Source of the DNA: a virus
DNA: 34,821 nt
IMG/VR virus record: IMGVR_UViG_3300042470_000788
Coordinates: 1-34,821 of that record
Direction: 5' to 3' (one strand)
Shown here: piece by piece, positions 1 through 34,821 of the stretch
How the letters are laid out: every line of letters begins with the position of its first letter
Numbering within the stretch: position 1 is the stretch's first letter
Program-made: the position numbers and the translations under genes
The notes under the pieces: generated by a model
Told to the model about the DNA's origin: nothing
The model's input: only the letters and a program-made list of their open reading frames with translations
The model's database searches: none

Positions 1-2
1 CA

Positions 3-110
3 GGATATCATCCATATGTTAGACTAGCGATTCAAAATTACGGTAGTGGACCACCTGAAACAAATCAGCAGTACTTAAAAGGTGATGTTGTTAAAATTCT
101 TGCTAGATAA
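3..110 (+). CDS. C-terminal end of an unidentified protein (partial)
   Basis: Only the last 35 codons are inside the window, ending in TAA at 108-110. The frame starting at base 3 is the only plus frame open through this stretch. The residual peptide contains GSGPPETNQQYLKGD and ends VVKILAR. I do not recognise a family from so short a tail. It lies upstream of the primase in the same direction, separated by 47 bases that hold a possible promoter. Confidence 0.55.
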   Translation, partial: GYHPYVRLAIQNYGSGPPETNQQYLKGDVVKILAR

Positions 111-120
111 TCCTAAGTAG

Positions 121-149
121 TTGAATGTGTAAGTGTTTTGTGTCATAAT
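121..149 (+). promoter_or_regulatory. possible sigma70-like promoter before primase
   Basis: TTGAAT (121-126), a 17-base spacer, then CATAAT (144-149). Each hexamer is near the sigma70 consensus. The predicted start at about 155-157 falls almost on the primase ATG at 158. Moderate support only, because AT-rich DNA yields such matches by chance. Confidence 0.35.
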
Positions 150-157
150 TGTGGCGC

Positions 158-1138
158 ATGAATACGATCATTAATCAGACCTTACAATTTTGGTCACAAC
201 GTAAGACCAAGCGTACATCAGGTGGATGGGTATCTGCCAATGCGGTATGCTGTCATCATCGTGGTCATCGACCTGATACAAGGATGCGTGGAGGTTTAAT
301 TCATACTGAAGAAAAGTTAACCTATTCATGCTTTAATTGTAATTTCAAATGTGGCTATGCAGCAGGTAAATTATTTTCCTCGCATTTTAAATTATTCTTA
401 TCATGGATTGGCATGGGCGATGATGAGATACAGCATCTTGCCATAGAAGCGATGAAATTGCGTGATACAACGCAACTTATTCAAAAACGTGAAATACGTG
501 AGATTGTATTTAAAGATATACCTTTACCCAAAGATGCTATTCCTATAGATCCAACGATAGGTACACATCAACCATATGTAGATTTTTTGAACAACCGTGG
601 GTTTACACCACAAGACTATGATTTTTATATTACCCCACATGCAGAAGGTAGGGATCGTGATAGAGTAATTATACCGTATTATCTTAATAATAGAATGGTG
701 GGGTATACTAGTAGATATTACGATAATCGTAAACCTAAGTATATTTCTGAGCAGCAATCAGGATATGTGTTTAATATGGACGCACAACATCCAACGTGGC
801 AAGTATGTATTCTAGTAGAAGGGCAATTTGACGCTTTAGCTATTGGTGGATGTGCTATAATGTCCAATCAAGTATCCGAAAAACAATCATGGTTACTTGC
901 AAAGTTGGAACGAAGAATAATTTTTGTGCCTGATCGAGATGAAGCAGGTATGAGTGGTATTGATTCAGCATTAAAACTTGGTTATTCAGTTAGTATTCCT
1001 CCTTATTGGGATAAGACTGTTAAAGATGTAAATGATGCTGTTATTAAATATGGTCGTTTTCCAACATTATTAAGTATTATTCAACATGCAACAACAAGTG
1101 CCGCAAAGATAAAAATTTATAAAGATAAAATACTATAA
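158..1138 (+). CDS. 61: DNA primase, T4 gp61-type (zinc motif plus TOPRIM)
   Basis: A 326-residue primase that would make RNA primers for lagging-strand synthesis with the adjacent helicase. The N-terminus has a Cys/His cluster (CCHH at 31-34, then C58, C61 and C65 in SCFNCNFKC), typical of a primase zinc-binding domain. The TOPRIM part is visible as the Glu motif LVEGQFDAL and the acidic pair in FVPDRDEAG. Length is close to T4 gp61 (about 340 residues). I chose ATG 158; a TTG at 149 in frame adds only three residues. The stop overlaps the helicase start in TAATG, implying translational coupling. The family call rests on motif reading. Confidence 0.85.
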   Translation: MNTIINQTLQFWSQRKTKRTSGGWVSANAVCCHHRGHRPDTRMRGGLIHTEEKLTYSCFNCNFKCGYAAGKLFSSHFKLFLSWIGMGDDEIQHLAIEAMKLRDTTQLIQKREIREIVFKDIPLPKDAIPIDPTIGTHQPYVDFLNNRGFTPQDYDFYITPHAEGRDRDRVIIPYYLNNRMVGYTSRYYDNRKPKYISEQQSGYVFNMDAQHPTWQVCILVEGQFDALAIGGCAIMSNQVSEKQSWLLAKLERRIIFVPDRDEAGMSGIDSALKLGYSVSIPPYWDKTVKDVNDAVIKYGRFPTLLSIIQHATTSAAKIKIYKDKIL

Positions 1139-2523
1139 TGGAATATACAACAGACGTACAGAAATTCTTCCTATCAATGATGATCACTGAGCCTAACTTA
1201 TTTGTTCGTGTTCAGAATATATTGAATCCTGAAAACTTTGACCGTAAATTAAAAGACACGGTAAAGTTTATGATTGATTTTTCAAATAAGTATCATGTCA
1301 TACCTGATGTAGAAAAGATTAAATTAACAACGTCCGTTGAGTTAACACGTATTGCAGACTTGCGTGAACAAGATACAGAATGGTTTTTTGATGAGTTTGA
1401 AAAGTTCACACGTAAACAAGAACTAGAACGTGCTATTTTAAAGAGCGCAGAGTTACTTGAAAAGGGTAACTATGATCCTGTTGAGAAAATTATTAAAGAT
1501 GCAGTACAGATTAGTTTAACTAAAGACTTAGGTACAGATTATTTTGATGACCCAAAAGGACGTTTATTAGCGATTAAACAAAACAATGGACAGATGAGTA
1601 CGGGATGGCCTGTGCTTGATAATAAGCTATATGGTGGGTTTAATCGTGGTGAATTACAGTTATTTTTGGGTGGAAGTGGTTCAGGTAAATCATTATTCAT
1701 GCAAAATTTAGCAGTTAATTGGGTACGTGAAGGTTTAAATGGTGTATATATAACCTTAGAACTTAGTGAAAACCTATGTTCATGGCGTATAGATAGTATG
1801 ATGACTGACATTGCTACCAAGGAAATATTTAAAAATATTGACGATGTAGAGTTAAAGATTAAGATGGCACAGAAAAAGTCAGGTCGCTTGTTTGTCAAAT
1901 ACTTACCTGCACAAAGTAATATTAATGATATTAGATCATATTGTAGAGAGTTACAGGTACAAACTGAAAAGAAACTAGACTTTATGTGTATTGATTATAT
2001 GGATTTATTAATGCCTGTATCTGTTAAAATCAGTGCAAGTGATTTGTTTACAAAGGATAAATTTGTATCTGAAGAATTGCGTAATTTTGCTAAAGAATTA
2101 AATGTATTATTTGTAACAGCTAGTCAATTAAACCGTAGTGCTGTTGAAGAAGTTGAGTTTGATCATAGTCATATCAGTGGTGGTATTAGTAAAATTAACA
2201 CTGCTGACAATGTTTTTGGTATTTTTACTAGTAGAAACATGCGTGAGCGTGGTCAATATCAAGTACAATTAATGAAAACACGTAGTAGTAGTGGGGTTGG
2301 ACAAAAAGTGAACCTAAGATTTAATGTTGATACGTTGAGAATTTATGATGATGAATCAGACAATGATGTTCAACAAACTACAACATCCAATATTTTAGAT
2401 CAAATTAAGGTAGGTAGTAACGTTATTGAGAGCAAAGTTGAAGAATCTGTAAAAGTACCTACGGCAAGTATGAGTACCAATCTAAAGGCTAAGCTAGCGC
2501 AAATAAAGGGTATTTCTTCATGA
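1138..2523 (+). CDS. 41: replicative DNA helicase, DnaB/T4 gp41-type
   Basis: A 461-residue hexameric-type 5'-3' helicase. A RecA-fold ATPase is shown by Walker A GGSGSGKS at about residues 178-185, preceded by the DnaB-like STGWPVLDNKLYGGF segment, and by Walker B FMCIDYMDLL near residue 285. A further motif, VTASQLNRSA, matches the sensor region of DnaB-family helicases. The N-terminal 110 residues are helical, as in DnaB N-domains. Length fits gp41 (about 475). It starts inside the primase stop codon, so primase and helicase are made from one transcript as a primosome pair. Confidence 0.9.
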   Translation: MEYTTDVQKFFLSMMITEPNLFVRVQNILNPENFDRKLKDTVKFMIDFSNKYHVIPDVEKIKLTTSVELTRIADLREQDTEWFFDEFEKFTRKQELERAILKSAELLEKGNYDPVEKIIKDAVQISLTKDLGTDYFDDPKGRLLAIKQNNGQMSTGWPVLDNKLYGGFNRGELQLFLGGSGSGKSLFMQNLAVNWVREGLNGVYITLELSENLCSWRIDSMMTDIATKEIFKNIDDVELKIKMAQKKSGRLFVKYLPAQSNINDIRSYCRELQVQTEKKLDFMCIDYMDLLMPVSVKISASDLFTKDKFVSEELRNFAKELNVLFVTASQLNRSAVEEVEFDHSHISGGISKINTADNVFGIFTSRNMRERGQYQVQLMKTRSSSGVGQKVNLRFNVDTLRIYDDESDNDVQQTTTSNILDQIKVGSNVIESKVEESVKVPTASMSTNLKAKLAQIKGISS

Positions 2524-2538
2524 TACTGTAATATTTTA

Positions 2539-2546
2539 GATAAATA
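2539..2546 (+). promoter_or_regulatory. late-promoter-like GATAAATA before 2554
   Basis: GATAAATA differs from the T4 late consensus TATAAATA at one base and ends 7 bases before the ATG at 2554. No Shine-Dalgarno fits in that gap. Confidence 0.45.
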
Positions 2547-2553
2547 CTACATC

Positions 2554-2799
2554 ATGGAAAAAAAGACTCGCAGTTTATTAGAAGAATTAGAAGCGTTAAG
2601 TCGCACACGTGATACTAAGCACATTATTGAAAGTCGTGCCAACAGTATTATTACAAGTGCTATACATTTATTAGAAGTGATTGAACGCAATTACACTCCT
2701 GAACAAGCTGAAATATTAGAGCGTAAATTGCTTGTTGCCATTAAAAATCGTGATAGCGATAAATTTGCAAAGAGTTTAAAGAAGAATTCTGATGAATAA
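2554..2799 (+). CDS. small helical protein, unknown
   Basis: 81 residues, strongly charged and predicted helical throughout (MEKKTRSLLEELEALSRTRD at the start). There are no cysteines and no membrane segment. It lies just after a late-promoter-like GATAAATA element and overlaps the next gene by 8 bases. Position between the helicase and probable virion genes, together with the late element, suggests a late small protein, but no function can be assigned. Confidence 0.7.
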   Translation: MEKKTRSLLEELEALSRTRDTKHIIESRANSIITSAIHLLEVIERNYTPEQAEILERKLLVAIKNRDSDKFAKSLKKNSDE

Positions 2800-3730
2800 T
2801 TTTGTACTAGAAGATTTGGATCAAGTTTTTAGTGCAATTAGACAACAACTTGATCGCAGAGATCCGTCTAAAATTCAAACGGACAATGCAGCTATTAGTG
2901 CAAAAATCAAAGCTACACTACAAGCATATCCTACATGGGCACAACAAACACGTGAATTAGCGGGATATCAACCTCCTACTACGGTTGATCAACCAACTAG
3001 TTATCAAATGGGTGTGGGACCAAAAAAGATAGCACAAACCACTGCACAACAGCGTCAAGTCCAACAAAAAACTAAGCAGGATATGTTGCCTACACCTAAT
3101 TTAAAGGCAGCACCTACATCTATAGCAGGATATGATGCTAAACGTGCTGCGGCAGCTACTAGAGCACAAGCTGATATGAGGCGTGGTAAACCACCTGATT
3201 ATACAACACCTATGCCAACCTTAGTGCGTCAACGACAAGCACGTGGTATGACTGAAGGTAAGTTTAGTGATTTATATGCTTTATTAGAGTCTGCCATACT
3301 TGAACAACAACAACAAGACCCAGGTAGCTTTACTAATTACCTAAAAACCATTGTAAAATTTGATCCAAGTAAAAGTGATCCTGTTTATAAACAACAGATT
3401 CAAATGATTGAAAAATTATACAATGAGAATAAAAAAGATGAAGCAGAAAGAGAAGCAGCACAAATATTAGAGCTAATTTATAAGCAACAATTATTAAAAA
3501 GTAGAACAGGCTCAGCAACAAGTGATGTAGGTTCGTTTGATGACTATGATAAAACCAACGTAAATAAGTTTTTAACTAATGTACGTGCTAATTATTATAA
3601 TGAAGATGAACTTACAAACATTGTTTTATATTCTTTGCTCAAGTTAAAAACAAAATATCCACAGCAGTTTAACCAAATAACTGCGGATATTGACAGTACT
3701 TTAGCCAACTATCAAAAACAAATTACCTAA
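2792..3730 (+). CDS. unknown protein, Gln/Ala-rich, probable virion-associated
   Basis: 312 residues. The first 150 are low-complexity, rich in Gln, Thr, Pro and Ala (TTAQQRQVQQKTKQ, AKRAAAATRAQADMRRGK), and likely disordered. The C-terminal half is helical and charged. No catalytic motif is visible. It overlaps the upstream gene (ATGAATAA) and precedes a strongly translated probable structural gene, so a virion or assembly role is plausible but unproven. Its composition resembles disordered linkers or scaffolding of phage assembly proteins. Confidence 0.7.
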   Translation: MNNFVLEDLDQVFSAIRQQLDRRDPSKIQTDNAAISAKIKATLQAYPTWAQQTRELAGYQPPTTVDQPTSYQMGVGPKKIAQTTAQQRQVQQKTKQDMLPTPNLKAAPTSIAGYDAKRAAAATRAQADMRRGKPPDYTTPMPTLVRQRQARGMTEGKFSDLYALLESAILEQQQQDPGSFTNYLKTIVKFDPSKSDPVYKQQIQMIEKLYNENKKDEAEREAAQILELIYKQQLLKSRTGSATSDVGSFDDYDKTNVNKFLTNVRANYYNEDELTNIVLYSLLKLKTKYPQQFNQITADIDSTLANYQKQIT

Positions 3731-3752
3731 AAACCGATTTTTTTTCAACTTT

Positions 3753-3760
3753 GATAAATA
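3753..3760 (+). promoter_or_regulatory. late-promoter-like GATAAATA with 40-base leader
   Basis: GATAAATA followed by a 40-base leader that contains a strong Shine-Dalgarno AAGGAG at 3788-3793, 7 bases before ATG 3801. This gives a normal leadered mRNA, in contrast to the TAAATA-N5-ATG genes elsewhere in the window. Confidence 0.5.
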
Positions 3761-3800
3761 AATGTAGAGCTTATGGCTTTTAAAAATAAGGAGATTTAAA

Positions 3801-4199
3801 ATGGCAGGTTTTACAAGAGTTAATGGTGATTTTCTACCCGTAGCAGTATATGATGACGATACAGGTAATGCTTATACTAATAGTGCTAACGTCAATGCAA
3901 TGACAAGTGGTGTACCCGTACAGCCACAAGGTCCTGCTCTTGAGTTTTTCACAGTCACAGGTAATGGTTCACAGATTGCTGACTATGCAACAGCAGTATT
4001 TCAGTCAATCGAGCAATTAGCTACCATTCATTTGTATCAGTACACAAATGCTACAGATGACACATTAGCAATTGCTGTTTATCCTGTACGTGCATGGACA
4101 ACAGCTACATTAGACACAGCTATCACCAATGGTATTCAAGCAGCTAATAGCAGCTTCACAGCAAATATCGCTGTATCAAATGGTGCAACATTTAGCTAA
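3801..4199 (+). CDS. probable abundant virion protein, unknown family
   Basis: 132 residues, acidic, rich in Thr, Ala, Asn and Val, with no lysine-rich or catalytic motif (start MAGFTRVNGDFLPVAVYDDD). It has its own late-like promoter, the best Shine-Dalgarno in the first 18 kb, and is followed at once by a strong intrinsic terminator. It therefore looks like a single-gene transcription unit for a highly expressed product, as expected for a head-decoration or other structural protein. The composition suits a beta-rich structural protein. The exact virion location cannot be told. Confidence 0.7.
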   Translation: MAGFTRVNGDFLPVAVYDDDTGNAYTNSANVNAMTSGVPVQPQGPALEFFTVTGNGSQIADYATAVFQSIEQLATIHLYQYTNATDDTLAIAVYPVRAWTTATLDTAITNGIQAANSSFTANIAVSNGATFS

Positions 4200-4231
4200 A
4201 CCATAATATATAATAATATATTATACATACT

Positions 4232-4258
4232 AGCCCCGATTTTTTCGGGGCTTTTTTA
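4232..4258 (+). terminator. strong Rho-independent terminator
   Basis: Perfect 8-bp stem AGCCCCGA/TCGGGGCT (4232-4239 with 4245-4252), a five-T loop and a run of Ts. It ends transcription of the gene at 3801-4199. It is the clearest terminator in the window. Confidence 0.93.
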
Positions 4259-4263
4259 TTGGC

Positions 4264-4271
4264 GTTAAATA
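4264..4271 (+). promoter_or_regulatory. late-promoter-like GTTAAATA, 5 bases before ATG
   Basis: GTTAAATA ends exactly 5 bases (TCCTT) before ATG 4277. It restarts transcription just after the terminator at 4232-4258. With T4 geometry the transcript would begin at the A of the ATG. Confidence 0.45.
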
Positions 4272-4276
4272 TCCTT

Positions 4277-4708
4277 ATGAAGATAAGGTGCGTAACGCTA
4301 TACGATATAACTCAAACAGGAATAAATCATCGTAGAGCAAAATTAGATAGAAAAGATGATCTTGGTATAAAAGGTAGCCAACAATCAAACTTTGAAACCA
4401 TACTACAATGTATAAACATACGTGCCCAACCTGAGGAAATTTCTTCACCTATTAAAGAACACAAAAAATTATCAAACCTTTTTGGTAACAAATATAAGAA
4501 CAGTGGTATGGTACCCATGTGGTCATTTACCTTTAATGTACTACAAAATGGTGTGTTTCAAGTGGGTGAGAATGAGTTAGAAGGACTATATACTGATTGT
4601 GAAGCAGTACCTATGATTAAAGGTTTAGAAGAAATAGGTATACTTTCAGGTACATTGAACACTTCTAAAGAATATAAAAATATACACTTTGAAATAATTG
4701 ATGCGTAA
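4277..4708 (+). CDS. conserved-looking phage protein, unknown
   Basis: 143 residues starting MKIRCVTLYDITQTGINHRR. A TTG 18 bases upstream is in frame but would lie in the terminator tail, so ATG 4277 is preferred. There is no membrane segment, and the segment SGMVPMWSFTFNVLQNGVF looks like a beta-rich core. It starts a run of four overlapping or abutting genes (to 6209), directly after a terminator and a late-like element. No catalytic motif is recognised. It may act in virion assembly with its neighbours, but this is only inferred from position. Confidence 0.75.
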   Translation: MKIRCVTLYDITQTGINHRRAKLDRKDDLGIKGSQQSNFETILQCINIRAQPEEISSPIKEHKKLSNLFGNKYKNSGMVPMWSFTFNVLQNGVFQVGENELEGLYTDCEAVPMIKGLEEIGILSGTLNTSKEYKNIHFEIIDA

Positions 4709-5180
4709 AATACCCTATGACAAGTTAGCAGATATTGCTGAAATCGTACTACCAAAAGTTTTAAATCGAATTATTGTTGATACGGATGGTGGCTATCTAC
4801 TTTTTAATGAATACTTTATCAAAAAAAGAACTGATAATTATTACCTAATTAGGCGTGGTGATGAAAAAGAATTTGTGTTTGTTAAATTAAGACATGCAAT
4901 AACTTATGCTATTTTGCATAAAAATTTTAAGATGTATGAAGCTAGTAGGGTACATGAGTTAGACAACTTACTTGATGGATTATCATTGGAACAAAAATTG
5001 TATCAAAAGTACAAGAAGAAGAAAAAGTTAGATGAATATATATTACATTGGATTAAGTTACAAAATGTGTTTGACAAACATAGTAAATTTACAGATGAAT
5101 TAGATAAATACATTATAGTTGCTAAAGACTGCCAACAAAAAGGATTTGAACATGAGATTAACAGAACTAAACGAAAGTAA
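4701..5180 (+). CDS. unknown charged protein
   Basis: 159 residues, basic and lysine-rich, with a poly-lysine stretch (YKKKKK) near residue 107. The start MRKIPYDKLADIAEIVLPK comes from ATG 4701, overlapping the upstream stop by 8 bases; a TTG at 4698 in frame is less likely. It is mostly helical in the second half. It overlaps the next gene by 29 bases. No family recognised. The basic tail could bind DNA or RNA, but there is no direct evidence. Confidence 0.72.
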   Translation: MRKIPYDKLADIAEIVLPKVLNRIIVDTDGGYLLFNEYFIKKRTDNYYLIRRGDEKEFVFVKLRHAITYAILHKNFKMYEASRVHELDNLLDGLSLEQKLYQKYKKKKKLDEYILHWIKLQNVFDKHSKFTDELDKYIIVAKDCQQKGFEHEINRTKRK

Positions 5181-5862
5181 AGCTAGCAAAGTTGCTAATC
5201 GTGCGCTTAAAGAGCACTACAACATGCAATATGATTTAGATAAGCTAGATTTTCGTACAACGAAAACAATGCTTGACAAAGTACGTACTTTATTGCAAGG
5301 TGTTCGTTCAACAAGCAAGTTACATGAAAGTCACAAAGATAGTTCATATTTAAAACTATTGATGATGGAACAGATGTTATCTAATCATTTTTCTGACTTA
5401 AATGTTAAACCAAATATTGTTGTAGAAGATGAAACAGTTACTTCTGCAGCTAATGTTATGGCAGCAGAAAATATGATTCAAGAGTTGCAGAAAATGGTTG
5501 AGCGTGTTAGTGATATGCGTGTAAAAGATCTTGCAGCCATTGAAGAACAAATGCGTCAAACTGAGCAAAGTGCACAAGGTGCAGATCAGTTTAGCCAAAG
5601 TGCTAGCGAAGCATTAACACAATTACAAGATGCAATTGCGCAAGCTAAGTCATCGATTGTAGGCGCACAAGATGTATTGTTAGGACGTGCAGCATCAGCA
5701 GGGTTTGATGCAGCAGGAGCAGCAGCACCTGTTAGTGACGAACCTGCAATGGCAGCACCTGCAGCAGAATTAGGCGCAGACATGGACGCAGCAGAAGAAA
5801 TTCCTGAACTTCCCGCACCTGATGAGGAAGAAGTAGGTGGAGCAGGTAGAGAGTTGCGTTAA
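5152..5862 (+). CDS. probable virion or scaffold-like coiled-coil protein
   Basis: 236 residues starting MRLTELNESKASKVANRALK. The middle is coiled-coil-like (QELQKMVERVSDMRVKDLAA followed by a Gln-rich helix), and the last 60 residues are a low-complexity Ala/Pro/Glu/Asp tail, very acidic. Long helices plus an acidic disordered tail resemble phage prohead core or scaffold proteins, though no specific family is recognised. ATG 5152 is preferred to an upstream TTG at 5119. It overlaps the previous gene by 29 bases and is followed after 2 bases by a GTG-started gene. Confidence 0.7.
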   Translation: MRLTELNESKASKVANRALKEHYNMQYDLDKLDFRTTKTMLDKVRTLLQGVRSTSKLHESHKDSSYLKLLMMEQMLSNHFSDLNVKPNIVVEDETVTSAANVMAAENMIQELQKMVERVSDMRVKDLAAIEEQMRQTEQSAQGADQFSQSASEALTQLQDAIAQAKSSIVGAQDVLLGRAASAGFDAAGAAAPVSDEPAMAAPAAELGADMDAAEEIPELPAPDEEEVGGAGRELR

Positions 5863-5864
5863 TC

Positions 5865-6209
5865 GTGCGATTTCGTGAATTTGTCAAAGAAGATACTGAG
5901 CAGGATGATCCTCTACGTGTGAGGATCACCTCTATTCTTAGTCAATTACGTGCACGACAAGAAGATAGCGGTGCAAAGAAAAATTATAGCGTTGATTCAG
6001 TACTAAATATTTTGGGTAAAGATGGTATTCATATCAGTAAAGATGACCTTTATGACATAATCCAAGATGATCCTATTAAAAATATTATTTCGGACTTTGA
6101 TAAAGGAGTTTCTTTTAAGGGTCTTGATAAAGGCAGTGACGCATTACCTACCGATGATAGTGCGAAAATTGTTAAAGATAAAGCGATAAAAGCAACAAAA
6201 TCAATGTAA
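5865..6209 (+). CDS. unknown phage protein, GTG start
   Basis: 114 residues beginning MRFREFVKEDTEQDD; the only suitable start is GTG at 5865, 2 bases after the previous stop. The middle (LNILGKDGIHISKDDLYDII) looks like a compact helical domain and the tail is lysine/aspartate-rich. The short N-terminus of the form M-(R/L)-(F/I)-R-E-(F/L) recurs in this window (also MLIRELLTES at 32686). A shared N-terminal signal is possible but unproven. Confidence 0.68.
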   Translation: MRFREFVKEDTEQDDPLRVRITSILSQLRARQEDSGAKKNYSVDSVLNILGKDGIHISKDDLYDIIQDDPIKNIISDFDKGVSFKGLDKGSDALPTDDSAKIVKDKAIKATKSM

Positions 6210-6211
6210 GC

Positions 6212-6532
6212 ATGATTAGGTTAACTGAAGTAGCAGCAAACAAAGTTAAAACATTATTAGAAAACCGTGGGCGTGGAATAGGAATCGCAGTCGGTGTAAA
6301 AACCACAGGCTGCAGTGGTTTAGCATATACCCTAGAATATGTTGACCAAGTTCAAATTGGTATGACTATACATGAATCATATGGTGTACACGTTTATACA
6401 AAACCTGAGCACCATGTATATCTCAATGAATTAGAAGTAGATTATCAGAAAAAAGGATTAAACGAAGGATTTGAGTTCATCAATCCACTCGAAAAAAGTC
6501 GTTGTGGTTGTGGCGAAAGTTTTACTGTTTAG
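6212..6532 (+). CDS. A-type iron-sulfur cluster carrier (IscA/HesB family)
   Basis: 106 residues with the three invariant cysteines of A-type carriers: C34 in TTGCSGLAY and C98/C100 in RCGCGESF. The spacing matches bacterial IscA. Such proteins bind and hand over Fe-S clusters or iron. The gene begins 2 bases after the previous stop, so it is translated with the upstream run. In a phage it may support Fe-dependent enzymes. The diiron NrdB and the many Fe(II) oxygenases in this window make iron handling a sensible partner activity (inference). IscA, ErpA and SufA cannot be told apart from the sequence alone. Confidence 0.92.
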   Translation: MIRLTEVAANKVKTLLENRGRGIGIAVGVKTTGCSGLAYTLEYVDQVQIGMTIHESYGVHVYTKPEHHVYLNELEVDYQKKGLNEGFEFINPLEKSRCGCGESFTV

Positions 6533-6546
6533 TTTATCCTAATTGG

Positions 6547-6575
6547 TTGACATTCTTAATAAATTATTATAAAAT
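6547..6575 (+). promoter_or_regulatory. sigma70-type promoter before nuclease gene
   Basis: Consensus -35 TTGACA (6547-6552), 17-base spacer, -10 TAAAAT (6570-6575). The predicted start at about 6582 is close to the ATG at 6586, so the leader would be very short. It suggests host-type (early or middle) transcription of the nuclease gene. Confidence 0.65.
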
Positions 6576-6585
6576 CTAAAACATA

Positions 6586-7296
6586 ATGTACAACCCAAAA
6601 TTTAACTATACCACTTTTAATCGTGTCAACATTGATGGCAAAAGACACTATGATACACCTGCAGGTAAGCTACCTTCAGTAACAACCATACTTGATGCTA
6701 CTAAACCTGAAGAAGAAAAACGTGCATTATTTGAATGGAAAAAACGTGTAGGTGCAGAAAAAGCACAGCAAATTACTACGGAAGCTGCAAATCGTGGTAC
6801 TAAAATGCACACTTATCTAGAACGATATATTAAAGATGGTGTACAACCACCTAAGTCATCTAATTTCATGCACCATGATAGTTGGCACATGGCAGAACAA
6901 GTTATACATGGTGGATTAAATCATTGTCAAGAATTTTGGGGTGTAGAGGTGCCATTATATTATCCACAATTATATGCAGGTACTACTGATTGTGTTGGTG
7001 TACATAAAGGTATTCCTAGTATTATTGACTTTAAACAATCTAATAAACCTAAAAAACGTGAATATATTGATGGGTATTTTCTTCAGTTAGTATTTTATGC
7101 TAATGCACATAATGAAGTACATGGTACTAATATTAGTCAAGGTGTTATTATGATGTGTGTTAAACCTGACAACAACCAAACACCATTATATCAGGAATTT
7201 ATTTTACAAGGTGATGATTGGAAACGATTCAACAGAATGATGTGGGATCGTTTAGAACAATACTTTGAGGAAAAACAAACCCTACACGTTGCATAA
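6586..7296 (+). CDS. PD-(D/E)XK nuclease (RecB/Cas4-like exonuclease)
   Basis: 236 residues. The nuclease core is visible as E121 in VEVPL, D135 in GTTDCVGVH, D148-x-K150 in IIDFKQSNK, and the QxxxY motif (Q167, Y171 in QLVFYANA) typical of RecB-family nucleases. An N-terminal SVTTILD segment matches the start of this phage exonuclease family. It likely degrades or processes DNA ends in recombination, replication or host DNA breakdown. It has its own sigma70-like promoter. Substrate polarity cannot be deduced. Confidence 0.87.
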   Translation: MYNPKFNYTTFNRVNIDGKRHYDTPAGKLPSVTTILDATKPEEEKRALFEWKKRVGAEKAQQITTEAANRGTKMHTYLERYIKDGVQPPKSSNFMHHDSWHMAEQVIHGGLNHCQEFWGVEVPLYYPQLYAGTTDCVGVHKGIPSIIDFKQSNKPKKREYIDGYFLQLVFYANAHNEVHGTNISQGVIMMCVKPDNNQTPLYQEFILQGDDWKRFNRMMWDRLEQYFEEKQTLHVA

Positions 7297-7317
7297 TTGA
7301 ATAAATAAGTATATCAC

Positions 7318-7325
7318 TATAAAAG
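7318..7325 (+). promoter_or_regulatory. late-like TATAAAAG before tail fibre
   Basis: TATAAAAG ends 7 bases before ATG 7333. A second element, AATAAATA, lies about 25 bases upstream (7300-7307). Either could drive late transcription of the fibre gene. No Shine-Dalgarno is evident. Confidence 0.4.
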
Positions 7326-7332
7326 ATATACT

Positions 7333-9984
7333 ATGTCAATTATCCAAATAAGTAAAATCCAAGTAAGGACAGGTAACTTAATTGATTTGCCTCAATTAAG
7401 TGCGGGTGAGTTCGGTTGGGCAGACGATGAGCGCAGATTGTTTATTGGAAATGATTCCAATCGTGTAGGGGACCCTGACCCAAACAATACCGAAATTCTT
7501 ACCAAATATAGCCCCATTGAGTTAAGTGGTAATGTTACCATTGCTAATGTAGAAAACTTACACGTAGGTGGGGGCAACAACGGATACTTTTTACAAACTA
7601 ATGGTAATGGTACATTGGTTTGGAGTGCCATCCCAGGTGGCTCAACAAGCAACATTGCAGGATCAACAGGACAAATACAATTCAATACCGCAGGTGGTTT
7701 TGATGCTAGCGCAAATTTAACCTTTGATAAAGCTAATAGTACATTAGATGTTAATGGTCATATTAAGAGTGCCAATTTAACAGTCAATACTAATTCAGAA
7801 TTTTCTAATGCAATATTTACAGGTAATTTACGTGTTTCTAATACAGATCAAAACACTTTTGTAGTTTTTGCTGATGCTAATAGCATTGTATCAATTGGTA
7901 GTGGACAAGTATTTGCTAATCGCTTAAATGCTAATCAAGCAAATATTGCAGGTAACATTATTTCAAATACAATTACTGCAAACTTGTTTATTCGTGCAGC
8001 TTCAACCTTACTTGTAAATGATGGTTCTAATTCAAATATCGCAGGTAATCTTATTGTTGGTAACAATAACGTATGGGCAAATTCAGATGGTATTGCTCTA
8101 ACAGGTAATCTTACTGCACAAGGTTATATTTCAGGTGAAAGTGTCACCGCAAATTCTATTACAATCAACACAAGCGCAAACATTAATGGTGTCAATCTAG
8201 ATAGTTCTACGGTTACAGCAGCAAACTTCACCTCTAATACAGGTGTGTTCACAGGTAATGGTAGCGGATTAAGCGCATTAAACGCAAGTAATCTATCAAG
8301 TGGTACGATTCCATCAGCAAGATTGTCAGGATCTTATTCTATTGACGTTGATGATGCAACAACCGCAGGTACAGTAACAACTAATGCTCAACCTAATATT
8401 ACAAGTGTTGGTACATTAACATCATTAAGCGTAGGTGATATAACATCTACAGGTAATTTATCAGCACAAAATGTCATTGCAGCTAATGGTGCCAATGTCA
8501 TAGGTGCGTTAGGTGTGGTTGGATCAGGTAATATTTCAGCTAACTTAACAGTTGGTGGTAATATTACAGCATCAGGAGCAACGTTTGGAAATACAGTAAC
8601 AGCTACAACCTTTGTTGGAAATGTCACTACACCGACAATTATTGAAGGTAATAGCAATGTTTTAATTTATTCAAATGGTAAGATTGGTATTACTAGTTAC
8701 GGACAAGCAGATGTTTTAAGTATACAATCAGATGGAACATCAGCGAATTCAACCTTTGCAAATAATGTAACGGTAGTTGGTAATCTTACTGCAGGTTCAT
8801 TACACGGTCCGTTATCAAATGGTACAAGTAATGTTACAGTAGCTAATGATGCAAACATTGTTTTAACGGTTGATGGTAATAATATTGCTAACTTTACAGC
8901 GACTACAGCTAATGTATTTGGTAATTTAGTTGTAAGTTCACATGTAATTGCACCTAATTTTGTTGGTGCATTGGCAAATGGTAATAGTAGCGTTAATATT
9001 CCTGCAGTCAATGGTAACGTTAACATTAGCGCAATTGGTACGCCCAATGTGGTTGTAGTGGCTAATACAGGTGCTATTATTAATGGTACGTTAACAGCCA
9101 ATGGTAATATAGTAGCTAATAATGTCAATGGTGGAAACTTAGTTACAGCTAATTTCTTCAGTGGTGTTATTACAACTGCTGCCCAACCTAACATTACTTC
9201 GATTGGAACTTTAGCAGATTTAAATATCTCCAATTCAATGACAGTTGGTGCTAATATTGATGCCAATGTTGTTATTGCTGCTAATGGTTTATACGGGCAA
9301 TTACAAACCGCTAATCAAACTGTAATTACTCAAGTTGGTCAACTAACCAATCTTACCGTTGGTAGTGGACTAATAGTCTCTGAATTTTTCCCTAATGGTG
9401 ATTTTGTAACTTCTAATGCAGTAGTAAGTGGATCATTAACTGTTGGTGGTAATGTTCTCATTACTAATTTAAATTTAGATAGTGGATTTACCGCAAATGG
9501 AAACATTACTGCTAATTATTTCTTAGGAAATGGTTCACAATTAACAGGGCTTAATGGTCCATTGTTTAGAGCAGTTAATAGCGTGTCACAATCGTTGACA
9601 ACAGGCACTACTAATTTAATTTATGCTGCTACCACCGATAATATTGGAACATATTATAACACTGTTAATGGTAGATTTACACCACTTGTTGGGGGATATT
9701 ATCAAATTAATGTTTCATTATTACCTCAGCTTGTTTCAGGCGTAGCTAGTGGATCGTTTAGTATAGCTTTATATAAGAATGGATCATTGATAGCTCAAGG
9801 ACCTACTGTTGCTATCACACCAACATGGGGATTACTTGGATATAGTAATCTATCTACTTTATTATACTTAGATGGTGTAAGTGATTATATTAGTATCGGT
9901 GCAATTAGTTCTGTAATAAGTGGTACATGGCAAAGTACAGCGTCAGTGCTTAATTATTTTCAGGCAGCTTGGATAAGAGAATAA
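7333..9984 (+). CDS. long tail fibre protein with repeat shaft and jelly-roll-like tip
   Basis: 883 residues. The N-terminal ~60 (ISKIQVRTGNLIDLPQLSAG, FIGN) resemble the attachment domain found at the start of many phage fibre proteins. Residues ~70-740 are an extended Asn/Thr/Ala/Gly-rich shaft built of imperfect repeats such as GNITANG and the recurring AQPNITSxGTL unit (clear at two places, degenerate at a third). The last ~140 residues form a distinct globular tip (YYQINVSLLPQL, YKNGSLIAQG) that reads like a C1q/TNF-type jelly roll, ending QAAWIRE. It probably binds a host surface receptor. It sits alone between late-like elements and a small gene that could be an assembly partner. Confidence 0.88.
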   Translation: MSIIQISKIQVRTGNLIDLPQLSAGEFGWADDERRLFIGNDSNRVGDPDPNNTEILTKYSPIELSGNVTIANVENLHVGGGNNGYFLQTNGNGTLVWSAIPGGSTSNIAGSTGQIQFNTAGGFDASANLTFDKANSTLDVNGHIKSANLTVNTNSEFSNAIFTGNLRVSNTDQNTFVVFADANSIVSIGSGQVFANRLNANQANIAGNIISNTITANLFIRAASTLLVNDGSNSNIAGNLIVGNNNVWANSDGIALTGNLTAQGYISGESVTANSITINTSANINGVNLDSSTVTAANFTSNTGVFTGNGSGLSALNASNLSSGTIPSARLSGSYSIDVDDATTAGTVTTNAQPNITSVGTLTSLSVGDITSTGNLSAQNVIAANGANVIGALGVVGSGNISANLTVGGNITASGATFGNTVTATTFVGNVTTPTIIEGNSNVLIYSNGKIGITSYGQADVLSIQSDGTSANSTFANNVTVVGNLTAGSLHGPLSNGTSNVTVANDANIVLTVDGNNIANFTATTANVFGNLVVSSHVIAPNFVGALANGNSSVNIPAVNGNVNISAIGTPNVVVVANTGAIINGTLTANGNIVANNVNGGNLVTANFFSGVITTAAQPNITSIGTLADLNISNSMTVGANIDANVVIAANGLYGQLQTANQTVITQVGQLTNLTVGSGLIVSEFFPNGDFVTSNAVVSGSLTVGGNVLITNLNLDSGFTANGNITANYFLGNGSQLTGLNGPLFRAVNSVSQSLTTGTTNLIYAATTDNIGTYYNTVNGRFTPLVGGYYQINVSLLPQLVSGVASGSFSIALYKNGSLIAQGPTVAITPTWGLLGYSNLSTLLYLDGVSDYISIGAISSVISGTWQSTASVLNYFQAAWIRE

Positions 9985-9996
9985 CTATTAAATGTT

Positions 9997-10434
9997 ATGA
10001 ACATTTTCCAATGCTCTTTTGAACAACGTTTACGGGATTGGAAAGATTTAAGAAGTAAAATATCCGACTATTCTATTCCCGATAAATGTATTGCTATTGA
10101 TGCGTGGTGGCAGATGGCACCATTAGTAACCTATCATTTACATCCATTAGATCAAGGAAGTTGGCCTGATCCTTGGACTTTATTATCTGAAAATATGTAT
10201 TGCCTATTGACTAGAGCATTGGGAATTGTATACACTTTGGAGATGAGCAAAATCAGTGATATAAGTCTTGTAATCGCAGATGATAAACAAGGTACAGAAT
10301 GCCCTTTAGTCTTAGTCGATAGCGCAAAATATGTACTTAATTATTGGCCTAACACTGTGTTAAATAATTGTCTCAAAGATTTCAAGATTAAAAAACAACT
10401 TTCACTAGACTCAGCAAAAAGAAAAATAAAGTAG
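9997..10434 (+). CDS. unknown protein between tail fibre and nrdA
   Basis: 145 residues starting MNIFQCSFEQRLRDWKDLR. It contains a Trp/Pro-rich stretch (DAWWQMAPLVTYHLHPLDQG, SWPDPWTLLSENMY) followed by alpha/beta-looking sequence and a basic tail. No signal peptide. The DQGSWPDPWTLL segment looks conserved-protein-like rather than random. It starts 12 bases after the fibre gene and ends 9 bases before nrdA. It could act with either neighbour; no function is assigned. Confidence 0.75.
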   Translation: MNIFQCSFEQRLRDWKDLRSKISDYSIPDKCIAIDAWWQMAPLVTYHLHPLDQGSWPDPWTLLSENMYCLLTRALGIVYTLEMSKISDISLVIADDKQGTECPLVLVDSAKYVLNYWPNTVLNNCLKDFKIKKQLSLDSAKRKIK

Positions 10435-10443
10435 GATTTATAT

Positions 10444-12768
10444 ATGACAATACACGTAATTAAGCGAGATGGATCTCGTGTTCCCTTAGATATCGCAAAA
10501 ATACAGCGTCAGGTACAGAATGGATGCCGTGGTATCGATAATGTTAGCCCAAGTATGGTTGAAATTAGAGCACAAATTCAATTTACCGATGGCATGACAA
10601 CCGAAACCATTGATAAACTATTGCTCAAGGCAATGGTTGATTTGATTGATGAAACTGAAAACCCTGAAACTAACCATGTTAACTACCAATATGTAGCAGG
10701 TCGCCAACGTGTTTCTATGTTGCGCAAAGAAGTCTATGGAAAATATGAACCACCACGTTTATACGATATTATAAAACGTAATGTTGAGTTAAGTATGTAT
10801 ACCCCTGATTTGTTGGAGTGGTATAGTGAACAAGAATGGGATACGATTGAGTTATTTTTAGATCATGATAAAGATCAAAAATACACCTATAGTGCGATTG
10901 AACAGCTATGTGAAAAGTATCTTGTACAAAATCGTGCTACAGGTAAAATTTATGAAACTCCACAAATAAGATATGCTATTGCAGCAGCTACAGCATTTCA
11001 CAATGAACCAAAAGATACTAGATTAAAGTTAGTAAAGGAATATTATGAGTGCGCTTCAGATGGTCATTTCACTCTTGCCACCCCTGTGCTTGCTGGGCTT
11101 GGGACTACTACTAAACAGTTCAGTTCTTGCGTTCTTATCAGTAGTGATGATACCCTTGATAGCATATTTGCTGCAGGAGAAATGATGGCAAAGTATGCGA
11201 GTAAACGTGCAGGTATTGGGTTAGAAATCGGTAGAATTCGTCCATTAGGTGCACCTATTCGCAATGGTGAAATTAAACATACAGGATTAGTACCATTTTT
11301 AAAGAAATGGTTTGCTGACCTTCGTTCATGCTCACAAGGTGGTATTCGTAATGCAAGTTGTACGGTTACACTTCCTATATGGCATGCACAATTTGAAGAT
11401 TTTATTGTACTAAAAAATAATCAAGGTACCGAAGAAACACGTGTACGACAAATGGATTATAGCATTGTTGTAAGTAAACTATTTTGGCGCAGATATAAAA
11501 ACAATGAAAATATCACATTGTTTGACCCACATGAAGTACCTGATTTATACGAAGCTTATTACAGAGATATAGTTGAATTTGAGAAATTGTATGTTAAATA
11601 TGAACATGCAAAGAATATCAAGAAAAAAGTTATCTCTGCTGAAGAAATATTTAAAAATGGTATATTAAAAGAAAGAACAGATACAGGAAGAATATATTTT
11701 GTCAACATTGATAACGTTATTAAACAAAGCTCTTTTGATACTAAAACAGATCCTATATACCAAAGTAATCTTTGTCAAGAAATACTACTACCAACTCGTC
11801 CGTTCCAAAGAATTGATGACCCTAATGGCAGGATTGCCCTATGCACATTAGGTAGTATTAATTGGGGTGCATTTAAAACACCACAGGATATGCGCAAGGC
11901 ATGTCGTGTGCTTGTACGTAGTTTAAGTAATTTACTAAGTTACCAAGATTTTCTTAGTGTACAAAGTGCACTAGCTAATAGCGAGTTCGAACCATTAGGA
12001 GTTGGTGTTACCAATCTTGCTTATTGGCATGCACGTAGAAATTATTCTTATGGTGCACCTGATGCACTTGCTGAAGTAAAACGTTGGATGGAACATCAAG
12101 CATTTTATTTAACAGAAATGAGTGTAGAACTAGCACAAGAGCGTGGCTCATGCCACCGTAGCCAATATACTTATTATGGCAAAGGTGTTTTTCCATGGGA
12201 GCGTAGAGCAGAAGGTGTCAATGATTTAACTGATTTTACACCAAGTATTGATTGGGAACCATTACGTGCAAAAATGAAACAATATGGCATTCGTAACGCA
12301 ACGTTAATGGCTATTGCACCTGTTGAGTCTAGCTCAGTAGTACTGAATAGTACAAATGGTATTGAAATGCCTATGGAATTGATCAGTGTTAAGGAAAGCA
12401 AAGCAGGTAGTTTTGTGCAGGTAGTTCCTGAGTACAAACGATTAAAAGGTCGTTATCAACTCATGTGGGAACAAACAGATTGTGTGGATTATTTAAAAAC
12501 TGCAGCAGTTTTAGCAGCATATATTGATCAAAGCATAAGTACGAACACGTTTTACAATCCTGCACATTATGAAGGAGGTAAGGTACCTGCTACCATAGTT
12601 GCTAAAAATTTGATGTTAGGCATACATTGGGGGCTTAAGACATATTATTACTCATTGATTAATAAGATGGGCGCAAAGGCAGCATTAAAAGATGACAATG
12701 TTATTCCATTTACGCCACCCATTGAAGAAGAATTTTTAGAAGAAGATTGTGAAGCTTGCAAATTATAG
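10444..12768 (+). CDS. nrdA: class Ia ribonucleoside-diphosphate reductase, alpha subunit
   Basis: 774 residues, the usual NrdA size. It reduces NDPs to dNDPs with NrdB. The N-terminus has an ATP-cone (MTIHVIKRDGSRVPLDIAKI). Active-site residues are present: C229 in FSSCVLIS and C467 in IALCTLGSIN (redox pair), N442-x-C444-x-E446 in NLCQEILLPT (thiyl radical and general base), and the radical-path tyrosines in GLKTYYYS. The C-terminal shuttle pair C769/C772 (CEACKL) is spaced CxxC and should be re-reduced by the glutaredoxin encoded downstream. A short AT-rich gap with a weak AGGA-type RBS precedes ATG 10444. Confidence 0.97.
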   Translation: MTIHVIKRDGSRVPLDIAKIQRQVQNGCRGIDNVSPSMVEIRAQIQFTDGMTTETIDKLLLKAMVDLIDETENPETNHVNYQYVAGRQRVSMLRKEVYGKYEPPRLYDIIKRNVELSMYTPDLLEWYSEQEWDTIELFLDHDKDQKYTYSAIEQLCEKYLVQNRATGKIYETPQIRYAIAAATAFHNEPKDTRLKLVKEYYECASDGHFTLATPVLAGLGTTTKQFSSCVLISSDDTLDSIFAAGEMMAKYASKRAGIGLEIGRIRPLGAPIRNGEIKHTGLVPFLKKWFADLRSCSQGGIRNASCTVTLPIWHAQFEDFIVLKNNQGTEETRVRQMDYSIVVSKLFWRRYKNNENITLFDPHEVPDLYEAYYRDIVEFEKLYVKYEHAKNIKKKVISAEEIFKNGILKERTDTGRIYFVNIDNVIKQSSFDTKTDPIYQSNLCQEILLPTRPFQRIDDPNGRIALCTLGSINWGAFKTPQDMRKACRVLVRSLSNLLSYQDFLSVQSALANSEFEPLGVGVTNLAYWHARRNYSYGAPDALAEVKRWMEHQAFYLTEMSVELAQERGSCHRSQYTYYGKGVFPWERRAEGVNDLTDFTPSIDWEPLRAKMKQYGIRNATLMAIAPVESSSVVLNSTNGIEMPMELISVKESKAGSFVQVVPEYKRLKGRYQLMWEQTDCVDYLKTAAVLAAYIDQSISTNTFYNPAHYEGGKVPATIVAKNLMLGIHWGLKTYYYSLINKMGAKAALKDDNVIPFTPPIEEEFLEEDCEACKL

Positions 12769-12776
12769 GATATTAA

Positions 12777-12983
12777 ATGAAAGAAAAATTAATTAGTGTG
12801 TCAATCGCACATTTTGAGTCACACATTAGAAAGCATTGTATGAATATTGAAGTTATGTTGAATAACCCAATAGCCATACCTGAACACACAGATATTATGG
12901 ACGCAATTGAAAAAGAATTGGCATTAATTGCAGATTATGAAGATAAACTTTCCGTTCTTAAAAAATATTTTAGAGGTGAGTAA
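12777..12983 (+). CDS. small unknown protein in RNR operon
   Basis: 68 residues, acidic and helical (MEAIEK-like DAIEKELALIADYEDKL), without a catalytic motif. It begins 8 bases after nrdA with an AGGA Shine-Dalgarno and its stop overlaps the next start in TAATG. Being locked between nrdA and nrdB suggests coexpression with nucleotide metabolism, but nothing in the sequence defines a role. Confidence 0.65.
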   Translation: MKEKLISVSIAHFESHIRKHCMNIEVMLNNPIAIPEHTDIMDAIEKELALIADYEDKLSVLKKYFRGE

Positions 12984-13177
12984 TGAAAGAATCAGCAGTT
13001 GAAGCATTAGTAGTTACGCTAAAATCTGAGGTTGATGATATTAATGCTTTAATATCAAAATTATATGCACAATATGGTGTTGATGTGTTATTAAATTTTG
13101 ATCATAACAATGGTTTAGGTATTGCACCAAAATTAAGTGTTATGAGAATTACACAAACAGTGGATTATACAAAATGA
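12983..13177 (+). CDS. small unknown protein in RNR operon
   Basis: 64 residues. It has an N-terminal amphipathic helix (EALVVTLKSEVDDINALISK) and then a short beta-like tail. It overlaps the upstream stop (TAATG) and the nrdB start (ATGA), so three genes are translationally coupled. No homologous family recognised. Confidence 0.65.
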   Translation: MKESAVEALVVTLKSEVDDINALISKLYAQYGVDVLLNFDHNNGLGIAPKLSVMRITQTVDYTK

Positions 13178-14280
13178 GTAAAGAACAATATAACTTAAAA
13201 ACAAAAGTAGATTACTTAAACCGTCATATGTTTTTGGATGGTGCAATTACTGTACAAAGATTCGAAGAAGTCAAATATCCAAAGATTGCAAAGTTTGAAG
13301 AAACTGCACGTGGATTTTTTTGGGTACCTGAAGAAGTTACACTAACCAAAGATAAAATGGATATGAAAGATGCTAGTGAAGCCATTAAACATATCTTTAC
13401 TAGTAACTTGTTACGACAAACTGCACTTGATAGTATACAAGGTCGTGCACCATCACAAGTGTTTACTCCTGTAGTAAGTTTGCCTGAACTAGAAGCACTA
13501 GTAAACAATTGGTCATTCTTTGAAACCAATATTCATAGTAAAAGCTATAGTCATATTATACGTAATATTTACGGTGTACCAAAAGATGTATTCAATACTA
13601 TTCACGATACACAAGAAATTATTGATATGGCATCTAGTGTGGGCAAATACTACGATGAGTTACATAAGCTAAATTGTTTGAAAGAAACTTCTGAAGCTCC
13701 TTATATTCCTTTCCTTGAATCAACACATATTAAAGCAATTTGGTTAGCACTTAACGCAAGTTATGCATTAGAAGCATTTCGTTTTATGGTATCATTTGCT
13801 ACAAGTTTAGCGATGGTAGAGAACAAGATCTTTATTGGTAATGGTAATATTATTAGTTTGATATTGCAAGATGAATTATTACATACTGAATGGACAGCAT
13901 GGATGATTAATCAAGTAGTCAAAGAAGATCCACGTTTTGCAAAAGCTAAGGTTGAATGTGAACAAGAAGTATACGCACTGTATGAAGATGTTATACGTGA
14001 AGAAAAATTATGGGCAGATTATTTGTTTAAGAAGGGACCTGTTATTGGTTTAAATGCTGATATATTAAAAGATTTTGTGGATTACACTGCTTTTTCTAAG
14101 CTTAAGGATATCGGTATTAAATATCAGGGCAGTCATCCTAAGAGCAATCCTATTCCTTGGTTTAACAAGCATTTAAACGTTAACAAGAAACAGGCAGCTT
14201 TACAAGAAACAGAAAGCACAAGTTATGTTATTGGCGTAATGAGTGATACAGTTGAAAAGGAATTACTGCCTGAACTATAA
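13174..14280 (+). CDS. nrdB: class Ia ribonucleotide reductase, beta (radical) subunit
   Basis: 368 residues. It carries the diiron-tyrosyl cofactor for NrdA. Ligands can be placed: D86 in LDSIQGRAP, E117 and H121 in FFETNIHSKSY, radical Y125, E200 in LEAFRFM, and E234 with H237 in DELLHTEW. Compared with E. coli NrdB the D-to-E spacing (31) is the same, but E-to-H is 4 instead of 3, because of one extra Asn in ETNIH. The start overlaps the previous stop (ATGA). Confidence 0.96.
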   Translation: MSKEQYNLKTKVDYLNRHMFLDGAITVQRFEEVKYPKIAKFEETARGFFWVPEEVTLTKDKMDMKDASEAIKHIFTSNLLRQTALDSIQGRAPSQVFTPVVSLPELEALVNNWSFFETNIHSKSYSHIIRNIYGVPKDVFNTIHDTQEIIDMASSVGKYYDELHKLNCLKETSEAPYIPFLESTHIKAIWLALNASYALEAFRFMVSFATSLAMVENKIFIGNGNIISLILQDELLHTEWTAWMINQVVKEDPRFAKAKVECEQEVYALYEDVIREEKLWADYLFKKGPVIGLNADILKDFVDYTAFSKLKDIGIKYQGSHPKSNPIPWFNKHLNVNKKQAALQETESTSYVIGVMSDTVEKELLPEL

Positions 14281-14288
14281 GGCATATA

Positions 14289-14687
14289 ATGGATTTAAAA
14301 CTTGCTAAAAAGATACTTAATAGTATTAAGTGGAGCATGAATAGAAACAAAATAAGTCAAAGACCTGTCAAAGATATTATATTAAGCCCACAAGATATTA
14401 TAGAGATTTATAACAAGCAGGAAGGAAAATGTTATTGGACTAATGTCAATTTGGATACAAAGTATAATTATATTGCGTATCACCCACTTGCAATTAGTGC
14501 AGACAGAAGAGATAATACGCAACCATATGTGAAAGATAATATTGTATTAACAATGAGAATATTAAATTTAGGTAGACGTGAGTTTCCTGAAAATGAGTTT
14601 CCCAAAGTTATTGATCATTTGATGGAAAATTTCGCAGTACAATACTTGAATAAAAAGGAAAAAAATGAAAGCAATTGTATGGAGTAA
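14289..14687 (+). CDS. HNH-endonuclease-like protein
   Basis: 132 residues. The core reads EGKCYWTNVNLD, then HPLAISADRRDN and YVKDNIVLTMRILNLGR. This is the layout of HNH-type folds (Cys-bearing knuckle, H...A-D-R-x-D-N, then K-D-N-I-V-L). Only one cysteine is present, so a full zinc knuckle is missing. It lies between nrdB and glutaredoxin, a common place for free-standing homing endonucleases in T4-type nucleotide-metabolism operons. It overlaps the glutaredoxin start by 23 bases. Nuclease activity is probable but not certain. Confidence 0.65.
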   Translation: MDLKLAKKILNSIKWSMNRNKISQRPVKDIILSPQDIIEIYNKQEGKCYWTNVNLDTKYNYIAYHPLAISADRRDNTQPYVKDNIVLTMRILNLGRREFPENEFPKVIDHLMENFAVQYLNKKEKNESNCME

Positions 14688-14886
14688 GTACCATTGTCAA
14701 TATTGTGAACAAGCAAAATCATTATTAAAACAAAAAGGTATTGAGTTTGAAGAACGTAAAATTGGTGATGGATGGACTAAAGAAGATTTATTGGAAGTAG
14801 TTCCAACAGCTAGAACAGTTCCTATAATTTTTCTTAATGATGAATACGTAGGTGGATTTGAACAACTTAAACAGAGGTTAATGTGA
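14665..14886 (+). CDS. glutaredoxin
   Basis: 73 residues, compact thioredoxin fold. Redox motif CQYC at 11-14, cis-proline in RTVPIIF (P53), and the GSH-binding GG in VGGFEQL (63-64). It most likely reduces NrdA's C-terminal cysteines. The Shine-Dalgarno AAAAAGGAA lies just upstream, inside the end of the HNH-like gene, and its TGA overlaps the next start. Confidence 0.94.
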   Translation: MKAIVWSKYHCQYCEQAKSLLKQKGIEFEERKIGDGWTKEDLLEVVPTARTVPIIFLNDEYVGGFEQLKQRLM

Positions 14887-15185
14887 ATATTGAATTAGAT
14901 GAGATTTATACGTTTAAAATGAATAGTGGCGAGGAAATTGTCGCTAAAGTAATACAACTGCAAGACAATAAGGTTATCGTCAAAGATCCTGTAAGTATTG
15001 CCCCAGGACCACAAGGCATGGGATTAATTCCAAGTTTATTTACTGCGGATCATGAGAAAAATATTACACTAAATACTAATAACGTTGCGTTATATGGTGA
15101 AACTGATACAGCTATACGATCAAAGTATATTGAAGCTACTACAGGTATTGCCACACCAACACAAAAGAAGGTTATTTTAGGATAA
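14883..15185 (+). CDS. Sm-like small protein
   Basis: 100 residues, starting at GTG 14883 inside the glutaredoxin ATGTGA. The first 40 residues (YTFKMNSGEEIVAKVIQLQD, NKVIVKDPVSI) read like an Sm1 beta-barrel: a short strand, then a (S/N)-G-E-E-hydrophobic turn and 'V-K-D-P'. LSm/Hfq-type barrels bind RNA, but other small beta-barrels share this pattern. A following G/P-rich turn and polar tail are not part of the barrel. Function in RNA binding is inference; the fold resemblance is moderate. Confidence 0.6.
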   Translation: MNIELDEIYTFKMNSGEEIVAKVIQLQDNKVIVKDPVSIAPGPQGMGLIPSLFTADHEKNITLNTNNVALYGETDTAIRSKYIEATTGIATPTQKKVILG

Positions 15186-15189
15186 TATT

Positions 15190-15459
15190 ATGGCAGCATT
15201 AAGCAGAAAAGGGGACAAAAATCAAGCAGGTGGAGCAATCATGCGTGGTGCAGGTACCGTTTTCTGCAATGGAATACCTGTAGGATTACATGTTAGTCCA
15301 ATTACACCACACCCTAAAGGTTCTAAGCACAAAAAAGCTAAAACTACATCTGCTAGCCCTACAGTAATTTGTGAAGGTGCGCCTGTTTTAAAAGTTGGTA
15401 GCGGTAATAGTTGTGGTCATAGTATCGTACAAGGTAGTAATAACGTTTTTGTCCCATGA
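15190..15459 (+). CDS. PAAR-repeat spike-tip protein
   Basis: 89 residues with the PAAR layout: AGGAIMRGAGTVFCNGIPVG, later SPTVICEGAPVLKVGSGN and ending SNNVFVP. Two 'N/EG-x-P-V' turns and C/H residues suit the metal-bound cone that sharpens tail spikes (T4 gp5.4 type). It would sit on the central spike and help pierce the host envelope. The stop overlaps the next start (ATGA), tying it to the 906-residue protein. Confidence 0.88.
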   Translation: MAALSRKGDKNQAGGAIMRGAGTVFCNGIPVGLHVSPITPHPKGSKHKKAKTTSASPTVICEGAPVLKVGSGNSCGHSIVQGSNNVFVP

Positions 15460-18176
15460 GTTATAATGGTAAATTTACACCACTTCAACTCAATGCGTTA
15501 AGTGGTTTGCTTAACAGTGTGGGATTGTGTATTAATCCACTAGTACGATCATTACAAGGAACATATGATCCTACCGTATCTCCACGATATGTACAAGGTA
15601 CTGTTACAAGTACAACCGTGTTACATGATTTGACTGCAGCCTTACCCTTAGTTAAAGGTATTGTACAGTATACAACATTTCGTGGTTTAATTAATATTGG
15701 TACAGGTACGATTCCTGCATTAGGTAATCGTAGACCTGAAACGTTTGCGAGAACTTATCCTGGAGAGCATGATCCATACCCACCACAAGAACCTGCTAAT
15801 CTAAAATATCCACAATATCCTAGCCCATATGTATCACCACATAGTCCTATAGCAGCTATGGATAATTATGCTTGGCTAACAGGTTGGACTAAAGATGAAT
15901 ATACCTATGCTACATTATTCAATCCTAGCGCATATAGTGATGCTGATGAATATTTTAAGTATGGATATATTGCTTGTCACGCTAGAGAAGCATATTATGA
16001 ATTTTGGAACTTAAAAGACGAAGCCAAACCTAACCATTATATTCGTTTATGTCGTAGTATTAGTCAACACAAAGGTTGGCGAGATGTTACTAATCAAACA
16101 ATCGCTAGTTTTAAAAATACAAAAGGTTTTTTAGATAACGCATATTCTAATATCAATGATTTAACTACTGCTGATATTGCAGGTTTAAGTTTGTCATTTA
16201 GGTTATTTGGTAATGATTTAATTGCCTTAGGTAACACAGTAAATTTAGCTGATATTGAATTTTTTGGTCAAGCAGATAAATTTTTATTACAATTACAAAG
16301 CGTCAATGCTGTTACTAATGCGTTAAAGTTAGCAATGTTATCGCAAGGATTAAGCACTGACGAAATTAATGCCATATTAAATGCTAAGATACCTGCAACA
16401 TTTACACAAATGAAGAAAATTTATGATGCAATGTTGCTTATACAAGGTCCTGATTTAGATGAAATTAAAGTAATTACCAATTGCCAAACACGTAATTTAA
16501 CCTCATTAGCTGATTTATTGAACATTCAAAAAATGTTCCCTAATTCATATCGTAGTCTTACTGTACCACGTTATAGTTTAGATACCATAGCCGTTAAAAT
16601 TTATGATTTTTTGTACGTCGATGGTGGCGTAAATTCACGCATACAAAATCATAGTGAGTATCTTGGTAACACAGTACCACCTGAAATTGCTATACCTGCT
16701 GCTGCATTTTCTTATGCCATGCAACAGGTAAAATATATTAAGCAAATGAATTTCCAAAAATTTGCACAAGCTGTAGCTCAACTTGAAGTCACTAATAAAG
16801 AGTTGCCATTAGTTAATAATAACGAAGGGGTCCCAGGCTCACGTGTAGCAGCAGACGAAGCACTATATCTAACTGCATTAGGTAGTGGTAATAGTGGTAC
16901 TTACACCATGGTAGATTTTATGGGTAATATTAGTGGTGACCAATATAACCCAATATATTTGGGAATTATTCCATTAATTCGTTCGTTGCAAACTCAATTA
17001 TTATTTTACATTTATCATTGTATCTATGCTATGGCACAAAGTATAGTTACTTATGGTTTAAATTTAACTCGTACCACACGTAATGATCCTCCATTTCCTG
17101 ATCCACCTTATCCACCACAATCAGGTACTTCAATTATTATGGCTGATACGTCAGGTGTAGCATGCGGACAATTTGCTTATGGTAGTGGTATAGGTAGTGG
17201 AACAATCATTATGAGTGTCAGTGGTTCTACCGTTGTTTTTAATCAGTCAGTGGGACCATTACCATCAAGCACACCTATCGAATTTCGTAATGAAGAAGGT
17301 TTGATTCAAAAAACTGCTGAAGCTAATGATGAAATTGCACGTATCGCAACCTACGGTGGTGCTACGATGGATCGATTGAATTATTTATGGGATGTGCTTG
17401 GTAGAATGTTATCATTGCAACAACGTGCGATACCATTTAGTGCACCCACACCACAACAAATTAGTCAAGGTACTAATCGTGTCGATTTGTATGAGTTTGT
17501 TCGACAATTAGAAATATGGGCAAATGACACACAATATAAAGAAATTGCTAGATCTATTGAAAACATATCAGATTTGACAACGTTAGCAGGACAAAGTATA
17601 GTAGCATTAATGCGTGAAGCACGTAATGCAACACGTGTAGGCACTGCAGGTGGTGTATTTGACAATGATGTAAATGATAGTATTAAAACCATGGCTGCTA
17701 GTGCAAGAGCAACAGTAACCAATGGTAAAGTAACAAGTGTTGAATTACTTAATGGTGGATCAGGTTATGATCCTGAAAACCCACCGCAAATTTATGTTAA
17801 TGGGGTAATACCACCAAGTGGAATCGCTCCTGTGTTAGAACCTGTATTGTCACAAGTTGGACAAAGACCAACAAGTGCAGCATTAGGTAACGCCCTCATG
17901 AACCCAGGTGCCTCTATCGTAGACATAAACATTAAGCACCCAGGCGCCAACCTACCCAACACTAATCCCGATGGAGAAGGAGGAATCGACTTAGTAATTC
18001 AAGATCCACCTGCACCTAGTCGTAAAGGTTACCCCCTTACCCCAGGTGTTATCCCTAACTACGATGTGATAAATACTATACCACCTGAGTTAGTTAGTGA
18101 ACCAACCTCAAGCTACACAGAAGATGAAGCTATTGAGGATGTCACAATTTGCAACTGTGAATGTTGGATAGTATAA
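15456..18176 (+). CDS. very large probable virion protein downstream of PAAR
   Basis: 906 residues, start ATGAG overlapping the PAAR stop. The N-terminus is Pro/Tyr-rich (YPGEHDPYPPQEPAN), the middle is mostly helical, and near residue 766 there is a beta motif NGGSGYDPENPPQIYVNG of the G-x-G-Y type seen in phage structural proteins. The end is Cys-rich (CNCECWIV). There is no enzyme motif. Coupling to the PAAR gene suggests a baseplate or spike-associated protein, or something carried with the spike (inference). About 60 codons before the end are noticeably richer in C-ending codons than the rest. Confidence 0.75.
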   Translation: MSYNGKFTPLQLNALSGLLNSVGLCINPLVRSLQGTYDPTVSPRYVQGTVTSTTVLHDLTAALPLVKGIVQYTTFRGLINIGTGTIPALGNRRPETFARTYPGEHDPYPPQEPANLKYPQYPSPYVSPHSPIAAMDNYAWLTGWTKDEYTYATLFNPSAYSDADEYFKYGYIACHAREAYYEFWNLKDEAKPNHYIRLCRSISQHKGWRDVTNQTIASFKNTKGFLDNAYSNINDLTTADIAGLSLSFRLFGNDLIALGNTVNLADIEFFGQADKFLLQLQSVNAVTNALKLAMLSQGLSTDEINAILNAKIPATFTQMKKIYDAMLLIQGPDLDEIKVITNCQTRNLTSLADLLNIQKMFPNSYRSLTVPRYSLDTIAVKIYDFLYVDGGVNSRIQNHSEYLGNTVPPEIAIPAAAFSYAMQQVKYIKQMNFQKFAQAVAQLEVTNKELPLVNNNEGVPGSRVAADEALYLTALGSGNSGTYTMVDFMGNISGDQYNPIYLGIIPLIRSLQTQLLFYIYHCIYAMAQSIVTYGLNLTRTTRNDPPFPDPPYPPQSGTSIIMADTSGVACGQFAYGSGIGSGTIIMSVSGSTVVFNQSVGPLPSSTPIEFRNEEGLIQKTAEANDEIARIATYGGATMDRLNYLWDVLGRMLSLQQRAIPFSAPTPQQISQGTNRVDLYEFVRQLEIWANDTQYKEIARSIENISDLTTLAGQSIVALMREARNATRVGTAGGVFDNDVNDSIKTMAASARATVTNGKVTSVELLNGGSGYDPENPPQIYVNGVIPPSGIAPVLEPVLSQVGQRPTSAALGNALMNPGASIVDINIKHPGANLPNTNPDGEGGIDLVIQDPPAPSRKGYPLTPGVIPNYDVINTIPPELVSEPTSSYTEDEAIEDVTICNCECWIV

Positions 18177-18192
18177 TATAGTTGCAGTTTAA

Positions 18193-18214
18193 GAAAATCT
18201 AGCTGTAGATTTTC
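18193..18214 (+). repeat. perfect inverted repeat in lysin leader
   Basis: GAAAATCTA (18193-18201), loop GCTG, TAGATTTTC (18206-18214): a 9-bp stem without a following T-run, so not a classical terminator. It lies 7 bases upstream of the lysin Shine-Dalgarno (AAAGGAG, 18221-18227) and may act as an RNA processing or stability hairpin. Confidence 0.6.
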
Positions 18215-18234
18215 AGTAAGAAAGGAGTGAATAA

Positions 18235-18885
18235 ATGCTTATAATAAGCAATATAAGACTAATTTCCTTATTGATACCGTTAGCACTAGCTTTACAGTTG
18301 TATCAACCGAAATTATTACTAAATTCTCCACTTGTGGATGAATCTGTTGAACATGTAGCTACTGAAATTGCCCAAACAGTTCAGGAAGTTACAAAGGTTG
18401 TAAAGAATAATCCTGTTATTAAAACAATAACACAGGATCAAATTCGATGCCTAGCTACAAATATTTACTATGAAGCAGGTAATGAACCTTATCAAGGTAA
18501 GGTGGCTGTTGCACGTGTTGTTATTAATCGTGTACTACATGGCTATGGAAGTACACCATGTAAGGTAGTTTATGCACAGCATAATGTACCTGACCCTACT
18601 CAACCTGAATTTTACAAGAAGTTATGTCAGTTTAGTTGGGTGTGTGAAGGTAAATCTACACCTAATGTGAATAGCGTATCTTACAAAAATGCAGAAGAAA
18701 TTGCACGTAAAGTTCTTACAGAAAATTATGGACATGATATTATTCCAAATAACGTTCTATATTTTCATGCGGTTTATGTAAATCCACAGTGGACCTATCA
18801 TAAATTAAAACGTATTGGTAACCATATCTTTTACACTAAGGGTAAGGAAAAAAAGATTGAGAATAGCACCACTAAGGAGATTTAA
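18235..18885 (+). CDS. cell-wall hydrolase (SleB-type endolysin) with signal anchor
   Basis: 216 residues. Residues 5-24 form a hydrophobic segment after MLIISNIRL, suggesting a signal-anchor or signal-arrest sequence, so export by the host Sec system before activation is likely. The catalytic domain (about 65-200) matches Hydrolase_2/SleB: LATNIYYEAGNEP with the expected catalytic Glu at E80, then AVARVVINRV, FSWVC and LYFHAVYVNPQW. It would cut peptidoglycan in late infection. Strong AAAGGAG Shine-Dalgarno, 7 bases before ATG. The following gene encodes a membrane protein. Confidence 0.9.
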   Translation: MLIISNIRLISLLIPLALALQLYQPKLLLNSPLVDESVEHVATEIAQTVQEVTKVVKNNPVIKTITQDQIRCLATNIYYEAGNEPYQGKVAVARVVINRVLHGYGSTPCKVVYAQHNVPDPTQPEFYKKLCQFSWVCEGKSTPNVNSVSYKNAEEIARKVLTENYGHDIIPNNVLYFHAVYVNPQWTYHKLKRIGNHIFYTKGKEKKIENSTTKEI

Positions 18886-18886
18886 T

Positions 18887-19123
18887 ATGAGACAGCTTAA
18901 CACAAACGTTATTGTGGGTTTAGTTGGTATGGGTTTTATATTAGCTGTAATTATTGCATCACCATTTGCACTAATGTGGTCATGGAATGTTTTGTTTAAT
19001 AAATTGTTGGTACTTGAATATACCTTTGAAAATTGGGTAGCAGTATCTATTTTTATGTGGGCTTTTGGATTATTAAAATTAGACTTTACCCATATAAATA
19101 ATAAACATGGAACCTTCCGTTAA
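18887..19123 (+). CDS. small two-segment membrane protein (holin candidate)
   Basis: 78 residues. ATG 18887 is chosen because an AAGGAG Shine-Dalgarno lies 8 bases before it; upstream in-frame codons fall inside the lysin. Two hydrophobic segments, about 9-30 (IVGLVGMGFILAVIIASPFA) and about 45-62 (NWVAVSIFMWAFGLL), with a polar C-terminal tail. The WSWNVLF..EYTFENW pattern resembles a family of short phage membrane proteins of unknown role. Position directly after the lysin makes a holin or lysis role possible; the segments alone do not prove it. Confidence 0.7.
   Translation: MRQLNTNVIVGLVGMGFILAVIIASPFALMWSWNVLFNKLLVLEYTFENWVAVSIFMWAFGLLKLDFTHINNKHGTFR
19093..19100 (+). promoter_or_regulatory. 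late-like TATAAATA, 6 bases before ATG 19107
   Basis: Exact TATAAATA inside the end of the membrane-protein gene, followed by ATAAAC and the ATG. Spacing is 6, one base more than the 5-base group elsewhere. Confidence 0.5.
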
Positions 19124-19502
19124 ACATAATTTAGAGCATGATATAATAAAGTCACCTTGGTTTCTAGAAAAATTAGAAAACAGGGTGTATGCTCAAAATT
19201 TGTATGCTGCAATATGTAATAACAGGTTTTTTAAACTAGACGATACATTTTCTATTTTAAAAGATGAGTCTAACTGGACTGCATCATGGAGAAGCGCAGG
19301 TGAGATTGTAGCTAGATTACGTAATCGTAAAGAAGATTATCTAGACTACTATTGTAGTGGCATCAATGATGTTGGTACATTCTCTAATTGGAATGAATTT
19401 GAAAAAGCTGTTGTTTCAGGATTTGTTGAGGAAAGTGTAGTAACCGATGAAATCAGAGCAGATTTAGAAAAAATTGGTTGGATAGTTAAATCGTACGATT
19501 AA
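19107..19502 (+). CDS. conserved-looking phage protein, unknown
   Basis: 131 residues. It contains a recognisable phage-type pattern: LYAAICNNRFF, NWTASWRSAGEIVARLR, EDYLDYYCSGI and VTDEIRADLEKIGW at the end. I have seen this arrangement only in proteins of unknown function from many tailed phages. It starts 16 bases before the membrane gene's stop and ends with a 4-base tail-to-tail overlap with the minus-strand PP-loop gene. Soluble, no metal-site pattern. Confidence 0.8.
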   Translation: MEPSVKHNLEHDIIKSPWFLEKLENRVYAQNLYAAICNNRFFKLDDTFSILKDESNWTASWRSAGEIVARLRNRKEDYLDYYCSGINDVGTFSNWNEFEKAVVSGFVEESVVTDEIRADLEKIGWIVKSYD

Positions 19503-20404
19503 AATATATCATTGGTACCAACTTCTCCATCAATAAGCTTAGCAAAGTTATTATTCCATTTAATCACAGACTTGTATTCACCATACTTTTCAACTAAATC
19601 ACGATTGAGTTTTTTAGGATTCCATAATAGTAATTCTAAATTTTCCCACCCATAGCTTCGTTTTCTAATATCTAAGTAACCATATCCTAAATCAATTGCC
19701 ATATTATGTTTTAAAATAGGTATTTTTCTAAACGTACCATCAGCAACATCATGCTCATATATCCTATGATGTGATTCTATAAAGAACTTACAACTTTCTG
19801 TACTATGACCTAACATATTCCCAATACCATGAATACCTTTGTCCTTCATATATAAGTCATAACAATTATAATTGTATCGTTGTGGACTATATATTTTCTT
19901 TTCAATCCAAGGCCAAAAATAATCACCACCAAGTACAGGAAATCCACTTAATTGTTCCACTAACCAAAAATGTGTGGCAACGTGAAACTGTGAAATTCCG
20001 TATGGGTCCAAATAATCAGCATATTGAATTTCAAAAAACTTTTCTATATCTAAATCAATGATAGTATGATTTATTTTATTTTTACGACAAAATTTCTCGC
20101 TATAGTATAAATCATGTGTGTTGATAGGATAACTGTTTAATAAAAACCGTAACGTATATGCACGTAAGGGTACATTTTGTTTTTTCAAACTAATGATAGT
20201 CATTTCACTATCTACCCCACCGCTATATAATATATCAACATACTTAGTTTGTTTCTGTGACACATGATCAGCTAACACCTCATGAATCGTTTGATATTGG
20301 GTTTGCTCAACATCAAGTAATTCTAAGGTAAAAGTGTGTGTATCATAATCAAGCGTTGCGTAGCGATAATTATTTTTACCACTGTACCAAATTTTATTAT
20401 CCAT
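19499..20404 (-). CDS. PP-loop ATPase (asparagine-synthetase/QueC-like)
   Basis: 301 residues. The ATP-pyrophosphatase signature SGGVDS is at 61-66 (DILYSGGVDSEMTIISL), followed by a Rossmann-like segment. Such enzymes adenylate a carboxylate or carbonyl and let an amine or thiol attack it (Asn synthase, QueC, tRNA thiolases). There is no N-terminal glutaminase domain, so ammonia or another amine would be the nucleophile if it were Asn-synthase-like. It overlaps the SGNH-like gene by 8 bases in a minus-strand operon. Substrate unknown. Confidence 0.72.
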   Translation of the reverse strand: MDNKIWYSGKNNYRYATLDYDTHTFTLELLDVEQTQYQTIHEVLADHVSQKQTKYVDILYSGGVDSEMTIISLKKQNVPLRAYTLRFLLNSYPINTHDLYYSEKFCRKNKINHTIIDLDIEKFFEIQYADYLDPYGISQFHVATHFWLVEQLSGFPVLGGDYFWPWIEKKIYSPQRYNYNCYDLYMKDKGIHGIGNMLGHSTESCKFFIESHHRIYEHDVADGTFRKIPILKHNMAIDLGYGYLDIRKRSYGWENLELLLWNPKKLNRDLVEKYGEYKSVIKWNNNFAKLIDGEVGTNDIF

Positions 20405-21206
20405 GTTTGAGTTGCCAATATCTTTTTAAAAATGATTCTGCTAATAATTGTTGTGTTTGGGGGCCTGGGGAGAAATCAGGATGTATATCCTTAGCCTTTA
20501 TATAAGGTAAAAACATATCTTGTATATTCATCCTGTTTATAGCATTTTCATAAAATGGTCGTAAGAATGGCATCACAGGTTGGCTTGAGCTTGGTGCACA
20601 AATAAGTTTAAACCCATAATGCCTTTTTAATGCAAGAAGTTGATCCATAATTAAACAAAATCTATCTGTTAAAAATTCAATATCAGTAAGCTTGATTGAC
20701 ATTTTTGCAATTTGTATTTTTGCACTTTCAAATAAATCGTTACTAATAATTTTATGGTAATGATAATACTTTACACGCTCAATACTTTGACCACCTACCT
20801 CAAGCAAATTATGATCATTACAGTTTGTTCCATAATCCCCAATAATTACTTCTTCCCATTTATTATTCTTATATACTGCGGTGTAGTGTTGTTGTACCGT
20901 AAATATAACTGTTTCAGGTGTGCCAAATTCTTTTAAGTATGAAACAAAATATCCCAACATTGTACCAATACCAACACTTGGACCACCAATACTTATATTT
21001 TTTGTACTAAGCTTTTTGGAAACAATATCGCTCCATCTTAATTCAAAAGGATCTTTGCGCACACCTGTGATATCACAAGATCCTACATATACTATATCAT
21101 TTAATGCTAGCTCATCACCTACAAATCCACGACTGTTTCTTTCACTTACAATACAGTCAAAGTCCATATAATCATACATCCAAAGATGTTTCCACTGAGT
21201 TATCAT
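20397..21206 (-). CDS. SGNH-hydrolase-like protein with Cys at the nucleophile position
   Basis: 269 residues. Near residue 42 the sequence VGSCDITGV aligns with the block I GDS of SGNH esterases, putting Cys44 where the Ser nucleophile normally is. The C-terminal DIHPDFSPGP resembles block V (D and H, here D-x-H). This fold removes or adds acyl groups on sugars and lipids. Whether it is an active Cys-type enzyme, a transferase or a dead relative cannot be told. It is first in the two-gene minus operon with the PP-loop ATPase. Confidence 0.6.
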   Translation of the reverse strand: MITQWKHLWMYDYMDFDCIVSERNSRGFVGDELALNDIVYVGSCDITGVRKDPFELRWSDIVSKKLSTKNISIGGPSVGIGTMLGYFVSYLKEFGTPETVIFTVQQHYTAVYKNNKWEEVIIGDYGTNCNDHNLLEVGGQSIERVKYYHYHKIISNDLFESAKIQIAKMSIKLTDIEFLTDRFCLIMDQLLALKRHYGFKLICAPSSSQPVMPFLRPFYENAINRMNIQDMFLPYIKAKDIHPDFSPGPQTQQLLAESFLKRYWQLKHG

Positions 21207-21209
21207 AGT

Positions 21210-21217
21210 AATAAATA
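21210..21217 (+). promoter_or_regulatory. late-like AATAAATA in divergent gap
   Basis: One base from TATAAATA, 14 bases before the preferred ATG at 21232 and 2 bases before an alternative ATG at 21220. If transcription begins about 6 bases past the element, the mRNA would start near 21223, which excludes ATG 21220 and favours 21232. Confidence 0.4.
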
Positions 21218-21231
21218 ATATGAGATTATTT

Positions 21232-21852
21232 ATGAATACGGTATTGTATAAGAAATTAACAGTAAGCTATGCTGATGAATTACAATATCAGATGCAACAT
21301 GCATTCACTATACTGCTTCAAGGTAAACTAAGGTTAAATTCTACAGTATCATTTCAACACATTAAAAATAAAACATATTATGATTTAACTGTAGAAGATT
21401 TACCTATTGCATCGCATGTTGATAAGGATGTTTTTGTTGATTCAATTCCATTGTTTAAAAGATTTTTAAATGATTTTAATTTAGAAATATATCTTATAAC
21501 ACTGCTTGCGATTAGTAATGACATGGGAATACACTGTGATTTATCTCAACCATATGAATCGTATCATGATTTTTTACTTAATCCTCCTGCGATAAAGTCT
21601 GCTATTATTTTTCCTGTTTATCATACTACCGATAGTAAAACTGTATTTTATAAGCCAAAACATGAACCCACTTATTACAAAAGTGAAATTGGAAGGGTTA
21701 TAAGTTTTAATAAAAATGATGTAGATGAAATTGGTAACTTTGTAGTTGATGATATATATGCATTGCGAGTAGATGTACCTCATGGTGTCACCAAATACGA
21801 TTTACAACCTCGTGTTGTCTACAGTGTAAAGTTTAAAACTAACGTGTTATAA
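21232..21852 (+). CDS. Fe(II)/2-oxoglutarate oxygenase-like paralogue 1 of 4
   Basis: 206 residues from ATG 21232 (210 if ATG 21220 is used). The shorter start matches the N-terminal length of paralogues 2 and 3 (a ...Y.ADELQYQM-type block). The metal/cosubstrate signature is H101-x-D103 in GIHCDLS, H184 in VPHGVTKY and R194 in PRVVYSVKF, within a double-stranded beta-helix pattern (AIIFPVYHTTDSKTVFYKP). It resembles aspartyl/asparaginyl beta-hydroxylases more than prolyl hydroxylases. Start of an array of four tandem copies; substrate unknown. Confidence 0.78.
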   Translation: MNTVLYKKLTVSYADELQYQMQHAFTILLQGKLRLNSTVSFQHIKNKTYYDLTVEDLPIASHVDKDVFVDSIPLFKRFLNDFNLEIYLITLLAISNDMGIHCDLSQPYESYHDFLLNPPAIKSAIIFPVYHTTDSKTVFYKPKHEPTYYKSEIGRVISFNKNDVDEIGNFVVDDIYALRVDVPHGVTKYDLQPRVVYSVKFKTNVL

Positions 21853-21855
21853 ATA
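21848..21855 (+). promoter_or_regulatory. late promoter TATAAATA, 5 bases before ATG
   Basis: Exact T4 late consensus, containing the TAA stop of the upstream gene, followed by ATCCT and ATG 21861. Predicted transcription start coincides with the A of the ATG. Confidence 0.6.
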
Positions 21856-21860
21856 ATCCT

Positions 21861-22514
21861 ATGATTAAATATCACAATAAATTTAAAATTGACACTGTGT
21901 ATTGGCAAGATTTACAATCACAAATGCGTGAAGCATTAGATAAGTTTTTATTAAATGAAATTGCTGCACTACCACAACAAGAAGGAAAAATCAAGCATAT
22001 TAATTCTAGAGGTAAACGATTTATTGACTTGACTGATGAAGATTTACCAATTACAAGTTATGCTTCAGGTGAAAACTTTGTAAAGGTAGTACCACTAATA
22101 AAACATTTTTGCAAACAATATGATTTAGAAGTATCCTCAGTAACAATTCCTATATTAAAAGAAAAGATGACTATTCATGTAGATTCATCGTACGGTGTAG
22201 AATCATATGAAGCTTACAGAAAAAAATTGCCACCTTTAATCAATTCGGTATGTTTTCCAACATATAACACTGAAAATACTGAAACAGTTATCTATGATAT
22301 TATATATCCTGAAAGCTACTATGCCACCCGTCCAGGCAAACGAACTCTTATCTTTCAAAAAGACGAACTAAAAGAAATTGATCGCTTTACAATAGACTAT
22401 CCATGTGTCATGAGAATAGATTTACCACATGGTGTTGATATTCACCACGATAAAATTAGATCATTGTTTAGTATAAAATTCAACAAAAACCCACTTATAT
22501 TATACGAACTATGA
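21861..22514 (+). CDS. Fe(II)/2-oxoglutarate oxygenase-like paralogue 2 of 4
   Basis: 217 residues. Signature H106-x-D108 (TIHVDSSYG), H190 (LPHGVDIH) and R200 (KIRSLFSIKF), with a spacing of 10 from His to Arg, the same as copies 1, 3 and 4. N-terminal block YWQDLQSQMREALDKF and the 'DLTDEDLPITSY' segment recur in copies 1 and 3. The start lies 5 bases after an exact TATAAATA; no Shine-Dalgarno can be seen. It overlaps copy 3 by 4 bases (ATGA). Confidence 0.8.
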   Translation: MIKYHNKFKIDTVYWQDLQSQMREALDKFLLNEIAALPQQEGKIKHINSRGKRFIDLTDEDLPITSYASGENFVKVVPLIKHFCKQYDLEVSSVTIPILKEKMTIHVDSSYGVESYEAYRKKLPPLINSVCFPTYNTENTETVIYDIIYPESYYATRPGKRTLIFQKDELKEIDRFTIDYPCVMRIDLPHGVDIHHDKIRSLFSIKFNKNPLILYEL

Positions 22515-23164
22515 AATTATACAATACAATACATCTTGAAGAATCTTATTGGGATACTCTGCAAAAAGAAATGCAATTATCGGTTGATGATTTTCTATTG
22601 AACAGAAATAAAGCATTACTACTCAACGAAAATACTGAACATAAACATATTAATGAAATAAACAAACCATTTACTAATTTAACTACTGACGATTTACCAA
22701 TTTATTCTTATATTGATGAAACAAATTTCTTAAAAAGTGTGCCAAGTTTTGAGAAGTTTTTATTTGATAACAATCTGCAAATTAAAGTAGTATTGCTTAA
22801 TTTGTCATTAAATTTAAAAGTACATGTTGATCACTCTGCAGCTTATAATTCATATGAGGAGTATGTTAAAAACTTACCTGAAATACAAACTGCCATATGT
22901 TTTCCAATTTACAATACAGAAGATAGTTATACCACATTTTACGAACCTGTTCATTCTAATTCATTTTATAAAAAATATCAAAATAAAACATTGTTATTTG
23001 AAGATAACTATAGTATAAGAAAGATTGATGAATTTACATTGACGCAACCAACAATTATGAAAATTACAGTGCCACACGGTGTACATAGTAACTCCAATAA
23101 ACCTAGAGCAGTATATAGTATACGATTCAAACGTAATCCATGGGAACTATTTGATGAAAGATAA
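22511..23164 (+). CDS. Fe(II)/2-oxoglutarate oxygenase-like paralogue 3 of 4
   Basis: 217 residues. Signature H105-x-D107 (KVHVDHSA), H189 (VPHGVHSN) and R199 (PRAVYSIRF). It shares the NLTTDDLPIYSY segment and the 'Y(N/H)T(E/T)' barrel strand with copies 1 and 2. It starts with ATGA over the upstream stop and overlaps copy 4 by 11 bases, so copies 2-4 form one translationally coupled unit. Divergence between copies is high, implying old duplications or separate substrates. Confidence 0.8.
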   Translation: MKLYNTIHLEESYWDTLQKEMQLSVDDFLLNRNKALLLNENTEHKHINEINKPFTNLTTDDLPIYSYIDETNFLKSVPSFEKFLFDNNLQIKVVLLNLSLNLKVHVDHSAAYNSYEEYVKNLPEIQTAICFPIYNTEDSYTTFYEPVHSNSFYKKYQNKTLLFEDNYSIRKIDEFTLTQPTIMKITVPHGVHSNSNKPRAVYSIRFKRNPWELFDER

Positions 23165-23750
23165 TTACTATGCCTATGTTCCAATTGACGAACATATCTT
23201 TAATACTGTAAACGATCAAATGTTAGCTTTTGCTAAGAAAAAATTTGGCGAAAATTTTGATCAATTACCTGAAAATAAATTCTCAATATTTTTAGAAATT
23301 TATGGCGAAGAATTTTTTGCAGAATGTCCATTACTTAAAGAATGGTTAGCCTCACAATATTTAGAGTTACATTTATCTACACTTATTGCAGCCACTGAAA
23401 TACATGCACATATTGATTATACTAGTGAATGGCATCATATCTATAAATTACCTAATGGTGAATTTCCAAAATTAGTATTAATATGGCCTATACATAATTG
23501 TGAACATAGTGAAGGGTTTCATTATCGTTTTAAAGATGATTATGATGGACATGTCATACTTGGTAAAAGTAAAACACATGTGTATCGATACTCAGACTTA
23601 GTGCAAATTACTGATGCATCCTATAAGTTCAAACCAAATCAACTGATCATTATTCGTGCTGATGTACCACATGCAGTAAAACATTATGATACAAAACCTA
23701 GAATAGTTGCTGCCCTACGATTTAAAGAAGATCCTTGGCATCTTATGTAA
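23154..23750 (+). CDS. Fe(II)/2-oxoglutarate oxygenase-like paralogue 4 of 4
   Basis: 198 residues from ATG 23154; an upstream GTG-type extension would lie in copy 3 and is not needed. Signature H86-x-D88 (HAHIDYT), H173 (VPHAVKHY) and R183 (PRIVAALRF), again with His-to-Arg spacing of 10. It is the most divergent copy: the N-terminus (YYAYVPIDEHIFNTVNDQM) lacks the DLP segment. It ends tail-to-tail with the minus-strand GNAT gene, overlapping by 8 bases, with no terminator seen. Confidence 0.8.
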   Translation: MKDNYYAYVPIDEHIFNTVNDQMLAFAKKKFGENFDQLPENKFSIFLEIYGEEFFAECPLLKEWLASQYLELHLSTLIAATEIHAHIDYTSEWHHIYKLPNGEFPKLVLIWPIHNCEHSEGFHYRFKDDYDGHVILGKSKTHVYRYSDLVQITDASYKFKPNQLIIIRADVPHAVKHYDTKPRIVAALRFKEDPWHLM

Positions 23751-24270
23751 ATTGTGGTACGTGGTTGTCAGGCGTATAATAAAACATCCATTGTTTTGTA
23801 TAACGGTAGTTTATAGGTGTTGAATGCCATACAAATTGGCGTAATCTTAATCTTGAATACAATATATGTACATTAGTCCCTGTATAATTTATTCGTTGAT
23901 TAAAGATTTTACGCATCGATAAGTTACTTTCATTAAATGTCATAACTATACCTTTACGCATATGGTTTCTTGCTTCATCAATCATCACACCAAACAATGG
24001 TATATCAGTAGGAGCAACTGTAACTAATCTTGCCATAAAAACATAGTCCTCATGATGATATAGTCCAAACCCTGCAATAGGTTCATCATTGGCTAAGATA
24101 GTATACGCACCAATATTAAAGTAATTGTCTTTAACAAGTTGTTCAACTGTTTCTAATGAATAGTTACTTTCATGACGTAACCCTCGACCAACATAATTAC
24201 CGCAAATTTGTTTGTAGGTGTCCATATCACGTTGAACGGTTAATGTTTTTAAATTACTTAAGTTTACCAT
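23743..24270 (-). CDS. GNAT-like acetyltransferase
   Basis: 175 residues from ATG 24270, which overlaps the upstream aminotransferase stop by 17 bases. The pattern AYTILANDEPIAGFGLYHHE followed by MARLVTVAP and the long helix IDEARNHMRKGIVM matches the central beta-strands and acetyl-CoA-binding region of GNAT enzymes, though the Q/RxxGxG/A loop is not clear. Next to a DegT sugar aminotransferase, N-acylation of an amino sugar is the natural guess. Last gene of the seven-gene minus operon. Confidence 0.65.
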   Translation of the reverse strand: MVNLSNLKTLTVQRDMDTYKQICGNYVGRGLRHESNYSLETVEQLVKDNYFNIGAYTILANDEPIAGFGLYHHEDYVFMARLVTVAPTDIPLFGVMIDEARNHMRKGIVMTFNESNLSMRKIFNQRINYTGTNVHILYSRLRLRQFVWHSTPINYRYTKQWMFYYTPDNHVPQFT

Positions 24271-25312
24271 AAATTTCTTTTGTAACGTTAATAATGTGGC
24301 TAATATCATTATCAGATAAGTTTGGATGAACAGGTAATTGTATACAATATTTCATCATGGGTTGTTTCTTATAATGATTATAAGGCAGTAATCCTATATA
24401 TGTTTGTATACCATGTTTAATGAATTTATTTTGTATAGCAAAGGTTTGACGATGTAACTCTAATTGATAAAATAATGGATAACCTAAAGGACACTCTGCT
24501 TCAGATTTTTGCCTATCATCAAACTTTAATACAGATAATTTTTTGTAATTTTTCTGTCTAATTTCTTGTAAGCGTGGTAAATCTAATAATTGTGCGTGTA
24601 AAAAACTACTAACTAATGCACTCATACTACCTTTAAACGGCATTGTACTATTACCATGTTGATAATTACCAAACGTAAAAAAGTATGGGTGTTTTTTGGT
24701 TGGTTTAACATCACTGAATTGGCGATATGTTACCCACGATAGTAATTCTTCATTGTCTGTAGCTAAGCATCCACCTTCACCACCTTGTAAAATTTTATTA
24801 TTACTAAAACTATAAATTGCTACGTCAGGTTTGAGTTTAGATGATGTTCCAAATACTTGACAACGATCTTCGATATAAAATGCATGTTCATCTTTTGGAT
24901 GTGTTACGTTAATATTATTATGACTTGTTAAAATATAAACAGGTAACCAACCATTTTCAGGAGTAATTTCTAGATTTCTTGGTAAAGGTACAGGAGTAAC
25001 TTCGTCATTTCTTGATGATATCATTTCATATGTTCTATTTTGTAAAAAACCCCATATGAAAAAGTAACTGAATTCACTGACATAATAATAAACACGATGC
25101 TTAGATTCTAGCCATTCAAGAACTGATAACAATGCGTTAGTGCCACTATTGAACAATATGTTTTTACCTATGATTGGTTCAAGTGCAGTGCTAAATTGTT
25201 CATTTTGTTCAGACCATAAACCACCTAAAAATTTGTTAGGTTGCAGCGTGTTTAATATATGTTGATGGTATGGTTGTATGTTGGAGTAGTCTAAACTATT
25301 AAAGGATATCAT
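24254..25312 (-). CDS. DegT/DnrJ/EryC1/StrS-type PLP aminotransferase
   Basis: 352 residues, normal length. Catalytic Lys K173 in FSNNKILQGGEGG, the PLP-binding Asp in YIEDRCQVFG (D149), and the phosphate-binding NSGTNALL near residue 55. The family transaminates keto-sugars in O-antigen, capsule and glycoprotein glycan pathways. Coupled by ATGA-type overlap to the upstream hydroxylase and by 17 bases to the GNAT gene, which together suggests an amino-sugar or amino-acyl product. Confidence 0.9.
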   Translation of the reverse strand: MISFNSLDYSNIQPYHQHILNTLQPNKFLGGLWSEQNEQFSTALEPIIGKNILFNSGTNALLSVLEWLESKHRVYYYVSEFSYFFIWGFLQNRTYEMISSRNDEVTPVPLPRNLEITPENGWLPVYILTSHNNINVTHPKDEHAFYIEDRCQVFGTSSKLKPDVAIYSFSNNKILQGGEGGCLATDNEELLSWVTYRQFSDVKPTKKHPYFFTFGNYQHGNSTMPFKGSMSALVSSFLHAQLLDLPRLQEIRQKNYKKLSVLKFDDRQKSEAECPLGYPLFYQLELHRQTFAIQNKFIKHGIQTYIGLLPYNHYKKQPMMKYCIQLPVHPNLSDNDISHIINVTKEIYGKLK

Positions 25313-26037
25313 TGAAAAACTAAATCCTCTTGTCCGTGTGTGTCTATAATTAAGTTTAATCTTGGTTTATCGCCCAAGTTTTTAACCCAATGAACATGTC
25401 CACTATTAAAGAAGTAAACACTACCATCTTCGATCATTTGATATTCTTGGTCTACTTTGTTTACTCTAAACCCATATATAACTTCATCGTTGTTAAAAAT
25501 AGGAATATGATAACGTGTAATGTATGATGGATCATAATCAACGTGTGGTTTAATTTCAAAGTGATCGCTTAATACTGCTAATCTTACTCGTGTTACTTTG
25601 CTTGTAAACATGTTAAGGATATCATCAAATATGCCTACACAATGTTCGTTACGTAAACCATAATTTAACTCATCTGCTTCAGGTACATACAATGTATGAG
25701 TACGATCTAATCGTTTAGTTCTTGTGAAGATGTTTTTATGTGTTTCACTAAGCTTGGTTGAATCTGTTGTAATTAAACTTGGGTCAATATTAGTTAAGTA
25801 TAACTGTTTATACTTTTCACCTTCTAGTAAAGGTGCATCTGATTCTTTAAAAAAACTCTCTTTGCAATATTCATTGGCAATTAGAAAAGCTTGATGATTA
25901 CTATTTGCGCTATACTTAATATCATTGTACTTATTATAATCATCATAGTGGTTGTTGATAATATATTCTCGCAATAATTGTAAATCAATCTTTTTGTTGA
26001 TCTTTGCTAGTGCAGGTAACTGTTTTCTATTAAGCAT
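25309..26037 (-). CDS. aspartyl/asparaginyl beta-hydroxylase-like oxygenase
   Basis: 242 residues from ATG 26037, overlapping the upstream stop by 8 bases; an in-frame ATG at 26088 lies deep in the upstream gene and is less likely. The core is H165-x-D167 in IKPHVDYDPSY, then RYHIPIFNND, H216 in HVHWVKN and R226 in KPRLNLIIDT. The HWVKN-x(5)-R layout is characteristic of Asp/Asn beta-hydroxylases. The His-to-Arg spacing (10) equals that of the four tandem paralogues. N-terminal 110 residues are helical and specific to this copy. Confidence 0.85.
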   Translation of the reverse strand: MLNRKQLPALAKINKKIDLQLLREYIINNHYDDYNKYNDIKYSANSNHQAFLIANEYCKESFFKESDAPLLEGEKYKQLYLTNIDPSLITTDSTKLSETHKNIFTRTKRLDRTHTLYVPEADELNYGLRNEHCVGIFDDILNMFTSKVTRVRLAVLSDHFEIKPHVDYDPSYITRYHIPIFNNDEVIYGFRVNKVDQEYQMIEDGSVYFFNSGHVHWVKNLGDKPRLNLIIDTHGQEDLVFQ

Positions 26038-26527
26038 TGTAAAAAAACTGTAGAAGTTGTATGGGTTCACTAGATGTTTTTGCACCATGCACTACCTTAT
26101 TTGGGTTAAAGTGATATTCATGTATACCACGTAATTTAAAGAAACATCCTGTTTCATCATACAGTGACGTTTCACTATCTGTGCCACTAACCATAACATT
26201 ATAAACCATGGTTGTTCTGTTAGGGTGATAATCTAGATGAATTGGAAAATTAGAATATGGTAACACTGTTAGTGCAAAAATACTTTCAGGTTTTGAACCA
26301 CATTCACGTAATAATTTTTTAGCACCAAAATCTTTAACTAACTCTAGTGCCATATCTTTACCAAATGTACTAAGATAACCTACAACGGTGCCACGATGCC
26401 TAATCCAATTGCGACAATCATACTTAAATTCTTTAGTATCAAAACGATAATACCATTTTTCTTCTACGGTATCTGTAAAGTCTTTATTGATGGGTAATGT
26501 GTCAATATATTCAAAATATTTTTTCAT
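26030..26527 (-). CDS. oxygenase-like cupin protein lacking the usual Arg
   Basis: 165 residues. H97-x-D99 in FPIHLDYHPN and H147 in NKVVHGAK give a possible Fe(II) triad in a beta-helix. At the +10 position, where relatives have R, it has Q157 (EPIQLLQFFY), so 2-oxoglutarate binding may differ or be lost. Overlaps the desaturase stop (ATGA). It could be a divergent oxygenase or a non-oxygenase cupin. Confidence 0.65.
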   Translation of the reverse strand: MKKYFEYIDTLPINKDFTDTVEEKWYYRFDTKEFKYDCRNWIRHRGTVVGYLSTFGKDMALELVKDFGAKKLLRECGSKPESIFALTVLPYSNFPIHLDYHPNRTTMVYNVMVSGTDSETSLYDETGCFFKLRGIHEYHFNPNKVVHGAKTSSEPIQLLQFFYNA

Positions 26528-27270
26528 TGTTCTATTAACCTTATGACTTGGTAACTTACATCAAATTCCCAAGGTCTTGTTTGAAAATTCTTATTAGCAG
26601 GACGATAGTGATGATTATTGTGCCATCCTTCACCCCATACAAGATATCCTAATATAATATTATTTTTACTATAATCGTTTACTTTATGATTGGTATAGCC
26701 TAATACACTGTGGCACAGTGTATTAATACTACTACCTGCGTTCCATAAGATAGCAGCAGGTGCAAGATAAAGCAGTGTTGCCCAATACCATCCACCGATC
26801 AATAGTAAGGATAACAATATTAATACATGGATGTGATAGTATCGACGATGTAAAAATCTATGAAAAGGATCACGCACCATTTGATTGACATATTGTAGCT
26901 TGGGATGTGTATAAAACATGCTTAACCATTGTACTTTAACATAACCAAAAACAAAGGGGCTATGAGGGTCGCCTTGCTTGTCTGCGTGACGATGATGTGC
27001 ACGATGGTTGTTTACCCAACTTATAGGACTACCAATTAATCCCCATACACTACATATACTTCCAATTTTTTCCAACCAATTATATTTTGGTTTAAAACTT
27101 TTATGACTATAATAACGATGTAAGGTAATGCTTACACCAATACAACCTGTTAAAAAGTAAATAAAAAATACGATAAGCCATTCATATAAACCAAAGTTAA
27201 AAAAAGCCCATACTAAACTAATATGAGCGATCATTTGAAATAAGAATAGCAATATAAATTTTACTTTCAT
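26524..27270 (-). CDS. membrane fatty-acyl desaturase (delta-9 type)
   Basis: 248 residues with the three histidine boxes of membrane desaturases: HRYYSH at 51-56, HRAHH at 89-93, HNNHH at 217-221. Four or so hydrophobic segments surround them, and the family features WGLIGSPISWVNNHR and WGEGWHNNHHYRP are present. It would introduce a double bond in host acyl chains in the inner membrane using diiron and electrons from the host. Near full length (bacterial delta-9 enzymes are somewhat longer). It lies with oxygenase genes, so joint lipid or envelope modification is a reasonable inference. Confidence 0.92.
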   Translation of the reverse strand: MKVKFILLFLFQMIAHISLVWAFFNFGLYEWLIVFFIYFLTGCIGVSITLHRYYSHKSFKPKYNWLEKIGSICSVWGLIGSPISWVNNHRAHHRHADKQGDPHSPFVFGYVKVQWLSMFYTHPKLQYVNQMVRDPFHRFLHRRYYHIHVLILLSLLLIGGWYWATLLYLAPAAILWNAGSSINTLCHSVLGYTNHKVNDYSKNNIILGYLVWGEGWHNNHHYRPANKNFQTRPWEFDVSYQVIRLIEQ

Positions 27271-27288
27271 ATTGCTATTTAGGACGGA

Positions 27289-28209
27289 TTAGTTAAGCTT
27301 TATTTTATCCACATAAGGTGCCCACAATTTGCGTTGTTCAATCATAAGCTTTTCATACCCTACACTATTTTGATCTTCGGGTAAGGTATACCACATTATG
27401 TCATTTAAGAACTCGGTGTATTCTGCAGTGCGTAGCGCATTAAGAAAAGTCTTTTCCCAAAATTTTACAATAGTTGGGTCAGTGTTTCTAGGTAAAACAA
27501 CACCAACTTGACCAACTAATGAAAACTTTAATAATATAGTACCTTGAATTTTGCTTGGTACAGTATTACCTGTTATACCAAGATATCTAACTTTACCTGC
27601 TTTATAAAATTCATATGCACTACTAGCGGGAAATATGCCATAATGTACTTGACCACCTGCAACGTCAACTGCAGCTAATGCAGGACTACGATAGCCTATC
27701 ATTTCAGTTTGTGCTTTCATATTAGATCGAAGGTATTCATATGCAACACGTTGTATTGCAGCACCTACTCCAATATTAACTGCACCTGATAATTGATTAA
27801 ATTCTTCTAGCGTTTTTACACCTTTTTCTGAATTAGCCACTAATGCTAGTGGTGTTCTAGCTAAACTAATAACAAATTCCACATCAAATGGATCATGCAC
27901 TAGTATATTTGAATACCATGTTTTTGTACCAACAAATACACCAATTGCAGGTACAAATAAAGTATGTCCATCTGCAGGTTGTTTAGCGAAATGATTGAAG
28001 CCAACCACCTCATCCGACCCAGGCTTGTTTTCAATAATAAAATTAATATTTGGGTTTTGTTTTTGTACAATACTTGCTGCTTTACGAAAGACAATTTCAT
28101 TGCCACTACCACTAGCATAACCTATAACTACAGTAACAGGTTTAGTAGGTTGAAAACTATACGCATTTAAGCTTAATAGTAACGAAGTAATAAAGATAAT
28201 AAGTTTCAT
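27289..28209 (-). CDS. TctC/Bug-type periplasmic substrate-binding protein
   Basis: 306 residues, full family length. A signal peptide spans residues 1-18 (cleavage after AYS). The Bug family hallmarks PVTVVIGYASGSGNE, IENKPGSDEVVG, ADGHTLFV and later VGVVLPRNT are visible. Bug proteins bind carboxylates in the periplasm for tripartite tricarboxylate transporters; Burkholderiales-type hosts have very many. No membrane components are encoded here, so the protein would need a host TctAB or act alone. It overlaps the methyltransferase stop (ATGA). Confidence 0.9.
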   Translation of the reverse strand: MKLIIFITSLLLSLNAYSFQPTKPVTVVIGYASGSGNEIVFRKAASIVQKQNPNINFIIENKPGSDEVVGFNHFAKQPADGHTLFVPAIGVFVGTKTWYSNILVHDPFDVEFVISLARTPLALVANSEKGVKTLEEFNQLSGAVNIGVGAAIQRVAYEYLRSNMKAQTEMIGYRSPALAAVDVAGGQVHYGIFPASSAYEFYKAGKVRYLGITGNTVPSKIQGTILLKFSLVGQVGVVLPRNTDPTIVKFWEKTFLNALRTAEYTEFLNDIMWYTLPEDQNSVGYEKLMIEQRKLWAPYVDKIKLN

Positions 28210-28769
28210 TTTTTTCCAATAATCATATAACGTTCATAAAATTTGCCATGTCTATTTAATGGTATAGGTTTTATACCAACCATAAATTCTTGTGCTAAGG
28301 GATAAATTTTTTTGAATTCTTTTATGGTAGGGGTAGGTTGTTTGATTAACCATGGTTCGTTAGGGTCAGTAATATTAGTTGATTGTATACATACGATGGT
28401 GTTTTTAGGAATCAAACCAAACCACGTATTATGATCAAAATGTTCAGCACTACAGTTTATTACAATGTCAGGGCAGTTAGTCCAATTTAAATTATTTGCG
28501 TCAGTAACAATGTTGGTTACAGTAGTAGGAGCGTATATGTTCCATGCACTGCATATTTTGTCAGCTACTGCTATAGCATTGATATCTGTATCAAATCCTG
28601 TAATATGTTTATAGTAGTCAGGTTTTCTAACTTGTAACATAAAAGCAGTGATATTGTACCAACTTCCTAATACCCAAACTGATAGATTAGGTTGTACATA
28701 TCGTTCTAATTCCTCACACAGCCATAATTTACTAATGATTTGTCCATGGCTAAAAGCATCAAAATTCAT
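28206..28769 (-). CDS. SAM-dependent methyltransferase-like protein
   Basis: 187 residues. SAM-binding Rossmann features: VWVLGSWYNITAF at 31-43 (motif I), the acidic strand end GFDTDINAI at 58-66, TDANNLNW, and DIVINCSAEHFD (motif IV-like). The small size suggests just the core domain. It is the first gene of the minus operon and begins 5 bases after CTTAAATA, so it leads the operon. Methyl acceptor unknown. Confidence 0.75.
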   Translation of the reverse strand: MNFDAFSHGQIISKLWLCEELERYVQPNLSVWVLGSWYNITAFMLQVRKPDYYKHITGFDTDINAIAVADKICSAWNIYAPTTVTNIVTDANNLNWTNCPDIVINCSAEHFDHNTWFGLIPKNTIVCIQSTNITDPNEPWLIKQPTPTIKEFKKIYPLAQEFMVGIKPIPLNRHGKFYERYMIIGKK

Positions 28770-28774
28770 GAAAA

Positions 28775-28782
28775 TATTTAAG
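28775..28782 (-). promoter_or_regulatory. late-like CTTAAATA, minus strand, 5 bases before ATG
   Basis: On the minus strand CTTAAATA, then TTTTC, then ATG 28769. It heads the seven-gene minus operon and diverges from the next element. Confidence 0.5.
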
Positions 28783-28795
28783 AGGTTTGTATTGA

Positions 28796-28803
28796 TGTAA
28801 ATA
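28796..28803 (+). promoter_or_regulatory. late-like TGTAAATA, 5 bases before ATG 28809
   Basis: TGTAAATA followed by AATTT and ATG. Divergently arranged with the minus-strand CTTAAATA only 13 bases away. Confidence 0.5.
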
Positions 28804-28808
28804 AATTT

Positions 28809-29663
28809 ATGACTACTAAAATTCTTATTATGGGCTTACCTGGCTCAGGAAAAACTTACCTTGCTGAACGATTAAAACAATTTTTACAATTGCCACGTTC
28901 AGTTACCGAAATGCCAATCTCTAAATTAGCTAAGTACGAAGTTGCCCCGATGAATTGGCAACCAACAGTAAAATGGTTTAATGCTGATGATGTACGTAAG
29001 CGTTATAATGATTGGGACTTCAGCACTGAAGGTCGTATTCGACAATCAATACGTATGGCAGACTTTGCAATTAATAGTGGCAGCGATTATGTCATTTGTG
29101 ATTTTGTTGCACCATTAGTTGAAATGCGCAACAACTTCAAAGCAGATTGGACAATTTGGATGGACACTATTGATGCAGGTCGTTACGAAGATACTAACAA
29201 AGCATTTATACCACCTGCACAATATGATTTCCGTATTACTGAAAAAAATGCTGAATTTTGGGTAAAGTATATTGGTGAACATATTATCAAGGATCAGCGT
29301 AGACCAACATTTGATTGGCGTAAAGAAACAGTACAAATGTTAGGACGTTGGCAACCATGGCATGCAGGTCATCGTGCATTATTTGAACGATTGTTACAGC
29401 GTACAGGACAAGTCGTTATTCAAATACGTGATGTTCAAGGATGGCAAGGCAGTAACCCATTTAATGTTGATCAAGTTAAAGGTTATATTAAACGAGATTT
29501 AGACCCGTTGTATCAAGGACAATATGAAATTATGTTAGTGCCTAATATTGTACATATTGGTTGGGGACGTGGTGTAGGCTATACAAGTGGTGAAGAAACG
29601 TTTGATGAAAGCATCACGAGTATCAGTGCAACTAATATTCGCAAGGAAATGGGGCTTGAGTAG
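28809..29663 (+). CDS. APS-kinase-like P-loop domain fused to HxGH nucleotidyltransferase
   Basis: 284 residues in two domains. Residues 1-~165: Walker A GLPGSGKT (9-16) and APS-kinase-like features NADDVRKRYNDWDFS, RMADFAINSGSDYVICDFVAP and WMDT. Residues ~172-284: a nucleotidyltransferase of the cytidylyltransferase/NMNAT class with GRWQPWHAGH (HxGH at 185-188) and ISATNIR (272-278). The order is kinase then transferase. Possible roles: making PAPS or a nucleotide-activated group; NadR-like NAD synthesis is an alternative but with reversed order. The next gene encodes a sulfotransferase-like protein, which would use PAPS. Confidence 0.82.
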   Translation: MTTKILIMGLPGSGKTYLAERLKQFLQLPRSVTEMPISKLAKYEVAPMNWQPTVKWFNADDVRKRYNDWDFSTEGRIRQSIRMADFAINSGSDYVICDFVAPLVEMRNNFKADWTIWMDTIDAGRYEDTNKAFIPPAQYDFRITEKNAEFWVKYIGEHIIKDQRRPTFDWRKETVQMLGRWQPWHAGHRALFERLLQRTGQVVIQIRDVQGWQGSNPFNVDQVKGYIKRDLDPLYQGQYEIMLVPNIVHIGWGRGVGYTSGEETFDESITSISATNIRKEMGLE

Positions 29664-30396
29664 TTACGAAAGAGTATGCTTTTTATCATTGCCTAGATCA
29701 GGAACACAATTAATTGGTAATATTTTTAGGCAGAGGTACATACGTCAGTTAGAAATAGGTGAACTATTTGAATCACATCATATTTCGAGCTACATGTTTG
29801 ATCATAATGATTACCTATTTCGTATAAATTTTGAACGAAGCCATTTTCCTACGGGGTGGAAGTTATGGGATAGGGACAGTTATCGTTTAGATGTGTTAAA
29901 ACGATTTAATCTAGAACAGCAATTAAGTATCAAGTTATTTGTTTTCAAACATTATGATACGCTATTGTTTGATCAAATTGTAGAAACCTTTATAGATAGA
30001 AAGTTTTCTTTTGTTTCATTACAAAGAAATGTAGTTGATCAATTATTCAGTTACATTGTAGCGGACCATTGGAGTAAAGGCTTAAATAATAATGTATTTC
30101 CTATCAATAGAGTAGTTCAAGGTACATCAAAAGTTGTCATTACTGAAGGTATTGACAAGATGTGTAGGTATATGTCAGAAAGCAATGTGCTATTTCAAGA
30201 TAATATCCAACGATTAAAAAGTAAGTATAATCTTACCATACCCCATGTTACGTATGAAAATATATTTGAACAATGTTCTACTCTACTTCAATTTCAAGCA
30301 AAAAATGAGGGTGTAAAAACTTTGGATGATCCTAAGTTACACATTGAAAACTACGAAGAAATAAAAACTTACATAAATAGCTTGACAGCATTTTAA
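29656..30396 (+). CDS. sulfotransferase-like protein
   Basis: 246 residues from TTG 29656, inside the TTGAGTAG end of the upstream gene and 7 bases after AAGGAA; in-frame ATG 29605 or GTG 29587 would run far into the upstream gene. The 5'-phosphosulfate loop FLSLPRSGTQLI (P13-T17) and the 3'-phosphate-binding SLQRNVVDQLFSYI near residue 125 match PAPS-dependent sulfotransferases. It would transfer sulfate to a sugar, lipid or protein. Coupled by an 8-base overlap to the APS-kinase fusion, which could supply the donor. Confidence 0.75.
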   Translation: MSSYERVCFLSLPRSGTQLIGNIFRQRYIRQLEIGELFESHHISSYMFDHNDYLFRINFERSHFPTGWKLWDRDSYRLDVLKRFNLEQQLSIKLFVFKHYDTLLFDQIVETFIDRKFSFVSLQRNVVDQLFSYIVADHWSKGLNNNVFPINRVVQGTSKVVITEGIDKMCRYMSESNVLFQDNIQRLKSKYNLTIPHVTYENIFEQCSTLLQFQAKNEGVKTLDDPKLHIENYEEIKTYINSLTAF

Positions 30397-30410
30397 ATGC
30401 TTGCTATAGT
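30382..30410 (+). promoter_or_regulatory. strong sigma70 promoter for tRNA-Met/Ile
   Basis: TTGACA (30382-30387), 17-base spacer, TATAGT (30405-30410); the start would be about 30417, six bases before the tRNA. It is the best sigma70 match in the window and lies partly in the end of the sulfotransferase gene. Confidence 0.85.
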
Positions 30411-30422
30411 TCGATCCATGTT

Positions 30423-30501
30423 GCCCCCTTAGCTCATGGTTGGTCAGAGCGGCAAGCTCATAACTTGAAGGTGCGTGGTTCGACTCCACGAGGGGGCACC
30501 A
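30423..30501 (+). tRNA. tRNA with CAT anticodon (Met or Ile2)
   Basis: 79 bases with encoded CCA. Acceptor GCCCCCT/AGGGGGC, D stem GCTC/GAGC, anticodon loop CTCATAA (CAT at 30459-30461), T arm CGTGG-TTCGACT-CCACG. The first pair is G-C, so it is not an initiator tRNA. The acceptor resembles tRNA-Ile2 (lysidine-modified CAT) as much as elongator Met. Its 27-43 pair is G-A. It has its own strong promoter. Confidence 0.95.
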
Positions 30502-30516
30502 ACATAGGTATTTAAA

Positions 30517-31242
30517 ATGATTTATGATGATAGTATAGAACGAGATCAATTTTGTAAAGCAAACGGTATATACTATTTTTCAGAGGAAATTACACTACGG
30601 AAAGATACACGCAAGTGTGTAAGCAATTTAGATTTTAAAAGTATTGATAAAGAATATCGACAAAATCAAATTGTCATAGTAGATAACTTTCTTGATAAAG
30701 AAGTTGCTTTTAGGTTGCGACATTTTTTGCTATCAACTAATTTAAGACAATTTTTTCAGCATGATTACGCTAGTATAGATTATTATAGGCGACCTAATGA
30801 AGTATGGTTTAATCTTCTTTCAAACATTGTTGATGAATTAAAAGAAAATTTAGATATACTTAATGACAAAGAGTTTATTAGGGCATGGAGTTTTATTTTT
30901 AATAATACGTCAGAGGGTGTAAAAACTCATGCTGATCCTGCTGCAGTAAACATTAATTTATGGGTAACTCCTGATGAGTGTTTAGAACAAAGCAGTGGAA
31001 TGAATGGGTTAGAAGTATTTAAAGTTGAAAAACCGCTTGATTGGACTTATAAGCAATATAATGACAGTAGAGAAATGTGTGATCAATTTGTTCAAATTAA
31101 CAACGCAGAAAAAATAAGTATTGACTATAAGTTTAATCGTGCGGTAATATTCAATTCTGCTTTTTTTCATCGTTCTCAATCTGTTAGAGCATATGATGGA
31201 TATGAAAATAGGCGAATAAATTATACTTTTTTGTATAATTAG
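30517..31242 (+). CDS. Fe(II)/2-oxoglutarate oxygenase (prolyl-hydroxylase-like)
   Basis: 241 residues. H138-x-D140 in KTHADPAAVNINLWV, H218 in FFHRSQSV and Arg at 232/233 in NRRINYTFLYN form the expected triad and 2OG-binding residue. The N-terminal half has the VDNFLDKEVAFRLRHFL motif that opens many 2OG-Fe(II) proteins of phages and protein hydroxylases. It starts 16 bases after tRNA-Met with a weak TAGG Shine-Dalgarno, so it probably shares the tRNA's promoter. Substrate unknown. Confidence 0.83.
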   Translation: MIYDDSIERDQFCKANGIYYFSEEITLRKDTRKCVSNLDFKSIDKEYRQNQIVIVDNFLDKEVAFRLRHFLLSTNLRQFFQHDYASIDYYRRPNEVWFNLLSNIVDELKENLDILNDKEFIRAWSFIFNNTSEGVKTHADPAAVNINLWVTPDECLEQSSGMNGLEVFKVEKPLDWTYKQYNDSREMCDQFVQINNAEKISIDYKFNRAVIFNSAFFHRSQSVRAYDGYENRRINYTFLYN

Positions 31243-31262
31243 CAAAAAAGTAGGCTTTTTTG
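31243..31262 (+). terminator. weak hairpin after oxygenase gene
   Basis: CAAAAAAG-TAGG-CTTTTTTG, a perfect 8-bp inverted repeat immediately after the stop at 31242. The stem is almost all A-T, but the 3' strand gives a T-run, so it could act as a weak terminator in one or both directions. Confidence 0.45.
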
Positions 31263-31281
31263 TAGTATTTTTGCAACGATG

Positions 31282-31289
31282 TATAAATA
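31282..31289 (+). promoter_or_regulatory. late-like TATAAATA ahead of the non-coding stretch
   Basis: Exact TATAAATA with no ATG at 5-6 bases. It could give late transcription of the RNA region, starting near 31295, in addition to the sigma70 promoter at 31315. Confidence 0.4.
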
Positions 31290-31314
31290 ACCTTACATTA
31301 GGATATAAAACTAG

Positions 31315-31343
31315 TTGACAAAGTAAATTTTATAAGGTAAAGT
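31315..31343 (+). promoter_or_regulatory. sigma70 promoter for the non-coding RNA region
   Basis: TTGACA (31315-31320), 17-base spacer, TAAAGT (31338-31343). Predicted start about 31350. Together with the terminator at 31495-31524 it defines a ~175-base transcript. Confidence 0.75.
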
Positions 31344-31454
31344 AACAAACATGAGAAGTCTAAGAAATACGATGAGTTTAGCGAAGGGTACACAACCAAG
31401 TTGGTGTGCGATCCCCCATGCTCGCTCATATAATTTTGAGGACATTGGGGGCAG

Positions 31455-31499
31455 GGGTTCAGGTTAATCATAGATAGTACATAAGATTACACTGAACCC
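31455..31499 (+). promoter_or_regulatory. candidate anti-terminator pairing
   Basis: GGGTTCAG (31455-31462) is the exact reverse complement of CTGAACCC (31492-31499), giving an 8-bp stem that uses bases 31495-31499 of the terminator's 5' strand. The two hairpins cannot form together. Confidence 0.5.
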
Positions 31500-31524
31500 T
31501 AGGAATAAACCCCTAGGGTTTTTT
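31495..31524 (+). terminator. Rho-independent terminator of the small transcript
   Basis: AACCCTAGG (31495-31503) pairs with CCTAGGGTT (31512-31520), an 8-base loop between, followed by a T-run to 31524. Perfect 9-bp stem. Confidence 0.85.
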
Positions 31525-31699
31525 GTTTTACGTGTGTGAGAAACGAGGTCTCAGTGGTGCACGATAAACATGCCACGAACGGTCGGAGTCTCGGTATGAA
31601 ACTGTGGCGATAACACAGGAGTAAGATGAGCAAGTGGGGGATGGCCCCACTACATTCTTAAGATAATTGGATACAGTTGTTTTAAGAATGTAAAAATAT
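31525..31699 (+). other. non-coding stretch before the tRNA cluster
   Basis: No gene of normal size. It contains imperfect stems such as GTGGTGCA with TGCCAC around 31553-31575, and a tiny open frame of 11 codons at 31626-31661 (MSKWGMAPLHS) with AGGAG four bases upstream (31617-31621), reminiscent of a leader peptide. The frame reads through the first of two adjacent hairpins (see 31634) and stops in the second. Probably the transcribed leader of tRNA-Arg(ACG), possibly with regulatory structure; no known RNA motif recognised. Confidence 0.4.
31634..31692 (+). repeat. two adjoining hairpins upstream of tRNA-Arg
   Basis: GTGGGG/CCCCAC (31634-31639 with 31645-31650) is followed without a gap by TACATTCTTAA/TTAAGAATGTA (31651-31661 with 31682-31692), an 11-bp perfect stem with a 20-base loop. 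The A-rich sequence after it is not a T-run, so it is not a terminator on the plus strand. Confidence 0.65.
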
Positions 31700-31777
31700 A
31701 TCCCCTTAGCTCAGTGAACTTAGAGCGTACCGCTACGAACGGTAAGGTCGTGGGTTTGAATCCTACAGGGGGTGCCA
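31700..31777 (+). tRNA. tRNA-Arg(ACG)
   Basis: 78 bases with CCA. Acceptor ATCCCCT/AGGGGGT (one T-G pair), D stem GCTC/GAGC-type, anticodon stem TACCG/CGGTA with loop CTACGAA (ACG at 31735-31737), T arm GTGGG-TTTGAAT-CCTAC. First conventional tRNA of the cluster. Confidence 0.92.
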
Positions 31778-31782
31778 AGTTT

Positions 31783-31895
31783 AGGATGCTAACAGCAAGT
31801 TATGATGCTTCGGGAGCCGTCTGTTGTAGGTTCGAATCCTACCATGTCTTGTAAAAGATATGTAGCTCAATGGTAGAGCAACGATAATGCATCCT
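31783..31895 (+). repeat. inverted repeat flanking the permuted tRNA
   Basis: AGGATGC (31783-31789) and GCATCCT (31889-31895) are perfect reverse complements. Inside them TTAT (31800-31803) can pair with ATAA (31884-31887). The two flanks would fold together next to the anticodon stem and hold the two ends of the permuted precursor side by side. Confidence 0.7.
31807..31883 (+). tRNA. candidate circularly permuted tRNA, anticodon CGG (Pro?)
   Basis: The 3' half comes first: GC (31807-31808), anticodon loop TTCGGGA (31809-31815), GCCGT, variable CTGTT, T arm GTAGG-TTCGAAT-CCTAC (31826-31842), acceptor CATGTCT and base 73 T (31850). After GTAAA comes the 5' half: acceptor AGATATG (31856-31862), TA, D arm GCTC-AATGGTA-GAGC (31865-31879), A, ACG (31881-31883). 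Joining ACG to GC gives a perfect 5-bp stem ACGGC/GCCGT and a 72-nt cloverleaf with U8, A14, GG18-19, A21, U33, TTC, A58 and C61 all present. CCA is not encoded. The loop TTCGGGA is that of tRNA-Pro(CGG), but A1-U72 and U73 do not fit bacterial tRNA-Pro, so charging is uncertain. Confidence 0.72.
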
Positions 31896-31904
31896 GTTTT
31901 ATAT

Positions 31905-31980
31905 GTAAGCGTGACCCGAATGGCTAGGGAACGGATTGCAACCCCGTTTTATGCAGGTTCAACTCCTGTCGCTTACTCCA
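31905..31980 (+). tRNA. tRNA-Cys(GCA)
   Basis: 76 bases with CCA. Acceptor GTAAGCG/CGCTTAC, discriminator T as expected for Cys, D arm with CCC/GGG, anticodon stem ACGGA/CCCGT with an A-C mismatch at 31:39, loop TTGCAAC (GCA at 31938-31940), T arm GCAGG-TTCAACT-CCTGT. Normal order, in contrast to its upstream neighbour. Confidence 0.92.
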
Positions 31981-31987
31981 AATATAT

Positions 31988-32061
31988 GCCGACATGGTGT
32001 AATGGTAGCATACCAGTCTCCAAAACTGTTTGTGGGGGTTCGAATCCCTCTGTCGGTGCCA
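31988..32061 (+). tRNA. tRNA-Trp(CCA)
   Basis: 74 bases with CCA. Acceptor GCCGACA/TGTCGGT (G-T first pair), D loop AATGGTA, anticodon loop CTCCAAA (CCA at 32020-32022), T loop TTCGAAT, discriminator G as expected for Trp. A T-run directly follows, which may end the cluster's transcript. Confidence 0.95.
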
Positions 32062-32065
32062 TTTT

Positions 32066-32647
32066 TTACTTTAACCCTGTATTAACACTTAATACAATTC
32101 TTTGCTCAGATTCGTTAATACCATGACTACCATGTATTAACCAACTTGGGAAGATAATTAGCTTGCCTGTTTTTGGAATTAATGTATACCACTCATAAGT
32201 GTAATCAGTTAATGTTTCAATATCTGTATAGCTATTAAAAGGGTTAGGTGTTTTGAATGTTATAGGACTACTTTTTTCATCAGCGTATAAGTATAATGCA
32301 CATGAAATTACACTGTGTGGATGAGAATGAAATTTTAATTGTGAACCAACTTTTTGAATATTTACCCAAGAATTTGTGATATAAACTTCACTGAATCCTG
32401 AAGTTTTACAATATCCATCAAATGCATTTATTAATCTTTGTTTTAATGGTATCGAAAGATCAATAAAATCAAGCTCACTATGCCATCTAGCTGAATGAGA
32501 TGATGACCCATTACCTACTAATGCATTATGGTCAATTAATCTTGAATGATCGATATTTTCAACAATTACGTCACATTCAATGTCAGTTAAAAAATCAGGT
32601 ATTTCTTGTACTAAAGTAGGAAACAATGCGTAGTTGTTAGTTACCAT
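32066..32647 (-). CDS. 2OG-Fe(II) oxygenase-like protein (phage type)
   Basis: 193 residues from ATG 32647; an ATG six bases upstream (32653) overlaps the TATAAATA element and would lie before the predicted transcript start. Pattern NSWVNIQKVGSQ, then H107-x-H109 in FHSHPHSVISCALYL, H172 in FPSWLIHGSH and R183 in EQRIVLSVN, matching the small 2OG-Fe(II) oxygenase family common in marine phages (HxH instead of HxD). Its end faces tRNA-Trp. Confidence 0.82.
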   Translation of the reverse strand: MVTNNYALFPTLVQEIPDFLTDIECDVIVENIDHSRLIDHNALVGNGSSSHSARWHSELDFIDLSIPLKQRLINAFDGYCKTSGFSEVYITNSWVNIQKVGSQLKFHSHPHSVISCALYLYADEKSSPITFKTPNPFNSYTDIETLTDYTYEWYTLIPKTGKLIIFPSWLIHGSHGINESEQRIVLSVNTGLK

Positions 32648-32652
32648 GTTCA

Positions 32653-32660
32653 TATTTATA
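32653..32660 (-). promoter_or_regulatory. late promoter TATAAATA, minus strand, 5 bases before ATG
   Basis: Minus-strand TATAAATA, then TGAAC, then ATG 32647. Exact consensus. Diverges from the CATAAATA at 32673. Confidence 0.6.
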
Positions 32661-32672
32661 ATGTGTATTTGT

Positions 32673-32680
32673 CATAAATA
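32673..32680 (+). promoter_or_regulatory. late-like CATAAATA, 5 bases before ATG 32686
   Basis: CATAAATA, then TTAAT, then ATG. One base from consensus. Confidence 0.55.
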
Positions 32681-32685
32681 TTAAT

Positions 32686-33180
32686 ATGCTAATTAGAGAA
32701 TTACTTACAGAATCAACCAATCGTAAAATTGGTAAAGTTATTGGTGGACAAATCTATGTTCACAAAGACTATGTTAATTCACCACTACTTAAACGTGAAA
32801 TACCGTTGTCATGGTATAAATTAGCTGCTTCTAAGTTACCACCTGATTTTGATTATACAGTGGTACGTTATGATTTAAAAGATGGTTCAATAGCTTTTAT
32901 TTCATCACCTGACTTTGATACTGCAGATGAACCTACAGTAGGTACTTCCATTAAAGTTACTAGATATGGTAACGTTAAAGTTACTAAACCATTAGCTGAT
33001 CCTTGGATATGGCACCATAAATGGGAATGGGTTGGTGATGACTATACAGGTTTTGATGTTGAACAAAGTAAAGCACGATCTGAAAAATGGAAATCCATAG
33101 TCGGTGTAGACAAAGCTGTTTCTTCTAGAATAGGCAAGAAAAGCTATTGGGATCGTGAAATCGTACCTAAAATAAAATAA
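32686..33180 (+). CDS. unknown protein among tRNA and oxygenase genes
   Basis: 164 residues starting MLIRELLTESTNRKIGKVIG, with an N-terminus of the M-x-I-R-E-L form seen in several phage proteins. It is Trp/Tyr-rich in the centre (DPWIWHHKWEWVGDD) and basic at the end (IGKKSYWDREIVPKIK). No known motif. It lies 5 bases after CATAAATA and ends directly before tRNA-Ser. Confidence 0.7.
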   Translation: MLIRELLTESTNRKIGKVIGGQIYVHKDYVNSPLLKREIPLSWYKLAASKLPPDFDYTVVRYDLKDGSIAFISSPDFDTADEPTVGTSIKVTRYGNVKVTKPLADPWIWHHKWEWVGDDYTGFDVEQSKARSEKWKSIVGVDKAVSSRIGKKSYWDREIVPKIK

Positions 33181-33181
33181 C

Positions 33182-33271
33182 GGAAGTGTGTCCGAGTGGT
33201 TTAAGGATCTAGTCTTGAAAACTAGCGATTCAGTAATGGGTCCGTGAGTTCGAATCTCACCGCTTCCACCA
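33182..33271 (+). tRNA. tRNA-Ser(TGA)
   Basis: 90 bases with CCA and the long variable arm of Ser tRNAs. Acceptor GGAAGTG/CGCTTCC, anticodon loop CTTGAAA (TGA at 33216-33218), T arm TGAG-TTCGAAT-CTCA. It starts 1 base after the upstream stop codon. Confidence 0.95.
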
Positions 33272-33279
33272 TATAAATA
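33272..33279 (+). promoter_or_regulatory. late promoter TATAAATA, 5 bases before ATG 33285
   Basis: Exact TATAAATA directly after the tRNA-Ser CCA, then CTGTT and ATG. Confidence 0.6.
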
Positions 33280-33284
33280 CTGTT

Positions 33285-33419
33285 ATGACAATGTGGCAAT
33301 TACATCTATATCATGGTGCATGGTTAGCATTACTTATAACAGTAGGCATGCTTACCTTTTGGTGGGTATCGCTATTAATCTTTATAGCAATATTTGTTTA
33401 TGCTTTTGTTTTTGCTTAA
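33285..33419 (+). CDS. 44-residue membrane peptide
   Basis: MTMWQLHLYHGAWLALL opens a 44-residue peptide that is hydrophobic almost to its end: one long or two short membrane segments (about 13-30 and 31-44), no charged residue after the N-terminal third. ATG is 5 bases after an exact TATAAATA. The stop TAA is part of the next gene's TAAATA element. The small size leaves some doubt, but promoter spacing on both sides supports it. Function unknown. Confidence 0.55.
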   Translation: MTMWQLHLYHGAWLALLITVGMLTFWWVSLLIFIAIFVYAFVFA

Positions 33420-33422
33420 ATA
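33415..33422 (+). promoter_or_regulatory. late-like CTTAAATA, 5 bases before ATG 33428
   Basis: CTTAAATA spans the stop codon of the membrane peptide, followed by TTGGC and ATG. Confidence 0.5.
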
Positions 33423-33427
33423 TTGGC

Positions 33428-34051
33428 ATGAATGAATTATTATTTGCTACGGTTGATTTTCCACTATTAGACAAAGCACATGCAGTAGATACTATTATGG
33501 ACACACCACGAAAATATTGGTGGTGGGATTCTTATCGAACAACCAATATGTTACCTTTAATGACACGTAGTGGTAAAAGCGGACATGATGGATCTGATAA
33601 TGGTGGTAAAGATGAGTTTGAGTGGGTAGACTATACTTCAAAAGAAATTAGAGATTGGTTTGACGATATTATATTCCCATGGATGGGGCAACGTGCAAGA
33701 ATTATGGCACTACTCACTGAACCAAATTTTAGTAATGCTGAACACATTGATTGTGATGAAAACCAAGTTGGAACCATGCAACATAAGTTTCGTTATGTGG
33801 TGCAAGGGCAAACTGATACATTGTATTGGATTACAGAAAATGGTCAGGTTAATGCACCTGCAGTAGATCAACCATTTTTAATGGATGGTGGATGGCCTCA
33901 TGGTATGCATAATAGTTCAAATGGGTTTAAATTAACATTAGCTGTTGGTGCGCCATGGATTGGCAATCATAGTTATGATAACATTAATGTTTTACAATCA
34001 AGAAAAGATTATGTATTGCCTAGCAATTGGAGGAAATACTTAAAAAAATAA
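33428..34051 (+). CDS. Fe(II)/2-oxoglutarate oxygenase-like protein with Lys at +10
   Basis: 207 residues from ATG 33428; upstream in-frame codons would run through the small peptide gene. H106-x-D108 in AEHIDCDEN, H158 in GGWPHGMHN and K168 at +10 (GFKLTLAVG). The spacing equals that of the tandem paralogues, with Lys where Arg is usual. Trp-rich N-terminus (KYWWWDSYRTTN) is distinct. The gene stops 2 bases before tRNA-Arg(TCT). Confidence 0.72.
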   Translation: MNELLFATVDFPLLDKAHAVDTIMDTPRKYWWWDSYRTTNMLPLMTRSGKSGHDGSDNGGKDEFEWVDYTSKEIRDWFDDIIFPWMGQRARIMALLTEPNFSNAEHIDCDENQVGTMQHKFRYVVQGQTDTLYWITENGQVNAPAVDQPFLMDGGWPHGMHNSSNGFKLTLAVGAPWIGNHSYDNINVLQSRKDYVLPSNWRKYLKK

Positions 34052-34053
34052 AT

Positions 34054-34128
34054 CTGACCGTCGTTCAATGGATAGGACATGGTTCTTCTAAATCCAGAAT
34101 GGGGGTTCGATTCCCTCCGGTCGGGCCA
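34054..34128 (+). tRNA. tRNA-Arg(TCT)
   Basis: 75 bases with CCA. Acceptor CTGACCG/CGGTCGG (one T-G pair), D loop around AATGGATA, anticodon loop CTTCTAA (TCT at 34087-34089) on a stem with one T-T mismatch, T arm GGGGG-TTCGATT-CCCTC-type. Reads AGA/AGG codons, common in AT-rich genes. Confidence 0.92.
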
Positions 34129-34147
34129 ATAAAATTATTGATACAAT

Positions 34148-34816
34148 ATGGACAAAATTCAAATACACGATGTAAATGTTACACCATTGGTAATTATTGA
34201 TTTAGGTAAAAAAGATTGCCTTAAATTTAACGAAGTAGAAAAACTTCAAAATGTTGAATTTAAACACTTAGGTAACCCTGATCCAATGTCTTTTAATAAT
34301 GCAGTAGATATTTCAACAAGTTATAATTTATTAAAAGATTATAAACTTAATAGGATTAAAAAAGTTTTTGACTATTATATGAATAACTATACAAAAGAAA
34401 TTCTTGGTATTGAACAAGAATTTAAAATGGTAGGATCATGGTTAACTAGACAAATTGCAGGTGGTACGCATCATAAACATTCCCACCCAAATAGTATTAT
34501 AAGTGCGTTATGGTATTTCAACCATGATTTACAACAATGTAATATGGCTGCTCTTAACGTTATGTTAAGTGGGGTAAATAATTTATTAAAATGTGACAAC
34601 TTAGAATTTAAAGTAGAAAAAAATACAAAATATAACTATAATACTTACCACTTATATCCTGATAACAATGTAATTTTTATAATGCCTTCACATTTGATGC
34701 ATTATACGGATATTAGTAGTTCCAATATACCAAGATATTGTATAGGTACAAATTATTTTGTTACAGGTACACTAGGTGATGTTAATCAATATAGTTTATT
34801 AAATGTTAAAATTTAA
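34148..34816 (+). CDS. 2OG-Fe(II) oxygenase-like protein (phage type)
   Basis: 222 residues. The core GSWLTRQIAGGTHHKHSHPN, IISALWYF with H111-x-H113, then IMPSHLMHYTDI (H185) and R196 in PRYCIGTNYF follow the same plan as the protein encoded at 32066-32647. It starts 19 bases after tRNA-Arg(TCT) and ends 5 bases before the window's edge. No TAAATA element precedes it, so it may share the tRNA transcript. Confidence 0.8.
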   Translation: MDKIQIHDVNVTPLVIIDLGKKDCLKFNEVEKLQNVEFKHLGNPDPMSFNNAVDISTSYNLLKDYKLNRIKKVFDYYMNNYTKEILGIEQEFKMVGSWLTRQIAGGTHHKHSHPNSIISALWYFNHDLQQCNMAALNVMLSGVNNLLKCDNLEFKVEKNTKYNYNTYHLYPDNNVIFIMPSHLMHYTDISSSNIPRYCIGTNYFVTGTLGDVNQYSLLNVKI

Positions 34817-34821
34817 TGGTG

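Follow-up and report, generated by a model that had tools for sequence, protein, structure and literature searches.

The window, a 34,821-base virus record, carries two overlapping genes on the plus strand. Gene A (28809–29663) is an intact ATG open reading frame of 284 residues that fuses an APS-kinase-like domain to an HxGH nucleotidyltransferase. The kinase-like domain, delimited from the AF2 model and fold lists, spans residues 1–164 (28809–29300) and contains the Walker A motif GLPGSGKT at residues 9–16 (28833–28856), in which G9, G14 and K15 are invariant among 42 sequences. The transferase domain is compact (residues 172–284; 29322–29660), and was placed by alignment and by a match to NadM-type NMN adenylyltransferases (NMNATs) in the PDB. 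It contains GRWQPWHAGH, the HxGH motif (residues 179–188; 29343–29372); the family-invariant Arg207 (29427–29429); GRGVGY (29565–29582), similar to the GRD loop found in ATP sulfurylase; and SATNIR (29625–29642). The initial annotation had read this gene as an APS-kinase-like domain joined to an HxGH nucleotidyltransferase, in the reverse of the NadR order. The fusion is real, since one intact frame bears both GLPGSGKT and GRWQPWHAGH, and the kinase does precede the transferase, the opposite of the domain order in NadR. NadR has been described as combining a transferase and a P-loop kinase in one fusion protein (PMC9503650).

Gene B (29656–30396), recognised from its open reading frame, homologue alignment and Foldseek, encodes a sulfotransferase-like P-loop protein of 246 residues counted from a TTG codon. 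Its longest frame opens at GTG 29587, and the part that aligns with relatives begins at TTG 29656; given this inferred start codon, the 8-base overlap claimed earlier (29656–29663) holds. AAGGAAA (29643–29649) is a possible ribosome-binding site, inferred from the letters. Two related viral loci, L002 and L004, have the same arrangement with a 4-base overlap and an ATG start. The PAPS-binding motifs ascribed to gene B are also present: PRSGTQ (29692–29709), which we take to be the 5'-phosphosulfate-binding loop of sulfotransferases, and LQRNVVDQLFSYI (30019–30057), presumably their RN..Q...S motif that binds the 3'-phosphate. PRSG and residues R124, N125, Q129, L130 and S132 are invariant in three homologues.

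Other genes in the window include, on the minus strand, a TctC-type periplasmic solute receptor (27289–28209; PF03401, E 6e-19) and a fatty-acid desaturase (26524–27270; PF00487, E 4e-16), the latter close to genes for an Asp/Arg hydroxylase and a DegT aminotransferase. One cluster of TctC-like genes recurs near gene A in eight loci. Six tRNA genes occupy 30423–34128, the first directly 3' of gene B.

Gene A is not a chance open reading frame: IMG/VR holds 266 stretches related to it, 80 of which were kept for analysis, and dN lies well below dS (0.05–0.11 against 0.46–1.22, all six pairs among the four closest copies). To judge from these substitution rates, the gene is under strong purifying selection. 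It matches phrog_10255 (E 5e-42), which PHROGs labels only 'kinase', with no role in sulfate activation. In viruses, SAR11, SAR86 and haloarchaea alike, kinase and transferase keep together, either fused or encoded by neighbouring genes.

The window protein does not reach the curated cutoff of PF01583 (APS_kinase; 20.5 bits, cutoff 21.1), and TIGR00455 is not among its NCBIfam matches. More distant family members, L127 and L115, clear the PF01583 cutoff (59.5 and 53.1 bits), and the kinase family profile (A3) matches PDB APS kinases at 1e-16. An AF2 model of the kinase half (pLDDT 88.9; alignment of 42 family sequences) places APS kinases at the top of the Foldseek list (1.6e-6). The best 30 entries of the VIA fold list, made with residues 1–164 only and uninformative on the transferase fold, are all APS kinases or enzymes containing that domain, with fused ATP sulfurylases and PAPS synthases among the latter; their Z runs from 17.6 to 14.8, and the next entry, gluconate kinase, has Z 14.1. 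The match to 7yq0_A has Z 17.6 and rmsd 2.1 over 141 aligned positions. As modelled, the kinase half has the APS-kinase fold. Eight residues invariant in the 42 sequences (D60, R63, N67, F71, R76, R82, F99 and P102) have identical counterparts in the alignment with the human and archaeal APS kinases, at positions that presumably bind APS in the acceptor site. The conserved acceptor-site positions of APS kinase are present in the family; kinase activity itself is inferred.

The transferase half tells a different story. A profile of 23 sequences matches NadM-type NMNATs in the PDB (E 7e-10), mainly through the N-terminal half, and the domain also matches the NMNAT models TIGR01527 and NF003786, although TIGR01527 scores 23.1 bits against a curated cutoff of 181.2, which is not met. 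The domain is a distant homologue of the NMNATs, and a short one. Only 13 residues separate the two aligned blocks, compared with 38 in MJ0541, the second block being weak (2.2 bits); an acceptor-side NMNAT segment of about 25 residues appears to be missing. Two arginines are specific to the family: Arg207, which stands opposite a Gly in the MJ0541 NMNAT, and Arg254, within GRxVGY. Arg207 is a candidate sulfate ligand by inference only.

Relationship to ATP sulfurylase is not detected by profiles: PF01747 is not among the Pfam matches of the window protein, and ATP sulfurylase is absent from the PDB profile matches of the transferase domain up to E 10. The canonical ATP sulfurylase motifs, as set out in PMC3779200, are QxRN, HxxH, GRD and SGTxxR. 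By that list, the family has HxxH, GR(D/G) and S(A/G)TxxR in the same order, and QxRN is missing. Among 264 members, gathered with family profiles and an HxGH pattern, GRxVGY occurs in all 264 and S[AG]TxxR in 262; the third residue of the GRD motif is G in 152, D in 108 and another residue in 4. These counts are a census, not a test. Because QxRN is absent, although the other three motifs are kept, the transferase does not belong to the ATP-sulfurylase family; it may nonetheless function as an ATP sulfurylase does.

Such profiles admit another explanation: gene A could be a reversed NadR, a true NMNAT joined to a nicotinamide-riboside-like kinase that restores NAD during infection, with gene B unrelated. 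The initial annotation had held that its proposal would fail if profiles assigned the transferase to cytidylyl or NMN transfer and gene B to a family other than sulfotransferases. The first part came true, in that the best profiles of the transferase are NMN adenylyltransferases; as to the second, gene B matches no curated sulfotransferase model, and neither a sulfotransferase nor any other family was found for it at E 1 or better in Pfam and NCBIfam. NAD synthesis is a known phage strategy (PMC9503650). Profile hits alone would say NAD synthesis, whereas genome context says sulfate activation.

The viral context was drawn from 162 loci: 157 from IMG/VR, the others from the window itself and from cultured phages. 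Of 166 loci at the outset, L085, L086, L089 and L160 had no gene A match and were left out of the neighbour counts. Gene A's neighbours include sulfotransferase-like proteins of several mutually unalignable clusters, as well as a small DUF2061 membrane protein. Near and far genes were compared around 43 gene A copies chosen to represent the 155 of full length, omitting genes shorter than 120 or longer than 700 residues. Of 127 genes lying within 1.2 kb, 11 have [PM]RSG[ST] close to their N-terminus; of 129 genes more than 3 kb away, none does (Fisher p 3.6e-4). When every locus is counted, the same motif falls away with distance: 31/445 (<1 kb), then 3/283, 3/281, 2/213, 0/180 and 0/66. Sulfotransferase is the commonest Pfam family in the near set (7/127); it is not among the 25 families listed for the far set, and so has at most two members there. 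No NadV-type family appears among the 25 most frequent in the viral near set, which speaks against NAD salvage. One neighbour points the other way. Four cultured Casjensviridae phages (L082, L084, L085 and L086) have an upstream gene that shares 8 bases with the gene A homologue; in L084 (3565–4008), the one tested, it encodes a NADAR domain, and the gene is of the same size in the other three. This is a link to NAD and ADP-ribose, and it counts against the sulfate reading.

Haloarchaeal plasmids carry the same two-domain fusion, annotated cysC. A sulfotransferase gene lies upstream of it, directly or one small open reading frame away, in nine of nine records. The haloarchaeal kinase passes TIGR00455 (apsK) in both cases tested (147.8 and 160.4 bits; cutoff 138.7), and its kinase half shares about 43% identity with NodQ from a plasmid. 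In all eight annotated haloarchaeal records (L310–L314, L319, L322 and L323), the sulfotransferase-cysC pair is joined by a YqcI/YcgG-family gene, which is adjacent downstream in seven; in L310 it lies upstream, on the opposite strand.

In a scan of cellular genomes the gene A family was found in SAR11, SAR86 and elsewhere, and it is often split there into two genes that overlap. Across 75 genomes of the SAR86 order, the transferase and Sulfotransfer_3 are each present in 42: 39 genomes have both, 3 have only the first, 3 only the second, and 30 neither (p 3e-14, which overstates independence among related genomes). Put otherwise, a sulfotransferase is found in 39/42 genomes with the transferase and in 3/33 without. 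Known sulfurylases are nearly lacking, PF01747 being found in 1/75 of these genomes and CysD over cutoff in 0/75. The sulfotransferase lies less than 2 kb from the transferase in 8/42 genomes, in the order sulfotransferase, kinase, transferase. Twenty SAR86 regions were examined, partly picked for a nearby sulfotransferase, so that the operon numbers should not be read as frequencies: kinase adjoins transferase in 19 (not L268), and a sulfotransferase is directly upstream in 8 (split in L267) and elsewhere in L268 and L275. Region L275 reads kinase, transferase, DUF2061 (3483–3710) and a CysQ-type PAP phosphatase (TIGR01331, 222.7 bits; cutoff 228.8), with a Sulfotransfer_1 gene beyond. The SAR11 picture is less clear. 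Co-occurrence of transferase and sulfotransferase is weak in 118 Pelagibacteraceae (46/38/11/23, p 0.04), HTCC9565 has a canonical ATP sulfurylase, and the neighbours of the SAR11 kinase/transferase pair, read by eye, are not sulfation genes.

SAR86 also holds evidence that the transferase might serve NAD synthesis, the absence of NadD tracking its presence: over-cutoff NadD is missing from 33/42 genomes with the transferase and from 10/33 without. The latter figure cuts against NAD salvage as well, because transferase-free genomes that also lack over-cutoff NadD show that the transferase is not its sole substitute. A protein of about 370 residues with an HxGH domain, found in eight of ten SAR86 genomes checked (L299, L305 and six more), which lack over-cutoff NadD and include genomes with and without the transferase, may replace NadD; it is possibly an unrecognised NMN adenylyltransferase. 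Its N-terminal half is CinA-like in L299 (PF02464, 25.2 against 23.5 bits), a similarity not detected in L305, and neither this protein nor over-cutoff NadD was found in SAR86 genome G067. Further evidence against NAD salvage is the APS-kinase fold of the kinase, together with the haloarchaeal kinases that pass the curated apsK model; the loss of some 25 acceptor-side NMNAT residues; and linkage to sulfotransferases, CysQ and DUF2061. Genome context outweighs the NMNAT profile hits, and NAD salvage is kept as an unlikely rival; sulfate adenylylation is still inferred, without biochemistry.

A second rival accepts the kinase and disputes the transferase. The APS kinase would be fed by host APS, the HxGH domain would adenylylate some other acceptor, a sugar phosphate or another anion, for surface glycans, and the sulfotransferase link would come from the kinase alone. 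Kinase-only versions do exist, in viruses (L161–L166) and on Methylosinus and Rhizobium plasmids. On a Rhodoferax plasmid, consecutive genes encode a tail-fibre-assembly protein, a sulfotransferase and the kinase, and the transferase is lacking. No canonical ATP sulfurylase was seen next to the kinase-only genes of L317, L174 and L324. Many viral loci, moreover, hold glycosyltransferases, epimerases and other cytidylyltransferases. Set against this are the persistent pairing of kinase and transferase in viruses and cellular lineages, the near-absence of any other known APS source in SAR86, and one instructive cluster. Microvirga lotononidis (L315) has genes for a sulfotransferase, the kinase-transferase, a CysD-like protein and CysN fused to DUF2061. 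Here the transferase motifs are lost (HESH, GLDLGY, SPTxxQ) and the kinase motifs intact. This is the sole case seen with an adjacent canonical sulfurylase, and it is also a case of a decayed transferase. Such decay beside CysD/CysN-like genes fits sulfate as the shared substrate, albeit in a single case. This second rival is improbable, and ranks just after NAD salvage.

DUF2061, fused to CysN in Microvirga (7175–8764), stands beside the kinase and transferase genes in SAR86 and viruses. These positions suggest that this small membrane protein has a role in sulfate activation or uptake.

Gene B is the least securely identified component. A PDB profile search gave no sulfotransferase match. 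The structural model, made from three sequences, is mediocre (pLDDT 62); with it, Foldseek ranks 1–7 are all sulfotransferases (probability 0.84–0.98), and VIA places Stf0 first (Z 10.5), with other P-loop enzymes at 9–10. We regard gene B as a divergent sulfotransferase-like protein whose use of PAPS is inferred. It is also rare: no homologue was found in phage records or in a single-sequence IMG/VR scan, and an alignment-based IMG/VR scan returned only the two known contigs. The cassette had been called self-contained, a description that suits the window; the same gene B adjoins gene A in only 2/80 other kept viral loci (L002 and L004). Between these loci and the window, gene B is 26–30% identical and gene A 88–92%. 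Read from these alignments alone, the donor-making gene may have been retained and the user gene exchanged. The rarity of the pairing, the identity gap and the highly variable neighbourhoods of gene A could also mean that the two genes are unrelated cargo of a hypervariable phage region, their adjacency functionally meaningless; this is the least probable rival, for sulfotransferase-type neighbours of several unalignable clusters recur beside gene A, which would be expected of loci that keep the enzyme making the donor and exchange the one specific to the acceptor.

The explanation we favour, and consider likely though by no means settled, is that gene A is a non-canonical PAPS synthase feeding gene B, a sulfotransferase, with both sulfate adenylylation and PAPS use inferred. 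The HxGH domain, of NMN-adenylyltransferase-like ancestry, would transfer AMP from ATP to sulfate, giving APS. The N-terminal kinase, for which the fold and residues are in evidence and the activity is inferred, would then phosphorylate the 3'-OH of APS to form PAPS. In known PAPS synthases, the kinase draws the unfavourable sulfurylase reaction forward, and the kinase step here would pull APS formation forward in the same way. Gene B, translationally coupled, would move the sulfuryl group from PAPS to an acceptor that is probably either a glycan or some component of a surface or of the tail (virion).

That the kinase and transferase make PAPS for gene B to use, as first proposed, gains support from several directions: the kinase fold; the haloarchaeal operons; the SAR86 co-occurrence, with ATP sulfurylases nearly absent there; the CysQ and DUF2061 neighbours; and the clustering of viral sulfotransferases. 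The cassette of kinase-transferase and sulfotransferase is probably real. Linkage and co-occurrence of the family with sulfotransferases are observed in viruses, SAR86 and haloarchaea; sulfate as the acceptor of the transferase, PAPS as the substrate of gene B, and the identity of the sulfated product are inferences only.

Animal PAPS synthases (PAPSS1/2; PDB 1x6v, 2ofw) are similarly built, with an N-terminal APS kinase and a C-terminal HxGH-superfamily adenylyltransferase in one chain. Their second domain, however, is a canonical ATP sulfurylase, whereas the roughly 110 residues of gene A are nearest to NMNATs and lack PF01747 and QxRN. Rhizobial NodP and NodQ supply PAPS, and NodH is a sulfotransferase; they too couple dedicated PAPS-making genes to a sulfotransferase, but with a CysD/CysN-type ATP sulfurylase, which a single HxGH domain replaces in the gene A family. 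NadM and NadR share the N-terminal half of the transferase and the HxGH and STxxR motifs. Gene A differs from them in its shortened acceptor-side segment, the addition of GRxVGY and Arg207, an APS-kinase-type kinase, and the reversed order.

Biological use of sulfate begins with ATP sulfurylase, of which, to our knowledge, only two unrelated types have been described. We think it reasonably probable, though with less assurance than for the cassette, that the family is a third class, related by descent neither to Sat (PF01747) nor to CysDN: a minimal domain, some 110 residues long, that was taken over from NMN adenylyltransferases and, fused to or paired with an APS kinase, activates sulfate for swappable sulfotransferases in SAR86, many SAR11, haloarchaeal plasmids and many viruses. 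Neither this fusion nor a new type of ATP sulfurylase is described in the titles and abstract openings of the open-licence papers that our literature searches listed.

If this proposal is correct, two lineages that are among the most abundant in the ocean, and phages as well, activate sulfate by a route so far missed under labels such as 'kinase' and 'NMN adenylyltransferase'. SAR86 and SAR11 cells would be able to sulfate molecules, and phages would bring complete sulfation modules with them.
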